Assembly (NCBI GenBank): GCA_021740845.1
Contig: JAIOYZ010000002.1
Coordinates: forward strand, 186,001 to 250,000
Source: Bacteroidia bacterium
GTDB lineage: Bacteria; Bacteroidota; Bacteroidia; UKL13-3
DNA: 64,000 bases
Direction of reading: 5' to 3'
Below, in pieces: positions 1-64,000 of the stretch. Positions within the stretch are counted from its first letter, which is position 1, and every line of letters begins with the position of its first letter. The translations under genes and the position numbers were made by a program. The notes under the pieces are model-generated. The model searched no databases. It was given only the letters and a program-made list of their open reading frames with translations, and was not told the origin of the DNA.

Positions 1-1
1 C

Positions 2-1138
2 TTAAGAAAGCTATCTGAAGGTGGTTTTGCAACAACTTGTGTAAGTAAAATTGATGCAAAAACCTTTTTAGAAGTTGGCATCTTGAATAAAATTGAAAGC
101 CATAAAATTGTTTTTGTAAATGGCTGCTTATATCCAGAATTGAATGTAATTTTGGAAGAGGAAGAAGGTGTTATCATTTCAAATTTAGCTCAAGCTAGAA
201 AAAATCATTCTGCCCTTTTCAGTGCGCACTTTGGTAAATATGCAAAATTTGAGGGCGAAGGTTTAAACGCCATGAACACCGCTTTAATGAGCGATGGCGC
301 ATTTGTTTTTGTTCCTAAAGGAAAACAATTAAAGCATCCAATATTAATTACAAATATTGTAGACGCTACAGAAACCAATGTTCTTCAGCAGCCTAGAAAC
401 CTTGTTATTATTGAAGAAAGTGCTTCTGCGACCATTATTGAAAATTATATTTCAATGGGAATTAACTCTTCATTTACCAATGTGGTTAATGAAATATTTG
501 TTGATGAAAATGCCCAACTAGAACATTATAAAGTTCAACGCACAGGTGGAGAATCTTATCACAACAACTACACACAGATTTTCCAAAATGGAAATACCAA
601 TATCAATCAGGTAACGCTTACTCTTAACGGACAATGGGTGCGCAATAACCTCCATTTTTATATGAATGGTGAAAATTGTAATAGTCTTTTGTATGGTTTA
701 TACATCCCAGATGGTAATCAATTTGTAGATAACCATAGCCGGGTAGATCATGCAAAACCCAATTGTTTTAGTGATGAGAAATACAAAGGGATTTTAAAAG
801 ACCAATCTACAGCCGTTTTTAATGGTAAGATTATGGTTCATATAGATGCACAAAAAACCAATGCCTACCAACGCAATCAAAATATTTTGTTGAGCAATGA
901 TGCAACGGTAAATACAAAACCTCAATTAGAGATTTTTGCAGACGATGTAAAATGTACTCATGGTGCTACTATTGGTCAATTAGATGAAGAGCCTATGTTT
1001 TACTTGAGAAGCAGAGGCATTTCTGAAAACGAAGCTAGAAAATTATTGTTAAATGCTTTTGCCGATGATATAGCAGAGAAAATAAAAATCCCTGAATTGG
1101 TGCAGATTCTGGAAGCAGAAATTGAAAGAAAATTATAA
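2..1138 (+). CDS. sufD: SufD, Fe-S cluster assembly scaffold subunit (5' end outside window)
   Basis: The reading frame is open from base 2, so the gene is cut by the left edge; 378 residues are visible and perhaps 50-60 N-terminal residues are missing. A TTG at 83 could be taken for a start but the frame continues upstream without a stop. SufD forms the SufBC2D scaffold on which iron-sulfur clusters are built. The C-terminal two thirds show the SufB/SufD right-handed helix region, with the conserved stretch around DNHSRVDHAKPNCFS and the family ending SRGISENEARKLLLNAFADD. sufS follows after 38 bp and sufE after that, the usual Bacteroidota order, so sufB and sufC are expected just upstream. 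Family assignment is secure. Confidence 0.93.
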   Translation, partial: LRKLSEGGFATTCVSKIDAKTFLEVGILNKIESHKIVFVNGCLYPELNVILEEEEGVIISNLAQARKNHSALFSAHFGKYAKFEGEGLNAMNTALMSDGAFVFVPKGKQLKHPILITNIVDATETNVLQQPRNLVIIEESASATIIENYISMGINSSFTNVVNEIFVDENAQLEHYKVQRTGGESYHNNYTQIFQNGNTNINQVTLTLNGQWVRNNLHFYMNGENCNSLLYGLYIPDGNQFVDNHSRVDHAKPNCFSDEKYKGILKDQSTAVFNGKIMVHIDAQKTNAYQRNQNILLSNDATVNTKPQLEIFADDVKCTHGATIGQLDEEPMFYLRSRGISENEARKLLLNAFADDIAEKIKIPELVQILEAEIERKL

Positions 1139-1176
1139 GCACAACCTTGGATTTACCTCCTACGAACAATAAAAAA

Positions 1177-2418
1177 ATGACAACAGCACAAAAAGATTTT
1201 TCAGTTATTAGAGAGGAGTTCCCCATTTTAAACCAAAAGGTAAATGGTCATCCACTTATCTATTTTGATAATGCTGCAACTACACAAAAGCCTGCAATTG
1301 TAATTAAGAATCTTGGCGCTTATTATCTTATTAATAATTCCAATATACATAGAGGTGCCCACACCTTAGCAGATAGAGCTACTGGCATGTTTGAGGCAAC
1401 TCGAAAAGCGGTACAAGCCTTTATTAATGCACCCGAAGCTGAGGAGTGTATTTTTACTAAAGGGGTTACAGAGGGGATAAATTTAGTGGCCCAAACTTGG
1501 GGTAGAAAATTTCTCCAAGAAGGTGATGAGGTAATTATTACTTATATGGAACATCATAGCAATATTGTTCCATGGCAAATGATATGTGAAGAAAAAGGAG
1601 CTATCTTAAAGGTTGTTCCTATTTTTGAAAATGGAGAATTGGATTTAGAAGCCTATAAAAATCTTTTGTCGGCTCGAACCAAACTGGTTTCTTGCGTTTG
1701 GGCAAGTAATGCCTTAGGAACCATCAACCCAATTAAGGAAATAATAGATTTAGCGCATCAAAATGAAGCAGTAGTTTTAATTGATGGTGCACAAGCGGGT
1801 TCACATATTCCTATTGATGTTCAAGCAATGGATATGGACTTCTTAGTTTTAAGTGGACATAAATTATATGGTCCTACTGGATTGGGAGTTTTGTACGGAA
1901 AAAGAGCTTTATTAGAAGCAATGCCACCATATCAAGGTGGAGGAGAAATGATTCGTGAAGTGAGTTTTTCTGGAACTACCTATAACGATATTCCATTTAA
2001 GTTTGAGGCGGGAACGCCTAATATTGCAGATGTTATTGCATTTAAATATGCATTAGAATTTGTGAACCAAATTGGTAAAGAAACTATCATTGAATTTGAA
2101 AATTCGCTACTAAACAGATTTGTTGCTGGTATAGATTCTTTGAATACTAAGTTTGGTTCAAACCGAATAAAACTAATAGGAACGGCCGCAAATAAAGTGG
2201 CTGTGCAATCTTTTACAATTGAAGGCAAACACCATTTTGATATTGGGATGATGTTAGATGCCAAAGGAATTGCGGTAAGAACGGGTCATCATTGCACACA
2301 ACCTTTAATGGATTTTTATAAAATAGAAGGAACGGTTAGGGCCTCTTTTGCTTTTTATAATACTTTGAAAGAAGTGGATGTTTTATTGGAAGCTCTTGAA
2401 AAAATTGCTTCAAGATAA
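1177..2418 (+). CDS. sufS: SufS cysteine desulfurase
   Basis: PLP-dependent group II cysteine desulfurase of 413 residues; it takes sulfur from cysteine and passes it as persulfide to SufE. The PLP lysine is in SGHKLYGPTGLGVLYGK, the catalytic cysteine in RTGHHCTQP, and DGAQAGSH supplies the cofactor aspartate. I chose ATG 1177 because the protein then begins MTTAQKDFSVIREEFP, like other SufS proteins; a TTG at 1147 would add ten residues of no family character. It lies between sufD and sufE and is probably cotranscribed with both. Confidence 0.95.
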   Translation: MTTAQKDFSVIREEFPILNQKVNGHPLIYFDNAATTQKPAIVIKNLGAYYLINNSNIHRGAHTLADRATGMFEATRKAVQAFINAPEAEECIFTKGVTEGINLVAQTWGRKFLQEGDEVIITYMEHHSNIVPWQMICEEKGAILKVVPIFENGELDLEAYKNLLSARTKLVSCVWASNALGTINPIKEIIDLAHQNEAVVLIDGAQAGSHIPIDVQAMDMDFLVLSGHKLYGPTGLGVLYGKRALLEAMPPYQGGGEMIREVSFSGTTYNDIPFKFEAGTPNIADVIAFKYALEFVNQIGKETIIEFENSLLNRFVAGIDSLNTKFGSNRIKLIGTAANKVAVQSFTIEGKHHFDIGMMLDAKGIAVRTGHHCTQPLMDFYKIEGTVRASFAFYNTLKEVDVLLEALEKIASR

Positions 2419-2431
2419 ATACCTTAAACAA

Positions 2432-2860
2432 ATGACAACAACAGAAATACAAGACGAAATAATTGATGATTTCTCTCTATTTGATGAAGATATGGAGAGT
2501 AAGTTGTTCTACTTAATGGATTTGGGAAAGAAGCTTCCAGCAATGCCTTCAGAGCATCAAACAGAAAATTATATTGTTAAGGGTTGTCAGAGTAAAGTTT
2601 GGTTATTCCCTGTTTTTGAAGATGGGAAATTGTTTTTTGAAGCCGATAGCAATACAGAAATAACAAAAGGATTAGTGAGTTTATTGATAAAGGTTTGGAG
2701 CGGCAAAACGCCAGAAGAAATAATGGCTACCGACTTATATTTTATTGAGAAAATTGGCATGAGTAGAATGATTGGTTCGCAAAGAAGTAACGGCTTTAGC
2801 AGCATGATTAAACAAATTAAGATGTATGCTTTTGCCCTTTTAAGTAAAGAAAACAATTAA
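2432..2860 (+). CDS. sufE: SufE sulfur acceptor protein
   Basis: SufE accepts persulfide from SufS and hands it to the SufBCD scaffold. The 142-residue protein has the acceptor cysteine in IVKGCQSKVW and the family motif around SRMIGSQRSNGF. ATG 2432 is chosen, 13 bp after the sufS stop; the frame extends upstream to 2378 only by overlapping sufS and gives a stretch without SufE similarity. Neighbours and size are as expected. Confidence 0.93.
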   Translation: MTTTEIQDEIIDDFSLFDEDMESKLFYLMDLGKKLPAMPSEHQTENYIVKGCQSKVWLFPVFEDGKLFFEADSNTEITKGLVSLLIKVWSGKTPEEIMATDLYFIEKIGMSRMIGSQRSNGFSSMIKQIKMYAFALLSKENN

Positions 2861-2895
2861 GGTTAGTGGAAAATAATAATTCAAGTACGATTCAA

Positions 2896-3231
2896 ATGAC
2901 AACTGAAAATACACCCATAAGAAATTTTGTAGATGTGCAAAACGAAGCCATACAAGTTTTGCAAACTATCTTTGATCCAGAAATACCTGTAAATATTTAT
3001 GAGCTGGGATTAATTTATGAAGTAAACGTATCGCATGAATTAAATATAGAAATTATCATGTCGTTAACTTCTCCATTTTGTCCTGCCGCTCAAAGCATGC
3101 CAGCCGAAATAAAAGAGAAATTGGGTGCTATGGAAGGCGTAAAAGAAGTGGAAGTAAAAGTAACTTTTGATCCACCTTGGAGCCAAGATTTAATGAGTGA
3201 ATCAGCTAAATTGCAATTGGGATTTTTGTAG
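2896..3231 (+). CDS. sufT: SufT-like MIP18/DUF59 Fe-S assembly protein
   Basis: A 111-residue MIP18 (DUF59) domain protein. It shows the family signature DPEIPVNIYELGLIYEV and SLTSPFCPAAQSMPAEI with the conserved cysteine, then VTFDPPWSQD. In Bacteroidota such genes end the SUF operon and help deliver clusters to targets; the exact step is not settled. ATG 2896 gives a protein beginning MTT, as sufS and sufE do. A GTG at 2866, preceded by AAGG, would add ten residues and cannot be excluded. It is the last gene before a convergent minus-strand run. Confidence 0.88.
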   Translation: MTTENTPIRNFVDVQNEAIQVLQTIFDPEIPVNIYELGLIYEVNVSHELNIEIIMSLTSPFCPAAQSMPAEIKEKLGAMEGVKEVEVKVTFDPPWSQDLMSESAKLQLGFL

Positions 3232-3238
3232 AGTATTC

Positions 3239-3265
3239 CTTTTAGGTTTCGGTTTGAACCAAAAG
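3239..3265. repeat. GGTTTGAACC motif inside a weak hairpin between convergent genes
   Basis: The exact decamer is at 3251-3260 with the flanks TTTC and AAAA. CTTTT-a-GGTT (3239-3248) can pair with AACCAAAAG (3257-3265), nine pairs with one bulged A and an 8-base loop. It sits in the 37-bp gap between the ends of the sufT-like gene and the peptidase gene, so a terminator role for one or both is plausible. One of eight copies lying between genes. Confidence 0.5.
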
Positions 3266-3268
3266 AAT

Positions 3269-4234
3269 TTATCGGAGCCGAATGGTTCTTCCTGTTTTCA
3301 ATTTAGTATTAACTTTTATTCCATTTAATTTAGATACCCTCGTTGCACTAATTCTATATCTACGTGCAATAATTGCAATGGTATCTCCTTTGCGCGCTTT
3401 AACATACTTTGGAACCTTAGGCGCCTTAGCCTTTAACTTGGCTGCCTGAACATCGTACAAGTGCTTAAAACAACCTTTGTCAACCTGAAAAGTATCATTT
3501 AATAAAGAACCACTTGGGAAATGAATAATGGTGGCTGGATCAATTTTTTCACCTTGAAACCTTACCTCAAAATGCAAGTGTGGGCCAGTACTTCTTCCTG
3601 TGCTTCCTGCTAATCCAATAATATTTCCACCCTTTACAGGCTGACCAGGATAAGCAAGTAATTGGGAGAAGTGAGCATATAATGTTTCTAATCCATTATT
3701 ATGTCGGATCAAAACTACATAACCGTAATCTGAGCTTTTTTTAGCTATGCGAACAACTCCCTCAAATGCCGCATAAACAGGGTCACCAACCTCCATCCTA
3801 ATATCCGTACCAAAATGAAATTTTTGTCGACGACCCCAGTTTCTAAAACCAAAATTGGATGTAATATCGCCAATTGCTGGCGGATGAAAAGAACAATCAT
3901 CGTAATTTGCTAACACCAAGCGAATGGTGTCTTCCATGTTTTTTAAATCTTTCTTGTAGGGATTAATTGTAATGGTATCCCAAGAAGAATAAAACATGTT
4001 GGCAGGTGCAAAGGCCGTATCAAATAAAAAATCTTTTGGCCTAATATAATCCCAATATCTATCAGAACTAGAAACAATAACACTATCATATTCCGCAGCT
4101 TCACTTTCCTCCTCTTCCTCCTCTTTTTCGTCGCTAACTTCTGTGCTATCTGTAACTTGTGCAAAAGTCTTTGAGTTGAAACTGAAAAATAAAAGAAAAT
4201 ATATACTTACTACAACAATCCTTTTTACAACCAT
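3269..4234 (-). CDS. Secreted M23 metallopeptidase with LysM domain
   Basis: 321 residues. An N-terminal signal peptide ends near FAQ (residue 26), followed by a very acidic linker (residues 34-50). The M23 (LytM) zinc endopeptidase domain spans about 115-240: H140 and D144 in FHFGTDIR, H188 in TLYAHFS and H219/H221 in GPHLHFEV, all ligands present, so it should be active on peptidoglycan cross-bridges. A LysM domain at about 277-321 would bind the glycan. It starts 6 bp downstream of the ribF stop, so the two are probably cotranscribed. A separate amidase activator role is less likely because the metal site is intact. Confidence 0.88.
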   Translation of the reverse strand: MVVKRIVVVSIYFLLFFSFNSKTFAQVTDSTEVSDEKEEEEEESEAAEYDSVIVSSSDRYWDYIRPKDFLFDTAFAPANMFYSSWDTITINPYKKDLKNMEDTIRLVLANYDDCSFHPPAIGDITSNFGFRNWGRRQKFHFGTDIRMEVGDPVYAAFEGVVRIAKKSSDYGYVVLIRHNNGLETLYAHFSQLLAYPGQPVKGGNIIGLAGSTGRSTGPHLHFEVRFQGEKIDPATIIHFPSGSLLNDTFQVDKGCFKHLYDVQAAKLKAKAPKVPKYVKARKGDTIAIIARRYRISATRVSKLNGIKVNTKLKTGRTIRLR

Positions 4235-4240
4235 GCCTAT

Positions 4241-5179
4241 TTAATTATTGGCCATTTCAAGCCTTTTCAATGACTGCAATTTATCATTTTGTAATTGAGA
4301 TTTCAGTGCATCCAAGTTAGCGAACTTGGCTTCATCCCTTAATTTATCAACAAATTGGAGGCTTATAGTTTGATTGTAAATTGATTCACTAAAATTAAAT
4401 ATGTGGACTTCTATACTTCTTCCCTTCCCCTCAATGGTTGGATTATTGCCAATATTGAGCATTCCACCATATTTTAAATTGTTTATTATTACCCAAACAG
4501 CATATACTCCATCTTGAGGAATTAATTTATAGGGTTCATTAATTTGAACATTTGCCGTTGGATAACCAATTGTTCTACCAAGTTTTCTACCTTCAATAAC
4601 TAATCCGCAAATTGAATACGGCTTACCCAAAAACCTTGCTGCTAATTCTACCTCTCCACTCTTTAATGCCTCTCTTATTTTTGTTGAACTCACAGACATT
4701 TGGTCAACATCCTGCTCAGAAATTTCTTTAACTTCAAATCCATATGCAGGTGCAAATTCTTTTAGGTGAGCAAAACTTCCTTCCCTATTCTTCCCAAACC
4801 TATGGTTATAGCCAATCACCAAATATTTGGTTCCAATTTTATTTACTAAAATATCTCTTATAAATTCCAATGAACTCAACCTAGAAAACTCTTTGGTAAA
4901 AGGTAAAATTAACAAATGATCAATACCTTGATCTTCTAAAAGTTTTATCTTTTCCTCTGTGGTACTTAATAAATGCAAGCCATGATCTTCTGGAAACAAA
5001 ACCATTCTTGGATGAGGATGGTATGTTATCAATACGGTTTCTCCACCATTTTGCTTTGCTAATTCTTTGAGTTGATTCAAGATAACCTGATGGGCAGCAT
5101 GAACGCCATCAAAGGTTCCTTGGGTAACAATGGCTGTTTCAATTTTCTGGAATTCTTCTAAACTTCTATAAACCTTCAT
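4241..5179 (-). CDS. ribF: RibF, bifunctional riboflavin kinase / FAD synthetase
   Basis: 312 residues. It phosphorylates riboflavin to FMN and adenylylates FMN to FAD. The N-terminal nucleotidyltransferase domain has GTFDGVHAAH (21-30; the usual form is G-N/S-FDGVHxGH) and the SSTKIREAL motif; the C-terminal kinase domain has GRTIGYPTANV. Start ATG 5179 gives MKVYRSLEEF; the frame extends further upstream but adds only non-conserved residues. The M23 peptidase gene follows after 6 bp. Confidence 0.93.
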   Translation of the reverse strand: MKVYRSLEEFQKIETAIVTQGTFDGVHAAHQVILNQLKELAKQNGGETVLITYHPHPRMVLFPEDHGLHLLSTTEEKIKLLEDQGIDHLLILPFTKEFSRLSSLEFIRDILVNKIGTKYLVIGYNHRFGKNREGSFAHLKEFAPAYGFEVKEISEQDVDQMSVSSTKIREALKSGEVELAARFLGKPYSICGLVIEGRKLGRTIGYPTANVQINEPYKLIPQDGVYAVWVIINNLKYGGMLNIGNNPTIEGKGRSIEVHIFNFSESIYNQTISLQFVDKLRDEAKFANLDALKSQLQNDKLQSLKRLEMANN

Positions 5180-5230
5180 GCTTGCAGCGAAAATAAGAAA
5201 ATACACGAAAACTTAACCCTTGGTTCAGAC

Positions 5231-5274
5231 AAAAAAAATAAAAAAGCCCACCCAGTTTCCCGAGTGGACTTTTA
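5231..5274 (-). terminator. Rho-independent terminator of the hsp20 gene
   Basis: On the minus strand AAAAGTCCAC pairs, with one mismatch, with GTGGGCTTTT around a short loop and is followed by a run of T interrupted by one A. It lies 31 bp downstream of the hsp20 stop and upstream of ribF. Confidence 0.75.
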
Positions 5275-5304
5275 ACCTATGAAAACTCAAGCTACCCTGC
5301 TTGT

Positions 5305-5754
5305 TTACTTAATAACGACCTTAGTGGCATTTTGTTTTACTTCGGTCTTTGGAATGGAAATATTTAGCATTCCATCCTCAAATCTTGCATCAATTTTACT
5401 TTGATCAACATTTTCTGGAAGGGTGAAAGTTCTTGAAAATTTACCATAAAAATTTTCAACCATATGGTACTTTTCGTCTTTGTTTTCGGTGTTTAAAACA
5501 CGTTCACCGCTAATTTTTAATTCATTCTTTTCAATATCAATTTGAATTTGTTCTTTCTTTAAACCTGGTAATGCAATGGCAACTTCAAATTGGTTTTCTT
5601 TTTCAAGAACATCAACTCTTGGTTTAAAAAAAACATTGCGTTCAAATTTGCTCAAACCATCGTTGAAAAATGAATCAAATAGGGTGTTCATTTCTGTTGG
5701 CAAAGCTCTTTCCCTGAAGAACTCTCTAGCCGGATTAAATTTAATAAGTGTCAT
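5305..5754 (-). CDS. Small heat-shock protein (Hsp20/alpha-crystallin)
   Basis: 149-residue holdase chaperone. The alpha-crystallin domain covers about residues 45-149, with the motif AIALPGLKKEQIQIDIEKN and, near the end, FEDGMLNISIPK carrying the conserved G-x-L; a basic tail ends VVIK. ATG 5754 is preceded by AAAGGAGA nine bases upstream, a strong Shine-Dalgarno sequence that fixes the start and is unusual in this window. The frame runs 26 codons further upstream but that part has no family similarity. The gene is single, with its own terminator, as suits an abundant stress protein. No HrcA (CIRCE) operator was seen upstream. Confidence 0.93.
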   Translation of the reverse strand: MTLIKFNPAREFFRERALPTEMNTLFDSFFNDGLSKFERNVFFKPRVDVLEKENQFEVAIALPGLKKEQIQIDIEKNELKISGERVLNTENKDEKYHMVENFYGKFSRTFTLPENVDQSKIDARFEDGMLNISIPKTEVKQNATKVVIK

Positions 5755-5859
5755 AATGTATTTCTCCTTTAGTTTTTTTGTTTGGATACACTCTAATTTG
5801 CAAGTAGTATTCCAATCCAATAAAAAAGCCATTATGTCTTATTTACTTAAAATAAATTC

Positions 5860-5869
5860 GGTTTGAACC
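5860..5869. repeat. GGTTTGAACC motif, intergenic copy
   Basis: Exact decamer with flanks ATTC and AAAA, in the gap upstream of hsp20 and downstream of the CsgG-like lipoprotein gene. It reads on the strand opposite to both genes and is 106 bp from the hsp20 start. Confidence 0.7.
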
Positions 5870-5919
5870 AAAATAGCAAGACAAAAAGTCGCTTTTAACG
5901 AAATTCGAGGGCTAAATCG

Positions 5920-7284
5920 TCATTGTTCAATATAGATATTAATTTCGTCAATCATCTTTTTTGCAATGGTTTTGCAAACCAAATGAGTCATTTCTTCTTT
6001 GCTAGCAATTTCTTTTTTAACACTATTAAATTGCTCTCTAAATGCTGTTGGCTTTTGGGGCATGAAATTACCTGTTGGCAACTCAGGATAAAGGTTACTA
6101 ACATTGCCATTATAAGTTGCATAATGAGTTTCATCTGCAACTTCTTCGCTTAATACCTCGCTTGCTACAACTTGAGCAGTTTGGGTTGAAACCAATTGAT
6201 AAAACACTCTATAGTACACCCTTCTTTTTTGGTGAACATCACAATATTTTACTTTTTTAAACCTTGTAACTGATTGTGGAATTCCTCCAGTTGAAGATGG
6301 GATTTGCTCAGTTACTGCTTCATAAGCTACAATAGAATCAGTTAATACTCCTGGATCTTCGAAAACCAAATCACTTAAAGCTGTCATTAATACATACTTT
6401 AAACCAATCAACTTTCCAGCTTTTGCAGCGCTTTCAGGGTCTACAATTCCGCTCATTCCTAATTCTTGTTCTCTCAGCATTCTTTCTAATTCTGCCCTAT
6501 CAACAACCTTTAGAAATGGATTTTTACTAACAACCATTGAGGCAACAATTTGTTGGTAAAGTCTTACATCAAAACCTTGCTCTCTTGTTTGGTTTTGAAC
6601 CAACATTATTCCAATACCAACACTTGCTTTCACAAGAACTTCATCTCTTAGCGCTTTGGAATTTTTATAGGTAATATCTTGTGCAACTACTTTATTGAAA
6701 TCGCGATAAGCTTCTTTAAAATTACCAGCCTCCATCATTTTAATACCATGCTGATAAAGGGGTTCTATTAAACTTCTTGTTCTTAAAACTGTAGCATTTT
6801 TATAAGTTGAATCAATTTCTGATATGGCTGTAAATTTCTGTTCTGCTATATCGTATTTATTATCCTGCATAAGCAGAATTCCTTCATCATATAATTTACT
6901 GATATATTCATTTTTAATATCCTCATAAATTTCGTCGTACATGCTTGGCCACTCCAATTCAACTCCCACAGAATTGCAACCTTTAAAATATTTCTTACAC
7001 GACAAATATTGATGAACCGAATTTGCTTGATCATTGGCTACCACATATTTACTGAATTGAGAAAACTTCCCATTTAATACAATCGAACCTGCTTTTTGTA
7101 GACCTTGAGTAGCTTCAATATGGCCAGGTTTTACCAATAATACATTGTAATAATAATTGGCAGCACCATCCATATTGCCTAGTTCATATTGCCTATTACC
7201 ATCCTGCATCAATTTCTTGCTAGGATCACAGGAAACCAATAGAAAACAAAAAAACAAAATGCTTACAATCGAGAATCTATTCAT
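5920..7284 (-). CDS. TPR lipoprotein with CsgG-like domain
   Basis: 454 residues. The signal peptide ends in a lipobox (LLVSC, Cys 19), so this is a lipoprotein. Residues about 20-220 look like TPR-type repeats (NRQYELGNMDGAANYYYNVLLVKPGHIEA and later NFKEAYRDFNKV). A CsgG-like region follows, with VVDRAELERMLREQELGMSGIVDPESAAKAGKLIGLKYVL in the expected order. CsgG forms the curli export pore in the outer membrane, but no csgA, csgB, csgE or csgF is present here, and TPR-CsgG lipoproteins of Bacteroidota are otherwise uncharacterised. It starts 3 bp after the argS stop and is probably cotranscribed with it. Confidence 0.75.
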   Translation of the reverse strand: MNRFSIVSILFFCFLLVSCDPSKKLMQDGNRQYELGNMDGAANYYYNVLLVKPGHIEATQGLQKAGSIVLNGKFSQFSKYVVANDQANSVHQYLSCKKYFKGCNSVGVELEWPSMYDEIYEDIKNEYISKLYDEGILLMQDNKYDIAEQKFTAISEIDSTYKNATVLRTRSLIEPLYQHGIKMMEAGNFKEAYRDFNKVVAQDITYKNSKALRDEVLVKASVGIGIMLVQNQTREQGFDVRLYQQIVASMVVSKNPFLKVVDRAELERMLREQELGMSGIVDPESAAKAGKLIGLKYVLMTALSDLVFEDPGVLTDSIVAYEAVTEQIPSSTGGIPQSVTRFKKVKYCDVHQKRRVYYRVFYQLVSTQTAQVVASEVLSEEVADETHYATYNGNVSNLYPELPTGNFMPQKPTAFREQFNSVKKEIASKEEMTHLVCKTIAKKMIDEINIYIEQ

Positions 7285-7287
7285 GGT

Positions 7288-9066
7288 TTACATTTTTTCT
7301 GGAACTTCTATTCCTAATAGTGAAAAGGATGAACGAATAACAGCTGCACTTAGTTCACAAATTTGCAATCTCATATTCTTTTGATTTAAATTAACTTCTT
7401 TAAGAATCTGATGGTCGTGGTAAAACTGACTATAATTTTTCGCCAATTCAAATACATAATTGCAAATAACTCCAGGACTCATTTCCCTTCCAGCCTCAGC
7501 AATTACAAGTGGGAAATGATATAACTTTACTAGAATTTCTTTTTCAACTTTACTTAAACTTACTTCATTTGGTTCAAACCGAAACTCATTGGAGCCAGCA
7601 TTTCTTAAAACTGATTTTATACGAGCATGGGTATATTGAATAAATGGCCCAGTATTTCCTTGAAAATCGATGCTTTCCTCTGGATTAAACATCATTTTTT
7701 TCTTTGGATCAACCTTTAATAAATAATATTTAAGTGCACCCATCCCAATGGTATGATAAAGTTTCTTTAAATTCTCCTCACTTTCGCCATCCATTTTACC
7801 TAAGGCTTTAGTGGTTTCTTCTGCAGTTAATTCCATTTCAGAAATTAAATCATCTGCATCAACTACGGTTCCTTCCCTACTTTTCATTTTACCATGAGGT
7901 AATTCTACCATTCCATAACTTAAATGAAATATACCTGGAGCATAAGATTTGCCAAGCTTTATAGCAATTTGTTGCAGTACTTTGAAATGGTATTCTTGTT
8001 CATTACCTACCACATAAATGGAGCGGTTGCAATTAAAATCTGCAAACTTCAATTCAGCAGTTCCTAAATCTTGGGTTATATAAACAGAAGTTCCGTCGCC
8101 TCTCAAAACTAATTTTTGATCCAAACCCTCTTCGCTCAAATCTATCCATACAGAGTTATCATCTTTTTTGTAGAAAATTCCAGCATCTAAACCTTCTTGA
8201 ACAATTTCTTTGCCTAATAAATATGTATTTGATTCGTAATAATAATGGTTAAAATTAACACCTAACTTTTTATAGGTTACGTCAAATCCTCTGTAAACCC
8301 ATTCGTTCATCATCTTCCAAACCCCAACAGTTTCAGGATCATTTGCCTCCCATTTTACTAATAATTCTTGAGCGGCTAAAATGCTTGAAGCCTTTTTACC
8401 AGCATCTTCTTCAGTCATTCCATTTAAGCAAAGCTCCTTAATTTCTGATTTGTATTTTTGGTCGAATAAAACATAATATTTCCCTACCAAATGGTCACCT
8501 TTTAAACCAGATGATTCAGGAGTTTCTCCATTACCAAACTGCATCCAAGCATACATACTTTTACATATATGAATTCCCCTATCGTTTACCAAATTGCAGG
8601 TTATTACTTTATGTCCGGTTGCCTTTAATATTTCTGCAACTGAATATCCCAAGAGATTATTTCTTATATGACCTAAATGAAGAGGCTTATTCGTGTTTGG
8701 GGAAGAATATTCAACTAATACTGCTTCTTTAGAGTTTGGTTCAGCAAAACCATAATTAGAAATTGAATACGAAGAACTCAAGAAATTTAACCAATATTCT
8801 TGTTTAATACTCATGTTCAGAAAACCTGTTACTACTTCATAAGAATCTATTTCAGAACAATTGTCATTTAGAAAAGCACCTAGCTCCTGAGCTGTTGCAG
8901 CTGGACTTTTTCTTGAGGCTTTCAGATACGGGAAGACTACAAATGTAAAATCACCAGAATAATCGTCGCTTGTCTTTTCAATAACAACATTTTCTGGAGC
9001 TATAGTAATTTGGTATAAACTATATAATGCCGTTGCAATTTGACCTTTTATTATATCTTGAATCAT
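7288..9066 (-). CDS. argS: Arginyl-tRNA synthetase
   Basis: 592-residue class I synthetase charging tRNA-Arg. It has an N-terminal Arg_S additional domain, the HIGH-type motif in SSPNTNKPLHLGH, the KMSKS-type motif as GKMKSREGT, and a C-terminal DALR anticodon-binding domain with the QYTHARIKSVLRN signature. ATG 9066 is chosen over the adjacent GTG 9069. Length is normal. The GGTTCAAACC motif lies inside at 7571-7580, read there as FRFEPN. Confidence 0.95.
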   Translation of the reverse strand: MIQDIIKGQIATALYSLYQITIAPENVVIEKTSDDYSGDFTFVVFPYLKASRKSPAATAQELGAFLNDNCSEIDSYEVVTGFLNMSIKQEYWLNFLSSSYSISNYGFAEPNSKEAVLVEYSSPNTNKPLHLGHIRNNLLGYSVAEILKATGHKVITCNLVNDRGIHICKSMYAWMQFGNGETPESSGLKGDHLVGKYYVLFDQKYKSEIKELCLNGMTEEDAGKKASSILAAQELLVKWEANDPETVGVWKMMNEWVYRGFDVTYKKLGVNFNHYYYESNTYLLGKEIVQEGLDAGIFYKKDDNSVWIDLSEEGLDQKLVLRGDGTSVYITQDLGTAELKFADFNCNRSIYVVGNEQEYHFKVLQQIAIKLGKSYAPGIFHLSYGMVELPHGKMKSREGTVVDADDLISEMELTAEETTKALGKMDGESEENLKKLYHTIGMGALKYYLLKVDPKKKMMFNPEESIDFQGNTGPFIQYTHARIKSVLRNAGSNEFRFEPNEVSLSKVEKEILVKLYHFPLVIAEAGREMSPGVICNYVFELAKNYSQFYHDHQILKEVNLNQKNMRLQICELSAAVIRSSFSLLGIEVPEKM

Positions 9067-9130
9067 CACGTAAAAATAAGGCTCAAATATAGGTCAAGCC
9101 TTTTATTTTTACTGACAAATTATGTGATAA

Positions 9131-9166
9131 AAACAAAAAAAGCGGCCCAACCGAAATTGTGCCGCC
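9131..9166 (-). terminator. Rho-independent terminator after the CBS gene
   Basis: On the minus strand GCGGC (9161-9165) and GCCGC (9142-9146) pair, extended by CAA/TTG inside, and are followed by seven T, a G and more T. It lies 22 bp after the stop of the CBS-domain gene. Confidence 0.8.
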
Positions 9167-9187
9167 TTTCACCTAAAACTTATGAAA

Positions 9188-9652
9188 CTAAATTCCGAAA
9201 CCGGGATTTTCAATTGTAAATGTAGGATGAGGTGGATTCACATCTTTTGCAAAAACACTTATTAAATTTTTGTTTGTTATAATACCTACAACCTTATTGT
9301 TTTCAACCACAGGCAAAGCTTGAAAGGCACCTTCTCTTAAAATGGTTAGAGCCTCATTAAGTTTTGTGTCTGGATTTACAGAAACAGGATCAGGAGTCAT
9401 TAATTCGTTAACAGGATACTTCTTATCTAAATCAGAAATGTTAATGTTTTCACCCTTATTTAATTCAAGGAAAAATGCGGCAACCACATCAGTTACGCTA
9501 ACCATTCCAACTAATTCGTCTTTATCTGTTACCGGTAAATGGTGAATTTTATGAGTTACAAAAAACTTCATAACTTCACTTAACTTGTTGTGTAATCCTG
9601 CAACCACAACATCTTCCGACATAAAATCACTAACTGTAAATTGAGTATTCAT
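9188..9652 (-). CDS. Two-CBS-domain protein
   Basis: 154 residues made almost wholly of a CBS pair. The first domain begins FMSEDVVVAG and contains HHLPVTDKDELVGMVSVTDVV; the second begins LMTPDPVSVNPDTKL and contains QALPVVENNKVVGIITNKNLI. CBS pairs bind adenosine nucleotides and usually regulate a partner; standing alone, this one has no visible partner. It is a single gene with its own terminator. The cellular role is unknown. Confidence 0.85.
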   Translation of the reverse strand: MNTQFTVSDFMSEDVVVAGLHNKLSEVMKFFVTHKIHHLPVTDKDELVGMVSVTDVVAAFFLELNKGENINISDLDKKYPVNELMTPDPVSVNPDTKLNEALTILREGAFQALPVVENNKVVGIITNKNLISVFAKDVNPPHPTFTIENPGFGI

Positions 9653-9760
9653 AAACTAATTAAATTGTTTCATTAAATTGACAAAACAAAGGTAGGTGCA
9701 GGTTAAAAATTAACCTTTGACCTTAATCAACTTTGAAACTGATTTATATCAGCTAAAACT

Positions 9761-10915
9761 CTATACACGCATTAGCTTTTCGGCAGCTTTTTCTAGTGTT
9801 TCTTCACTTTTGGCAAAGCAAAAACGAAGTACATTATTATCTATTTTTTTATGATAAAAAACCGAGGTTGGAATACTTGCAACTTTGTGTTCTTTTGTTA
9901 AACGCACGGCAAAGTCAATGTCGCGTTCTTGCGTAATCTTCGCATAGTTGAGCATTTGAAAATATGAACCTTTGCACGGCAAAAGCTTAAAGTTTGACCC
10001 CTTAATGAGCTTCTGAAAATAATTCCTTTTGTCTTCATAAAATTGATTGAGTTGTAAATATGCATCGGCATCATCTAAAAAATCTGCCAAGGCATATTGA
10101 ATTGGAGTATTGGCACTAAAGGCCATAAATTGATGTACTTTTCTAAATTCTTTTGTAATATTTTCAGGTGCTAAAACATATCCCATTTTCCATCCAGTGG
10201 TATGGTAAGTTTTACCAAATGAACTTATGATAATGCTTCTTTCGGCAAGTTTTGGAAACCTCGAAACACTTTGGTGCTCTAATCCATCAAAAATAATATG
10301 TTCATAAACTTCATCACTTAACACTACAACGTCTGTATTATCAAGTATTTTCTGAAGTTGCAACATATCACTATCTGTTAACACACTTCCAGTTGGGTTA
10401 TGTGGTGTGTTAATCATAATCATTCTAGTTTTGAAATTAATTAATCTCTTAACTTCATTCCAATCAATAGAATAATCAGGATACTTCATTTCATAAAAAA
10501 TGGCTCTGCCTCCATTTAATTCAATTGCAGGAACATAACTATCATAACAAGGCTCAATAACCAAAACCTCATCATCTTCACCAACAACAGCACTTATTGC
10601 AGCATAAATCGCATGTGTACCTCCAGGCACAATAGTGATTTCTGTATCTGGGTTGTATTTACTTCCATAAAGACGTTCAGTTTTTTCTGCTATTTTTTCC
10701 CTTAAAGCCATTACACCAGGCATTGGTGCATACTGATTAAAACCTTTCACCATATACTGATTAACTAGTGAAACTAACTTAGGTGAACAGTTGAAATCAG
10801 GGAAGCCTTGGGCTAAATTTATTGCACCTTGCTCCTGCGCATGTGAAGACATTACTGAAAAAATTGTAGTGCCAACGTGGGGTAGTTTACTCTTAACGGA
10901 GCCTGAAAAAATCAT
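9761..10915 (-). CDS. PLP aminotransferase, methionine/kynurenine aminotransferase type
   Basis: 384-residue class I/II aminotransferase. The PLP lysine is in SSFGKTYHTTGWKMGY, the pyridine-binding aspartate in VVLSDEVYEH, and the N-terminus has INLAQGFPDFNCSP. These match the YbdL-type methionine aminotransferases and the related kynurenine-oxoglutarate transaminases. ATG 10915 gives MIFSGSVKSKLPHVGTTIF, the family start; an upstream extension is not conserved. Two other kynurenine-pathway genes lie elsewhere in the window, but the substrate cannot be told from sequence. Confidence 0.85.
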   Translation of the reverse strand: MIFSGSVKSKLPHVGTTIFSVMSSHAQEQGAINLAQGFPDFNCSPKLVSLVNQYMVKGFNQYAPMPGVMALREKIAEKTERLYGSKYNPDTEITIVPGGTHAIYAAISAVVGEDDEVLVIEPCYDSYVPAIELNGGRAIFYEMKYPDYSIDWNEVKRLINFKTRMIMINTPHNPTGSVLTDSDMLQLQKILDNTDVVVLSDEVYEHIIFDGLEHQSVSRFPKLAERSIIISSFGKTYHTTGWKMGYVLAPENITKEFRKVHQFMAFSANTPIQYALADFLDDADAYLQLNQFYEDKRNYFQKLIKGSNFKLLPCKGSYFQMLNYAKITQERDIDFAVRLTKEHKVASIPTSVFYHKKIDNNVLRFCFAKSEETLEKAAEKLMRV

Positions 10916-11116
10916 TGCTAATTTTATGTTTACATTCAATGATAACATTTGCGTAATATATTCACAAATAGAATTTATAACGATTTGAATGTGTGTTTTT
11001 TAATTATTAATTGCAATCCCAAACCAAGGTTTTGTTTTAATATATAGATTTTTTTTGATTTATTAATTGTAATATTAACCATATTTTTATATTCTCGTAA
11101 ATAAACAAAATAAGAT

Positions 11117-11971
11117 ATGTATTTAATAGCCGACAGTGGTTCAACTAAAACAGATTGGTGCCTAACTAATAAAAGTGGTACAGAGCAAAAAATATTTCAT
11201 ACAATTGGATACAATCCATACTTTATAGATACAGAAGCAATTTATTACTCCCTATCAGAAAATCTCTTGAAGGATTTTGACGGTGATGTTGTAACTGAAA
11301 TCTATTTTTACGGCGCTGGTTGCAGTACTCCAGAAAAAAAGGAGATTGTAAGGAAAGCCCTGGTAAGAAGTTTTCCTAAAGCAAATTCTATTTTTGTTGG
11401 TCATGATTTACTTGCAACAGCCAGGGCACTTTTAGGAAAAGAAAAAGGATTTGCCGCCATTTTAGGTACCGGTTGTAATACTTGTTTATACGATGGTGAA
11501 GATGTTTCAATGAATATTGATTCACTTGGCTATTTATTAGGTGATGAGGGAAGTGGAAGTTATATTGGTAAAAAGATTGTTCGTGATTTTATGCGTGGTA
11601 GATTAGAACCACCTTTGCAAGCAAGATTTCAAGAGCGTTTTCAAATTGTAGACAACGAGCAAATTTTCCATACGCTGTATACAACACAGTTTCCAAATAG
11701 ATATTTGGCAAGTTTTTGCAAATTCGCTGATGAGTTTGTAACCCATCCATATATTAGAAATAAGGTTAGAGATTCCTTCAGAGACTTCTTCAAGAACCTG
11801 GCAAGTAAATACCCCGATTATAAAGATTATAAATTTAACTGCATTGGTTCTGTAGGCTTTGTTTTTAAAGATATTTTGGAGGAAGTTGCCTTAAGTTACG
11901 ATATGCATATGGGAAGAGTAATTAAATCACCTTTAGAAGATTTAGTGAAATTTCATTTGGAAGAAAAATAA
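11117..11971 (+). CDS. BadF/BadG-type sugar kinase, probable N-acetylglucosamine kinase
   Basis: 284-residue ASKHA-fold ATPase. The phosphate-1 motif is LIADSGSTKTDW at the N-terminus, and ILGTGCNTC and LGDEGSGSYIGKK are the phosphate-2 and sugar-binding parts of the BadF/N-acetylglucosamine kinase family. The size suits Bacteroidota GlcNAc kinases involved in amino-sugar recycling. It is transcribed alone, divergent from the aminotransferase across 201 bp, and ends at a strong bidirectional hairpin. Other amino-sugar substrates are possible. Confidence 0.8.
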   Translation: MYLIADSGSTKTDWCLTNKSGTEQKIFHTIGYNPYFIDTEAIYYSLSENLLKDFDGDVVTEIYFYGAGCSTPEKKEIVRKALVRSFPKANSIFVGHDLLATARALLGKEKGFAAILGTGCNTCLYDGEDVSMNIDSLGYLLGDEGSGSYIGKKIVRDFMRGRLEPPLQARFQERFQIVDNEQIFHTLYTTQFPNRYLASFCKFADEFVTHPYIRNKVRDSFRDFFKNLASKYPDYKDYKFNCIGSVGFVFKDILEEVALSYDMHMGRVIKSPLEDLVKFHLEEK

Positions 11972-11987
11972 ACAAATTTAGCATCAT

Positions 11988-12015
11988 AAAAAAAGAGGTT
12001 TCGACCTCTTTTTTT
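11988..12015. terminator. Bidirectional terminator with TTCG tetraloop
   Basis: AAAAAAAGAGGT (11988-11999) pairs perfectly with ACCTCTTTTTTT (12004-12015) around TTCG. It lies between the convergent kinase and DUF2079 genes and has a T-run on both strands. Confidence 0.9.
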
Positions 12016-12021
12016 ATGCAA

Positions 12022-13482
12022 TTATTTCTCTAAATGCAAAACGCAAAGGGGTAATGCACTGCTATCTACTTTCCAAAAAGGAGTTGTCAATAATGAATCA
12101 ATAAAGTGGTTAGAATCTTCATTAGACAAGGGATAGGAATTCCCATTTGGCTTCATTATTAAAAGATATTCTGAATCCTTAATATATGGAAAATGGTAAA
12201 TGAAATCTCTATTTGCCAAATGAGGTAAAATATTAGATTGAGCACAAACTTTCGCATTGGCAGGTATTTCATTTATTTTTTGATTTACCTTTTCAATATC
12301 AAAATCTATTTTGTAATGGTTTGAACCAAAAACATTTTCTTTTTCTGGTCTATAATCCGCTCTCCTATTTTGCATTAAAGAAAAGGTGGTATAGGCTGTT
12401 GATACAAACAATAAAATGGGTATACCATAAATTAGAAGTTTGTTATTTTTCGGTTTGATCCAAAATAAAATAGCCAGCGAAATAATAGGCGCTAACTCAA
12501 TTTGATAATGGTAACTCACACCCCAAAAAGCCAATTCCTTATTCCATAATTTCTGCATAAAAATTGGTAGGGCAATCCATAAAAAAGAGGGTTTTGCTAT
12601 AAGAATAATCCCGCCAGAAAATAAAACAGCCCACAAAAATTCATGTTTTACTACTTCATCAATATCTGGTTGAATATGGCTTTCAAAAAACATTCGTATC
12701 ATTTTAATTGGATGCGAAATGATATGTATTATTATTTCACTAAGGTTTGAACCTAAGTGAGAAAAACGTGTTAATTGTTCAAATTTCCCATTTGGATTAA
12801 GCAAAGGCATTAGGATCAAACCACTAAATAAAAACCAAAATATTGAAACCAAAACCATTACTCCAATTAATTTGAAATACGATTTTTTAGTTGATTTTTG
12901 ATGAAAATAAAAGCCTATGGAAATAAAAATTAACCATATTGCCATGTTCTCTTTTGAAAGTAAAATGGCTAAAAAGCAAATGACAAATAACCCAAGATTT
13001 TCCTTGTAATAAAAGTAAAATAGCCATGGTAAAAAACATGCCCCTATTACATTATCATGGTAATCAAATGCAATGGCAGAAAATATAGTAAAGCTGGAAT
13101 AAAATTGCACCAAAACGATTAGGGCAACTTTCTCTTTTAATTGCAAATGATTAGCCATTTTCACCAAACCAACCCCTCCAAAAACCAATGCAAGATTTTG
13201 GAAAATCAATAAGGTATAAGACCCAAACACCCAATAAAATGGACTTAATATTGGAACCCACAAACTAAAGTGCAATCCCAAATATGATATTGGTTCAGCT
13301 CCAATTAACTGGGTGCAAATAGCCGATTTAAAATGTGCGTATTGATAAATTGCTTGGTTTGCAATTCCATAATCCAAACCTGCTGATCTAAATAAATAAT
13401 GATTAACTAGTGAAACAGAACAAAAGATTAAAAAGAAAAATACATGGATCCAAAATTGGATTGGATTTTTATACTTTTCCAT
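12022..13482 (-). CDS. DUF2079 multi-pass membrane protein
   Basis: 486 residues with roughly ten hydrophobic helices. The N-terminal part carries the DUF2079 features: a first helix, then GLDYGIANQAIYQYAHF with acidic D, and LGLHFSLWVPILSPFYWVFGSYTLLIFQNLAL. The topology resembles GT-C glycosyltransferases, in which an acidic residue in the first external loop is catalytic, but no substrate is known. Two GGTTTGAACC motifs fall inside (12319-12328 and 12744-12753) plus a GGTTTGATCC variant at 12452. It may follow the oxygenase gene in one transcript (23 bp gap). Confidence 0.78.
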   Translation of the reverse strand: MEKYKNPIQFWIHVFFFLIFCSVSLVNHYLFRSAGLDYGIANQAIYQYAHFKSAICTQLIGAEPISYLGLHFSLWVPILSPFYWVFGSYTLLIFQNLALVFGGVGLVKMANHLQLKEKVALIVLVQFYSSFTIFSAIAFDYHDNVIGACFLPWLFYFYYKENLGLFVICFLAILLSKENMAIWLIFISIGFYFHQKSTKKSYFKLIGVMVLVSIFWFLFSGLILMPLLNPNGKFEQLTRFSHLGSNLSEIIIHIISHPIKMIRMFFESHIQPDIDEVVKHEFLWAVLFSGGIILIAKPSFLWIALPIFMQKLWNKELAFWGVSYHYQIELAPIISLAILFWIKPKNNKLLIYGIPILLFVSTAYTTFSLMQNRRADYRPEKENVFGSNHYKIDFDIEKVNQKINEIPANAKVCAQSNILPHLANRDFIYHFPYIKDSEYLLIMKPNGNSYPLSNEDSNHFIDSLLTTPFWKVDSSALPLCVLHLEK

Positions 13483-13505
13483 AACCCTTTAGCTTAATTT
13501 GATTT

Positions 13506-14444
13506 CTATTTCAAACCAATTTCTTTCAAACGTTCAATCAAATAATCGCCTGCAGATATTGGTTCGTATTGAATTGGATTTTCATCGCTAATGCAATTAG
13601 TTAAACAGTCTAAACGCATTTCACTTCTTGGATGTAAAAAGAAAGGAATTGAAAATCTTGAACTACCCCACTTTTCCTTAGGTGGATTGATAACCCGATG
13701 CGTTGTGCTTTTCAAAACATTATTAGTTAATCGTTGCAGCATATCTCCTACGTTTACAACTAATTGCTCAGGTAAGGCAGTTATACTCACCCATTCGTTT
13801 TGTTTGTTAAGCACTTGCAAACCTTCGGCACTTGCACCCATTAACAGGGTAATTAAATTGATATCTTCGTGCTCTGCTGCTCTAACAGCTGATTTAGGTT
13901 CTGAGGTAATTGGTGGATAATGAATAGGTCTTAAAATACTATTTCCATGATGGATTTTATCATCAAAATAAAACTCATCCAAATGTAAGAATAAGGCAAT
14001 TGCCCTTAACATATACTTACCTGTTTCTTCTAATTGTTTATATGCCAATAATCCATTTTCGTTAAATGAAGGAAACTCTTTTATAAAAACATTTTCTGGG
14101 TATTCCATTTTTATCGGATCATCGCCAATAACAGTTTGACCAAAATGCCAAAACTCTTTTAAATCGCCTTCATTCCTACCTTTTGCATGTTCCTTACCAA
14201 AACTAGTATAGCCTCGTTGGCCAGCTAAACCTTGAACCTCATAAGCCTTTTTTTCTTCATCACTTAATGAAAAAAAACTTTTGCACGAGTCATATAAATT
14301 TTCACTAACTCCTTCATTTAATAAATGGCCTTTTACTGCAACAAATCCAATTTCTTGATATGCTTTTCCTAAGCTTTGTACAAATTCATCTTTCTTTTCT
14401 GGGTTTCCACTTAGGAAATCTCTTAAATCTATTGATGGTATCAT
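13506..14444 (-). CDS. 2-oxoglutarate/Fe(II)-dependent oxygenase, isopenicillin N synthase-like
   Basis: 312 residues. The N-terminal DIOX_N part begins IPSIDLRDFL and contains YQEIGFVAVKGH. The 2OG-Fe(II) facial triad is H and D in AAEHEDINLITLLMG plus H in TTHRVINP, and the 2-oxoglutarate-binding R-x-S is in SSRFSIPFF. All are present, so it should be active. The substrate is unknown; bacterial members of this type are often annotated as flavonol synthase- or isopenicillin N synthase-like without evidence. It lies 26 bp downstream of tamB on the same strand. Confidence 0.85.
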   Translation of the reverse strand: MIPSIDLRDFLSGNPEKKDEFVQSLGKAYQEIGFVAVKGHLLNEGVSENLYDSCKSFFSLSDEEKKAYEVQGLAGQRGYTSFGKEHAKGRNEGDLKEFWHFGQTVIGDDPIKMEYPENVFIKEFPSFNENGLLAYKQLEETGKYMLRAIALFLHLDEFYFDDKIHHGNSILRPIHYPPITSEPKSAVRAAEHEDINLITLLMGASAEGLQVLNKQNEWVSITALPEQLVVNVGDMLQRLTNNVLKSTTHRVINPPKEKWGSSRFSIPFFLHPRSEMRLDCLTNCISDENPIQYEPISAGDYLIERLKEIGLK

Positions 14445-14470
14445 ATTAAATGAATAATTAATATTGGTTT

Positions 14471-17400
14471 TTAATTGGTGCCTTGCTTTTTAAATAGTTC
14501 TGAAAAAGTATCAAACTCTTTGTGAAAAAACAATCCCGTTCCTGAAGTGGTAACATTTCTATTATAAATGGCATCAAATCCGCTTTTGTTAAATACCCTC
14601 AGCTTTGTACTTCCATTTTTTCTTAAATTATAAGTGGCAGAAACATTGGTTTGAGTTTGGTCTATAGCATAACTTGTTTGCACTTCTAATCTATTATCCA
14701 AAAATCTTTTAGAAGCAGAAAGCAATACTGTTCTACCTTTTGTTGGGTCAGAGGCATTTAATAAATCTACACTAACATCAATATTGGGTACCGCTTTACC
14801 AATTAATCCCGCTGCTTGCTTACTTAATAAATCAGAAACGGTTTGCGTTCCAAAGCTACTATTTGCAGTTGTATTAGTATTGGTAATTGGAACAAAACTA
14901 CCAGAAATTAACAAGAACAAAATTTGTTGGTTCATCATTTCTGGCTCCCTTCTAAAATTGGAAACAACTGCATTTAATTCTGAAGCTGCTGCTCCCGTTA
15001 CATTGTTTTGCAAATCGGGGAAACTTAAATCAAAGGTAAATTCAGGCTTCTCTACAATACCGTTGATATTAATTAAACATTCCACAGGTACTCTCACATT
15101 TGGATCGGCAGCATTGGTCATATTTACAATTTGGCTAATGGTAGTCTTTAAAGAATACTTACCTACAATATTTAACCTTCCTGTTAAAGGATCTCCATGC
15201 CATTCAATTTTACTTCCTGGTTTCAAATCAAACTTTTTTGCAACCACATTCATTGCACTAAATCTGTACTCTCCTTCTGTTAAAACATATTCGCCATTCA
15301 TTAAAAAATTACCATCTGGCAAATAATCCATTTTCAGCTGTCCATTCCCTTTTGCTTTGATCCTATCATCAGATTTTGCATCAAAAATTACTTGAATTTC
15401 AGCATTGGGATTTGCTTTAATTTTCATATACACTCCAATTCCAAATTCAGGCCCTTTTCCTAGGCTAGTAAAGGTTTGCAAAGTATCGCGACTTACATAA
15501 TGAATATAAGATTCACCAGTCTCAGTGGAAGCCCCAAAAGGATTAATAATAACTTTGGTTCCTTTCTCTGAAACAACATCGATGTGCATAGCTAAATTGT
15601 TATCACTGCCACGCATCGAAAACTTACCACTTGCGTAGGCAGCTCCATAAAACAAATCATTGTCCTTTGCAACCGTATTCAACACCTGAAAAGATTTAAA
15701 ATCGTTGATATGTAAATCATATTTTAGGTTAGTAAATCCTTTGTGGGTTACTTTTCCAGACACCTTTGCCTGTTGTTTATTTATGTCAAAAATATCAAAT
15801 GGAACAATATTAATTAAGTTATCGTTAAAGTTAATTTTTGCCAAATCAAACCTATATGTGGTCTGCAAATAATCAACCTTTAATTCCACTTTTGACAATT
15901 GCAATTGGCCATCCAATCTCAATTGAGAAATAGGACCCGAAAGCTTTGCATTTAATTCTGCTTTCCCATCATAAAGCTTTACATAATCTTTAACAAATGC
16001 TTGAAATGCTGTCACTTTAGAATCTTTGAAATCTACATTTAAATCTAAATATTTTTTGGGTATATCATAAATTCCATATCCTTTTAATTGATTAATTTTC
16101 CCTTTATTAGAAACAAAATCAATTAGCAAATCCTCCTCCTCTTCCCTATATCCTATTGCCAAAGTATAATCGCCTAAAGTATCTTTATCCAATGTTAAAT
16201 TTTTTGTTTCAATATTTGTAATTACCACATCTCTTGAGCCCATATTTTTATATACCAAATATCCATTTGCAATTCCACCTAAATCCACTCCTATTTCTTT
16301 TACAAATTGATTAATTGTATTCAAGTCTAAATCTGTAATCTTTGCACTGATATTTTTCTTAGAACCATCATAATCATAAAATCCATCTAATAATATTTGC
16401 TGATTTAAATTGGATAATATTAAGTTCTCAAAATTGATTTCATCAGAAGCTAATTCAATAGTTTTCCCTTCCGCAATACTCCATCTTGACACACCAGATT
16501 GCAACCATGAAGGCATAAAATCTAACCAAAACGAATTTGGTTCAAACAGAACTGCATGCTTAAATTCGCCTTGAACCAAACTTAAGCTATCCCGTATTTG
16601 GTATTGCAAATTTATTTTATTTGGTATAGCATCTGCCTTTAAGGCAAAATCTCCAATGTATAGAGTATCAAGTCTTCCAAAATTTGAAAATCCAAAAAGC
16701 AAACTTCCTTTTTCCTTTTCTTCTTCAGTAATTTTGAATGTTGTTTGATTTAAATGCCATCCATCTGTATTGAAATTCCCTATATACCCAGCCAATTTAT
16801 AAGATTCTCGCAAACTATTAACCTCACCCTCTAAATCTATATTGCTAGCATTAATACCTGGAAAAAATAAAGGCGAAATACTTGCCGTGTTTAAAATAGT
16901 CAATTCAAATTCAAAATTCTGTTCACCCTTTTCTACCTTTCTAGGTTTATAATAAGCTTCGCCCAAATTAAGTGTCCAATACTTAAGTTCCTCATAAAGC
17001 CTAGCAAAATCAAATTGTCCTTTGATTTTTCCATGAACAAAATCACCATTAATCAAAAACAATTCCTCATCCTCATTTTCAGATTCAACCTTTAATTGAT
17101 TCACCCTATAGCTATATCCAGATTTTTCATAATGAAAATCTTCCACCCACATTTCCCCGTAGTGATTATTTAAATCCTTAAAATGATAATCAGCTTTAAA
17201 CTTTGTTCCTAAAGCAATTTTACTTTTGTGTAAATTAAGTGGCTTTAAATTAACATTTTCTGCCTCACCGTCTACAATAAGATGCGAATAAGGTTTGCTT
17301 AAATCTGCCATCAAACTTGAGTTAATAACCAAATTTGTGTCGTTTATATCAAATTGACTAGTTAATTTTTTGTTCCTAATTTCACCTGCAATATCAATAT

Positions 17401-18814
17401 TTCTATAGGTATACCCCCTAAAACCAAAAGCAGAAATAGATGCCTCCAATTTGGTATCAAGGGTATTTAAATCAAATCCTTTTCCAACCAAATGACCTCT
17501 AAAATCCACCTCACCTAAATCTTTATTTTTCAAATAGTCACCTAATTGAAAATGGTCCATTTCAATATTACCAGAATATTCACTCAATAAGGTTTCTTCA
17601 TTTACCTTCATGTTTAAATCTGTTTGGGCTGAACCAAACGCAGTTTCTAAAGAACCAAAGGCAACAAAATCTTGATAAAATCCTGTAAATTTTCCTCTAT
17701 AATTAAGCAAGCCTAAATCTCCTAATTCTTGCGGTAGATCCATAGCAATTACCTTCTCCAATTCTGGTTTAATTGTAGAAAAATAATCTGCCTCAATATC
17801 CATGAAAGTTTCCTCAATATTGGGCAACCCTATAAATTTTGCATTACCAGCAAAACGAGTTTCTGAACCTATTCTTAGTAGTAAATTTTTTAAATTCAAA
17901 TTTGATACAGGACCTTTTCCATTTCCACTTACTTTTGCCTTGTAATGATAAACATCAAATGATGGAACAAAATAAGTAATGTCTTTCATGTCAACATCAC
18001 TTTGATTGAGGTTTATTTTTAATACTACCTTATTATTAAAATCAGAATATTCTTCCCACGATTTAGAATTTAAACTCAAATAATCTTTGATATGACTATT
18101 GGGTGTAACCAAATCTAAATTTTTCAATTCTATTGTTTTATCGCATATAATCACATTTGATTTCATTCGAAGTATTTCAAACCCACTTCTTTCCTTGCAA
18201 CTAAAATTCTTTACATCAAACACTAAGGAATCATTAATAATTTGAAGTTTTTTACATCTAAAATTTATATTATCAATATCTATTCGGTTATAATCAAACC
18301 CAATTGGAAAAAATTCTCCAGTTGAATCGAAATAATTGAAACGAGTATCCATGCATTCCAAATTATTGAACTCTAAAATAAATGGTGGAGCATTGGGATC
18401 TGAAATAGTATCATTGGGGTCTGAAAACAAATTAATCACATCTAAACTATAGGTACTATCCTTATATGTGGTTATTTTACAGACAGCTTCATCCAAAACA
18501 GCGTCATTTAAAATAAAATGAGTGGAATCTATATTTAAACCTGCTAAATTAAATTGCAACCTTCCTACATAAAAAGTTGTATCTAATTTTTGGTCCCCGA
18601 ATTGAATATTTCTTAAACTAAAGAAAGTCCAACCATCATAGCTCACTTCACCAATGTTTATGCGGGTGTGAAAGGTTTCATTTACATAGGAATTAACTCT
18701 TTTTACTAAATAATTTTGGAAGGAATGGGTATTAAATAAAAGGTACAGAAGCATCAGCAAGCCAATAAGCCCTGCAAATAAAACATAAGATATTTTGATA
18801 AACTTCTTTAGCAA
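14471..18814 (-). CDS. tamB: TamB/AsmA-like envelope transport protein
   Basis: 1447 residues. One N-terminal transmembrane anchor (about 7-27) is followed by an AsmA-like N-terminal region and a very long beta-rich body. The C-terminal TamB (DUF490) domain covers roughly 1050-1447, with LKPGSKIEWHGDPLTGRLNIVGKY and QILFLLISGSF as family landmarks. Such proteins form a groove bridging the inner and outer membranes for lipid transport or outer-membrane protein insertion. The start is TTG 18814: no ATG lies upstream in the open frame, and the first internal ATG falls inside the membrane helix. The start overlaps the promoter region of the divergent tsaD. Confidence 0.9.
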   Translation of the reverse strand: MLKKFIKISYVLFAGLIGLLMLLYLLFNTHSFQNYLVKRVNSYVNETFHTRINIGEVSYDGWTFFSLRNIQFGDQKLDTTFYVGRLQFNLAGLNIDSTHFILNDAVLDEAVCKITTYKDSTYSLDVINLFSDPNDTISDPNAPPFILEFNNLECMDTRFNYFDSTGEFFPIGFDYNRIDIDNINFRCKKLQIINDSLVFDVKNFSCKERSGFEILRMKSNVIICDKTIELKNLDLVTPNSHIKDYLSLNSKSWEEYSDFNNKVVLKINLNQSDVDMKDITYFVPSFDVYHYKAKVSGNGKGPVSNLNLKNLLLRIGSETRFAGNAKFIGLPNIEETFMDIEADYFSTIKPELEKVIAMDLPQELGDLGLLNYRGKFTGFYQDFVAFGSLETAFGSAQTDLNMKVNEETLLSEYSGNIEMDHFQLGDYLKNKDLGEVDFRGHLVGKGFDLNTLDTKLEASISAFGFRGYTYRNIDIAGEIRNKKLTSQFDINDTNLVINSSLMADLSKPYSHLIVDGEAENVNLKPLNLHKSKIALGTKFKADYHFKDLNNHYGEMWVEDFHYEKSGYSYRVNQLKVESENEDEELFLINGDFVHGKIKGQFDFARLYEELKYWTLNLGEAYYKPRKVEKGEQNFEFELTILNTASISPLFFPGINASNIDLEGEVNSLRESYKLAGYIGNFNTDGWHLNQTTFKITEEEKEKGSLLFGFSNFGRLDTLYIGDFALKADAIPNKINLQYQIRDSLSLVQGEFKHAVLFEPNSFWLDFMPSWLQSGVSRWSIAEGKTIELASDEINFENLILSNLNQQILLDGFYDYDGSKKNISAKITDLDLNTINQFVKEIGVDLGGIANGYLVYKNMGSRDVVITNIETKNLTLDKDTLGDYTLAIGYREEEEDLLIDFVSNKGKINQLKGYGIYDIPKKYLDLNVDFKDSKVTAFQAFVKDYVKLYDGKAELNAKLSGPISQLRLDGQLQLSKVELKVDYLQTTYRFDLAKINFNDNLINIVPFDIFDINKQQAKVSGKVTHKGFTNLKYDLHINDFKSFQVLNTVAKDNDLFYGAAYASGKFSMRGSDNNLAMHIDVVSEKGTKVIINPFGASTETGESYIHYVSRDTLQTFTSLGKGPEFGIGVYMKIKANPNAEIQVIFDAKSDDRIKAKGNGQLKMDYLPDGNFLMNGEYVLTEGEYRFSAMNVVAKKFDLKPGSKIEWHGDPLTGRLNIVGKYSLKTTISQIVNMTNAADPNVRVPVECLININGIVEKPEFTFDLSFPDLQNNVTGAAASELNAVVSNFRREPEMMNQQILFLLISGSFVPITNTNTTANSSFGTQTVSDLLSKQAAGLIGKAVPNIDVSVDLLNASDPTKGRTVLLSASKRFLDNRLEVQTSYAIDQTQTNVSATYNLRKNGSTKLRVFNKSGFDAIYNRNVTTSGTGLFFHKEFDTFSELFKKQGTN

Positions 18815-18824
18815 CGTAGTTTTG
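18795..18824 (+). promoter_or_regulatory. Bacteroidota-type promoter for tsaD
   Basis: TTG at 18795-18797, a 19-base spacer, then TAGTTTTG at 18817-18824. This matches the Bacteroidota consensus TTG-N19-TAnnTTTG exactly. It lies 23 bp before the tsaD GTG and overlaps the tamB start codon on the other strand, so the two genes must share or exclude each other's initiation region. Confidence 0.75.
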
Positions 18825-18847
18825 TCCGAATATAATTAAATATACAA

Positions 18848-19867
18848 GTGCCTGCAAATTTGCAAAAAGATATTCTCATTCTTGCCATAGAATCTTCCTG
18901 TGATGATACAGCGGCTGCTATTATTAAAAATGGAAAAATATTATCTAATAAAGTTTCCACGCAAAGTATTCACCAACTATATGGCGGAGTTGTGCCAGAA
19001 TTGGCAAGCAGAGCTCATCAACAAAATATAGTTCCAGTAGTTGAAATTGCCTTAATGGAAGCTCAAATAGAATTAAATGATTTGGATGCTGTTGCTTTTA
19101 CAAAAGGTCCTGGATTAATTGGTTCATTAATGGTAGGTTGTAGTTTTGCTAAATCAATTTCCCAATCACTAAGTATTCCTCTTATTGGAATAAACCACAT
19201 GCAAGCACATGTTTTGGCGCACTTTATTGATGAGCCAAGACCTGAATTTCCTTTTTTGTGTTTAACAGTAAGTGGTGGCCATACCCAAATTGTTAAATTG
19301 ACCTCCTATTTTGAATCGGAAGTATTGGGTAAAACCATTGACGATGCTGCAGGTGAGGCTTTTGATAAAGCTGCTAAAATTTTAGGACTTCCTTATCCAG
19401 GTGGACCATTAATAGATACTTATGCTAAAAATGGCAATCCATTAGCATTTCCTTTCCCCCAACCACAAATTCCAAATTTAGATTATAGTTTTAGTGGCTT
19501 AAAAACTTCTTTCCTCTACTTTATTCAGAAGCAAATTATTTTGGATCAAAACTTTATAAAAAATAATTTAGAGGATTTATGCGCATCAATCCAATTTGCT
19601 ATTATAAAACACCTTATGAAAAAAGTAATTATTGCCATGAAAGAAACTGGTATTAATCAAATTTCATTAGCTGGTGGTGTTTCTGCGAATAGCTCTTTGA
19701 GAAAGGCAATTGAAGAAGAAGGGATTAATAGAAATTGGAAAACCTTTGTTCCTGCATTTGAATATTGTACAGATAATGCAGCCATGATTGCAATGGCTGC
19801 ACATTATAAATTTATTGAGCGCGATTTTGAAAATATGGATACTGCACCTTATGCCAGAAACTATTAG
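18848..19867 (+). CDS. tsaD: TsaD, tRNA threonylcarbamoyladenosine transferase subunit
   Basis: 339 residues. TsaD transfers the threonylcarbamoyl group to A37 of ANN-decoding tRNAs. Family motifs: ILAIESSCDDTAAA at the N-terminus, the metal-binding H-x-x-x-H in NHMQAHVLAH, LTVSGGHTQI, and GGVSANSSLR near the C-terminus. The GTG start at 18848 puts the ESSCDD motif at the usual distance; a TTG at 18860 is an alternative. Transcribed divergently from tamB across only 33 bp. Confidence 0.95.
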   Translation: MPANLQKDILILAIESSCDDTAAAIIKNGKILSNKVSTQSIHQLYGGVVPELASRAHQQNIVPVVEIALMEAQIELNDLDAVAFTKGPGLIGSLMVGCSFAKSISQSLSIPLIGINHMQAHVLAHFIDEPRPEFPFLCLTVSGGHTQIVKLTSYFESEVLGKTIDDAAGEAFDKAAKILGLPYPGGPLIDTYAKNGNPLAFPFPQPQIPNLDYSFSGLKTSFLYFIQKQIILDQNFIKNNLEDLCASIQFAIIKHLMKKVIIAMKETGINQISLAGGVSANSSLRKAIEEEGINRNWKTFVPAFEYCTDNAAMIAMAAHYKFIERDFENMDTAPYARNY

Positions 19868-19935
19868 CAATTTTATTAAATTAAAAACATCAATTTACCT
19901 AAAATTGTATTAGGTTGAGAAAAAATAATATTCCT

Positions 19936-20433
19936 ATGAAACAGGTTATTTTTATGCGTCACGCTAAGGCGGTGAAGGATTCTTCAAATGGAGATTTTTA
20001 TAGAGATTTAGATGATAGGTCGAAAAAAGACCTTGCATTTATGGCTCATGAATTTAAAAATACAAATTTTAGTATCGATAAAATTATTGCTAGCCCTTCT
20101 CATAGAACAAAAAAAACGGCCCAAATTTTTTGTAAAGAATTAAAATTGAACACCTCAATTGTTGACCTAGATACTTCAATCTACGAGGCTAGTATTTCTG
20201 ATTTGATGCATGTTATAAGAGAACAAGATGATAATCTTCATTCCATATTAATTGTTGGTCACAATCCTTCTATAACAGGTATTATTGGCTTTCTCACGCC
20301 TACGTTTGCAGAACATGTGCCTACCTCTGGCATTGTTGTTGTTGAATTCAACGAAAAAACTTGGAAATTGGTTCAAGCTAAAAATGGAAAAGTAACTTGG
20401 TTTAAAAACCCAAAAGGTCTTAATCTTGTTTGA
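19936..20433 (+). CDS. SixA-type histidine phosphatase
   Basis: 165-residue histidine phosphatase. The catalytic motif is MRHAKA near the N-terminus (RHG variant RHA, as in SixA), and VGHNPSITGI supplies the second catalytic histidine. SixA in E. coli acts on phosphohistidine of phosphorelay and PTS proteins; the target here is unknown. ATG 19936 is preferred to a TTG 21 bp upstream because it gives MKQVIFMRHAKA. The 3' end carries a near-copy of the dispersed motif (TGTTTGAACC). Confidence 0.85.
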   Translation: MKQVIFMRHAKAVKDSSNGDFYRDLDDRSKKDLAFMAHEFKNTNFSIDKIIASPSHRTKKTAQIFCKELKLNTSIVDLDTSIYEASISDLMHVIREQDDNLHSILIVGHNPSITGIIGFLTPTFAEHVPTSGIVVVEFNEKTWKLVQAKNGKVTWFKNPKGLNLV

Positions 20434-20477
20434 ACCAATTTTTTAACTATTTTGGGCGTTCAACTCATATGATTTCG

Positions 20478-22373
20478 ATGAAAAAATTATTATTTATTGT
20501 GGTTTTGTTCTTAGGAATTTTTCAAGCAAATTCTCAAGAACTTCCATTTAGCGGCACAAAAAATAAAAAGGCCGAATACTATTTTGGTGAGGCATTAAAA
20601 ACCTTTCAAACTCAAGATTTTATGAGGGCCCAAACTTGGTTAGATAAAGCCATTGCATTAGATCCTAATTTTATTGATGCATACATGATGTTGGCGGAAA
20701 TAAAAAAAGACAATGAAAAATATGAGGAGGCTATTGCCTTGTATGATAAAATTGTAAATCTTAACCCCAATTTCCCAATGAGTTATTTTGGGCGTAGCAG
20801 GTGTTATTTCACAATTGGCAAATACAACGAAGCTTTTAAAGATGCCGAAACATTTATGAGTTTCCCTGATTACTATCAAAAAAAGGAACAAATAACAAGT
20901 ATTAAAAACAATGCTGATTTTGCTCGAAAAGCTGTATTAACTCCATTTCCGTTTGCACCTGTTAACCTTGGTAATATGGTTAATTCCCCAGAACATGAGT
21001 ACTTCCCAGGAATAACAGCAGATGAACAATATTTAATTTTCACCCGACTAGTAAATGGCAGAGATGAAGAGTTTTATAGAAGTGCAAAAATTGATGGTAA
21101 ATATCAGTTTGCCGAAAACATGGGTTATCCTATAAACACAGAAAGAAACGAAGGAACTGTTTCACTTTCTGCAGATGGTCAATACATTTTTTATACTGCT
21201 TGTAATCGCCCTGGTGCAATGGGTAGTTGCGATTTATACTTAAGCAAATTAGATGGAAATGCTTGGTCTGAACCTATTAATCTTGGGGCTCCCGTAAATA
21301 CCGCCGCTTGGGAAAGTCAGCCTTGTTTAAGCTTTGATGGCAGAGTATTGTATTTTAGTAGTAATAGGCCAGGTGGTTTTGGTCAAAGTGATATTTGGTA
21401 TACTACTTTTAAAAATGGAAGGTGGACACCACCTATTAATGCTGGTCCAGAAATAAATACTTCAGGAGATGAGCAATCACCACATATTGCTAAAGACGAT
21501 CAAACTTTATATTTTAATAGCGATGGTCACCCTGGAATGGGCGGTGTTGACTTGTTTTTTACAAGAAGAGGAACAGATGGAAGGTGGCAAAAACCTATTA
21601 ATTTAGGATACCCAATTAATAGTGAAAAAGATGAAACATGTATTGTAATTGCATCAAATGGAAAAGATGCCTTTATAGCTAAAGAAGGTGTTGACTCTAG
21701 AGGTGGTTTGGATATTTACCAATTTGAATTGTATGAAGCAGCAAGACCTAAACAAACCGGTTATGCTAAAGGCGTTGTTTTTGATGCAAATACAAAAAAG
21801 AAATTAGCTGCAAAGGTTGAACTTATCGACTTATCAAATGGAAGAGTTGTAATTGAATCTTTTTCTAATAAAGTTAGTGGCGAATTTTTAGTGTGTTTAC
21901 AAGGAAATAAAAACTATGCTTTAAATGTAAGTGCCTCTGGTTATCTTTTTTATTCCGAAAATTTTTCTTTAGAAAATCAAAGTGCCACCGAACCACTCAT
22001 CCTTTCAGTACCCTTACAACCAATTACTCCAGGAGCAAAAATTGTTTTGAAGAATATCTTTTTCGATTCAGATAAGTTTGAATTAAAGGAAGAGTCCAAA
22101 GTTGAATTAAATAAATTAATTCAATTCTTAGGGGCTAATCCAAGTGTTAAAATTGAAATTGGTGGTCACACAGATAATACTGGCGATTTATCTAAAAACT
22201 ATGTTCTTTCTGCCAATCGTGCTAAAGCTGTAAAAGAATATTTAATTGGTGCAGGGGTTCCTGCAAACCGATTAACCTCTAAAGGTTATGCCGATACTCA
22301 ACCCATAGCCGATAACAAAACAATAGAGGGTAGAGGATTAAATAGAAGAACAGAAATTACGATCATGCCCTAA
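20478..22373 (+). CDS. PorE-like OmpA-family protein (TPR, PD40 propeller, CRD, OmpA)
   Basis: 631 residues with a signal peptide ending near ANSQ. Domain order: TPR repeats at about 25-150 (YFGEALKTFQTQDFMRAQTWLDKAI), WD40/PD40 propeller blades at about 170-430 (SADGQYIFYTACNRPG, SFDGRVLYFSSNRPGGFG), a carboxypeptidase-regulatory-like fold at about 440-520, and a C-terminal OmpA peptidoglycan-binding domain (FFDSDKFELKEES, IGGHTDNTGD, NRRTEI). This is the architecture of PorE, a type IX secretion component of Porphyromonas. Unlike PorE, no lipobox cysteine is visible. Bacteroidota carry several such paralogs, so true PorE identity is unproven. ATG 20478 is chosen over 20469 for the MKKLLF signal start. 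Confidence 0.82.
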   Translation: MKKLLFIVVLFLGIFQANSQELPFSGTKNKKAEYYFGEALKTFQTQDFMRAQTWLDKAIALDPNFIDAYMMLAEIKKDNEKYEEAIALYDKIVNLNPNFPMSYFGRSRCYFTIGKYNEAFKDAETFMSFPDYYQKKEQITSIKNNADFARKAVLTPFPFAPVNLGNMVNSPEHEYFPGITADEQYLIFTRLVNGRDEEFYRSAKIDGKYQFAENMGYPINTERNEGTVSLSADGQYIFYTACNRPGAMGSCDLYLSKLDGNAWSEPINLGAPVNTAAWESQPCLSFDGRVLYFSSNRPGGFGQSDIWYTTFKNGRWTPPINAGPEINTSGDEQSPHIAKDDQTLYFNSDGHPGMGGVDLFFTRRGTDGRWQKPINLGYPINSEKDETCIVIASNGKDAFIAKEGVDSRGGLDIYQFELYEAARPKQTGYAKGVVFDANTKKKLAAKVELIDLSNGRVVIESFSNKVSGEFLVCLQGNKNYALNVSASGYLFYSENFSLENQSATEPLILSVPLQPITPGAKIVLKNIFFDSDKFELKEESKVELNKLIQFLGANPSVKIEIGGHTDNTGDLSKNYVLSANRAKAVKEYLIGAGVPANRLTSKGYADTQPIADNKTIEGRGLNRRTEITIMP

Positions 22374-22503
22374 TTATAATTTTAAAACAGGAAAATCTTA
22401 ATCGACTAATAATCTACATCATTACGATTGAGGCATTGTCGCATTCTAAATTTACCTTGATTCGCTCTAAAAAATAGTGCATATTGCATGCTTATTCTAA
22501 AGT

Positions 22504-23451
22504 ATGGAAGCACTAGTTTCAACCAACCTATTCTTCAATAAACAAAAGAATTTTTATAGAGGCAAAGTTAGGGACGTTTATAATATTCAAAATCGCTACT
22601 TGGCCATGGTTGCCTGCGATAGGATCTCTGCATTTGATGTAGTAATGCCAAAACCTATTCCATTTAAAGGTCAGGTATTAAACCAGATTGCTGCTCATTT
22701 TCTAACCTTAACAAAAGACATAGTTCCAAATTGGCTAATTTCTAGTCCCGACCCAAATGTAACTATCGGACATTATTGCGAACCATTTGATGTTGAAATG
22801 GTGATTAGAGGATATTTGGCTGGTCATGCTTGGAGAGAATATAAAAGCGGTAAAAGAGAAATTTGTGGCGTTCCAATGCCAGATGGTTTAAAGGAAAACG
22901 ACAAATTACCTGAGCCCATAATTACCCCAACTATCAAAGCAAAAAAAGGCCATGATGAGGATATTTCAAGAGAAGGTATTCTTAAAATGGGCTTGGTTTC
23001 TGAAGAAGATTATATTGTTTTAGAAAATTATACTAAGCAACTTTTTGCATTTGGTTCGGAGTATGCCCAAAAACAAGGTCTAATTTTGGTGGATACCAAA
23101 TATGAATTTGGAAAGAAAGATGGTGTTATTATGTTAATGGATGAAATTCACACCCCTGATTCTAGCAGGTATTTCTATGCCGACACTTATGCCGAAATTC
23201 AGGAAAAGGATCAACAACAAAGACAATTATCCAAAGAATTTGTTCGTCAATGGTTAATCGAAAATGGTTTCCAAGGATTAGAAGGGCAGCACATCCCAGT
23301 ATTTACTGAAGAATTCGTAAATATGGTTACCCTTAGATACATCGAACTTTTTGAAAGTATAACTGGTCAGAAATTTGTTAGTCAAGATTATTCTGATATT
23401 ACAAATAGAGTTGAAAAGAGTATTATCGAGGCCCTAAAAGAATTAGAATAA
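22504..23451 (+). CDS. purC: PurC, SAICAR synthase
   Basis: 315 residues. It condenses CAIR with aspartate in purine synthesis. The N-terminal [11 protein letters not shown] nucleotide motif, [11 protein letters not shown], and the central [16 protein letters not shown] are characteristic. The length is that of the longer yeast-like form common in Bacteroidota. The next gene begins at the base after the stop codon, so translation may be coupled. Confidence 0.95.
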
Positions 23452-24294
23452 ATGTTGGCCTTTTGGTTTTCCTTGGCGGTTAACTTATCGTATTTTCTTG
23501 CTGATGTTTTCATAAAATTAGGTAGTATTTCTCAAAGTGCTGGCCAATTAATTTATAAAAGGTCGTTACTTACTGTTCTATTTGTAAGTATTTGGTTATT
23601 GGTATCAGGAGATTTACTGCTTTTCCCTAATTTGTCTAGCATTTTATGGCTTGTCTTCTGCTCTATCCAAATTTCATTAGGACTATATTTTTACATAAAA
23701 GCACTACAACACCTTCATTTTGTTAATGTAGCAGTCATTGGTATTTGCGGCGCATTTATTCATTACCTCCTTGGCATTTTAATTTTTAATGAAACTAGCA
23801 GTCCTTGGTTTATTCTAGCTGCAACACTTTCAATTATTGGCATCGTTATTCAATGGAAAAAAACTCCAAATAAAAAAGGTTTGTATGAAGCTATAATTTC
23901 AGCAATATTATGGGGATTTGGATATGCATTATTATCAATTCCATTGGCTACAACTAGTGCTGTTTGGGGCACATGGATACTTGAAGTTGGAACATTATTA
24001 CTTTCAACTTTTTACCTAATTATTAATGACCCAAAATTCTCAATGCTTAAACCTAAATTACTTAGTTTGCCCATAATTTCAATTGCAAGCTTTACAATTT
24101 TAGGGTCGGTATTATTAAATATCTGCTACCAAAAATTCTCACTAAATATTATGGGATATATGCAATTAGCTTTTTTCCCTTTTTCCTTAATGGCAGGTTT
24201 TTTAATATTTAAAGAAAAATTAAATCCTTGGGAATGGATTGGAAACATTTTGGTTATGCTTGGTTTGATAATTTATTTTATAACCTGCACCTAA
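23452..24294 (+). CDS. EamA/DMT-family membrane transporter
   Basis: 280 residues with about ten transmembrane helices in two halves, the EamA duplication, and a glutamate-rich cytoplasmic end (FKEKLNPWEWIGN before the last helix) typical of the drug/metabolite transporter superfamily. Its ATG directly follows the purC stop. The substrate is unknown; linkage to purC suggests nothing firm. Confidence 0.8.
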   Translation: MLAFWFSLAVNLSYFLADVFIKLGSISQSAGQLIYKRSLLTVLFVSIWLLVSGDLLLFPNLSSILWLVFCSIQISLGLYFYIKALQHLHFVNVAVIGICGAFIHYLLGILIFNETSSPWFILAATLSIIGIVIQWKKTPNKKGLYEAIISAILWGFGYALLSIPLATTSAVWGTWILEVGTLLLSTFYLIINDPKFSMLKPKLLSLPIISIASFTILGSVLLNICYQKFSLNIMGYMQLAFFPFSLMAGFLIFKEKLNPWEWIGNILVMLGLIIYFITCT

Positions 24295-24299
24295 CTAAT

Positions 24300-24968
24300 C
24301 TAAATAGGTTCTTCGGCCAAATCAAAGATCATTTCATTTTCAATTATTTCATAACCTACTCTATTTAATTTAGCTAAATTATTCATTGCTTTGGCAACCG
24401 TTGAACCTTGAATAGCTTTGTATTTTTTTAATGGACCAATAAATAGTGGGTTTAGGCCTCGCATTAACATCTGACTAAACATTTCTAATGGGCGTAGTTC
24501 GATTCTATTACCCAATAATAAACTTGGACGAAATATTTTAAATCCTTCAAATTTTAATTCACTTATTGCAAGTTCAACTTCACCTTTTAACTTAGAATAA
24601 AAAATTCGTGAATTCTTATCTGCACCCATTGAACTTACTAAAAAATAGTTTTTAGCTCCGTTTTTCAAAGCTAGCTTTCCAAATTCTATTGGATAATCGT
24701 AATCGATCTTTCTATATTCTTCTTGGTTTGGAGTTTTGTTTTTTGTTGAACCTAAACAACAAAAAACGTCATCAATAATTTGGGTAGTAAAGTGCATTTC
24801 CAAATCATCAAAATCGCAAATAATTTGATTTAATTTTGAATGCTTTATTACCAAATCTCTTCTAGTAAAAACCAATACAGAATCATAATTATCATTTTTA
24901 AGTAATTCAAAAACCAAATTTCTACCAATAAGTCCTGTTGCACCAATTACCAATGCTGTTTTTTTCAT
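24300..24968 (-). CDS. NAD(P)-binding atypical SDR protein, HTATIP2-like
   Basis: 222 residues. Rossmann motif GATGLIG at 9-15, then CDFDDLEMH and VFCCLG. The extended-SDR catalytic pieces are visible: S112/S113 in FLVSSMGAD and Y124-x-x-x-K128. It resembles the HTATIP2/CC3-type oxidoreductases of unknown substrate. It is followed upstream on the same strand, after a 9-bp gap, by a diverged paralog, so the pair look like a tandem duplication in one transcript. Confidence 0.8.
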   Translation of the reverse strand: MKKTALVIGATGLIGRNLVFELLKNDNYDSVLVFTRRDLVIKHSKLNQIICDFDDLEMHFTTQIIDDVFCCLGSTKNKTPNQEEYRKIDYDYPIEFGKLALKNGAKNYFLVSSMGADKNSRIFYSKLKGEVELAISELKFEGFKIFRPSLLLGNRIELRPLEMFSQMLMRGLNPLFIGPLKKYKAIQGSTVAKAMNNLAKLNRVGYEIIENEMIFDLAEEPI

Positions 24969-24977
24969 CCAAGCAAT

Positions 24978-25625
24978 TTAGTAATCTTCAGGTAGAAACT
25001 CTTTTTTATTATCCGAGTTTGATAATGCTGTGGAGATGATTTTTTGGGATAAAATATTAGAAGGTGTTGCTTTTACTTTATTTAATATCCCCATGCCCAA
25101 TAAATTAATTAGACTTCCTACACCTTTCTTGGTTGCAAATAAGGTACTTTCCATATTTACAGGCCCACGAATTTTATTTACTCTAAAAACAACAAAATTC
25201 TCAAATCCTAATCTACCTATTTCTAATTCTAATCTGGCTCTGGTTGAAATAATAAAATTATTAGAATTAATATCCAATTTACTTGGATTCAAAAGATAAA
25301 AATTCTTAATACCTGCTTCCTTGGCTACCTGAGCCACACTTAATGGATACTCGTAATCAAATTTTGAGGCTTCATCCAAGTTTCTGGTATCAATATATTC
25401 TGTTCCCAATAAACAAAACACATCATCAACCTCATGAAAATGTGTTAAATTATCTTGCATGTTTGCAAAATCAACCATTACTCGTTTTAGATGTATATTC
25501 TTTAAACGTCTGTTTTCTCGCCTTGTAAGAACTACAATCTGTTTGTAATGGCGATTATTTAATAAGCCTTGTAATAAAGCCTTTCCGCAATCACCTGATA
25601 TACCTACAATTAACGCTGTTCGCAT
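24978..25625 (-). CDS. Diverged NAD(P)-binding paralog, probably catalytically inactive
   Basis: 215 residues, clearly related to its downstream neighbour (same blocks: RTALIVGISGDCG, VDFANM, DDVFCLLGTEY, FDYEYP). The Rossmann glycines are kept, but the catalytic positions are not: the serine pair is N113/P114, the tyrosine aligns with I125 and the lysine with R129. It may bind the nucleotide as a structural or regulatory partner of the intact paralog. ATG 25625 is used; the longer upstream frame is not conserved. Confidence 0.72.
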   Translation of the reverse strand: MRTALIVGISGDCGKALLQGLLNNRHYKQIVVLTRRENRRLKNIHLKRVMVDFANMQDNLTHFHEVDDVFCLLGTEYIDTRNLDEASKFDYEYPLSVAQVAKEAGIKNFYLLNPSKLDINSNNFIISTRARLELEIGRLGFENFVVFRVNKIRGPVNMESTLFATKKGVGSLINLLGMGILNKVKATPSNILSQKIISTALSNSDNKKEFLPEDY

Positions 25626-25842
25626 GACACGAATAAAAACATTTAATCGTCCCAATGCAAATGAATTTACCATTAGAAACCGCCATTTTCCACTTAAACT
25701 AGTATTACGCCAGACAAAATAAAATATACAACCATTAAAATTTTAAAATAAATGCAAGAAATATCATTCAACTTTCTAATTGAAAATATTTTTCAAGCAT
25801 TTCCATAATTTAATTGGATATTTTCGCACCAAAATAAATAAT

Positions 25843-26637
25843 ATGATTAGCAACCATGAAATTGATTACCGAATTTTCGGTAGCGAAATGCAATGTGTAG
25901 AAATAGAATTAGATCCTCAAGAAACCGTAATGGCTGAACCAGGAAGTTTCATGATGATGAATGATGGAATTCAGATGAATACCATTTTTGGCGATGGCAG
26001 TCAAAATCAAGGAGGAATTTTAGGCAAGTTGATGTCGGCAGGTAAACGCTTGCTTACTGGCGAAAGCTTATTTATGACTGCCTATACAAACAATGGAAAC
26101 GGAAAAAGAACGGTAACTTTTGCTGCTCCTTACCCAGGCAAAATTATCCCAGTTGATTTAAGTCGACACGCTGGAAGATTAACTTGCCAGAAAGATGCAT
26201 TCCTATGTGCTGCAAAAGGTGTTAGTATTGGCATCGAATTTCAAAAGAAATTGGGAACTGGCTTATTTGGTGGTGAAGGTTTTATCATGGAAAAATTAGA
26301 AGGCGACGGAATGGCTTTTCTCCATGCTGGTGGGCATGTTGAAGAACGTCAACTACAAGCTGGAGAAATGTTAAAAGTAGACACTGGTTGTATTGTGGCA
26401 TTTACCAAAGATGTAAATTACGATATCCAATTTGTTGGTGGCATTAAAAACACCTTATTTGGTGGAGAAGGGGTTTTCTTTGCTACCTTGCAAGGCCCTG
26501 GAAAAGTTTGGATACAATCTTTACCTATTTCAAGATTGGCTAGTAGGATTTTGGCTTATGGTGGTCCTGGTGGCAGAAGAGAAGAAGGCGGTATCCTTGG
26601 TGGTCTTGGAAATATTTTAGATGGCGATGGCTATTAA
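25843..26637 (+). CDS. AIM24/TIGR00266 family protein
   Basis: 264 residues of the TIGR00266 (AIM24) fold, a beta-rich tryptophan RNA-binding attenuator-like barrel. Landmarks are VEIELDPQETVMAEPGSFMMM, GESLFMTAYTN and FGGEGFIMEKLEGDGMAFLHAGG, and a glycine-rich tail. The function in bacteria is unknown. ATG 25843 is selected; upstream codons add a hydrophobic-aromatic stretch without family similarity. Single gene. Confidence 0.82.
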   Translation: MISNHEIDYRIFGSEMQCVEIELDPQETVMAEPGSFMMMNDGIQMNTIFGDGSQNQGGILGKLMSAGKRLLTGESLFMTAYTNNGNGKRTVTFAAPYPGKIIPVDLSRHAGRLTCQKDAFLCAAKGVSIGIEFQKKLGTGLFGGEGFIMEKLEGDGMAFLHAGGHVEERQLQAGEMLKVDTGCIVAFTKDVNYDIQFVGGIKNTLFGGEGVFFATLQGPGKVWIQSLPISRLASRILAYGGPGGRREEGGILGGLGNILDGDGY

Positions 26638-26669
26638 TTCTAAAGTAAAAGGGTTTATTATTTAATTTT

Positions 26670-26696
26670 TTTGAACCATTTTTATTGGTTCAAACC
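26670..26696. repeat. Inverted pair of the dispersed motif forming a hairpin
   Basis: TTTGAACCA (26670-26678) and TGGTTCAAA (26686-26694) are exact complements separated by TTTTTAT, and the right arm is part of an exact GGTTCAAACC (26687-26696) followed by GAAA. A run of T precedes the left arm. It lies between the AIM24-like and ACMSD genes and could act as a terminator, as paired uptake sequences do in Neisseria. Confidence 0.65.
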
Positions 26697-26738
26697 GAAA
26701 CACAACCCAAATGGTAACGCATTTGGTTTATTAGGAAA

Positions 26739-27752
26739 ATGAGTAAATATAAAAAAATCGACGTTCATGCCCATATTCTGCCAGAAAATATGGCCAATCT
26801 AAAAGATAAATATGGTTATGGAGAAGATTTTATCTACTTAGACCATTTCCAGCCAGGAAGGGCTAATATGATGAAGGCCGATGGAACTTTTTTTAGAACC
26901 ATTGATGAACTTTGTTGGAACCCAGAAGCTATTATTGAGCACATGGACAAACACGATGTTGAGCTTATGGCTTTGTCTATTGTTCCTGTATTATTTTACT
27001 ATTGGGCAAAACCAGAACACACTCATGAATGGGCTCAATATTACAATAATCATGTGGCCAAAATTCAAGAAACCTACCCTACTCGTTTTGTTGGTTTGGG
27101 TACCTTACCCATGCAAGATATCGACCTTGCCTGTGAAGAATTGTCGCGTTGTAAACACGAATTAAATTTACCAGGCGTAGAAATAGCAACACATATTGAA
27201 GGTAAAAACTTAGACGACCCTTATTATTACCCATTCTACGAAACTGCCGAAAAATTAGGAATGGCAATTTTTGTTCACCCTTGGGACATGATGGGGCAAG
27301 ATAGAATGCCAAACTATTTTCTTCCTTGGCTAGTTGGTATGCCTGCCGAAACTTCTTTGGCAATTTGCAGTATGATGTTTGGTGGCATTTTTGATAAATT
27401 CCCGAAACTACGCGTTCTATTTGCACATGGCGGTGGTTGCTTCCCTCAAACCATTGGAAGAATTTCTCATGCCTACCATGCCAGACCAGATCTTTGCAAC
27501 GTACATAAAATTGATGATCCTAGAACCTTTACAGACAAATTTTATATAGACTCATTGGTTCACGACGATGAAACATTTCAGTTCTTATTGAAAATGTTTG
27601 GTCCAGATAAAATTGCTATGGGTTCTGATTTCCCTTTCCCATTGGGTGATTTAGAGCATGGGAAGTTTATTGAGCTTATGAAAAGTTTAGACGAAGAAAC
27701 AAAAGTTAAACTACTTAGAAATACCGCTAAAGAATGGTTAGGTATTAAATAA
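26739..27752 (+). CDS. Aminocarboxymuconate-semialdehyde decarboxylase-like amidohydrolase (ACMSD)
   Basis: 337-residue amidohydrolase-superfamily decarboxylase. Zinc ligands: IDVHAHILP at the N-terminus, the histidine of IFVHPWDMMG, the histidine of LFAHGGG and the aspartate of MGSDFPFPLG. The whole sequence follows ACMSD, which decarboxylates 2-amino-3-carboxymuconate semialdehyde in kynurenine degradation. The step before it, 3-hydroxyanthranilate dioxygenase, is encoded 11 kb away on the same strand. A related decarboxylase substrate is possible but less likely. Confidence 0.87.
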   Translation: MSKYKKIDVHAHILPENMANLKDKYGYGEDFIYLDHFQPGRANMMKADGTFFRTIDELCWNPEAIIEHMDKHDVELMALSIVPVLFYYWAKPEHTHEWAQYYNNHVAKIQETYPTRFVGLGTLPMQDIDLACEELSRCKHELNLPGVEIATHIEGKNLDDPYYYPFYETAEKLGMAIFVHPWDMMGQDRMPNYFLPWLVGMPAETSLAICSMMFGGIFDKFPKLRVLFAHGGGCFPQTIGRISHAYHARPDLCNVHKIDDPRTFTDKFYIDSLVHDDETFQFLLKMFGPDKIAMGSDFPFPLGDLEHGKFIELMKSLDEETKVKLLRNTAKEWLGIK

Positions 27753-27770
27753 TCCTAATCATTAAATTTC

Positions 27771-27780
27771 GGTTTGAACC
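27771..27780. repeat. GGTTTGAACC motif, intergenic copy
   Basis: Exact decamer with the full flanks TTTC and AAAA, 18 bp before the helicase start codon and 18 bp after the ACMSD stop. Confidence 0.7.
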
Positions 27781-27798
27781 AAAAATATTAAAAATATC

Positions 27799-29142
27799 AT
27801 GCTAAATTTTGAAGACCTAAACCTAAATAAGCCTTTGCTTAATGCGCTGCAAGATTTAGAATACCTACACCCAACTCCTATTCAAGAACAATCATTCCCA
27901 ACTATTATGTCGGGCAAAGATGTTGTTGGTATAGCCCAAACAGGAACAGGAAAAACCTTTGCTTACTTATTGCCAATTCTTAGAATGCATAAGTACTCTG
28001 CTCAAAAGCACCCTAAAACTTTGATTTTAGTTCCAACGAGAGAATTGGTTACTCAAGTAATTGGAGAAATTGAAAAGCTTACCCAACATATTTCTATAAG
28101 GTATGCTGGTATTTATGGTGGCTCTAGCATTACTCCACAAAAGCTTGCTATCATGGCAGGTTTAGATATTTTGGTTTCTACTCCCGGTAGGTTGATAGAT
28201 ATGGCCATGATGGGAATTCTAAAGATTAAAACGGTTCAGCATTTTATTATCGATGAAGTAGATGAAATGATGGAAATTGGATTCAGAGCCCAATTAACCA
28301 TGATATTAGATTTGCTTCCTCCTAAACGTCAAAATATTTTCTTTTCTGCTACTTTGGGTCAAGACGTAAAAGTACTTATTGAAACCTTTACCAAAAGCCC
28401 AATTTATATTGAGGCTGCTGTACATGGAACACCTTTAGAAAAAATAAAACAATATGCTTATGATGGTCCAAATTTCTACACTAAAATTAATCTATTAAAC
28501 AATTTATTAGAAGACAAAAAGACCTTCAACAAGGTAATGATTTTTGTTGGAACCATAAAATTAGCAGATAGACTTTTTGAGAAATTATTGCCAGTTTATG
28601 GTGATGAAATTGCTCTTATCCACTCCAATAAATCTCAAAATATTCGTTTTCAAACTTTAGAAAACTTTCATAATGGTTTGAACCGAATATTATTGGCAAC
28701 AGATATTGCAGCAAGAGGATTAGATATTTTTGAGGTTTCTCATGTAATTAATTTTGATACGCCAATTGAAAGTGGAGATTATATCCATAGAATTGGTAGA
28801 ACCGGTCGTGCTGGCAAAAATGGAATTGCAATCACCTTCTTTAACGAGATGGAAGAACCATATTTGGAATCAATAGAACAATTGATGAAATTGAAGGTAA
28901 CCCGTAAAAGAATTCCAAAAGAAGTGGTTATTTCATCCATATTCAGCGAAGATGAACTTCCACCAGTTAAACAAAAAAACTACCTAAAAGCTCCAAGTAG
29001 AGAAGGTGCTCCTGTTACACACCATGAGAAAAAAGCCAAAAACTCTAAGGTAAATTTAGGCGGACCAAGAAAAAGAAACCCCAATAAAAACAAACCAAGG
29101 AATAGAGCTGTTGAAAGAAATAGAGCAAGAAAAAACAAATAG
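27799..29142 (+). CDS. DEAD-box RNA helicase
   Basis: 447 residues. Motifs in order: Q motif (HPTPIQEQSF), I AQTGTGKT, Ia PTRELVTQV, Ib STPGRLID, II DEVD (instead of DEAD), III SAT, V ATDIAARGLD, VI HRIGRTGRAG. The last 70 residues are very basic and would bind RNA. It belongs to the RhlE/CshA-like helicases that act in ribosome assembly, mRNA decay or cold adaptation; which one is not clear. A GGTTTGAACC motif lies at 28675-28684, read as GLNR. Confidence 0.9.
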   Translation: MLNFEDLNLNKPLLNALQDLEYLHPTPIQEQSFPTIMSGKDVVGIAQTGTGKTFAYLLPILRMHKYSAQKHPKTLILVPTRELVTQVIGEIEKLTQHISIRYAGIYGGSSITPQKLAIMAGLDILVSTPGRLIDMAMMGILKIKTVQHFIIDEVDEMMEIGFRAQLTMILDLLPPKRQNIFFSATLGQDVKVLIETFTKSPIYIEAAVHGTPLEKIKQYAYDGPNFYTKINLLNNLLEDKKTFNKVMIFVGTIKLADRLFEKLLPVYGDEIALIHSNKSQNIRFQTLENFHNGLNRILLATDIAARGLDIFEVSHVINFDTPIESGDYIHRIGRTGRAGKNGIAITFFNEMEEPYLESIEQLMKLKVTRKRIPKEVVISSIFSEDELPPVKQKNYLKAPSREGAPVTHHEKKAKNSKVNLGGPRKRNPNKNKPRNRAVERNRARKNK

Positions 29143-29242
29143 TTTTCAATAAAATAAAACCTGAAAATTTGTTCTGACAATAGAACAAATTGTTAAAAAC
29201 TGGTTTGTTTTTTGTCTTAGGTTTGATCCAATTAATTAGATT

Positions 29243-30187
29243 ATGAGTAATACAGTAGAACATATTGAATGCCTGATTGTAGGTTCAGGCCCTGCAGGAT
29301 ATACTGCAGCTATTTACGCAGCGCGTGCCGACATGAAACCAGTTATGTATGCAGGAATGCAGCCAGGTGGACAATTAACCATTACAACGGATGTAGAGAA
29401 TTACCCAGGTTATCCTGAAGGAATTATGGGACCAGAAATGATGGAATTGTTTAGAAAACAAGCCGAACGTTTTGGAACAGATATCCGTTATGGTATGATT
29501 ACTAGTGTTGATTTCTCTGGCAAACCTCCCTACAAACTTATTGCCGATGAAACCCATGAAATTTTGGCCGAGTCTGTCATTATTGCAACTGGTGCGAGTG
29601 CCAAATGGTTAGGAATTCCATCCGAAGAAAAATTAAATGGTAGAGGCGTTAGTGCTTGTGCTGTTTGTGATGGTTTCTTCTTTAGAGGAAAAGATGTTGC
29701 AATTGTTGGTGCAGGTGATACAGCTTGTGAAGAAGCAAGTTACTTGGCTAAAATTTGTAGCAAAGTATACATGATTGTAAGAAGAGATGAATTCCGTGCT
29801 TCAAAAGCAATGGTACATAGAGTTATGAATACTCCAAATATTGAAGTAATATTTGATACCGAAACGGATGAGATTTTAGGAGAAGACAAAGTTATTGGAG
29901 CCCGCTTGAAAAACAGAAAAACTGGTGATTTAAGAACAATTGATATCAGCGGTTTCTTTGTTGCAATTGGCCACCACCCAAATACAGACATATTCAAAGG
30001 ATTTTTGGATATGGATGAAACAGGCTATTTGAAAACTATACCTGGAACAAGCAAAACAAATGTTGAAGCTGTATTTGCTTGCGGTGATGCTCAAGATAAA
30101 GTATACAGACAAGCGGTAACCGCAGCCGGTAGCGGCTGTATGGCTGCCTTAGATGCTGAAAGGTACTTAGCCGCTAAACAAGATTAA
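29243..30187 (+). CDS. trxB: Thioredoxin reductase
   Basis: 314 residues. FAD-binding GSGPAGYTAAIYAAR at the N-terminus, redox-active C139-A-V-C142 in SACAVCDGFF, NADP-binding GAGDTACEEA, and the C-terminal FAD motif ACGDAQDKVYRQAVTAAGSG. All are intact, so it should reduce thioredoxin with NADPH. TAGGTTTG at 29218-29225, 17 bp before the ATG, could be the -7 element, overlapping a GGTTTGATCC variant of the dispersed motif; its TTG is 25 bp upstream, rather far. A terminator follows the gene. Confidence 0.95.
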   Translation: MSNTVEHIECLIVGSGPAGYTAAIYAARADMKPVMYAGMQPGGQLTITTDVENYPGYPEGIMGPEMMELFRKQAERFGTDIRYGMITSVDFSGKPPYKLIADETHEILAESVIIATGASAKWLGIPSEEKLNGRGVSACAVCDGFFFRGKDVAIVGAGDTACEEASYLAKICSKVYMIVRRDEFRASKAMVHRVMNTPNIEVIFDTETDEILGEDKVIGARLKNRKTGDLRTIDISGFFVAIGHHPNTDIFKGFLDMDETGYLKTIPGTSKTNVEAVFACGDAQDKVYRQAVTAAGSGCMAALDAERYLAAKQD

Positions 30188-30204
30188 GAGTTATTATTTA
30201 ATTC

Positions 30205-30242
30205 AAAATCCGAATTCATTATTTGAGTTCGGATTTTTTTTT
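30205..30242 (+). terminator. Rho-independent terminator of trxB
   Basis: AAAATCCGAA (30205-30214) pairs with TTCGGATTTT (30228-30237) and continues in a T-run to 30242. It lies 17 bp after the trxB stop. Confidence 0.85.
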
Positions 30243-30332
30243 GCTTTAACATTAACAGCTTCAAATCAGCCTAATATTATTTCAATACCATTTTTCATTT
30301 CTTATTCTATCCTTTTAGGCTTTTAATATTTC

Positions 30333-30342
30333 GGTTTGAACC
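30333..30342. repeat. GGTTTGAACC motif, intergenic copy
   Basis: Exact decamer flanked by TTTC and AAAC. It lies in the 274-bp gap between the trxB and phoH-like genes. Apart from this copy and the trxB terminator I see nothing in that gap. Confidence 0.7.
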
Positions 30343-30461
30343 AAACGCATTATTAAGTAAGATTTTGCAACCATCCACACTTGTGAATAAGTTAATTTTA
30401 GTTTCCTATGTTTAATTTGAATATTTCCTAAACGTGTTACCAAATCATTAATAAACTATTC

Positions 30462-31853
30462 ATGGCAAAAAAGGCAGTTGCAGTAAAAAAAGTGTTAAAG
30501 AAAAAAGTTTCTAAACCACTTCCAAAAAAACAAGAAAATACCAAAATTTTTGTCTTGGATACCTCGGTTATCCTTTATGATAACAATTCAATTAAGAACT
30601 TTGCAGAACACGATGTAGCTATACCAATTACAGTTTTGGAGGAATTGGATAATTTTAAAAAAGGAAACGATACAATTAACTTTGAGGCAAGACAATTCAT
30701 TCGTTTTTTGGATGAACTTTCTGGTCAATTTACCTTAACAGATTGGATTCAAATAAATGGCCCAACTCGTGGTAAATTTAAAGTTATCATGAATGAAAAA
30801 ACCAAAATTGATGCGCAAGTTATTTTTGGTGAACGCAAGGCAGACCATAGAATTTTAAATGGCGCTATAGCCATGCAAGAACAATATCCTAATAGAACTG
30901 TAATTATGGTAACTAAAGATGTAAACCTTCGCTTGAAGGCTAAATCTTTAGGAATACATTCGGAAGATTATGAAACAGGAAAAATAAAAAACATTGAAAC
31001 CCTCCATACTGGGAGTTCAATTATAGAAAAAGTTAAACCCTCAGTAATAGATGAAATATATGCACGTGGGTTTGCTAGTTATGATTTGGCTATGAAAAAA
31101 AAGCCAATTGCAAACCATTTTTATATTCTAAAAAATAGTCAAAATTCGGTTCTTACCTATTACAATGCAGAAACTGAAAGCTTAGAAAAAGTTAATAAGA
31201 ACAGTGCTTATGGGATCAAACCTAGAAATGCAGAACAGGCTTTTGCCATGCATGCTGTATTGAACCCACAAATAAAATTGGTAACTATCCAAGGTGTGGC
31301 AGGTACAGGAAAAACCTTGCTAGCACTAGCTGCAGCATTAGAACAAAAAGCCAATTATAGGCAAATTTATTTAGCCAGACCAATTGTTCCATTAGGTAAT
31401 AGAGATATAGGATTTCTCCCTGGAGATATTAAATCAAAAATAAACCCTTATATGGAACCACTTTGGGATAACCTAAAATTGATTCAAAATCAATGGAAGG
31501 AAACAGATAAAGAGTTTCAAAAAATTACAGATATGGTAAACCAAGAAAAATTGGTTGTTACCCCTTTGGCTTATATTAGAGGCAGAAGTTTATCAAATAT
31601 AATATTCATAATTGATGAGGCTCAAAACCTCACTCCACTTGAAGTAAAAACTATTATTACTCGTGCTGGAGAAGGAACCAAAATTGTATTTACTGGCGAT
31701 ATTTTTCAAATTGATACCCCTTATTTAGATTCTCAATCAAATGGACTTTCATACTTAATAGATAGGGTTCAAAACAACCCACTTTATGCTCATATTACCT
31801 TAGAAAAAGGAGAACGATCAGAATTAGCCAATTTGGCAAACCAATTACTTTAA
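30462..31853 (+). CDS. PIN-PhoH ATPase (PhoH2 type)
   Basis: 463 residues. A lysine-rich N-terminal tail is followed by a PIN nuclease domain (IFVLDTSVILYD with the first acidic residue, then TVLEELD and VMVTKDVNLR) at about 28-165. A PhoH P-loop ATPase follows, with Walker A GVAGTGKTLL from residue 278 and Walker B FIIDEAQNLTP. The PIN-PhoH fusion is a sequence-unwinding RNase in mycobacteria, where an antitoxin gene precedes it; no such small gene is seen here. The LOG gene starts 5 bp after the stop. Confidence 0.88.
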   Translation: MAKKAVAVKKVLKKKVSKPLPKKQENTKIFVLDTSVILYDNNSIKNFAEHDVAIPITVLEELDNFKKGNDTINFEARQFIRFLDELSGQFTLTDWIQINGPTRGKFKVIMNEKTKIDAQVIFGERKADHRILNGAIAMQEQYPNRTVIMVTKDVNLRLKAKSLGIHSEDYETGKIKNIETLHTGSSIIEKVKPSVIDEIYARGFASYDLAMKKKPIANHFYILKNSQNSVLTYYNAETESLEKVNKNSAYGIKPRNAEQAFAMHAVLNPQIKLVTIQGVAGTGKTLLALAAALEQKANYRQIYLARPIVPLGNRDIGFLPGDIKSKINPYMEPLWDNLKLIQNQWKETDKEFQKITDMVNQEKLVVTPLAYIRGRSLSNIIFIIDEAQNLTPLEVKTIITRAGEGTKIVFTGDIFQIDTPYLDSQSNGLSYLIDRVQNNPLYAHITLEKGERSELANLANQLL

Positions 31854-31858
31854 CAGGT

Positions 31859-32593
31859 ATGAATGAAAAAAATATAAATTTAAGTGAAAGGAGTTTTTTA
31901 GAAGGTCCACATTCAAGAAGAAAAGAATTTACATTTTCAATTAAGGTTCTAATAGAATTAATAAAAGGCTTTAGGGCCTTACATTTCTTAGGTCCGTGTG
32001 TAACTGTTTTTGGAAGTGCTCGTTTTGGAGAAGACCACCCATATTATCAAAAGGCTAGAGAGATTGGTGCTGGCCTCACAGAATTGGGGTTTGCTGTAAT
32101 GACTGGTGGCGGCCCTGGAATTATGGAAGCTGCCAATAGAGGTGCTTTCGAAAACAATGGCATTAGTATTGGGTGTAATATTCAGTTACCGCATGAACAA
32201 AAAGAAAATCCATACTTACATAAATGGGTTGATTTTAGATATTTCTTTGTTAGAAAAACCCTTTTAATAAAATACTCATTCGGATTTGTAATCATGCCTG
32301 GAGGTTGGGGTACAATGGATGAAATGTTTGAAGCACTAACATTGATTCAAACTGGCAAAATAGAAGAATTTCCAGTTGTATTATTTGGAAAGGACTATTG
32401 GAAAAACTTAATCGAATTAACTCAAGACATGATTAAATATGAAACTGTTTCTGCAAAAGAAATCAAAGAGTATTTATTGGTAACAGATTCTGTTGAGGAG
32501 GCAATGGAGCACCTAAATAAATATGGTATTCAGAAATTCAAATTAAAAAGAGGAAAAACTATTAATCCATCATCCTTTTTAGGAGAAAGATAA
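31859..32593 (+). CDS. LOG family protein
   Basis: 244 residues of the LOG (TIGR00730) family. The signature motifs are TGGGPGIMEAANRGAF and PGGWGTMDEMFEALTLIQTGK (PGGxGTxxE). Plant and some bacterial LOGs are cytokinin riboside 5'-monophosphate phosphoribohydrolases; in most bacteria the physiological nucleotide is unknown. It follows the PIN-PhoH gene by 5 bp and its stop abuts the stop of the convergent gene. Confidence 0.87.
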   Translation: MNEKNINLSERSFLEGPHSRRKEFTFSIKVLIELIKGFRALHFLGPCVTVFGSARFGEDHPYYQKAREIGAGLTELGFAVMTGGGPGIMEAANRGAFENNGISIGCNIQLPHEQKENPYLHKWVDFRYFFVRKTLLIKYSFGFVIMPGGWGTMDEMFEALTLIQTGKIEEFPVVLFGKDYWKNLIELTQDMIKYETVSAKEIKEYLLVTDSVEEAMEHLNKYGIQKFKLKRGKTINPSSFLGER

Positions 32594-33079
32594 TTAGTCT
32601 TTAGCCATTTTTATTGCTCGTTGAAAATTGGCATAAAATCCATTGGCAGGCAAAGATTTATAATGGCAATGATTGCTAATGGTTCCTGTTTCTTCGCACT
32701 TGCATGCTACAATTTTATTGTTTTCCAGAAAAAACCTACATGTCTCACAAGCAACGGCAGAGCACATTTTAAAAAATGCATCTTCATTCAATACAAATTG
32801 AATTCCTACCATATCCAAATCTACTGCAGCCATCCTTTTATGTCCTTGGTAAACACATTGGGCAACCAAATAATAGGTATTTGAAATTTGTTCAATTTTC
32901 AAATCAGTGACTTTAGTTCCATCTCTAAATGTCCATTCAAAAGCCTTTGTTAATGACTTTTGATGTTCATTTAATTCATAAACTCCATTGTTCATTTCCC
33001 CTATGGCAGTGCCTTCATTTTGCGCATAAGTAGAAAAAGAAACAACTAATAAGAAACTAAAAAGTATATTTTTAAACAT
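32594..33079 (-). CDS. Secreted small cysteine-rich protein of unknown function
   Basis: 161 residues with a signal peptide ending in STYAQ (residue 20). I do not recognise a family. The C-terminal third has six cysteines within 33 residues (106, 111, 114, 126, 128, 138) in the order C-x4-C-x2-C-x11-C-x-C-x9-C, with a histidine next to the last, which suggests disulfides or a metal site. ATG 33079 is chosen for the signal peptide; an ATG three codons upstream is possible. Its stop codon abuts that of the LOG gene with no gap. Confidence 0.7.
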   Translation of the reverse strand: MFKNILFSFLLVVSFSTYAQNEGTAIGEMNNGVYELNEHQKSLTKAFEWTFRDGTKVTDLKIEQISNTYYLVAQCVYQGHKRMAAVDLDMVGIQFVLNEDAFFKMCSAVACETCRFFLENNKIVACKCEETGTISNHCHYKSLPANGFYANFQRAIKMAKD

Positions 33080-33107
33080 AAGGATCATTTACCACACAAA
33101 GATAAGG

Positions 33108-33824
33108 CTATCCTCCAATTAACCTTGCAATACTATATGCACATGCAGCAGCTAATGCACCAATAAACAAAGTTTTAATGGCTCCCATAAATGGAGGCTG
33201 ACCAATTATTTTGGTTTTAAAATAACCAAAAACAAATAAGCAAAAGGCAGTAACTATGCATGAATAAACAAAACCATCAAAAGGATTGGTCGAAAAAATT
33301 GGAAAATAAGTGCTTAATGGAACTATTCCTCCAATAATGTATGATAGTCCAATTGTTAGGGCACTTTGCCTTGCACGGTTAATATCTGGTTCTTCCAACC
33401 CCAATTCATATCGCATCATAAATTGCACCCATTTATCTTTGTCCTGCGATAATTCTTCAACTATTGCTTCGGTAGAGGCTTCACTTAAACCATATTCATA
33501 AAATACGTCTCTCACCTCTTGTTTCTCTTTTTCTGGAAACATATCCACTTCCATGTATTCTCTATCTAATTCACTTTTGTAGTGATCAATTTCTGTTCTA
33601 CCTGCTAAATACCCCCCAAGACCCATAGCAATACTTCCTGCAACTATTTCGGCTAAACCAGCTGTAATAATGATTCCATTTCCTTGTGCTGCACCTGTTA
33701 AACCAGCTGCTAAGGCAAAAGGTACTGTAAGTCCGTCACTCATTCCAATAACAATATCCCTAACCATTTCGCTACCACTAAAATGTTCCTCGTTGTGGTG
33801 ATGGTGACTTGCAGAATTTGACAT
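33108..33824 (-). CDS. VIT1/CCC1-family iron/manganese transporter
   Basis: 238 residues. Four to five hydrophobic segments, with the family motif RDIVIGMSDGLTVPFALAAGL and AGSIAMGLGGYLAGR, followed by an acidic cytoplasmic region (about 75-145) rich in E and D that binds metal in this family. The N-terminus carries HHHHNEEH, another likely metal site. It should export or sequester Fe(II) or Mn(II). The start is 29 bp from the cysteine-rich gene's start on the same strand, in the same direction. Confidence 0.88.
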   Translation of the reverse strand: MSNSASHHHHNEEHFSGSEMVRDIVIGMSDGLTVPFALAAGLTGAAQGNGIIITAGLAEIVAGSIAMGLGGYLAGRTEIDHYKSELDREYMEVDMFPEKEKQEVRDVFYEYGLSEASTEAIVEELSQDKDKWVQFMMRYELGLEEPDINRARQSALTIGLSYIIGGIVPLSTYFPIFSTNPFDGFVYSCIVTAFCLFVFGYFKTKIIGQPPFMGAIKTLFIGALAAACAYSIARLIGG

Positions 33825-33902
33825 ATAAGTTTGTTTGAATTTTATCGGAAAGATACTTTTTTTAGGAAATTTAACGAATTTAGAAAAGTAAAAGTTTTAT
33901 TT

Positions 33903-33912
33903 GGTTCAAACC
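33903..33912. repeat. GGTTCAAACC motif, intergenic copy
   Basis: Exact decamer in the form TTTGGTTCAAACCAAG, almost palindromic, between the VIT-family gene and porD. Confidence 0.7.
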
Positions 33913-33923
33913 AAGCCCAATTT

Positions 33924-34829
33924 TTAACTCTTTATTTTCTCGTATTTTGAAAGATTAGCGATATTGATTTCGCTTAACAACTCAATTGCTTTTGGCTTTT
34001 CAATTTCCTCCGCACCTTTAAAAATACTTACTAATTCATCACTTTTGGCTTCAAAAAACATCATTAACATAACAGTATTTGGGGCAAATTTAAATACCTT
34101 TTTCACTTGGTCTAATGATGCCATAATTTGCTTTCTAGCTTTAAATGGATCTGTAGTAAATTGATCTAAACCCTTCCGGTGATAAATATAATAAGCATTA
34201 CGTAATGGTCTAAACCTTTCATTCAAAATATTGTCAATTAAATTATAACGAGTTCTTGTTGTTTTTTCAAAAGGTTTCCAGCCAGATCTTGAACTACTTT
34301 GTTGAGCCAAATTTGCTATTTGTGAGGCTTTATTAAAATAAGGTGTCCCTCCTTCTAATGAAAAACTATCAAAATCTAACCCAATAATATAGTTTGCATA
34401 AAAACATATCAAAGAAGAAATATCACCAAGATATTGACCATCTTGGTATTCTACCCTATCCTGACTTTGGTATTTAAAGTCCCAATTTTCATCATTAAAT
34501 GTAAATAAGGTTGTACTATAATTTGAACCATAAACAGGTCTTCTGCATTGAATTATAGCTGAAGCCCTATATTCATAAGTAGTTTGATCATAGGCAGAAA
34601 TAAACAATTCGATATTTAATTCAATTTTTTCATTAGAAGCGAAATTTTCGGTGGTCCATTTTGTATTGTTTATGAAATCCTGAAGCCTTTGTTCTAATGC
34701 CCTAAATATAGATTTATCAGCTATCTGAACTTGAACATCATTTACTTTAAATCGGCAAGAAATCTCTTGAGCATTTGCAGAAAAAACAAACAAATTTAAA
34801 AAGAACAGAAAAAATAAGACTTTACGCAT
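33924..34829 (-). CDS. porD: PorD-like type IX secretion protein (DUF4835)
   Basis: 301 residues with a signal peptide (ending SANAQ) and the DUF4835 pattern: CRFKVNDVQVQ, NNTKWTTENF, QCRRPVYGSNYSTTLF, ENWDFKYQ, and later FFEAKSDELV. DUF4835 corresponds to PorD, a periplasmic protein needed for type IX secretion in Porphyromonas. Its start overlaps the coaBC stop by 8 bp. The order bamD-rpoZ-coaBC-porD is conserved widely in Bacteroidota, which supports the call. Confidence 0.85.
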   Translation of the reverse strand: MRKVLFFLFFLNLFVFSANAQEISCRFKVNDVQVQIADKSIFRALEQRLQDFINNTKWTTENFASNEKIELNIELFISAYDQTTYEYRASAIIQCRRPVYGSNYSTTLFTFNDENWDFKYQSQDRVEYQDGQYLGDISSLICFYANYIIGLDFDSFSLEGGTPYFNKASQIANLAQQSSSRSGWKPFEKTTRTRYNLIDNILNERFRPLRNAYYIYHRKGLDQFTTDPFKARKQIMASLDQVKKVFKFAPNTVMLMMFFEAKSDELVSIFKGAEEIEKPKAIELLSEINIANLSKYEKIKS

Positions 34830-36024
34830 GTAGTGTTTTAATTATTTGATCAACGATATCTTTTGCAACTTCGTGCTTTGGTTTTAAACCGTAATTTACT
34901 TTTTCTCCACCTTTATGAATAACTTGTATTTGATTGGTATCAAACCCAAATCCTGCGCCTTTATTTTTAAGAGAATTGAGAACAATAAAATCTAGATTTT
35001 TCTCATTTAATTTCTTTATTGCATTGGCCTCTTCGTTATCAGTCTCCAAAGCAAAACCAACCAAAATTTGTTTCTTGGTTTTAATCTTACCCAACTCCTT
35101 TAAAATATCTCGAGTCTTTTTTAATTTCAATTGCAATTCATCTCCACTCTTTTTAATTTTACTAATACTAACCTTTTCAGGAGTATAGTCTGCAACTGCT
35201 GCACTCATTACAGCAATATTGGTTTTAGGGAAATGTTTTAATGTAGCATCATACATTTCGGCAGCTGATGTTACATCAATTCGGGTAATATTACCATGCT
35301 TGGCTTTTTGATTACTTGGTCCAGTAACTAAAATAACTTGTGCTCCCTTAGATGCAAAAACTTCTGCAATTGCAAAACCCATTTTACCTGTACTATGATT
35401 ACCAACAAACCTCACAGGATCTATATGTTCGTATGTTGGGCCAGCGGTTATCAATACTTTCTTCCCTTTTAAAATTTGTTGATCGCTGAAATGATTTGAA
35501 ATAAATTCCAAAATTTCTTCCGGTTCAACCATTCTGCCTTTACCCTCTAAACCACTAGCCAATTCACCAGCGTTTGGTTCAAAAATTGTATTCCCAAAGC
35601 TGCTTAATAATTTTAGATTATTCTGAGTTGCAGGGTGAGCAAACATATCTAAATCCATTGCAGGTGCAACAAAAACGGGGCATCTGGCCGACAAGTATGT
35701 TGCAAGTAATAAATTATCACAAATGCCATGGGCCATTTTTGCAAGTGTATTAGCAGATGCGGGCGCAATTATCATTATATCTGCCAATAATCCTAATTCC
35801 ACGTGATTATTCCATTCACCTGAATTTCCTTTAACAAAATCTATTAAAACAGGATTTCGGCTCAAGGTAGCCATTGTTATGGGTGTAATAAAGTCTTGGG
35901 AAGATGAAGTCATTATAACTTTAACTTCTGCCCCAGCTTTAACAAATAAGCGGGCCAATGCAGCTGATTTATAGGCTGCAATGCTCCCGCTTATTCCTAG
36001 TATTATTTTTTTTCCTTCAAGCAT
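34822..36024 (-). CDS. coaBC: CoaBC, phosphopantothenoylcysteine synthetase/decarboxylase
   Basis: 400 residues in two domains for coenzyme A synthesis. The N-terminal flavoprotein decarboxylase (CoaC) has GISGSIAAYK, ASANTLAKMAHGICDNLL and PAMDLDMFAHPATQNN; the C-terminal ligase (CoaB) begins at about 187 with KKVLITAGPTYEHIDPVRF and has NHSTGKMGFA. It overlaps porD by 8 bp and follows rpoZ by 19 bp, so all are probably cotranscribed. Confidence 0.94.
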   Translation of the reverse strand: MLEGKKIILGISGSIAAYKSAALARLFVKAGAEVKVIMTSSSQDFITPITMATLSRNPVLIDFVKGNSGEWNNHVELGLLADIMIIAPASANTLAKMAHGICDNLLLATYLSARCPVFVAPAMDLDMFAHPATQNNLKLLSSFGNTIFEPNAGELASGLEGKGRMVEPEEILEFISNHFSDQQILKGKKVLITAGPTYEHIDPVRFVGNHSTGKMGFAIAEVFASKGAQVILVTGPSNQKAKHGNITRIDVTSAAEMYDATLKHFPKTNIAVMSAAVADYTPEKVSISKIKKSGDELQLKLKKTRDILKELGKIKTKKQILVGFALETDNEEANAIKKLNEKNLDFIVLNSLKNKGAGFGFDTNQIQVIHKGGEKVNYGLKPKHEVAKDIVDQIIKTLHA

Positions 36025-36043
36025 GTGAAGGCAAATTAAACAA

Positions 36044-36388
36044 TTAGTTTTCTTCTGCCAAATGCTTTTCTTTTTCAGGATTTCTGAAATAAACTTTACC
36101 GTCTAAAAATTCTTGTGTAGCAATTAAAGTAGGCTTAGGTATACGTTCGTATAACATACTGATTTCAATCTGTTCACGGTTTTCAAATACTTCTTCCAAG
36201 GTATCGCTATCGTTACTAAATTCATCTAATTTAGCATGCAATTCTTCTTTCAATTGCGCTCCAATTTGGTTGGCACGCTTAGACATAATAGCAATTGACT
36301 CATAAATATTGTCTGTTCCTTGCTCTAATTTTCTCAAATCACGAGAAATCGTGCTTGATGGTACGTTTTGATAATTGTTGTTAGCCAT
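36044..36388 (-). CDS. rpoZ: RNA polymerase omega subunit, Bacteroidota type
   Basis: 114 residues matching the Bacteroidota RpoZ/Rpb6-like family: TDNIYESIAIMSKRANQIGAQLKEEL is the conserved omega helix region, followed by an acidic stretch. It stabilises the beta-prime subunit. It is placed between a 129-residue orphan gene and coaBC, in the usual envelope block. Confidence 0.85.
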   Translation of the reverse strand: MANNNYQNVPSSTISRDLRKLEQGTDNIYESIAIMSKRANQIGAQLKEELHAKLDEFSNDSDTLEEVFENREQIEISMLYERIPKPTLIATQEFLDGKVYFRNPEKEKHLAEEN

Positions 36389-36398
36389 ATATATAAAT

Positions 36399-36788
36399 TT
36401 AATTTTTCAAAATATTGTCCTCCACACATAGGTTGTTCGAAAACAACAATTCGTGGTGGTGATTATTAACATTAAAATCCAACGATGGAATTCCATCATG
36501 TCCATTATTTATTTCATATACTTCAGCCATTGGCCATTCGTAAACCATTTCCAAACATTTGGCAAACGATTTACCTAAAAACGCCTCACTTGGCTGTTGT
36601 TTTAAACTTGCAGGTGAATATCCCATTTCAGGATCACCTCCACCAGTTTCTGGCCCCATCGCTTTTCTTGTATAATCAATAGTATCGATAGTTAAAACAG
36701 AATGAGGAATTTCATAATCTTCTCTACTCAACAGTACTAAAACTACCAAGACTAATAAACCTATACCAACTAGTAATGCATTTTTCAT
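36399..36788 (-). CDS. Unknown small protein with N-terminal membrane anchor
   Basis: 129 residues. I recognise no family. Residues 4-20 form a single hydrophobic helix (ALLVGIGLLVLVVLVLL) and the rest is soluble, with a glycine-rich GPETGGGDP segment, an NNHHHE histidine patch near residue 112 and two cysteines. It lies 4 bp after the bamD stop and 10 bp before rpoZ, in a block where bamD and rpoZ are normally adjacent, so it is an insertion into a conserved operon. It could serve the envelope assembly genes around it. Confidence 0.65.
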   Translation of the reverse strand: MKNALLVGIGLLVLVVLVLLSREDYEIPHSVLTIDTIDYTRKAMGPETGGGDPEMGYSPASLKQQPSEAFLGKSFAKCLEMVYEWPMAEVYEINNGHDGIPSLDFNVNNHHHELLFSNNLCVEDNILKN

Positions 36789-36792
36789 CTAT

Positions 36793-37605
36793 CTAACTTT
36801 TTTTAGAATCAATTTTCTTAATTGCCAAAATAGCCTTTTGTTGAATTTCCTTTGCATCTTTCATGTATTTGCTGCCCTCTGTATAGGCCTCACTAAATTC
36901 CTCAAATGCAACTATGGTATTTTGAAAACGTTCTTTTTGTTTTTCCTCAATACTATTCTGGGCAAGAAGATAGTTACTTTTTACTACTAAAAAATCAACT
37001 TCTTCTTTTTGTATCATTTCAGGGAAGTTTTGGGAAATATTCTTTAAAGCCACTATTGCACTTTTGTATTCACCCATATCATAATACAATTTAGCGGTTC
37101 TATAGGCTTTGAAGCTTAATTTAGCCCTTAATTTATCCATGTAATTATTGCATTCTGGCACATATTTACTTTCTGGATAAACATTAATAAAAATTCTAAA
37201 TGTTTCAAGTGCCTTATAAGTATCTGTTTGATCCAATTCTGGTTCCATGGATTCTAGATAGGCACAATAAGCATTCATATACAATGCTTCTTCCGCATTT
37301 TCTCCTGTAGGAAAATTTTCAAAATAGGTTTTAAATTGAAAACCTGACAAGGCATACATTTTTAGCCCAAAATTACATTGAGCACTATTATATAAAATCT
37401 TTCCAGCAGTTGGTGTTCCGCTAAAAGCATCCTCCACTTGTTCGTAAAGACTAACCGCTTTTACAAAATCTTTCTTCTTGTAATAGGCATCTGCCATTTC
37501 AAGCTTCAATCTGTTATCAGGATTTTTTAGTGCCTTCTGGTACTCATTTGAACAAGCACCCAGTACCAAAGAAACCACCAAAAGAATAATATTGAAATAC
37601 CTCAT
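36793..37605 (-). CDS. bamD: BamD, outer-membrane protein assembly lipoprotein
   Basis: 270 residues. Lipobox LVLGAC (Cys 18) and a run of TPR repeats (MADAYYKKKDFVKAVSLYEQVEDAF, YNSAQCNFGLKMYALSGFQFKTYFENFP) are those of BamD (YfiO), the essential accessory subunit of the BAM complex. ATG 37605 is chosen; an upstream extension would precede the lipoprotein signal. Divergent from the NlpC/P60 gene. The block bamD-rpoZ-coaBC-porD follows downstream. Confidence 0.88.
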   Translation of the reverse strand: MRYFNIILLVVSLVLGACSNEYQKALKNPDNRLKLEMADAYYKKKDFVKAVSLYEQVEDAFSGTPTAGKILYNSAQCNFGLKMYALSGFQFKTYFENFPTGENAEEALYMNAYCAYLESMEPELDQTDTYKALETFRIFINVYPESKYVPECNNYMDKLRAKLSFKAYRTAKLYYDMGEYKSAIVALKNISQNFPEMIQKEEVDFLVVKSNYLLAQNSIEEKQKERFQNTIVAFEEFSEAYTEGSKYMKDAKEIQQKAILAIKKIDSKKS

Positions 37606-37666
37606 AGTTAAGAAACTGCAAACATACACTTTTTATTTTGCCAAATTCAATTATTTTTACAACCTA

Positions 37667-38266
37667 TTGAAGGTAACCATTAGATATATCATCCTGATTA
37701 TTTGCATTTTACTTGCTTCAATTCCAAGTTGGGCGCAAAAAGATTCTGCAATTCAATTATACCTGCTATCAAAAAAAGTTGATTCTGGTTTGGTTCAAAC
37801 CAAAAAAATAGAGGCAATACAACTCTATAAACTTAATAAAATAAATGATTCTACCTCGGTTCAAACCAATAAAAAAGTTAATCCAGATAGTTTAATTTCT
37901 TATGCATTTTCCTTTTCTGGTAAACGATACAAAAGAGGAGGTACCACCGTAAATGGATTTGATTGTAGTGGTTTTACGATGGTTGTTTTTAGGCAGTTTG
38001 GTATTAAATTACCCCATACATCTGCAGGACAAAGTTTTATAGGGGTGGAGGTTCCAAAAAAACAAATATCAAAAGGTGATCTTTTGTTTTTTAGAGGCGC
38101 CAATAGCAAAAGAAAGGGAATTGGACATGTTGGAATTGTAATAAGTAATAAAGGAGATCCTGTTCAATTTATTCATTCTAGCAGTAGTGCTGGTGTGAGA
38201 GTGGATAGACTGGAAGCTGAATATTATAAGAAGAGATTTATGAAAGCAACTCGAGTAATTTTTTAA
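37667..38266 (+). CDS. Secreted NlpC/P60 cysteine peptidase with tandem repeat
   Basis: 199 residues. A signal peptide ends at SWAQ (residue 24). A linker made of a 22-residue tandem repeat (28-49 and 50-71, both AIQLY...VQT) is followed by an NlpC/P60 domain with catalytic C in GFDCSGFTM and H in GIGHVGIVI. It should cleave cell-wall peptides. Start: TTG 37667 puts the signal peptide at the N-terminus; ATG 37592 is also in frame but would add 25 aromatic-rich residues and overlap the divergent bamD start. Each repeat holds one exact GGTTCAAACC. Confidence 0.82.
   Translation: MKVTIRYIILIICILLASIPSWAQKDSAIQLYLLSKKVDSGLVQTKKIEAIQLYKLNKINDSTSVQTNKKVNPDSLISYAFSFSGKRYKRGGTTVNGFDCSGFTMVVFRQFGIKLPHTSAGQSFIGVEVPKKQISKGDLLFFRGANSKRKGIGHVGIVISNKGDPVQFIHSSSSAGVRVDRLEAEYYKKRFMKATRVIF
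37748..37879 (+). repeat. 66-bp tandem duplication within the NlpC/P60 gene
   Basis: Two in-frame units of 66 bp (37748-37813 and 37814-37879), each with one exact GGTTCAAACC (37792-37801 and 37858-37867) exactly 66 bp apart. The peptides are similar but not identical, so the duplication is not recent. Confidence 0.8.
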
Positions 38267-38304
38267 AATTGAAAAACATAAAGATTCTAATTTTAAGAAA
38301 AATC

Positions 38305-38314
38305 GGTTTGAACC
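38305..38314. repeat. GGTTTGAACC motif, intergenic copy
   Basis: Exact decamer with flanks AATC and AAAA, between the NlpC/P60 gene and the dioxygenase gene. Confidence 0.7.
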
Positions 38315-38388
38315 AAAATCAATTGGCCAATAATTGAGTAAGATTGCCATTTATTATTCTAAATTTGTTTTAAAAATAATGTAGAACC

Positions 38389-38919
38389 ATGAGTATACGT
38401 AAACCATTTAATTTGCAAAAATGGATTGACGAGAATCGTCATCTTTTAATCCCACCAGTTGCTAATAAAAATTTATATCCTGAAGGATCCGACTATATCG
38501 TAATGATTGTTGGTGGACCCAATGCACGTAAGGATTATCATTACAATGAAACTGAAGAATTATTTTATCAATTAGAGGGAAATATTACTGTTAATATTCA
38601 GGAAGATGGTCAGGCTGTTCCTATTCATTTAGGTCCTGGCGATATGTTTCTTTGCCCAGCAAAAATACCTCATTCCCCTGGTAGAACAGAAGGTTCTATT
38701 GGCTTGGTTATAGAAAAAGTTAGAAAAGGAACCAACTTTAAAGATGGTTTACTTTGGTTCTGCGAAAAGTGTAATAACAAATTGCATGAAACCTACTTTG
38801 AACAAAATAATATTGAAACCGATTTCCAACCAAGATTCAGAGAATATTATACCTCTGAAGATTTACGTACCTGCAAAAAATGCGGACATGTAATGGAAAC
38901 CGACCCTAAGTTTTTATAG
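38389..38919 (+). CDS. 3-hydroxyanthranilate 3,4-dioxygenase
   Basis: 176-residue cupin. Iron ligands H51, E57 and H95 and substrate-contact residues R47, R99 and E110 are at the same positions as in the well-studied Cupriavidus enzyme. The C-terminal rubredoxin-like iron site is also present: C125-x2-C128 and C162-x2-C165. It opens the ring of 3-hydroxyanthranilate to aminocarboxymuconate semialdehyde, the substrate of the ACMSD encoded 11 kb upstream. It is transcribed alone. Confidence is high because every functional residue is in place. Confidence 0.95.
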   Translation: MSIRKPFNLQKWIDENRHLLIPPVANKNLYPEGSDYIVMIVGGPNARKDYHYNETEELFYQLEGNITVNIQEDGQAVPIHLGPGDMFLCPAKIPHSPGRTEGSIGLVIEKVRKGTNFKDGLLWFCEKCNNKLHETYFEQNNIETDFQPRFREYYTSEDLRTCKKCGHVMETDPKFL

Positions 38920-38988
38920 GAAATTATTTCATTTTCACTTCCTTTTCCTTGACCCAATTTTGGATCAAGATGATAATCTATTGATTTT

Positions 38989-40818
38989 ATGAAAAAAATT
39001 ATTTTTATCCCAGTCCTTCTAATTATCGCCTTGCAAGGGATTCAAGCTCAAAATAAATGGTGGAATCAAACTACTGCTTATGAGATTTTTGTTAGAAGTT
39101 TCTATGATAGCAATGGAGATGGTATCGGAGATTTTAATGGGGTTACTCAAAAAATAGATTATCTAAATAATGGAAATGGAACTGCTAATACCGACCTAGG
39201 AGTTGGATTAGTTTGGTTAATGCCTATAAACGCAAGTCCAAGTTACCATGGTTATGATGTTACCAATTATTTAGCTCTAAATCCTCAATATGGAACCATT
39301 AATCAATTTCAAGCTATGCTTACTGAAGCCCATAAACGTGGTATAAAAGTAATCATGGATTTTGTTATTAACCATTGCTCTGATCAACATCCTTGGTTTA
39401 TTAAATCAGCTGCTAACGACCCATTTTATAGAGATTTTTTTAGATGGGAAACTACCGCTCCTAATCAAATTGGTCCTTGGGGTCAAAAAGTTTGGTACTC
39501 AAAAAATGGGAGCAATTATTATGCATTATTTTGGAGCGGAATGCCCGATTTGAATTATGACTATCAACCTGTTAAAGACAGCATTTTTGCTGCCGCAAAA
39601 TATTGGATTAATGACATTGGCATTGATGGATTTAGGTTAGATGCAGCTTCTTATATTTTTGAGGAAGGAAATGTATTAAAACACCATCCAAAAACAATTG
39701 CATTTTGGAAAGAACTAAATGATAGTTGTAAATCGTGGAAACCAAATTCACTTTTGATAGGAGAAGTTTGGGATACTCCTGAATACATGGCACAGTATAC
39801 AGGCAAACTAGATATGGTTTTTGATTTCAATCTAGCTGGAGCCAATTTAGATGCCGCATCAACCGGTAATCCTTACAATTCTCGGGTAGCTATTAATACA
39901 GGCAAAACAATTTTTAACCCCAATCAGTTTGGTAGTTTTTTAACAAACCACGACCAAGACAGAATTATTGATGTGTTTAGCGGCGACATTAATAAAAATA
40001 AGGTGGCGGCTAGCCTGTTATTAACCCAAGCAGGTGTGCCTTTTATTTATTATGGTGAAGAGGTTGGAATGAAAGGTAGTAAACCAGATGAAAACATAAG
40101 AAGACCCATGCAATGGAATACTTCTACCTATTCTGGATTTACCACAGGAACACCTTGGCGTTCATTAAACACAAATTATGCAACCTTTAATGTAAGCACC
40201 ATGCAAAATGATTCTAATTCTTTATGGAATCATTACCAACATTTGATAAAGATTAGGAATGAAAATGAGGCCTTACAAATTGGTGAGCACAAAAATTTAA
40301 TTAGCACCCACAATGAAGTTCATTCGTATTTGAGGTCATCAAATGGAAACGAAATTGTGGTACTAGTTAATACCACAAATGTTGCCATTCCTGGATTAAT
40401 TGTTAATGTGGTTAGAGCTGATGGAAAAGGAGGAAGTTATTTAATTACCGACCTTTTAGACAATTCAAATTTTATGTCAATTTCTAATGGAAATCAATTT
40501 TCATTTACAATTGATTTAGCACCCTATCAAACTAAAATATTGAGTTTTGTATATCCAACTGGTATTCAAAAATACAATGAAAGCACTTTTACTATATATC
40601 CAAATCCTGCTAAAAGCAATTTTAAAATTAGCCTATCTAATAAGCAATTGCCTGCAAAAATGGAATTGTACAGCTTAAGCGGAGAGCTTATAGAGAAAGG
40701 TACAATTACAGAAACTGAAACATCCTTTGATATCAATGTAAATCAAGGTTTTTATTTTTTAAATATTTGGAATGAATCTGGGTTCTTAGGAAGCAAGAAA
40801 ATTTGTATTCAACCCTAA
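38989..40818 (+). CDS. Secreted GH13 alpha-amylase with type IX sorting tail
   Basis: 609 residues. A signal peptide (ending GIQAQ) is followed by a GH13 barrel. The four conserved regions are MDFVINHC, GFRLDAAS with the nucleophile D, LIGEVWDT with the acid/base E, and LTNHDQDR with the third D; a beta-sandwich domain follows at about 440-520. The last 80 residues form a type IX secretion C-terminal domain (FTIYPNPAKSNFKISL, GFYFLNIWNESG). It should be secreted to the surface and hydrolyse alpha-glucans; the exact specificity (oligo-1,6-glucosidase-like against amylase) is unresolved. Confidence 0.9.
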   Translation: MKKIIFIPVLLIIALQGIQAQNKWWNQTTAYEIFVRSFYDSNGDGIGDFNGVTQKIDYLNNGNGTANTDLGVGLVWLMPINASPSYHGYDVTNYLALNPQYGTINQFQAMLTEAHKRGIKVIMDFVINHCSDQHPWFIKSAANDPFYRDFFRWETTAPNQIGPWGQKVWYSKNGSNYYALFWSGMPDLNYDYQPVKDSIFAAAKYWINDIGIDGFRLDAASYIFEEGNVLKHHPKTIAFWKELNDSCKSWKPNSLLIGEVWDTPEYMAQYTGKLDMVFDFNLAGANLDAASTGNPYNSRVAINTGKTIFNPNQFGSFLTNHDQDRIIDVFSGDINKNKVAASLLLTQAGVPFIYYGEEVGMKGSKPDENIRRPMQWNTSTYSGFTTGTPWRSLNTNYATFNVSTMQNDSNSLWNHYQHLIKIRNENEALQIGEHKNLISTHNEVHSYLRSSNGNEIVVLVNTTNVAIPGLIVNVVRADGKGGSYLITDLLDNSNFMSISNGNQFSFTIDLAPYQTKILSFVYPTGIQKYNESTFTIYPNPAKSNFKISLSNKQLPAKMELYSLSGELIEKGTITETETSFDINVNQGFYFLNIWNESGFLGSKKICIQP

Positions 40819-40820
40819 TT

Positions 40821-40830
40821 GGTTCAAACC
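40821..40830. repeat. GGTTCAAACC motif between convergent genes
   Basis: Exact decamer with flanks ATT and GAAA. It fills half of the 21-bp gap between the amylase stop and the stop of the convergent YCII-like gene. Confidence 0.7.
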
Positions 40831-40839
40831 GAAAAACTA

Positions 40840-41139
40840 TTAATTGAAATTCATTTTGGGGAATCTATAAGCTTCACCATCATGAATAAACAACTCATTA
40901 ATTTCTATGGTAATGAAACGATGAATTGGGAATTGTTGAACTATATCTAAGACCTCTTCTGCTTTTTCTGAATAAAATATAATCCACCCCTTACTCCTAT
41001 CAAAACTTATGGAATAGGATAATATTGTTCCATTTGTAATTAATTCATTGATATAAGCTCTATGGGCTGGAATCATCCTCATAAAATCCATCTCCATTGC
41101 CTCTGGAAGGAAAATTTCAACCATGAACTGCTTTTTCAT
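40840..41139 (-). CDS. YCII-like/muconolactone isomerase-like small protein
   Basis: 99 residues, probably a dimeric alpha-beta barrel (ferredoxin-like) fold: a first strand FMVEIFLP, a central helix HRAYINELITNGTIL, a middle strand GWIIFYSE, and EVLDIVQQFPIHRF as the second helix and strand. This pattern is that of YCII-like and muconolactone isomerase-like proteins, whose functions vary. The substrate is unknown. It is convergent with the amylase gene and divergent from ppk1. Confidence 0.6.
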   Translation of the reverse strand: MKKQFMVEIFLPEAMEMDFMRMIPAHRAYINELITNGTILSYSISFDRSKGWIIFYSEKAEEVLDIVQQFPIHRFITIEINELFIHDGEAYRFPKMNFN

Positions 41140-41278
41140 ATTCTACAAATTTTAAGCTTTTTGTTCAACAATTGTGCCTTTAAATAAATGAAATTTGTAA
41201 CATTTAACGATTTATTAACTTAAAATTGTGTCTTTAGCTTTGAAATTGACCCAAAAATCAAGTTAAGTTTGTTTTAAG

Positions 41279-43357
41279 ATGATTAAGGAAAGAAAAGGAC
41301 ATTTATTTAAAGATAGAGAAATCAGTTGGTTACATTTTAATGAGCGTGTTTTACAGGAAGCAGAAAATCCTAAAAACCCTCTTATTGAACGCATAAAATT
41401 CTTGGCAATATTTTCATCTAACCTTGATGAATTTTTTAGGGTACGTGTTGCCCAGATTAGGCGATTGCAAAGAATTAATGGCAAAAAGGCCATTTCAGAA
41501 TATCAATCCTCACCGGATGAAATTTTGTCGGAAATACAACGGACAGTTTTGGTAATTCAGGACAAATTTACCGAAATATACGAAGAGCAAGTTTTGCCTG
41601 AGCTAAATAGAAACAATATTTTTTTGGTAGAAGAGCATCAAATAGATGAAACCGAAAAAGACATTCTACGCTCCTATTTTAAAACCACCATCCTCAATAA
41701 TTTATTTCCAGTTGTATTAGACGAATTAAAGCATATTCCACATCTTAGAGACAGAAGTATTTATTTGGCTATAAGAATGAAGAATAGTGAAAGTGGCTTA
41801 TCCCCAAAACATGCTATTATTGAGGTTCCAAGTTCTGTGATTAATCGCTTTTTCACCTTACCCCAAAACAAAACTGTTCAACATATAATTTTATTAGAAA
41901 ATATTATCCGTTTGAACCTAAAAAGGATTTTCTCCATTTTTGATTACACTGAATTTGAATCTTATATCATTAAAATAACCAGAGATGCTGGTTATGAAAT
42001 TTCTTCAGATGATAACGATTATTCGGCAAATTTGATGGATAAGATTCAAAAGAGTTTAAAACAACGTTCTAAGGGATTGCCAACTCGTTTTGTTTACGAT
42101 GAATCTATGCCTAAAGAAATGCTGGAACTTTTGATAAGGAAATTGGATCTTAAAAATGTGAATCTTATACCCGGTGGTAGGTATCATAATTTTAAGGATT
42201 TTATGGATTTCCCTAAAGTGGGTAATTTAGATAGTTATTATTCCCCATTGGTGCAGATTCCAATTAAAGAGTTGGATCAATCTAAAACCATGTTTGAGGC
42301 AATTACAAAAAAAGACTATTTAATACACCAACCCTATCAAAGTTTCGACTATCTAATTCGTTTTTTACGTGAGGCGGCAATTGATCCTAAAGTAACTACT
42401 ATCCTTATAACTTTATATCGGGTAGCAAAACATAGTAATGTGGTAAATGCCTTGATAAATGCAGTGAAAAACGGCAAAAAAGTAGTAGTTTTAATGGAAC
42501 TTCAGGCAAGGTTTGATGAAGAGTCGAATATCTTTTGGACAAACCAATTGCAAGAAGCTGGAGCCCAAGTTCATTTTGGAAAAGCAGGGCAAAAAGTTCA
42601 CTCCAAATTGTGTTTAATATACCGAAAAGAGGAAAATAAAGTGGTTAAATATGTCCACTTATCTACGGGTAATTACAATGGAGTAACTAGCAGAATTTAT
42701 AGCGACTTTTCTTTATTTACTAAGGATTCGAGGATTACCGAAGAGGTGGATGCACTAACAGATATTTTATTTGTAAACTTAAAGAGAAGTGGGTTCAAAC
42801 ACATTTTGGTAGCTCCAGATTTCATGAAGAAGCAATTTATTGCTCTAATTGAACAAGAAGCCATCAATGCCAGGGCTGGTAAACCTGCCTATATAAAAGC
42901 AAAAATGAACTCCTTAGTTGATTTCGACATTATAAAAAAGTTATATGAAGCAAGCAATTCGGGGGTTAAAATTCAATTGATAATAAGAGGCATTTGTTGT
43001 TTGGTTCCTGGCATTCAAAATAGCAGTGAGAACATAGAGGTTATTTCAATTATTGATCGATTTTTAGAACATGCACGCCTGTATATTTTCTGCAATAATG
43101 GTCAGGAAAAAATTTACTTAGCTTCTGCAGATTGGATGAACCGAAACCTAATGAGTAGGATTGAATGCGCCTTCCCTATTTATTCTTCAGAAAACAGGAA
43201 AATATTAAACGATATTTTCGAACTACAATGGAACGATTCTGAGAAAGCTAGAAAAATAGATGGCATAAATGATAACCAATTTATAAATAACAATGCCAAT
43301 TCGGACGGCTTAAGTTCACAACAAAAAAGTTACATCTATTTGCAACAAGAAAATTGA
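41279..43357 (+). CDS. ppk1: Polyphosphate kinase 1
   Basis: 692 residues. It makes polyphosphate from ATP. The N-terminal domain begins FKDREISWLHFNERVLQEA; the two phospholipase D-like halves follow. The autophosphorylated histidine lies in GQKVHSKLCLI, and HLSTGNYN and the second-half RFLEHARLYIF are characteristic. TAGCTTTG at 41235-41242 could be the -7 promoter element, 36 bp before the ATG, though no TTG lies at the normal distance. Convergent with the HAD gene with a 1-bp gap. Confidence 0.95.
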   Translation: MIKERKGHLFKDREISWLHFNERVLQEAENPKNPLIERIKFLAIFSSNLDEFFRVRVAQIRRLQRINGKKAISEYQSSPDEILSEIQRTVLVIQDKFTEIYEEQVLPELNRNNIFLVEEHQIDETEKDILRSYFKTTILNNLFPVVLDELKHIPHLRDRSIYLAIRMKNSESGLSPKHAIIEVPSSVINRFFTLPQNKTVQHIILLENIIRLNLKRIFSIFDYTEFESYIIKITRDAGYEISSDDNDYSANLMDKIQKSLKQRSKGLPTRFVYDESMPKEMLELLIRKLDLKNVNLIPGGRYHNFKDFMDFPKVGNLDSYYSPLVQIPIKELDQSKTMFEAITKKDYLIHQPYQSFDYLIRFLREAAIDPKVTTILITLYRVAKHSNVVNALINAVKNGKKVVVLMELQARFDEESNIFWTNQLQEAGAQVHFGKAGQKVHSKLCLIYRKEENKVVKYVHLSTGNYNGVTSRIYSDFSLFTKDSRITEEVDALTDILFVNLKRSGFKHILVAPDFMKKQFIALIEQEAINARAGKPAYIKAKMNSLVDFDIIKKLYEASNSGVKIQLIIRGICCLVPGIQNSSENIEVISIIDRFLEHARLYIFCNNGQEKIYLASADWMNRNLMSRIECAFPIYSSENRKILNDIFELQWNDSEKARKIDGINDNQFINNNANSDGLSSQQKSYIYLQQEN

Positions 43358-43358
43358 A

Positions 43359-44060
43359 CTAGGGCTTTTCAATAACCATTTTATCTTGAATAGTGAAAAA
43401 TTGGGTAGGCACACTCTGCCTAAATCCTAAATAAGTTTCATAAATAGGTGTAAAATCTTTTCGCTCGTCCATGCATTGGTTGTAATTTTCATATAAACCC
43501 ATTAACAACTCACAAGTCTCTCTTACTGCAAAATTCCCGCTTTCGTGCCCAGTTATGTAATCGGCTAATTCGTTTTGAACCAAATAGTTTTTAAACAATG
43601 GATTGGCTTTTCTATTAATGAGAATCCTAACCCCAGAAACCGCTGCTATACTTAAATCTAAAACATCATCAAAAACATAGCAAACCTCATCAAATTGAAT
43701 ATTCTGTAGTTTGCAAAAATGATCTAAAGCTATAATTTTATTAGGAACTTTATAATAGCAAGAATCAAAATGTTCTCTTTCAGAAAAATAAAAGGCCATT
43801 TCATTTTTCTCTCCAGAAATAATTGCAGTAGAAGGTAATTTTTGGTTCAACAAATAATAACTAAAGCGCAACATATTAGTGCCCATGCTATCTGCTTCGT
43901 TAAATGTGCTGCTTTTATTTTCATTTTTAACTGCATTATTAAAAACCCCATCCCAATCAAAAACAAATGCTTTTACTTTAGTTAATTTTTGAGCCAACTC
44001 TGTTGCTGGGATGCAAAAAACTCCACCAATTTGGGTGAATAAGGATTCTGTATGATTCAT
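43359..44060 (-). CDS. HAD-family phosphatase, KdsC-like
   Basis: 233 residues. Motif I is FVFDWDGVFNN with the nucleophile aspartate, motif II the serine in TAIISGEK, and the C-terminal acidic motif VFDDVLDLS; a lysine precedes it (YYKVPNK). It most resembles the C0-type, capless KdsC (Kdo-8-phosphate phosphatase) branch, though it is longer than the usual 170-190 residues. Its position just beyond a kdsA-containing operon fits that role but does not prove it. ATG 44060 is used; a TTG upstream is not. Confidence 0.65.
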   Translation of the reverse strand: MNHTESLFTQIGGVFCIPATELAQKLTKVKAFVFDWDGVFNNAVKNENKSSTFNEADSMGTNMLRFSYYLLNQKLPSTAIISGEKNEMAFYFSEREHFDSCYYKVPNKIIALDHFCKLQNIQFDEVCYVFDDVLDLSIAAVSGVRILINRKANPLFKNYLVQNELADYITGHESGNFAVRETCELLMGLYENYNQCMDERKDFTPIYETYLGFRQSVPTQFFTIQDKMVIEKP

Positions 44061-44118
44061 GAATTTTACCTTAGAAAGGTGCAAGATAAGTTGCTTTAAG
44101 GTAATTTCAAGAATGCAT

Positions 44119-44145
44119 AAAAAAAGCTGCCAGAGCAGCTTTTTT
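44119..44145 (-). terminator. Terminator between the HAD and SRPBCC genes
   Basis: AAAAAAGCTGC (44120-44130) pairs perfectly with GCAGCTTTTTT (44135-44145) around CAGA. It follows the SRPBCC stop on the minus strand and separates that gene from the HAD gene. Confidence 0.88.
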
Positions 44146-44156
44146 GTAGTAAATTT

Positions 44157-44699
44157 TTATTCCTTCTCCATTACCCCTTTCAGGTTTTTTAAACCTGATT
44201 CTAATTGTTCTCCCAACATTTTATCCATATCCATGGTGAGCAATAATAAATTCATAGGATAAGGCATTTTACCATCAAATCCCCATCTAACTGTGGTAGT
44301 ACTATCATTTACGCTTTCAGTTGCCAAATAAGCATGGTCCTTTGATTCAAAAGGTTCAAAAAATCTCAGTTCATAATCCACTTTTTCTCCTTCACTAATT
44401 CCAATAATTTCCTGCTCACCTTTACCAATATCCTCCATTTTGCTATTCCAAGAAGAAGTGGCACCAACCATGCCATCTGTTCCGGTAAACCCTTTTTCCA
44501 TATTTGGGTCTTTCATTGCCCAAACACTGAAATTATCTTGGTTCTTTAATAATTTAACATAATTAAAGACAAGATCTTTTGATTTGTTAATAGTAATTTC
44601 TCTCTCAACAGCATATTCTTTTTTTACAAATAAGGCTGTGAGTAATGCAATTGCCACCAATCCAACGATGACAAGCAGAATGTTTTTTAGAATTTTCAT
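44157..44699 (-). CDS. SRPBCC/polyketide cyclase-like membrane-anchored protein
   Basis: 180 residues. One N-terminal hydrophobic helix (about 5-24), then a START/SRPBCC fold: strand and helix VEREITINKSKDLVFNYVKLLKN, FSVWAMKDPN and the long C-terminal helix LLLTMDMDKMLGEQLESGLKNLKGVME. The pocket ligand is unknown. It has terminators on both sides, so it is transcribed alone rather than with the Kdo operon upstream. Confidence 0.8.
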   Translation of the reverse strand: MKILKNILLVIVGLVAIALLTALFVKKEYAVEREITINKSKDLVFNYVKLLKNQDNFSVWAMKDPNMEKGFTGTDGMVGATSSWNSKMEDIGKGEQEIIGISEGEKVDYELRFFEPFESKDHAYLATESVNDSTTTVRWGFDGKMPYPMNLLLLTMDMDKMLGEQLESGLKNLKGVMEKE

Positions 44700-44765
44700 A
44701 TTTAGGTTTTAGAAGTACAAATTAAAAATATGAAATTTAAAATCTCTCCTTTTTTGATAAAAGGC

Positions 44766-44792
44766 AAAAAAAGACCGCCAATGTGGCGGTCC
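44766..44792 (-). terminator. Rho-independent terminator ending the Kdo8N operon
   Basis: GACCGCCA (44773-44780) pairs with TGGCGGTC (44784-44791) around ATG, and on the minus strand seven T follow. It lies 28 bp after the transaldolase::CBS stop. Confidence 0.88.
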
Positions 44793-44819
44793 TTTTTCAG
44801 AATCAATTTGTTATAAGAA

Positions 44820-45830
44820 TTAGTCTTCCAAATCTTGGATATCTATCATTCCAATGGGTTTGCCATTTTCTGTTACCAAAATTGTATCTACTTTGGTTGA
44901 TTTAAATAATCCAGCAGCCTCATTTAATAAAGCAGAACTTTCAATAGATACTGCATTTCCGTATGTAAAGTCACCCATAGATTTACTCAAAACATCTCTA
45001 CCATCCGTTTGAATTTTTCTACGTAAATCTCCATCAGTAAATACACCTTTTAAACTTCCATCAGTATTAACAACGGTAATTGCTCCAAATCCAAACTCAG
45101 TCATTTTTACAATAGCATCTGCTAGATTGGTTTCAGAGGTTACAATTGGGTTAACAGTATTTATTGCTTCCTTAACACGAACGGTCATTAATCTGGTATC
45201 ATGAATAAATTGATCAGTACCTACAGTGGTAAAATGATTTTCTGTCAACTGCTTCATAATTTTCAATGGAACAGTAATGGTGTGAACACCTAAATTTATG
45301 GCATTTCTAATATGTTCCATTGTGCGCACAGATGAGAACATAACTTTGGTATCATAACCATAATGGTTAACAGCGTCAACAATTTGTGCAACTAAATCAA
45401 GTGCGTCATGACCTTGATCTTGTAAACGGCCAACTAACGGGCAAACATAGGTTGCACCGGCATGCATGGCCATATATGCTTGTTGTAAAGTATATACCAA
45501 ATGAACATTAACAAGTAAACCTTCATTACGCAATAATTTACATGCACGAACTCCTTCTAGCGATACTGGAATCTTAAATACTGTCTTCTTTGGGTCAAGA
45601 CCTAAAGCCAATTGGCGTTTTGCTTCTGCAAGAACATCTTCTGCTGTATCACCTAATGCTTCAATTTGAAGAACAGGAACAATTTTCGATAATCTAACAA
45701 TCATTGCATCTACATCCGTAATGCCTTCACGTTGCATAAAGGTTGGAGTGGTAGTTAAACCATTTAAAAAGCCTAATTTAAATGCTTCTTCAATTTCTTT
45801 CAGGTTGGCTGAATCTAAGTATAATTCCAT
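44820..45830 (-). CDS. Transaldolase/FSA-like domain fused to a KdsD-type CBS pair
   Basis: 336 residues. Residues 1-210 are a small transaldolase/fructose-6-phosphate aldolase (FSA) barrel beginning MELYLDSANL, with the Schiff-base lysine K86 (VFKIPVSLEG) and D6 kept. Other active-site positions differ from FsaA: N28 is T28, Q59 is E57, A129 is C130, Y131 is L132 and N133 is G134. Residues about 222-336 are two CBS domains, the first containing GVFTDGDLRR, the signature of arabinose-5-phosphate isomerase KdsD/KpsF. It ends a probable operon with kdsA, kdnB and kdnA. I infer a link to Kdo precursor supply; the reaction is unknown. Confidence 0.82.
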   Translation of the reverse strand: MELYLDSANLKEIEEAFKLGFLNGLTTTPTFMQREGITDVDAMIVRLSKIVPVLQIEALGDTAEDVLAEAKRQLALGLDPKKTVFKIPVSLEGVRACKLLRNEGLLVNVHLVYTLQQAYMAMHAGATYVCPLVGRLQDQGHDALDLVAQIVDAVNHYGYDTKVMFSSVRTMEHIRNAINLGVHTITVPLKIMKQLTENHFTTVGTDQFIHDTRLMTVRVKEAINTVNPIVTSETNLADAIVKMTEFGFGAITVVNTDGSLKGVFTDGDLRRKIQTDGRDVLSKSMGDFTYGNAVSIESSALLNEAAGLFKSTKVDTILVTENGKPIGMIDIQDLED

Positions 45831-45913
45831 TTTTTAGTGTTTCTTTTTTTTAATGAACGGGCTCAAAAATAATTTTTATTCTCAAATAATCTATAGCCTA
45901 TTCATTAACCAAC

Positions 45914-46591
45914 TTATTTAAACCCAAAATTATAGGATAATCCAAGCATTAGACCAGCAGGATTTAATAGTTTAAAAGCCGCCTTTTGATTATTGGAAAA
46001 AGTAAGTTCATTAGTTGAAACCCTTGTATTGGTTGAAACTAACAAAGCTGAAGACTCATTAAAGCCATAATATTGTTTGTTTAATCCAAATGCAAAACCC
46101 ATTTCCAATGCAAATCGATTTCCTCTTTTGGATACAAATTGTCTTTGTATTCCAGTGTTTAAGGTAATCATTTGATCCAAATAGCAGTCAGTGGTAGTTT
46201 TTGTTGTGGCTCCCATATAAACCACTTCAACTTCTGTATTTATGGTTGAAAAGCCAGAGGCTCTCGAGAAGCCAAGCATTGGGCACCATGCATTTTTATT
46301 TATTGCATTAAAAATAGTTGTTATCCCAACCTTGGAACCATAGCCACCTATACCCAAATTTAATTCGGTAATAATATTAGGGGCTACTTTATATCCAGCC
46401 GATATACCTAATAACCCCATTTTATAGTGTAATCCAGTACCTAAACCAAAATAGAACTTAGGTTCTCCTATTTCACTAGAACTCGAATTCCCTTTTTTGT
46501 CTTTTTGGTAAACCGGTTCGTATTGAGCTTTCGCTGTATAATTTATTAGGTTCAAACCGAATACTATAAAAAATAGGTGCAGGATTTTCAT
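45914..46591 (-). CDS. Outer-membrane beta-barrel protein of unknown function
   Basis: 225 residues with a signal peptide (ending TAKAQ), alternating hydrophobic strands (FYFGLGTGLHYKMGLLGISAG, NIITELNLGIGGYG) and a terminal aromatic-ended strand LMLGLSYNFGFK, typical of small porin-like barrels. I recognise no specific family. It is 8 bp from the lipoprotein gene upstream, inside the Kdo8N run, so it may be part of lipopolysaccharide or envelope work. A GGTTCAAACC motif (46549-46558) lies in its signal-peptide coding region, read GLNL. Confidence 0.65.
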   Translation of the reverse strand: MKILHLFFIVFGLNLINYTAKAQYEPVYQKDKKGNSSSSEIGEPKFYFGLGTGLHYKMGLLGISAGYKVAPNIITELNLGIGGYGSKVGITTIFNAINKNAWCPMLGFSRASGFSTINTEVEVVYMGATTKTTTDCYLDQMITLNTGIQRQFVSKRGNRFALEMGFAFGLNKQYYGFNESSALLVSTNTRVSTNELTFSNNQKAAFKLLNPAGLMLGLSYNFGFK

Positions 46592-46599
46592 GGATTTGA

Positions 46600-47673
46600 T
46601 TAATTTTTATAATTGCCTTTGCAATAATAAAGACCATGTAGCGTAAAATAACAAAATTTATTCTGATAAATAAAGAAACCATATTTTGCATTTAGCGGTA
46701 CAAATATTTTGGGGTTAATAACCCTAATTTCATTGGTATTTTTGTTCCAATATTGATAGCCATCATAATCAGAAAAATACAACAAGGAATCACCATCTCC
46801 TAATAGATTTTGCTTTTGAACATAGTCATAAAAATTTACTTTTGTAGGAAATGAATAATATATAGAAGAAGTAAAGTCTGGATTAATTTTATAAATGCCT
46901 AAGTTATTTCCATTTGGTTCTTTTGTGTATGTTGTTAAACCAAACATTTCTCCTCCTAGTTCAGTGAAATCTCTTATTTCAATTGGGAAATTAAATGACA
47001 CACTATCCATTTTTGAAGTATTTGGGTCAAAAACGATAAAAAAATTATAATTGGCGGAAATGAATTTGGAATTGAATTCTCTAAATGAATTATTTTCAGT
47101 CCAACTAATTTTATTTGAAATTATTTTTGGTGGTCCATTGGGTGTATAGGAATTAGAATTAAAGCTAACAAAAAAATTGGTAAAATTACTTGGATTGTTT
47201 TTACCAGCAACTTTAAATAAACCAATTGCACCCATATTCCCATTTTTAAAAAAATCAAAATCGAGCAAAGTTGCTGAGGTATCTGAATATCCTAAAAATT
47301 CATTTAGGTCTTTCTTTATTTCTACATCTAAATTATTGACATCAAAAATGGAAAATTTATTCTTTTTTAGCCCTGAAGAATAAACTATATATGGGTAAAC
47401 AAATTTGTAATTCAAATTAAAACTGACAGCCTTTTCAGTGATTAATTCAAGGTTCTTATTAAACTTTAAAATGCTGGACCGGTTTACTATTATTAAGTTA
47501 CCTGCAGCATCTTCTTGTATTATTGTGGAACCATCAATTAGTCCACTATAAAATTTAGAATACAAAGAATCCTCAATAACTGGATTTTCGGTTTTTGTGG
47601 TTGAATCTTTTTTACATGAAAAGAAGCATGAGCAGGTCAATAAAATGACCATTGGGGCAAAAAGTTGTTTCAT
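46600..47673 (-). CDS. Lipoprotein of unknown function
   Basis: 357 residues with a lipobox ending in Cys (CFFSC, residue 20), followed by KKDS, which in Bacteroidota may mark surface export. The rest is beta-rich with irregular repeats (IVNRSSILKFNKNLELITE, GDGDSLLYFSDYDGYQYWNK), suggesting a propeller, but no family is recognised. It is followed by a beta-barrel gene after 8 bp. Both lie between kdsA and the transaldolase::CBS gene in one direction. Confidence 0.65.
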   Translation of the reverse strand: MKQLFAPMVILLTCSCFFSCKKDSTTKTENPVIEDSLYSKFYSGLIDGSTIIQEDAAGNLIIVNRSSILKFNKNLELITEKAVSFNLNYKFVYPYIVYSSGLKKNKFSIFDVNNLDVEIKKDLNEFLGYSDTSATLLDFDFFKNGNMGAIGLFKVAGKNNPSNFTNFFVSFNSNSYTPNGPPKIISNKISWTENNSFREFNSKFISANYNFFIVFDPNTSKMDSVSFNFPIEIRDFTELGGEMFGLTTYTKEPNGNNLGIYKINPDFTSSIYYSFPTKVNFYDYVQKQNLLGDGDSLLYFSDYDGYQYWNKNTNEIRVINPKIFVPLNAKYGFFIYQNKFCYFTLHGLYYCKGNYKN

Positions 47674-47730
47674 TATTTTTATTGATTAAAAAACGAAAAA
47701 AACAAATTGCCCCAATTAATACAAGCGTAT

Positions 47731-48564
47731 TTATACGTTTCTGTATGCTACTTCAGTATTGTGTATCTCAATTAATGGTTTCATAAACTCTTCTAAATCG
47801 TAAACACTAAGTTGAGATGCTGCATCGCATAAAGCGGTTGCAGGATCAGGATGAGTTTCAATAAAAACACCATCTACACCAGCTGCAACCCCTGCCCTGC
47901 TTAATACTGGTAAAAATTCTCTTGCACCACCTTTTGCATCTGCACTAGGAATTCCATATTTTCTGATAGCATGAGTAATATCAAAAACTACAGGATATCC
48001 AATCTGACCCATTAAGAAAAAACTTCTTGGGTCAACAATCATATCATTGTAGCCAAAAGTATAACCTCTTTCGGTTAAAATAATTTGGTCATTTCCAGAA
48101 TCTATACATTTCTGAACAGGATGTTTCATGTTTTCTGGTGCTAAAAACTGACCATGTTTAATATTAATTACGCGACCAGTTTTTGCGGCGGCAACCATCA
48201 AAGTTGATTGCATGCATAAATAAGCAGGTATTTGCAAAACATCACATACCTCACCAGCAGCAGCTGCCTGATCTGGGTAATGAATATCAGTTAATAAAGG
48301 AAAACCAAATTGCTCCTTAACTTTAGCTAATATTTTTACACCTTTATCTAAACCAGGTCCATCATAGTATTTTAAACTACTACGATTATCTTTTTGGAAG
48401 GAGGATTTATAAATCATTTTGATATTTAATCTTTCAGAAACCTCTTTTAACTTTTCTGCTGTTTTCATCATTATCGATTCATCTTCGATAACACAAGGAC
48501 CAGAAATTAAGAATAATTCTTTACTTCCAGCTTCAATATTTCCTACTTTTACTATTTTAGTCAT
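47731..48564 (-). CDS. kdsA: KdsA, 3-deoxy-8-phosphooctulonate synthase
   Basis: 277 residues. It joins phosphoenolpyruvate and arabinose 5-phosphate to Kdo-8-phosphate. Family motifs: FLISGPCVIEDE, YKSSFQKDNRSS, IPAYLCMQSTLM, and GYTFGYNDMIVDPRSF; the position before the DPR motif is N-D-M as in metal-independent types. ATG 48564 is 10 bp after the kdnB stop; the frame extends upstream but those residues overlap kdnB. With kdnB and kdnA it forms the core of the operon. Confidence 0.95.
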   Translation of the reverse strand: MTKIVKVGNIEAGSKELFLISGPCVIEDESIMMKTAEKLKEVSERLNIKMIYKSSFQKDNRSSLKYYDGPGLDKGVKILAKVKEQFGFPLLTDIHYPDQAAAAGEVCDVLQIPAYLCMQSTLMVAAAKTGRVINIKHGQFLAPENMKHPVQKCIDSGNDQIILTERGYTFGYNDMIVDPRSFFLMGQIGYPVVFDITHAIRKYGIPSADAKGGAREFLPVLSRAGVAAGVDGVFIETHPDPATALCDAASQLSVYDLEEFMKPLIEIHNTEVAYRNV

Positions 48565-48574
48565 TTTGTTTTTA

Positions 48575-49657
48575 TTATAATCTTCTAAACAATCCTTCAA
48601 TTAATTCAATGGAAATGATTTCTTTCCAATTTGTTCCAATAGCATGGTTCCACATATGAGGCAAGTTATAAGCAACATGGGCCATTGCGGTAATTTCAGC
48701 ATCTGTCCATGTAGCACTTAGGTTTTGAGGAAGTTTAATTGAATGCTTTTGGAGCATGGTATTAAATTCGGCCACACCTTCTGGGTAATAATCACCCAAA
48801 TGTTGAAAGGCCAAACAATTTGCATAGCAATGTTTTTCGCCAAAAATCTTGCTTAATCCATAACTTAAAGCATGGCAAACTCCTACTTCAGAATAGGTTA
48901 GGCTCAAACCGCCCATTAATGAAGCTACCATTAACTTATCATCATTTTCTGGTGATTGACCAGAATTTTCACTCAAGAAAATATCTCTACATAATTTAAG
49001 AGACTGCTCTCCGTAAGCCATGCTATAGGCATTGTTAAGAATCCCGTCTCTACTTTCAATGCAATGAATAAAAGTATCCATTCCAGTATAAAACCACTTA
49101 TCAACAGGAACACTTTCAGTTAATTCGGAATCCAATATTACTTGATCAAAAATGGTCCAATCACATTTTAAACCAAGCTTCTTCTCTGGTCCTGTTAAAA
49201 CCGCGGTCATGCTGCACTCAGCGCCAGTTCCAGAAATAGTAGGAACACCAAGGTGATAAACTCCTGGCTTCTTAATTAGGTTCAAACCTTGATAATTTTG
49301 AGAAGGACCTTCATTGCAAAGCATCAATGAAAGGGCTTTTGCAATATCCATAATACTCCCACCGCCAATACCAATTACACCAGAAGGAAGACCTTTACCA
49401 GCAAGAATTTCATCTCTTAATTGGTCAATTTGCTCTGTGGTTGGTTCATGAGGATCTACATCAATAAAGTAAATAGTATCCTCTGGTTTTTGTTGCAAAC
49501 TACTTTCTAAGGATTTCCCTTTAAAATAATTATCTACTATATAAACAAAATACTTATTGTTTAATTCTCTTTTAGGTTCAACAATCTCGGCAAGTTGATT
49601 AAAGCTTCCCCTGCCAAAAACTGTTTTTTCAATTGATTTAAAATTCTTATGGCTCAT
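48575..49657 (-). CDS. kdnB: KdnB-like Fe-dependent alcohol dehydrogenase (Kdo 8-oxidase)
   Basis: 360-residue iron-containing alcohol dehydrogenase. NAD-binding GIGGGSIMDIAKA, and metal ligands from DTFIHCIES (D, H), CHALSYGLS (H) and GEKHCYANC (H). In Shewanella oneidensis KdnB oxidises C8 of Kdo, the first step to 8-amino-Kdo. Here it lies between kdnA and kdsA, 10 bp from each, which strongly supports that role over a generic alcohol dehydrogenase. ATG 49657 is chosen over the TTG at 49660. A GGTTCAAACC motif is at 49279-49288. Confidence 0.82.
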   Translation of the reverse strand: MSHKNFKSIEKTVFGRGSFNQLAEIVEPKRELNNKYFVYIVDNYFKGKSLESSLQQKPEDTIYFIDVDPHEPTTEQIDQLRDEILAGKGLPSGVIGIGGGSIMDIAKALSLMLCNEGPSQNYQGLNLIKKPGVYHLGVPTISGTGAECSMTAVLTGPEKKLGLKCDWTIFDQVILDSELTESVPVDKWFYTGMDTFIHCIESRDGILNNAYSMAYGEQSLKLCRDIFLSENSGQSPENDDKLMVASLMGGLSLTYSEVGVCHALSYGLSKIFGEKHCYANCLAFQHLGDYYPEGVAEFNTMLQKHSIKLPQNLSATWTDAEITAMAHVAYNLPHMWNHAIGTNWKEIISIELIEGLFRRL

Positions 49658-49667
49658 CAAAAAAAAA

Positions 49668-50873
49668 TTAAGCGGTTTGAACCAAAACAGATTGAATACT
49701 CTTGGTCATTTTAGCTATTAGGTCTGTTAATTCAGCATCCGTCCAAGTTGCTTTAATACCAAAAGAAATCAAACGACCAATAGTTTCTTGAGTTTTTGGA
49801 ATCTCCAAATTATTATAATCTTGTGGGGCACCTAATAACTGTACATTAGTTTTTGCAGCTACATTCCCATTCTTAATATGATTCCATTGGTTGATGAAAT
49901 GGTACATATTTGTGAACCAATAATTGAAGCCAGAAACCCCATTTGCATTAAACTCCTCCACTACTTTCATAGCAGTTTCTGTATCGGGTAAAAACATATT
50001 TAAAAATGTGGCTGAATCTCCATTAGGATCAGGAATAGTAGCAAAACTTACCCCAGAAATAGCGCCTAATTCATTCATTAAACGTTTCTTAATTAGATTG
50101 TTTTTTTCTCTAATCATAGGAACTCTTCTGGTTTGAACCAAACCTATAGCTGCATGTAACTCGGATATTCTATAATTGAAACCCAAAACTGGGTGATTTT
50201 CCATACCCCTATTGTTTCCTTGGTGATCATGGCCATGGTCTGAAAAACTATCAGCTAATTTATAGGCATTTTCATCATTGGTTACCATTACTCCACCTTC
50301 ACCAGCTGTTGCAATTTTAAAGAAATCGAAACTATAACAACCAGTTTTACCAAATAAGCCAGTTGATACACCTTTATAACTTGCAGCCATTGCCTGACCG
50401 GCATCTTCTACCAATATTAAATTATTTTCTTTAACAACAGCCATTATCTCATCCATATTGGCCATTTGACCGCACATATGTACCAATAAAACAGCTTTAG
50501 TTTTAGGAGTGATTGCTTTTTTAATTCCTTCTGCACTTAAACAAAGAGTTTCATCAATTTCCGCAAAAACTGGTAAAGCGCCAGCAAAAATCACTGCCTC
50601 AACGCTTGCTATATAGGTAAATGGAGGTACGATTACCTCATCGCCAGCACCAATTCCTGCTGCTGCTAATGAGCAAGAAACGGCTGTACTTCCACTAGAA
50701 ACCGCATGGGCATACTTTGAACCAACCAATTTAGAAACTTCTACCTCAAATTCACGAGCCTTCCAAATATTGTTTCTTTGAGCATCGTGGTTAAATCTAA
50801 AAAAGATGCCTGTTTCAAGCACATCGTTTATTTCTTTGCGCTCCTCAGCGCCATAAAATTCGGTACCAGCCAT
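49668..50873 (-). CDS. kdnA: KdnA-like PLP aminotransferase (8-amino-Kdo formation)
   Basis: 401-residue DegT/DnrJ/EryC1 sugar aminotransferase. The PLP lysine is in SFDFFKIATAGEGG; HAVSSGSTAVSCSLAAAG and EDAGQAMAASYKG bind the cofactor. In Shewanella, KdnA aminates the 8-aldehyde made by KdnB to Kdo8N. Adjacent kdnB and kdsA support the assignment. ATG 50873 is chosen: the protein then begins MAGTEFYGAEERKEI, while the frame upstream codes unrelated residues. TATATTTG (50952-50959, minus strand), 78 bp upstream, could be its -7 element. Two dispersed motifs lie inside (49674-49683 and 50130-50139). Confidence 0.83.
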   Translation of the reverse strand: MAGTEFYGAEERKEINDVLETGIFFRFNHDAQRNNIWKAREFEVEVSKLVGSKYAHAVSSGSTAVSCSLAAAGIGAGDEVIVPPFTYIASVEAVIFAGALPVFAEIDETLCLSAEGIKKAITPKTKAVLLVHMCGQMANMDEIMAVVKENNLILVEDAGQAMAASYKGVSTGLFGKTGCYSFDFFKIATAGEGGVMVTNDENAYKLADSFSDHGHDHQGNNRGMENHPVLGFNYRISELHAAIGLVQTRRVPMIREKNNLIKKRLMNELGAISGVSFATIPDPNGDSATFLNMFLPDTETAMKVVEEFNANGVSGFNYWFTNMYHFINQWNHIKNGNVAAKTNVQLLGAPQDYNNLEIPKTQETIGRLISFGIKATWTDAELTDLIAKMTKSIQSVLVQTA

Positions 50874-51136
50874 AATATGTTTTCTATTTAGACTGCGAAT
50901 GTACCAAATCAACTTGAAATTATTTCGAAAAGGATAAAGTATCCTTTTTTCCAAATATAGGGTCCGAAAACGGGTATCTATTCCCATTTAGAGACAAATT
51001 AATGTGAGATTAAAATTTACCACACTCATTAAATAAATTTTAAAGCACTAATTATTAATTAATTACAACTTGACACTAATTTTTTCAGTAGTAGGTTCAG
51101 CGTTTGTACTTTATGAAATACAAAACACCAAACATT

Positions 51137-51553
51137 ATGAAAAATACAGTATTAGTAGGTTTATTAGCAATCGGAATGATGGCTTCCTGCAAAAAAGATT
51201 TAATTGAGAAGTTTAATGAGGATCATGCAACCTCTCAAACCACGAAAGTTAGCTCTTTTAATCAAATAAAAGCTTCAGAAACTTTTGATTGGTCAACAAC
51301 CAAAAAAGTAACTTTGAATGTAACTGGATTAAAAACTATGGTTCCTATTAAGAACACTCTAAAAGTAACAGATGTGGATGGAAAAACAGTTTACCATAGT
51401 GCAAATCTTGCAATGGATGAAAGCGTAAATTTTCAACTTGATTTACCTACTTCAGTAGCGGAAGTTATAATTAATTTTGGGTCAATTAGCAAAAAATTGA
51501 GCACAACTTCAGGTAAAATAGAATTTGATTATATAGTTGAAGTAGCAGAATAA
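51137..51553 (+). CDS. Small LruC-associated lipoprotein A
   Basis: 138 residues. Lipobox MMASC (Cys 17), followed by KKD, then a beta-rich domain with SFNQIKASETFDWSTTKKVTLNVTG, and near the C-terminus INFGSISKKL and IEFDYIV. Two paralogs lie at 51666 and 55351. The FDW-TT-K segment is like the N-terminal region of large LruC lipoproteins in gut Bacteroidota, so this looks like that region as a separate gene. Function unknown; probably anchored to the outer membrane. ATG 51137 is the start that gives a good signal peptide. Confidence 0.72.
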   Translation: MKNTVLVGLLAIGMMASCKKDLIEKFNEDHATSQTTKVSSFNQIKASETFDWSTTKKVTLNVTGLKTMVPIKNTLKVTDVDGKTVYHSANLAMDESVNFQLDLPTSVAEVIINFGSISKKLSTTSGKIEFDYIVEVAE

Positions 51554-51665
51554 ATTAGAAAAAGTGTTTAAAATTTGATTAAATTTGAATACTTTTGTTT
51601 AAACCCAATTGACTCCTAATTTTCAAACAAGGTTAGGAATATTATAGATAGTTATACTGGAGAAA

Positions 51666-52076
51666 ATGAGAAATCGAAAAATAATTGGCGCATTGGTAAT
51701 TTTAGTTATGGCTTTTTCTTCTTGCTTAAAATTACCGAATCCTACTGAGGAAAAACCAACAACCCCTGTAAAATTTGGAGAAATAAAAACAGATCCAAAT
51801 TTCAACTGGACAACTACTAGAATTGTTGATATAGAGGTTTTAGGATTGTCAACTCGTACTCCAATTTATAATACGTTTAAACTTTCTACAAAGGATAAGG
51901 CTTCTGTTTTTTACCAAGGCAAGCATGCCATGAGTGAAAATATTGCACTTAAAATTACAATTCCTGCTGTTCTGGATTCTGTTTTAATGGAATTTGGCTC
52001 TATCCAAAAAACCTATTCTGTTGCTAATTCTAAGGTAACAATTGATTATATAATAAATTATCCTGAAGAGGAATAA
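51666..52076 (+). CDS. Small LruC-associated lipoprotein B
   Basis: 136 residues; lipobox FSSC (Cys 20). It shares with lipoproteins A and C the blocks DPNFNWTTTRIVDIEVLGLSTRTPIYNT, FYQGKHAMSENI and MEFGSIQKTY. It is 15 bp before the first LruC gene, so the two should be cotranslated from one transcript. TACTTTTG at 51590-51597 is a candidate -7 promoter element. Function unknown. Confidence 0.72.
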   Translation: MRNRKIIGALVILVMAFSSCLKLPNPTEEKPTTPVKFGEIKTDPNFNWTTTRIVDIEVLGLSTRTPIYNTFKLSTKDKASVFYQGKHAMSENIALKITIPAVLDSVLMEFGSIQKTYSVANSKVTIDYIINYPEEE

Positions 52077-52091
52077 AATAAAACAATTAAA

Positions 52092-53564
52092 ATGAAAAAA
52101 TTAATCATCTTATTTTCACTTTTCGCATCTTTAAATTTGCAATCTATTGCGCAAACCTTAACCCTTACTTGTGAGAATTATGCAAGTTCTCCAAGTACAA
52201 GTAATAATAGAAATTATGATATAGCGAATTGTTGGGGATTTGGAGGAGTTTCCTATACATCTAGTAATAAAATTGATGGCAATTATTCCACACAAAGTGG
52301 ATCCGCAACCAATTTAAATCCTACCAGCTTTTGGCTTAAATCTCCCTGGATTAAACCTGGAAGTGGAAATATCAAACTTAAAACAAAATTAAACTCAGGA
52401 AATGGGACTTCCAGATTTTTGAGATTGGCGTATATACCTTATGATGCCAATGCATCTTATAAAGAAGGAACAAGAGTTGATTTTTTTACGCATACCTTTA
52501 CCATAAGTACAAGTGTGGTAGAAATTTCAGAGGCCATCCCTTCTGCAATTGCAAATAGTGGACAGCCCTTTAAAATTATGGCATTGATGTATGGAAGTGG
52601 CGGAAATAGTAGAATTATGACGGATTCTTGGGAAATTCCAGGAACCTATTGGGCTGATCCAAGTAATAGCTGTTATCCTTTGGCCTTAATTGCCGATGCT
52701 GATAGCGATGGAGTTGCAGATGAAGATGATGGTTATCCTAATGATGCAACAAAGGCTTATAATAATTATTTTCCAGCAGCTGGTTTTGGAACCTTGATGT
52801 TTGAAGATTTATGGCCAGCAACAGGCGACTATGACTTTAACGATTTGGTATTAGATTATAGATACAATTTGGTTACAAATGCAAATAATAAGGTAGTTGA
52901 AATGGATGCAAGTGTGGTAACTCGTGCAATTGGTGCAAGTTTTAGAAATGGATTTGCCTTTCAAATGAATGGAATTGCACCAAACAAAATTGTTTCTACA
53001 ACAGGTCCAAAATACCATGGTGCTTCATGGCTGAATAACGCAGCCAACGGAACTGAAAATGGCCAAACCTATGCTAATATAATTGTCTTTGATGATGCGC
53101 AAAAGGTATTACCTTCTCCAGGAGGTAGTGGTACAAATGTAATTCCTGCCAATGGCAGAGTTGCTCCAGATACCACTAATTTAGTTATTACCTTCGTAAC
53201 CACCTCTGGACAAGAATTACAGGTTTCGGATTTTGATTTAAATCCTTATATTATTGTAAATCAAATTAGAGGAAAGGAAGTTCATTTGCCAAATGGTGTT
53301 CCTTCTACTTTACATAATGCAGATTGGTTTGGAACATTTCAAGATGACAGCAAACCAAACGAAGGAAAATACTACAAAACTAAAAACAATTTGCCTTGGG
53401 CATTAAGTATAGACTCATCTATCCCTTATACACATACTACAAATGATTTAATTGATGCCTATTTGAAGTTTTCTGACTGGGCTCAAAGTAATGGAACACT
53501 CTATACTGATTGGTATGAAAACAAACCTGGGTATAGGGATACCAATAAATTATTTATTCCTTAA
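52092..53564 (+). CDS. LruC-domain secreted protein 1
   Basis: 490 residues with a signal peptide (ending SIAQ). Residues about 25-200 form a beta-sandwich-like domain (ANCWGFGGVSYTSSNK, SGNIKLKTKLNSGNGTSR). A calcium-binding thrombospondin-type segment follows (DADSDGVADEDDGYPNDATKAYN), then the LruC domain (DUF4842) beginning MFEDLWPATGDYDFNDLVLDYRYN and ending with YIIVNQIRGKEVHLPNG. LruC was named from a Leptospira lipoprotein; its function is unknown. It is the first of three in tandem, 15 bp after lipoprotein B. No type IX sorting tail is seen. Confidence 0.85.
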   Translation: MKKLIILFSLFASLNLQSIAQTLTLTCENYASSPSTSNNRNYDIANCWGFGGVSYTSSNKIDGNYSTQSGSATNLNPTSFWLKSPWIKPGSGNIKLKTKLNSGNGTSRFLRLAYIPYDANASYKEGTRVDFFTHTFTISTSVVEISEAIPSAIANSGQPFKIMALMYGSGGNSRIMTDSWEIPGTYWADPSNSCYPLALIADADSDGVADEDDGYPNDATKAYNNYFPAAGFGTLMFEDLWPATGDYDFNDLVLDYRYNLVTNANNKVVEMDASVVTRAIGASFRNGFAFQMNGIAPNKIVSTTGPKYHGASWLNNAANGTENGQTYANIIVFDDAQKVLPSPGGSGTNVIPANGRVAPDTTNLVITFVTTSGQELQVSDFDLNPYIIVNQIRGKEVHLPNGVPSTLHNADWFGTFQDDSKPNEGKYYKTKNNLPWALSIDSSIPYTHTTNDLIDAYLKFSDWAQSNGTLYTDWYENKPGYRDTNKLFIP

Positions 53565-53582
53565 TCTTTAACATATTTAGAG

Positions 53583-53620
53583 AAAAGCCAATTTAATAAT
53601 CAAATAAATTGGCTTTTTTT
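53583..53620 (+). terminator. Rho-independent terminator after LruC protein 1
   Basis: AAAAGCCAATTTA (53583-53595) pairs perfectly with TAAATTGGCTTTT (53605-53617) and ends in a T-run. It separates LruC1 from LruC2. Confidence 0.88.
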
Positions 53621-53670
53621 TCACAATAGTTAAACCAATTATTAATTAAGTTGATTCAAAAGTAAATAAA

Positions 53671-55158
53671 ATGAAAAAGATAGTTAGTATTTTAGCACTA
53701 ATCGCATGTGCCATTCAAATAAATGCACAATCCGTTACATTGGAATGTGAAACTTCCTCCTCACCCATTTCATCTGGTGGTAGCAGAGATGCAGCTGATA
53801 GACGAAATTACGATATTGCCAATTGTTGGGGCTTTGGAGGTGTTACCTATACCAATATTAGTCCATTAAGTGGCAGTTTTTCAACCCAAAGTGGTTCAGC
53901 CACCAACTTGAATCCAACTAGTTTTTGGATTAAATCCCCTTGGTTCAAACCAGGTTCAGGAAACATTACTCTTAAAACAAAATTATCTTCTAGTAGCGGT
54001 TCGTCGAGGTATTTGAGGTTAGCTTACATTCCTTATGACGCCAATGCATCATATAAAGAAGGTACCAGGGTAGATTTTTATACTCATACCTTTACCATAA
54101 ATACGAGTGTAGTTAATATTTCAGAGGCCATCCCTTCTGCCATTGCGAATAGCGGACAGCCTTATAAAATAATTGCCCTAATGTTTGGAAGTGGAGGAAG
54201 TAGTAGAATAATGACAGATTCCTGGAATATTCCTGGAACCTATTGGGCTGATCCAAGTAATAGCTGTTATCCTTTGGCCTTAATAGCAGATGCCGATAGC
54301 GATGGAGTTGCAGATGATGATGATGCTTATCCTAATGATGCAACAAAGGCTTATAATAATTTTTTCCCAGCAGCAGGATATGGAACCTTGATGTTTGAAG
54401 ATTTATGGCCAGCAACAGGAGATTATGATTTTAATGATTTAGTTCTTGATTACAGATACAACTTGATAACAAATGCTGATAACAAGGTTGTTGAAATGGA
54501 TGGAAGTGTTGTAACTCGTGCAATTGGTGCAAGTTTTAGAAATGGATTTGCCTTTCAAATGAATGGTATTGCTCCAAACAAAATTGTTTCTACAACAGGT
54601 CCAAAATACCACGGTGCCTCATGGCTGAATAACGCTGCCAACGGCACTGAAAATGGCCAAACCTATGCTAATATAATTGTCTTTGATGATGCTCAGAAAG
54701 TTTTACCTTCTCCAGGAGGAAGTGGTACAAATGTAATTCCTGCCAATGGCAGAGTTGCTCCAGATACCACTAATTTGGTTATAACTTTCGTAACCACTTC
54801 TGGACAAGAATTACAACTTTCAGATTTTGACCTTAACCCTTACATAATTGTTAATCAAATTAGAGGAAAAGAAGTTCATTTACCTAATGGAGTTCCTTCT
54901 ACCTTAAACAATCCTGAATGGTTTGGAACATTTCAAGATGACAGCAAACCAAACGAAGGAAAATATTATAAAACTAAGAACAATTTGCCTTGGGCATTAA
55001 GCATAGATTCATCCATTCCTTATACACATACTACAAGTGATTTAATTGATGCCTATTTGAGATTTGCAGATTGGGCTCAAAGCAATGGAACTTTATATAC
55101 TGATTGGTACGTAAACAATCCGGGGTATAGAGATACCAACAAATTATTTATTCCTTAA
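53671..55158 (+). CDS. LruC-domain secreted protein 2, near-duplicate of protein 1
   Basis: 495 residues, the same architecture as its upstream neighbour: signal peptide, sandwich domain, DADSDGVADDDDAYPNDATK segment, and LruC domain. The last 290 residues differ from protein 1 at only a small number of positions, while the first 60 residues and the signal peptide are less alike. It has no lipoprotein gene directly before it, unlike proteins 1 and 3. One GGTTCAAACC (53942-53951), read WFKP, is present here; the matching site in protein 1 is WIKP and lacks it. The motif was thus gained or lost since the duplication. Confidence 0.85.
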   Translation: MKKIVSILALIACAIQINAQSVTLECETSSSPISSGGSRDAADRRNYDIANCWGFGGVTYTNISPLSGSFSTQSGSATNLNPTSFWIKSPWFKPGSGNITLKTKLSSSSGSSRYLRLAYIPYDANASYKEGTRVDFYTHTFTINTSVVNISEAIPSAIANSGQPYKIIALMFGSGGSSRIMTDSWNIPGTYWADPSNSCYPLALIADADSDGVADDDDAYPNDATKAYNNFFPAAGYGTLMFEDLWPATGDYDFNDLVLDYRYNLITNADNKVVEMDGSVVTRAIGASFRNGFAFQMNGIAPNKIVSTTGPKYHGASWLNNAANGTENGQTYANIIVFDDAQKVLPSPGGSGTNVIPANGRVAPDTTNLVITFVTTSGQELQLSDFDLNPYIIVNQIRGKEVHLPNGVPSTLNNPEWFGTFQDDSKPNEGKYYKTKNNLPWALSIDSSIPYTHTTSDLIDAYLRFADWAQSNGTLYTDWYVNNPGYRDTNKLFIP

Positions 55159-55199
55159 TAAATCTGAAACAACTATCCCTTTTTGGGAATAGCTATTCA

Positions 55200-55245
55200 A
55201 AAAAGGACAAAACCTAAGGATTTCACCTTAAGTTTTGTCCTTTTT
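55200..55245 (+). terminator. Long-stem terminator after LruC protein 2
   Basis: A 20-base arm (55200-55219) pairs with 55226-55245 with one G-U-type difference around TTTCAC-like loop, followed by more T. It stands 41 bp after the stop. Confidence 0.88.
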
Positions 55246-55350
55246 CATTTTTTTAACTATCTGTTTACTAATAACATAAACTCAATTTCTATAGAAGATA
55301 AATATAGGCATATGAATTGGGATAAGTACTTTAAACAAATCTATTAAATT

Positions 55351-55776
55351 ATGAAAAATCTAACCCTTATCCTATTAGTAGCAATTGGACTAAGCTCCTG
55401 CAAAAAAAGCTTATTAGAGAAAGTTACTCCAACAAGCACCCCAACTTCACAAAAAGTTGCTAGTTTTAACGAATTAACTGCTAGCGACAATTTTGATTGG
55501 AAAACTTCTAAAACGATAAATTTCACTTTTAAAGGAATTAATACTATTGCTCCTGCAAAAGGAAATCTAATTGTGACCTCTGACGATAAAAAGATTGTTT
55601 TTTATTCAGGTAACCACTTAATTAGTGAAAACTTCACCACTCCAATTCAAGTTCCAAATCATATTAAGGGATTAAAAATTAGATTTGGTTCAATAACAAA
55701 ATCATTTACAACCCAATCAAATTCTATTACTTTTGATTGCTTACCAACTGAAACAGAACTAAAATACTACAATTAG
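55351..55776 (+). CDS. Small LruC-associated lipoprotein C
   Basis: 141 residues. Lipobox LSSC (Cys 17), then KKS and a threonine/serine-rich linker, then the same domain as A and B: SFNELTASDNFDWKTSKTINFTF, FYSGNHLISENF, IRFGSITKSF. It is closer to lipoprotein A than to B in the N-terminal half. It lies 9 bp before LruC protein 3 and should be cotranscribed with it. Function unknown. Confidence 0.72.
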   Translation: MKNLTLILLVAIGLSSCKKSLLEKVTPTSTPTSQKVASFNELTASDNFDWKTSKTINFTFKGINTIAPAKGNLIVTSDDKKIVFYSGNHLISENFTTPIQVPNHIKGLKIRFGSITKSFTTQSNSITFDCLPTETELKYYN

Positions 55777-55785
55777 AAAAAAACT

Positions 55786-57261
55786 ATGAAAAAAATAATT
55801 TTAGCTAGTTTAATTGCACTAATTGCAACAATCGGCATCCAAGCTCAAACGGCTTTACCCGTGTTGAATATGGAAAATGGAAGTAAAAGTTTAGACCAAG
55901 GAAGTTGTTGGGCATTTGGATCGGTTAGCTATTCCAATTTAGAATTTAGAATAGCTGGTTTTTGGAGTGGTAGAACAAACCAACTTACTAATTCATCTAT
56001 TACCTCCTGCTGGATTAAAACACCTTGGATTTTGCCAACAACTGGAAATATCACTTTAAAGGCAAGATTAGAGAATTCATCTGGTACGAGTAGAGGAATT
56101 GTGGTGAGTTATATCCCTTACGATGCAGGCTCAGCAAGTATTTACAAAGAAGGTGCCACTACAAGTTTTTACACTTACACCTTCCCTACTCCTTTATCTA
56201 TTGATATTAGAAGTATAACCTTACCAATCCCTAGCGCAATTCAAAATTCCACCACGCCATATAAAATCTTAATTAGTTTTGTTGGGTCAGGTGGAAATAG
56301 CCGTGCTTTTGTTGATGATATTAGTATTCCTGCAACTTATTATTCTGACCCATTAAATAGTTGTTTACCTATTACACCAGCAGTAAAAGATAAAGATGGA
56401 GATGGTGTTGCTGATGCCGATGACCAATATCCAGATGATGAAACCAGAGCATTTAATACAACTTTAGTTAAAGAATCTACCTTAATGTTCGAGGACTTAT
56501 GGCCATCAACAGGTGATTTTGACTTCAATGATTTGGTTACAAAATACGATGCATTGGCAGTTACAAATGCGGATAACAATTTGGTTGAAATTATTTTGAA
56601 TGTAGAATTAAGAGCAATTGGAGCTAGTTTCAATAATGGTTTAATTTTTCAATTAGACAATATCGACCCTAAAAGTATTGTTTCTGTGGATGGCAACTCA
56701 CTTAACAAAGCAGAATGGCTAAATATTGCAGATAATGGAACAGAAAACGAGCAAAAATATGCGAACATTGTCATATTTGATCAAGCTAAAATGGTTTTAC
56801 CCTCACCTGGTGGAAGTGGTGTAAATGTTAATCCAGAGAACCCTTATGTAAAACCTGAAGTATTAAAAGTGGTAATATCTTTTGATGCAAAAGACAAGGA
56901 GTATAATGTTTCTCTAAAGGATATTAGATTAAATCCCTACATCATCGTAAATCAAAAAAGAGAAGTAGAAGTTCATTTACCAGATTATATTCCATCCAGT
57001 TTAGCGAGTGAAAAATTATTTGGATCAAGCAAAGACGATACTAACTTGGAAAAAGGAAAATATTATAAAACCAAAAACAATCTTCCTTTTGCATTACAAG
57101 TAGAAGGCGATGTTCCACATATGATTGAAAAGCAAGATATCCTAACTGGTTATTTGATGCTAGAGGATTGGATTAAAAGTGAAGGAAATGCCAATGAAGA
57201 TTGGTATAAAGAAACTGAAAAAGGGTATAGGAATGATAAATTCCTTTTTTATATGAAATAG
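55786..57261 (+). CDS. LruC-domain secreted protein 3
   Basis: 491 residues, the same layout as proteins 1 and 2 but clearly more divergent (well under half identical by eye). A signal peptide ends GIQAQ; sandwich domain SCWAFGSVSYSN with SRGIVVSYIPYDAG; DKDGDGVADADDQYPDDETRAFN; LruC domain MFEDLWPSTGDFDFNDLVTKYD, EVEVHLPDY. It pairs with lipoprotein C. It ends near a hairpin shared with the convergent mnmH gene. Confidence 0.85.
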   Translation: MKKIILASLIALIATIGIQAQTALPVLNMENGSKSLDQGSCWAFGSVSYSNLEFRIAGFWSGRTNQLTNSSITSCWIKTPWILPTTGNITLKARLENSSGTSRGIVVSYIPYDAGSASIYKEGATTSFYTYTFPTPLSIDIRSITLPIPSAIQNSTTPYKILISFVGSGGNSRAFVDDISIPATYYSDPLNSCLPITPAVKDKDGDGVADADDQYPDDETRAFNTTLVKESTLMFEDLWPSTGDFDFNDLVTKYDALAVTNADNNLVEIILNVELRAIGASFNNGLIFQLDNIDPKSIVSVDGNSLNKAEWLNIADNGTENEQKYANIVIFDQAKMVLPSPGGSGVNVNPENPYVKPEVLKVVISFDAKDKEYNVSLKDIRLNPYIIVNQKREVEVHLPDYIPSSLASEKLFGSSKDDTNLEKGKYYKTKNNLPFALQVEGDVPHMIEKQDILTGYLMLEDWIKSEGNANEDWYKETEKGYRNDKFLFYMK

Positions 57262-57277
57262 AATAATTTAGTGATTT

Positions 57278-57316
57278 AAAAACGGCCAATTTGGGTTAAA
57301 CCAATTGGCCGTTTTT
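57278..57316. terminator. Bidirectional hairpin overlapping the mnmH 3' end
   Basis: AAAAACGGCCAATT (57278-57291) and AATTGGCCGTTTTT (57303-57316) pair perfectly, and T-runs follow on both strands. The mnmH stop codon (57296-57298) lies in the loop and its last seven or so codons in one arm, so the element serves the convergent LruC3 gene and mnmH together. Confidence 0.88.
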
Positions 57317-58327
57317 ATTATTATTAATTCCTGTTAAATAATTTATGATATCAACTTCCTCTAAATTAATATTCATAGACAAAGTAGATTCCCTTTTACT
57401 AAATCCAAATAAATATTGCTTGTCGTAATGTTTTAAAACTATTTCTGCCCAGCCTTTAATATCGCCTTGGTTCAAAAAATCAATGGCATTTCTATTTGCC
57501 TGGTCTCCCATTCTCTTTTTTAATTTGGAAGTAATTTCTACTAAAACATCCGCTGGAAATCTCCCATATGAATTGATGATTTGATTTAATCTTTTCTCAA
57601 ATGGAATATCTAAAAAATGAACAAAACTGCTTCTAATTCCTCCATAAATTGCATCAGGAACTTGAACTCTACCAATTAATCGACTTTCGTCTTCAATCCA
57701 AATGGGAAGATTGGAGTTGAACCTTCTTAATTTTTCAAAAATCAAATTTTCAAAATGCTCCTGAGAAGGTTGATTGGGCATACCTAAATAACCAAATGCA
57801 GAACCTTTATGGGAAGCTAAATATTCGAGATTTAAAACTTGGGCACCTTTCAAATGAATTTCCTCAAGTATTTCCGTTTTTCTACATCCAGTAAAACCTC
57901 CCAAAACCTCAAATGTAAACTCTTGTGAGAGGTATTCTAAAACCTGGGTTCTATATAATTTATAACCACCTTTTATCAAGTTTACCTTGAATCCTGCGGT
58001 GCTCAATACATTCCCCATTATTTGGCTTCTTAAGCCTCCTCTCCAGCAATGGATAAAAATTTCTTTACCTTTAAACTCCTTATAGGCAAGCTCTATAAAT
58101 CCATAAAACTTGGGCCCTACTAATTTATAGCCCAAAACAACAGCTTCTTCATGCCCTTTTTGTTTGTAACAAGTTCCAACCAATTTTCTTTCCTCATTGT
58201 TAAGAATTGGGAATGATATGGCTCCAGGAATATGTCCTTGTAAATATTCGCCTTCACTACGTATATCTAATAAAACAACAGGTTCTGTTTGAACCAACCA
58301 ATCAGAAATTTGGATTAATTTCAACAT
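57296..58327 (-). CDS. mnmH: MnmH (SelU), tRNA 2-selenouridine synthase, with altered Walker A
   Basis: 343 residues. The rhodanese domain (about 1-125) has LLDIRSEGEYLQGHIPGA and the catalytic C94 in IHCWRGGLRSQ. The second, P-loop domain has LGGFTGCRKTEIL at 142-154, then SHKGSAFGYLG and IEDESRLIGRVQVP. MnmH replaces sulfur of 2-thiouridine at tRNA position 34 with selenium through a geranylated intermediate. The glycine before the Walker A lysine is R149 (codon AGA at 57881-57883), which should harm the P-loop. ATG 58327 is chosen: the longer frame would overlap guaA. Confidence 0.88.
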   Translation of the reverse strand: MLKLIQISDWLVQTEPVVLLDIRSEGEYLQGHIPGAISFPILNNEERKLVGTCYKQKGHEEAVVLGYKLVGPKFYGFIELAYKEFKGKEIFIHCWRGGLRSQIMGNVLSTAGFKVNLIKGGYKLYRTQVLEYLSQEFTFEVLGGFTGCRKTEILEEIHLKGAQVLNLEYLASHKGSAFGYLGMPNQPSQEHFENLIFEKLRRFNSNLPIWIEDESRLIGRVQVPDAIYGGIRSSFVHFLDIPFEKRLNQIINSYGRFPADVLVEITSKLKKRMGDQANRNAIDFLNQGDIKGWAEIVLKHYDKQYLFGFSKRESTLSMNINLEEVDIINYLTGINNNKNGQLV

Positions 58328-58381
58328 TCTTATAGGTTCCTTTAATATTGTGACAAAAAAACGTGAAATTCGCGCCTGTAT

Positions 58382-59908
58382 ATGGAAGAAAAAGTCCTCA
58401 TAATTGATTTTGGGTCGCAATATACCCAATTAATTGCCCGTCGCCTTCGCGAACTAAATGTTTATTCAGAAATTCACCCTTGCACCAATATTCCTGCATT
58501 GGATTCGGCAACAAAAGCCGTGATATTAAGTGGTAGCCCTTATAGTGTAAATGATGGAATTTTACCTGATGTAGATTTAAGTCCTTACAGAGGCAAACTA
58601 CCATTATTGGGAGTTTGCTATGGAGCTCAATTATTGGCCAAACAAAATGGAGGCTATGTAGTTCCAAGTAAAATAAGGGAATATGGGAGAGCAAATTTAA
58701 AATCGGTTCAAACAAATTTATTATTAAGTGAAATACCTTTAGATAGCCAAGTTTGGATGAGCCACGGGGATACAATTCAAGACATTCCTGCCAATTTTGA
58801 GATAATTGCAAGTACCGAAAGTGTAAAGGTTGCGGCTTTTAGAATTCAAAATGAAGACACCTATGCTATTCAGTTTCACCCTGAAGTTACTCATAGCACT
58901 GATGGAAAAACTTTGTTGTTTAATTTCATTTCCAAAGTTGCAGGATTAAAACAAAACTGGACTCCTACACATTTTATTGAAAATACTACAGCAGACTTAA
59001 AGGCAAAATTAGGTTCAGACCGAGTAATTCTTGGGCTATCTGGAGGAGTTGATTCATCTGTTGCTGCTATGCTTTTGAAAGAGGCAATTGGATCAAACCT
59101 AACCGGTATTTTTATTGACAATGGACTGCTTAGAAAAGATGAATTTGCCCAAGTATTGCATGCATACCGAAATATGGGTATTAATGTAATTGGTGTTGAT
59201 GCAAAAAGTAAATTCATAGATGCACTTAAGGGAATAAGCGATCCAGAGCAAAAAAGAAAAACAATAGGTAGGGTTTTTATTGAGGTTTTTGATGAAGAGG
59301 CCAATAAAATAGAAAACACTAAATGGTTAGCGCAAGGAACCATTTATCCAGATGTAATTGAAAGTGTAAGTGTAAAAGGCCCATCTGCCACTATAAAATC
59401 ACATCATAATGTGGGTGGATTGCCAGAAAACATGAAATTAAAGATTGTTGAACCTTTAAGAATGTTGTTTAAGGATGAAGTAAGAAGTGTAGGAACAGCC
59501 TTAGGCATGGAACCTATTATTTTAAACAGACATCCTTTCCCTGGACCTGGGTTGGCAATTCGTATTTTAGGAGACATAACAGAAGAAAAAATAAGGATTT
59601 TACAAGAGGCGGATCATATTTTTATAAGTGAATTAAAAGACAAAGGCCATTATAATTCGGTATGGCAAGCGGGTGCAATTTTCCTCCCAATTCAATCTGT
59701 TGGGGTTATGGGAGACGAAAGAACCTATGAGCACGTTATATGCCTAAGAGCGGTAACCTCAGTTGATGGTATGACTGCTGATTTTTGCCATTTACCACAT
59801 GATTTTTTAGGTTTGGTGGCGAACAGAATAATAAATGAAGTTAAAGGAATTAACAGAGTTGTATATGATATTAGCAGTAAACCACCTGCAACCATTGAAT
59901 GGGAATAA
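58382..59908 (+). CDS. guaA: GMP synthase (glutamine-hydrolysing)
   Basis: 508 residues. The class I amidotransferase domain has the nucleophile C79 in GVCYGAQLL and the H-x-E in FHPEVTHS; the PP-loop ATP pyrophosphatase domain has [14 protein letters not shown]; the C-terminal dimerisation domain is complete and ends PPATIEWE. It converts XMP to GMP. It is divergent from mnmH across 54 bp and is followed after 3 bp by a periplasmic-binding-like gene. Confidence 0.95.
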
Positions 59909-59911
59909 AAT

Positions 59912-61066
59912 ATGAATAAAAAAATAGCCCTCTTAGCAATAGTTATTTTTGCTATTTCTTTTTTATCGCATGCTCAAAACACTAAGGATTCAACTGAGCA
60001 AAAGTTTCTTATTACGGTTGCAATGCCATTTTGTAGTCAGCAAGTTTTGGCTGAACCAAAGAATAAAAACTTAGCTTTGAGCAATGCCTGCCGACAATAC
60101 TATGAAGGCTTGGTTTTGGCGATGGATAGTTTTAGAAGGGCTGAAATTCCTATTGAAATAAAGGTTTACGACACTAAAAAGGATAGTGGTATATTCAATA
60201 AAATTCTTACCAAAAAAGAAGTTCAAAATTCAGATTTAATTATTGGACCAGTTTTAAAAGAAGGCAATGAGAAAATGATTGGATTTTGTAAGAAATACAA
60301 AATTTACCATATTTCTCCATTCTTTACTTTGAGCAAAAGTAAAATTGAAAATCCTTATTTAATTTCAGCATATCCAGATTTGGGCTATTATGGGGATTAT
60401 TTCTTAGAAAAAATTGATGAAGCTGGCGGTGGAACAGGAAATATTACTGTAATTACTGGCAAGGAAAGTAATGATAAATTAATCAGTGCTCGAATTCTTT
60501 CACTTAAGTCGAAATACCCAGGATTTACAATTAATTCACTCGATATAAGTAAATACAATGATTACCGTAAATTATATAAACCTGGAGGGCAAAACCATGT
60601 AATTATAAGTTGCGAAACTGAATTCTTAGTGGGTACAACTTTGAAATATTTGGCTGATACTACTCTGTTTTTGGACCTTCAAGTTTATGGATTTAGAAAG
60701 TGGTTGGATTTTAAAACTCCGAATATTCCGTTAATGGAGCAATTAAATGTTAAAATAATTAGTCCCTATTATTTTGACTATTCAGATTTAGGTGTAAAAC
60801 AGTTTATAGAAAAGTACCGTGAAAGGTATTATACAGAACCGAGTGAATATTCGTTAGCAGGTTTTGAGCAAGGTTTGTTTTTTATTGGTTCCTTATTTGA
60901 GAACCATGGAAATTTAGGCTTAATTACCAAACAAACTAAGAACAAACCACTTTGCAATTGGTACCAAATTAGGCAAAAACTGGATCAGAAAAGTTTGCAA
61001 AACTCTAAATTGAATTTACTTTATTTTGAAGAAGGAATATTAAAAAGGTTGGTTGAAACTAATTAA
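59912..61066 (+). CDS. Secreted type 1 periplasmic-binding-fold protein
   Basis: 384 residues with a signal peptide (ending LSHAQ). The body resembles type 1 periplasmic binding proteins (ABC leucine-binding/LpoA-like): ITVAMPFCSQQ, YYEGLVLAMDSFRRAEIPIEIKVYDTKKDS, SDLIIGPVLKEGNEKM, YHISPFFTLSKSK, and GTGNITVITGKESND. No permease or ATPase gene is nearby, so an envelope role rather than transport is likely, as for LpoA. Its stop overlaps the PiT gene stop by 4 bp, convergently. The ligand is unknown. Confidence 0.7.
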   Translation: MNKKIALLAIVIFAISFLSHAQNTKDSTEQKFLITVAMPFCSQQVLAEPKNKNLALSNACRQYYEGLVLAMDSFRRAEIPIEIKVYDTKKDSGIFNKILTKKEVQNSDLIIGPVLKEGNEKMIGFCKKYKIYHISPFFTLSKSKIENPYLISAYPDLGYYGDYFLEKIDEAGGGTGNITVITGKESNDKLISARILSLKSKYPGFTINSLDISKYNDYRKLYKPGGQNHVIISCETEFLVGTTLKYLADTTLFLDLQVYGFRKWLDFKTPNIPLMEQLNVKIISPYYFDYSDLGVKQFIEKYRERYYTEPSEYSLAGFEQGLFFIGSLFENHGNLGLITKQTKNKPLCNWYQIRQKLDQKSLQNSKLNLLYFEEGILKRLVETN

Positions 61067-62466
61067 AGTATCCACCTAAATAAAAGAAATAAACCTCCTG
61101 AAAGAATAATACTAACTGGCAAAGTTAATAGCCAAGCAATGGCAATACTTTTAATGGTTTTAGCATTTAAGTTTTTTATCCCTTTGCTGGCAACCATAGA
61201 GCCTGCAATACCAGATGACAATACATGTGTGGTACTTACAGGTAAACCCAACCAAGTTGAAAACCCAATTGTTGAAGCAGCTACCAATTCTGCACTTGCG
61301 CCCTGAGCATAAGTTAAATGTTGTTTTCCTATTTTCTCCCCTATTGTTTTAACAATTCTCTTCCACCCTACCATAGTACCTAAACCAAGGCTTAAAGAAA
61401 TCATAAGAATTACCCATGAAGGGGCATATTCTGTAAGTGATTTTAATTGAGCTACACTTTTCTTAAGCGCTTCTTTGCTAGTTTGGCTTAAATTAAGATG
61501 CTTACTAGCCAATAAAATTTTGGTAGATTTACCAAGAAATACTAAACTTTTGCGCAAATCAGCCTTTTCATAATTGGTAAATTGTTCGATGGTTTTTCCC
61601 ACAACTAACAAAGTATCAAAATTATTTATTTCGGTCATTGCTTTTTTGTATTCAAAGCGCTCTTCCTCATTTAATTCATTTGCATCAATTTTAGAATAAA
61701 GCTTTCTAACCTCGGTTAATTGTTCTCTTACGTCAGTTGTTTTCTTATCAAGGTTTAAAGTAAAATATCCAGGTACTATGGCAATCAAAATAAGCATAAC
61801 AAGGCCTACCCCCTTTTGTCCATCGTTGGACCCATGAGAAAAGCTAACACCAGTGCAAGTGAGCAATAATATTAATCGAATCCAAAATGGTGGAGGTGCA
61901 TTTGTTACTGGTTCCCTAAAAATAACCCTATTTTTGATTACTTGCCTAAGAATATACATCAATAAAATGGCGAAACTAAAACCAAAAATGGGTGATAATA
62001 ATAGGGATAACCCAATATCAGAAGCTTTACCCCAATTAACATATTGAGCAGTATGACCAGGTGCTATTAGTGAAAAAGCGATACCAACACCTAGGATAGA
62101 CCCAATTAAAGTGTGAGAACTGGAACAAGGAATTCCTAAATACCAAGTTCCTAAATTCCAAGCAATAGCAGTAATAAGCAAGGATAAAATAAGGGCAATA
62201 TTATGGTAGATATCTGTATCTAGGAGAAGTTCTGTTGGCAATAAATTGGTTATTCCCATAGCAACAGCAATGCCTCCAGCAAACACTCCAATTGAATTCC
62301 AAATTCCACTCCAAATAACAGCAGCCCAAGGTTTAAGGCTATTAGTATAAATAACAGTAGCAACTGCATTTGCAGTATCATGAAAACCATTAATAAATTC
62401 AAATGCGGCAGCAGCTAATAAGCATAGCAACAAAAGGATGGTTACAGAGGTGTCTAGTCCAAACAT
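61063..62466 (-). CDS. PiT-family inorganic phosphate transporter
   Basis: 467 residues. The two PiT signatures are FINGFHDTANAVATVIYT near the N-terminus and FSHGSNDGQKGVG near 207. Helices run in the usual two halves, with a large charged insert of roughly 90 residues (about 240-335, LTEVRKLYSKIDANELNEEERFE and after) between them, probably helical and cytoplasmic. It takes up phosphate with a cation. No PhoU-like regulator is adjacent. Its stop overlaps the convergent gene by 4 bp. Confidence 0.9.
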   Translation of the reverse strand: MFGLDTSVTILLLLCLLAAAAFEFINGFHDTANAVATVIYTNSLKPWAAVIWSGIWNSIGVFAGGIAVAMGITNLLPTELLLDTDIYHNIALILSLLITAIAWNLGTWYLGIPCSSSHTLIGSILGVGIAFSLIAPGHTAQYVNWGKASDIGLSLLLSPIFGFSFAILLMYILRQVIKNRVIFREPVTNAPPPFWIRLILLLTCTGVSFSHGSNDGQKGVGLVMLILIAIVPGYFTLNLDKKTTDVREQLTEVRKLYSKIDANELNEEERFEYKKAMTEINNFDTLLVVGKTIEQFTNYEKADLRKSLVFLGKSTKILLASKHLNLSQTSKEALKKSVAQLKSLTEYAPSWVILMISLSLGLGTMVGWKRIVKTIGEKIGKQHLTYAQGASAELVAASTIGFSTWLGLPVSTTHVLSSGIAGSMVASKGIKNLNAKTIKSIAIAWLLTLPVSIILSGGLFLLFRWIL

Positions 62467-62612
62467 AATATATTTGCAATATTAAGAGTCTGATTGCGGT
62501 TCAATGTTACGTAATTGTGAAATAATTGTTAGAATGAATTTGCCATTTATCAAAAAAAATATAGATGAATCCATCTTTGTTTTTACTTTCGCCCTGAATT
62601 TAAAAAAGTAAA

Positions 62613-64000
62613 ATGAAAAAATTTCTACACATCATAGCAGTAATGCTGCTTTTGGTATCCGGCGCAAAAGCCGACGAAGGTATGTGGCTTCCAATGCTAC
62701 TTAAGAAGTATAATTACGAGCAAATGAAGGCAAAAGGCCTTAAACTTACTCCTGAACAATTATACGATGTTAACAATAGCTCTCTAAAAGATGCAATTGT
62801 TTGGTTTAATGGAGGATGTACTGGGGAGATTATCTCTTCAAAGGGATTGGTATTAACTAATCACCATTGCGGATATGATGCAATTGCGAGTAATTCTACA
62901 CCCGAGAACAATAGATTAGACAACGGTTTTTGGGCTAAAAACAATGGAGAAGAAATTCCTATTGCTGGAATGTGGGTTTCAATCGTTCAGCGTATGGAAG
63001 ACATGACTGATCGTGTTCAAAACGAATTAAAAGGAGTAAGTGAAAAAGATAGACCAGCTAAATTACAAGAGATTTTCAAGAAAATTACCACAGAAGCAAC
63101 TGCCGGAACAACTTACGAAGCTCAAATGCGTGAAATGTTTAGAGGTAATGCCTATTACTTATTTATTTTTCAACGTTTTACTGATATTAGATTGGTTGGA
63201 ACTCCACCCCAAAGTGTAGGTAAATTTGGTGGAGATGCAGACAATTGGATGTGGCCACGACATACAGGAGATTTTAGCATGTTCCGTATTTATGCAAATA
63301 AAAACAACGAAGCATCTGGATATGCTCCTGATAATATTCCTTACACACCAAAGCATTCTTTACCAATTAATATAAAAGGTGTTAAAGAAGGTGATTACGC
63401 CATGATTTATGGTTTTCCTGGAAGAACTAATCGTTATGAATTTTCTCAAGGTATTGATTTAGCTATAGAAAAGGTAAATCCAACAATTGTAAATTTAAGG
63501 GATATTCGATTAAAGGCATGGAAAGAAGTAATGGATAAAAATGAAGGTGATCGTTTAAAACTTTCTGCTGATTACGCACAAATTGCAAACTATTGGAAAT
63601 ATTTTATTGGCCAAACAGAGCAAATGAAACGTTTAAAGGTTTATGATTTCAAGGTAGCTTCAGAAAATAAATTCAATGAATTTGCTAAAGGAAAACCCGA
63701 ATTTCAAGATGTAATAGCGAATGTAGAAAAAGCATATGTTGCTTATCGTCCAATTGCTTTGCAAAGAATATATTTAGGTGAAGGAATTTTAGGAGTATCT
63801 ATGAATTCCATGTCGACTAGCTTATTTGCATATGCTAAAAATGCAAAAGACAATAAAGATACTGCAGCTGCAAATAAAGCTATTAAAGGGGCACAAGCTG
63901 GAGCAGATGAGTTTTATAATTCTTTCTTTCCAAGTGCAGACGAGAAAATTTTAGCTCAAATTTTGGAAATGTATTATAACAATATTCCAGTTGACCAACA
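62613..64000 (+). CDS. S46 dipeptidyl-peptidase (3' end outside window)
   Basis: The frame starts at ATG 62613 and stays open to the right edge, giving 462 residues so far. A signal peptide ends GAKAD. The S46 (DPP7/DPP11) family features are present: DEGMWLPMLLKK, GGCTGEIISSKGLVLTNHHCGYDAI with the catalytic His, and GGDADNWMWPRHTGDFSMFR with the Asp. The catalytic Ser and the residue that separates DPP7 (glycine) from DPP11 (arginine) lie beyond the edge, so specificity cannot be stated. Members cleave dipeptides from proteins in the periplasm. Confidence 0.9.
   Translation, partial: MKKFLHIIAVMLLLVSGAKADEGMWLPMLLKKYNYEQMKAKGLKLTPEQLYDVNNSSLKDAIVWFNGGCTGEIISSKGLVLTNHHCGYDAIASNSTPENNRLDNGFWAKNNGEEIPIAGMWVSIVQRMEDMTDRVQNELKGVSEKDRPAKLQEIFKKITTEATAGTTYEAQMREMFRGNAYYLFIFQRFTDIRLVGTPPQSVGKFGGDADNWMWPRHTGDFSMFRIYANKNNEASGYAPDNIPYTPKHSLPINIKGVKEGDYAMIYGFPGRTNRYEFSQGIDLAIEKVNPTIVNLRDIRLKAWKEVMDKNEGDRLKLSADYAQIANYWKYFIGQTEQMKRLKVYDFKVASENKFNEFAKGKPEFQDVIANVEKAYVAYRPIALQRIYLGEGILGVSMNSMSTSLFAYAKNAKDNKDTAAANKAIKGAQAGADEFYNSFFPSADEKILAQILEMYYNNIPVDQ

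Follow-up and report, generated by a model that had tools for sequence, protein, structure and literature searches.

Gene content of the locus

The window analyzed here is the whole 64,000-nucleotide stretch of a Bacteroidia contig (JAIOYZ010000002.1, positions 186,001 to 250,000), within which the following features lie on the minus strand:

43359..44084, minus strand: KdsC-like HAD phosphatase, divergent (NF007019)
44820..45830, minus strand: fusion of a TAL/FSA barrel with a CBS pair, 336 aa, the proposed arabinose 5-phosphate (A5P)-supplying enzyme (ORF, Pfam, NCBIfam, AF2 model, structural matches of the barrel)
44829..45194, minus strand: CBS pair of the fusion, KdsD/KpsF type, residues ~213-334 (TIGR00393, PRK10892, PDB 4o9k/3k2v/3fna, tblastn)
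45228..45824, minus strand: TAL_FSA domain of the fusion, residues 3-201 (Pfam, structural matches of the barrel)
45501-45503, minus strand: codon of H110 (alignment column)
45573-45575, minus strand: codon of K86 (alignment column)
45914..46591, minus strand: intervening ORF, left out of the pathway (ORF only)
46600..47673, minus strand: intervening ORF, left out of the pathway (ORF only)
47731..48600, minus strand: kdsA, KDO8P synthase of the KDNRSS subtype, with an uncertain TTG start (NF003543, PDB 6mdy, motifs, tree)
48575..49660, minus strand: kdnB, Kdo 8-oxidase-like iron-containing alcohol dehydrogenase (PDB 5k8c)
49668..50987, minus strand: kdnA, Kdo8N transaminase-like DegT protein, with homology from about residue 39 (PDB 5k8b)

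The predicted KdnA matches PDB 5k8b at E 6.5e-129, with the next entry at 2.2e-46, and the predicted KdnB matches 5k8c at 7.4e-121, followed by 3rf7 (8.6e-117), which is named only as an iron-containing alcohol dehydrogenase, and then by an entry at 2.1e-22; 5k8b and 5k8c presumably come from Shewanella. Orthologs of both KdnA and KdnB, which mark a cluster for Kdo8N (8-amino-Kdo), are thus recognized by their PDB matches. The kdsA product scores 348.7 bits against NF003543 (cut-off 242) and matches 6mdy at 2.5e-75. The HAD protein matches the KdsC model NF007019 at 4.9e-14, with 52.4 bits against a cut-off of 208, and a Pfam scan of its ORF gave no match. No kdsB was found in the 64-kb window. 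Judged by its sequence, the locus is a Kdo8N cluster made up of kdnA, kdnB, kdsA, the fusion gene and the KdsC-like HAD gene. An earlier, sequence-only reading had placed the fusion in a kdsA operon: kdsA is indeed close by, though two unrelated ORFs separate it from the fusion gene in this genome (the two genes abut in many relatives), and KdnA and KdnB, and with them 8-amino-Kdo, had been overlooked. A small protein encoded at 44157-44699, between the fusion and HAD genes, has a sub-threshold match to Polyketide_cyc2.

Domains and predicted structure of the fusion protein

The fusion ORF begins with ATG. Residues 3-201 match Pfam TAL_FSA at 3.4e-35 (122.2 bits against a cut-off of 27), and the protein scores 165.7 bits against TIGR00875, below the equivalog cut-off of 245.95. 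The tail has a Pfam CBS match (5.6e-15) and aligns with the kpsF model TIGR00393 at 4.8e-17 over profile positions 153-267 only, which are its CBS part; the score of 62.4 bits falls short of the family cut-off of 203.7. Among solved structures the tail is closest to the CBS pairs of the A5P isomerases 4o9k, 3k2v and 3fna (7.3e-15 to 4.3e-10), the best chain being that of 4o9k (7.3e-15), presumably a CMP-Kdo complex, and the next non-KdsD chain following at 3.4e-7. A tblastn search with E. coli KdsD matches the CBS tail at 45194-44829 (E 1.25e-10). No SIS domain was matched in the fusion by Pfam and NCBIfam profile scans.

An AF2 model of the full fusion, built with 44 sequences, has a pLDDT of 86.1 and a pTM of 0.60. 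VIA structural matches of the barrel include 3s0c, a small transaldolase (Z 28.2), and FsaA 1l6w (Z 26.7). A model of the CBS part by itself was poor (pLDDT 47.9) and was left unused; the type of the CBS pair is assigned from sequence, because the VIA list contains barrel matches only. The domain composition agrees with the sequence-only reading, which had described a transaldolase/FSA barrel fused to a KdsD/KpsF CBS pair (confirmed by ORF, Pfam, TIGR00393 and PDB CBS pairs), the absence of the usual SIS isomerase domain (zero SIS matches) and a Schiff-base lysine, K86, which aligns with K85 of FsaA. The fusion is carried by 34 of the 64 genomes of the order and is therefore not a chance artefact; the 33 other copies have 85-97% identity, those of genomes G003 and G027 being partial.

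Active site

The active site was compared between 86 fusion copies (83 different proteins) and 12 plain FSAs, 11 of which were taken from the phylum sample and the fusion's own genome and the twelfth of which is E. coli FsaA. D6, K86, R135 and S167 are present in all 98 sequences. T28, H110, C130, L132 and Q137 are present in every fusion copy and in none of the plain FSAs; in FsaA numbering these distinctive changes are N28T, T109H, A/S129C, Y/F131L and D136Q. T109 and Y/F131, to which the catalytic water of FSA and transaldolase is presumably bound, are replaced by histidine (H110) and leucine (L132) in 86/86 copies, and the aldol mechanism may therefore be altered. All of the substitutions listed in the sequence-only reading are present, and N28T, A129C and Y131L are distinctive, but Q59E and N133G are not, as all of the 12 plain FSAs except E. 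coli FsaA itself (11 of 12) likewise have the corresponding E57 and G134; T109H and D136Q had been missed. The fusion is, by these alignments, under strong and specific constraint, and with five active-site columns changed in 86/86 copies it is unlikely to be a plain transaldolase.

Distribution of the fusion and KdsD

A search for a separate SIS-domain kdsD, as the sequence-only reading had proposed, found none in the fusion's own genome, which is 100% complete. The five SIS matches of this genome fall in four proteins: MurQ and GmhA, both over their cut-offs (GmhA with 294.9 bits against 265), a PGI/PMI-like SIS protein that scores 207.7 bits, just short of its cut-off of 213.9, and a 613-aa protein, taken to be GlmS, in which SIS occurs twice. 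The best kpsF match in the genome is the tail of the fusion.

The 64 genomes of the order divide into 34 with the fusion, 21 with KdsD over the cut-off and nine with neither; no genome has both. KdsA is over its cut-off in 33 of the 34 fusion genomes, with a fragment-level match in the other (G027, 79% complete); among the 21 KdsD genomes, 15 have KdsA over the cut-off. The nine genomes with neither comprise the five of genus g2 and G054 (65% complete), whose matches to the KdsA model stay at DAHP level, and G033, G038 and G051 (96%, 88% and 70% complete), which have KdsA. Among the sampled genomes of the class (98, the own genome included), the 97 genomes with KdsA divide into 92 with KdsD only and five with the fusion only, and G104, the one genome without either, also lacks KdsA. 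The phylum sample comprises 395 genomes; the fusion occurs in six, all of them with KdsA and none with KdsD. The 288 genomes of this sample that have KdsA include 277 with KdsD, the six with the fusion, and five with neither at the thresholds used (G086, G263, G335, G366, G421), some of which are incomplete and others of which may hold another A5P source; six further genomes have KdsD without KdsA. The KdsA genomes without KdsD and fusion, five in the phylum sample and three in the order, imply that other A5P sources or gaps exist. Fisher tests give small values, with the caveat that they ignore relatedness and that many genomes are drafts.

A scan of named genomes supplied the best 80 of 491 stretches encoding a relative of the fusion. 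The first 30 (L061-L090) largely repeat genomes of the order sample and were left out of the count of further fusion genomes, which comprises the other 50 (L091-L140; the genome of L133 is G154 again). KdsD is below the cut-off or absent in 46 of these 50 and present in four (G464, G477, G479, G506); the conventional kdsD that the sequence-only reading had named as counter-evidence is absent from the own genome but does accompany the fusion in a small minority of others. G506 has a second, canonical KdsA besides the fusion-type KdsA, and the other three have the fusion-type KdsA only. No kdsA was found beside kdsD in the stretches read from the four genomes, the contig of G479 ending just before kdsD. 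Of the 34 genomes of the order that have the fusion, 30 encode a plain FSA besides, the own genome being one of them, and none is listed for the other four (G003, G013, G016, G017).

Gene neighborhood and the accompanying KdsA

Within 3 kb of the fusion gene and on the same strand, the best 80 of 491 stretches contain kdsA in 54, a HAD gene in 52, kdnB in 45 and kdsB in 30 cases; among the 63 of these loci with flanks of 3 kb or more to either side, kdsA is found in 41, HAD in 46, kdnB in 35 and kdsB in 27, with kdsA, HAD and kdsB all absent within 3 kb in 11. The sequence-only reading had named a lack of co-occurrence with kdsA in other genomes as counter-evidence, and these counts show no such lack. 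The full gene order kdnA-kdnB-kdsA-fusion-HAD-kdsB is found in 16 of the 80, and in L081 and L086 some 2 kb separate the HAD gene from the kdsB that follows it. The three kdsB products that were scanned (L053, L101, L197) exceed the TIGR00466 cut-off, and in L101 and L197 the HAD protein has a KdsC match that falls under the cut-off of that model. The most distant fusion copy (60% identity) belongs to another class and stands in a kdsB-kdsA-fusion row. An aldo/keto reductase gene (L053:5601-6578, G448) leads a row of the form aldo/keto reductase-kdsB-kdsA-fusion. One locus with a fusion of 81% identity (L096) is in a record titled Candidatus Saccharibacteria, probably a binning error.

The KdsA proteins of fusion genomes have KDNR in place of KANR, together with the motifs KHGQ, RKYG and CDAASQL, and form one clade (16 of 41 tree rows, support 100/99). 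Among the 30 loci compared for the KdsA motif, nine that were read individually comprise seven with KANR and two with KDNR, both of the latter from fusion genomes. Within family f11, G434 combines KdsD with a KANR-type KdsA and G253 combines the fusion with a KDNR-type KdsA. G312, a genome of the same class (7.03 Mb in a single contig), has KdsD and a fusion-type KdsA without the fusion, and its operon, kdnA-kdnB-kdsA-HAD-kdsB, is missing the fusion gene alone; the occurrence of a KDNR-subtype KdsA beside KdsD points to the same product for KdsD and the fusion. The operon genes also occur in G448, a genome of another class. Its KdsA groups with the KDNR clade and stands apart from five KANR rows belonging to its own family, a placement that suggests acquisition of the operon by transfer. 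G026 has the fusion but lacks KdsD, and a second KdsA, of canonical type (L057), lies in it on a 21-kb contig with a ParB gene; this contig may be a contaminant, and its KdsA is given no weight as support for A5P as the product.

A link between the fusion and Kdo8N as such was considered and set aside: 24 other sampled genomes, every one of them KdsD-positive, encode more distant relatives of KdnB (37-52% identity), and G355 has the fusion with no KdnB match at 1e-70.

Predicted function and alternative explanations

Synthesis of Kdo is widespread among Gram-negative bacteria, and isomerases are, to our knowledge, the only source described for its precursor A5P. The fusion would supply A5P for the synthesis of Kdo, here 8-amino-Kdo, in place of the isomerase KdsD. 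Computational support for this replacement comes from the domain architecture, the operon context, the near-complete mutual exclusion with KdsD and the same-operon swap in G312. The sequence-only reading had cast the fusion as a stand-in for KdsD and a source of A5P in a kdsA operon, and this part of it gains support from the exclusion of KdsD and fusion in 64 genomes of the order and in 97/97 of the class and from the proximity of kdsA. That the fusion replaces KdsD as the A5P source is very probable on these comparisons, and that it does so by Schiff-base aldol chemistry, in one of two forms, is somewhat more probable than the reverse. In both forms, class-I aldol catalysis through a Schiff base on K86 would join a glycolaldehyde unit to glyceraldehyde 3-phosphate (G3P), a mechanism inferred less firmly than A5P as the product. 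In one form free glycolaldehyde would be the C2 donor, and this is the weak point of the glycolaldehyde plus G3P route, free glycolaldehyde not being known to be abundant. In the other form the enzyme would obtain the C2 unit in place by splitting ribose 5-phosphate in a retro-aldol reaction and would add it back to the opposite face, a net 2-epimerization. Retro-aldol/aldol epimerization has parallels in AraD and FolX.

PMC9947464 and PMC6298115 describe FsaA as converting glycolaldehyde, as donor, and G3P to A5P and not to ribose 5-phosphate, and TalB F178Y as yielding both A5P and ribose 5-phosphate; the former is the reaction of FSA that the sequence-only reading had named. The title of PDB entry 3upb is that of a transaldolase in covalent complex with arabinose-5-P. 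These products and this title indicate that barrels of the transaldolase family can bind and form A5P, and because a barrel of this kind is able to produce either C2 epimer, conversion of ribose 5-phosphate to A5P by retro-aldol/aldol reaction is a real option. The KdsD-type CBS tail suggests that the fusion would be under the same allosteric control as KdsD. Control of the CBS pair by CMP-Kdo is plausible; feedback by either CMP-Kdo or CMP-Kdo8N is a guess. The reading that combines all of these elements, namely a class-I aldolase A5P synthase (a glycolaldehyde/G3P aldolase or a ribose 5-phosphate 2-epimerase) that replaces KdsD and receives feedback from CMP-Kdo or CMP-Kdo8N through its acquired CBS tail, is given a probability of about 0.5.

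Four other explanations were weighed. The barrel may have become a non-covalent isomerase that, like KdsD, converts ribulose 5-phosphate to A5P; H110 and E57 would then serve as acid/base and K86 as electrophile, in the manner of triosephosphate isomerase. Such an enzyme would require no glycolaldehyde and would account for the one-for-one exchange with KdsD, and H110, which occupies the position of T109 in FsaA and is present in 86/86 fusion copies and 0/12 plain FSAs, fits it; but the retention of D6, K86, R135 and S167 in all 86 copies would be unneeded by an isomerase, we know of no isomerase with a transaldolase fold, and this explanation is considered unlikely. It is much less credible that one of the other SIS proteins makes A5P and the fusion is an accessory: GmhA and the PGI/PMI-like protein are both in the own genome, but GmhA exceeds its own equivalog cut-off, and the presence of the fusion where KdsD is missing would be left unexplained.

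A different product, with the fusion making another aldose phosphate from which the KDNRSS-type KdsA makes a different ulosonic acid, would give meaning to the conserved changes in KdsA, such as KANR to KDNR, beside residues that presumably bind the sugar phosphate. The same KdsA subtype is paired with KdsD and no fusion in G312, however, which sets this explanation low, and the PDB names given to the homologs of KdnA and KdnB describe action on Kdo; it is equally hard to credit. An ordinary transaldolase or F6P aldolase, with a CBS tail through which the Kdo pathway tunes the pentose-phosphate pool, would fit the TAL_FSA score well over the Pfam cut-off, the conserved catalytic lysine and the four fusion genomes of the order for which no plain FSA is listed. 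It is the least probable of the four, given the fixed changes in five active-site columns of every fusion copy and the separate plain FSA in the other 30 fusion genomes, the own genome among them, and it would leave the absence of KdsD unexplained.

With the aldolase A5P synthase as the preferred reading, some environmental Bacteroidota lineages appear to make an outer-membrane sugar precursor by an aldolase-like enzyme that carries an isomerase's regulatory tail. If so, this would be a new way to make the Kdo precursor A5P and an example of a regulatory domain shared by two unrelated enzymes of one step, and a non-homologous A5P source would fill a gap in pathway reconstruction for the fusion genomes, which are common in some lineages of Bacteroidota (34 of 64 in the order) and rare across the phylum (6 of 395). 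The fusion may also provide the A5P aldolase of high affinity for glycolaldehyde that is called for in PMC9947464.

Comparison with known systems

A literature search by title and the start of the abstract found no report of a transaldolase fused to CBS domains, nor of a Kdo pathway that uses a natural A5P aldolase. With KdsD, KpsF and GutQ, from which it is nearly mutually exclusive in occurrence, the fusion shares the type of CBS pair and, as inferred here, its place in the pathway, but their catalytic domain is SIS and the fusion has an unrelated transaldolase barrel instead. With FSAs of the FsaA/TalC/YwjH type it shares the fold (Z 26.7-28.2), the Schiff-base lysine, D6 and the phosphate-site arginine; it differs from them in the five fixed substitutions of its active site, the added CBS tail, the kdsA operon and a score under the TIGR00875 equivalog cut-off. 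Sulfofructose transaldolase (BmSF-TAL) is another specialized transaldolase barrel, with a Z of about 26 to that of the fusion; it has a different substrate and no CBS tail.

A separate case is found in the sister genus g2, where all five sampled genomes encode a fusion of an RPE barrel with a KpsF-type CBS pair (339-372 aa; G019, L206:9915-11033, and G020-G023, L207-L210), the family scan having been made on G019 only and the proteins of G020-G023 matched to it by blastp. Its gene lies directly before a gene of the DAHP-synthase family and a HAD gene like KdsC and KDN-9-phosphatase, and the transaldolase-CBS fusion, KdsD and KdsA were not found in any of the five. As a second barrel-CBS swap beside a 3-deoxy-ulosonate synthase, it suggests that TIM barrels with such a tail evolved on more than one occasion for making precursors of ulosonic acids.

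A further related pathway is that for 8-amino-Kdo in Shewanella: the fusion cluster has clear homologs of both KdnA and KdnB, and differs in that its proposed A5P source is the fusion.
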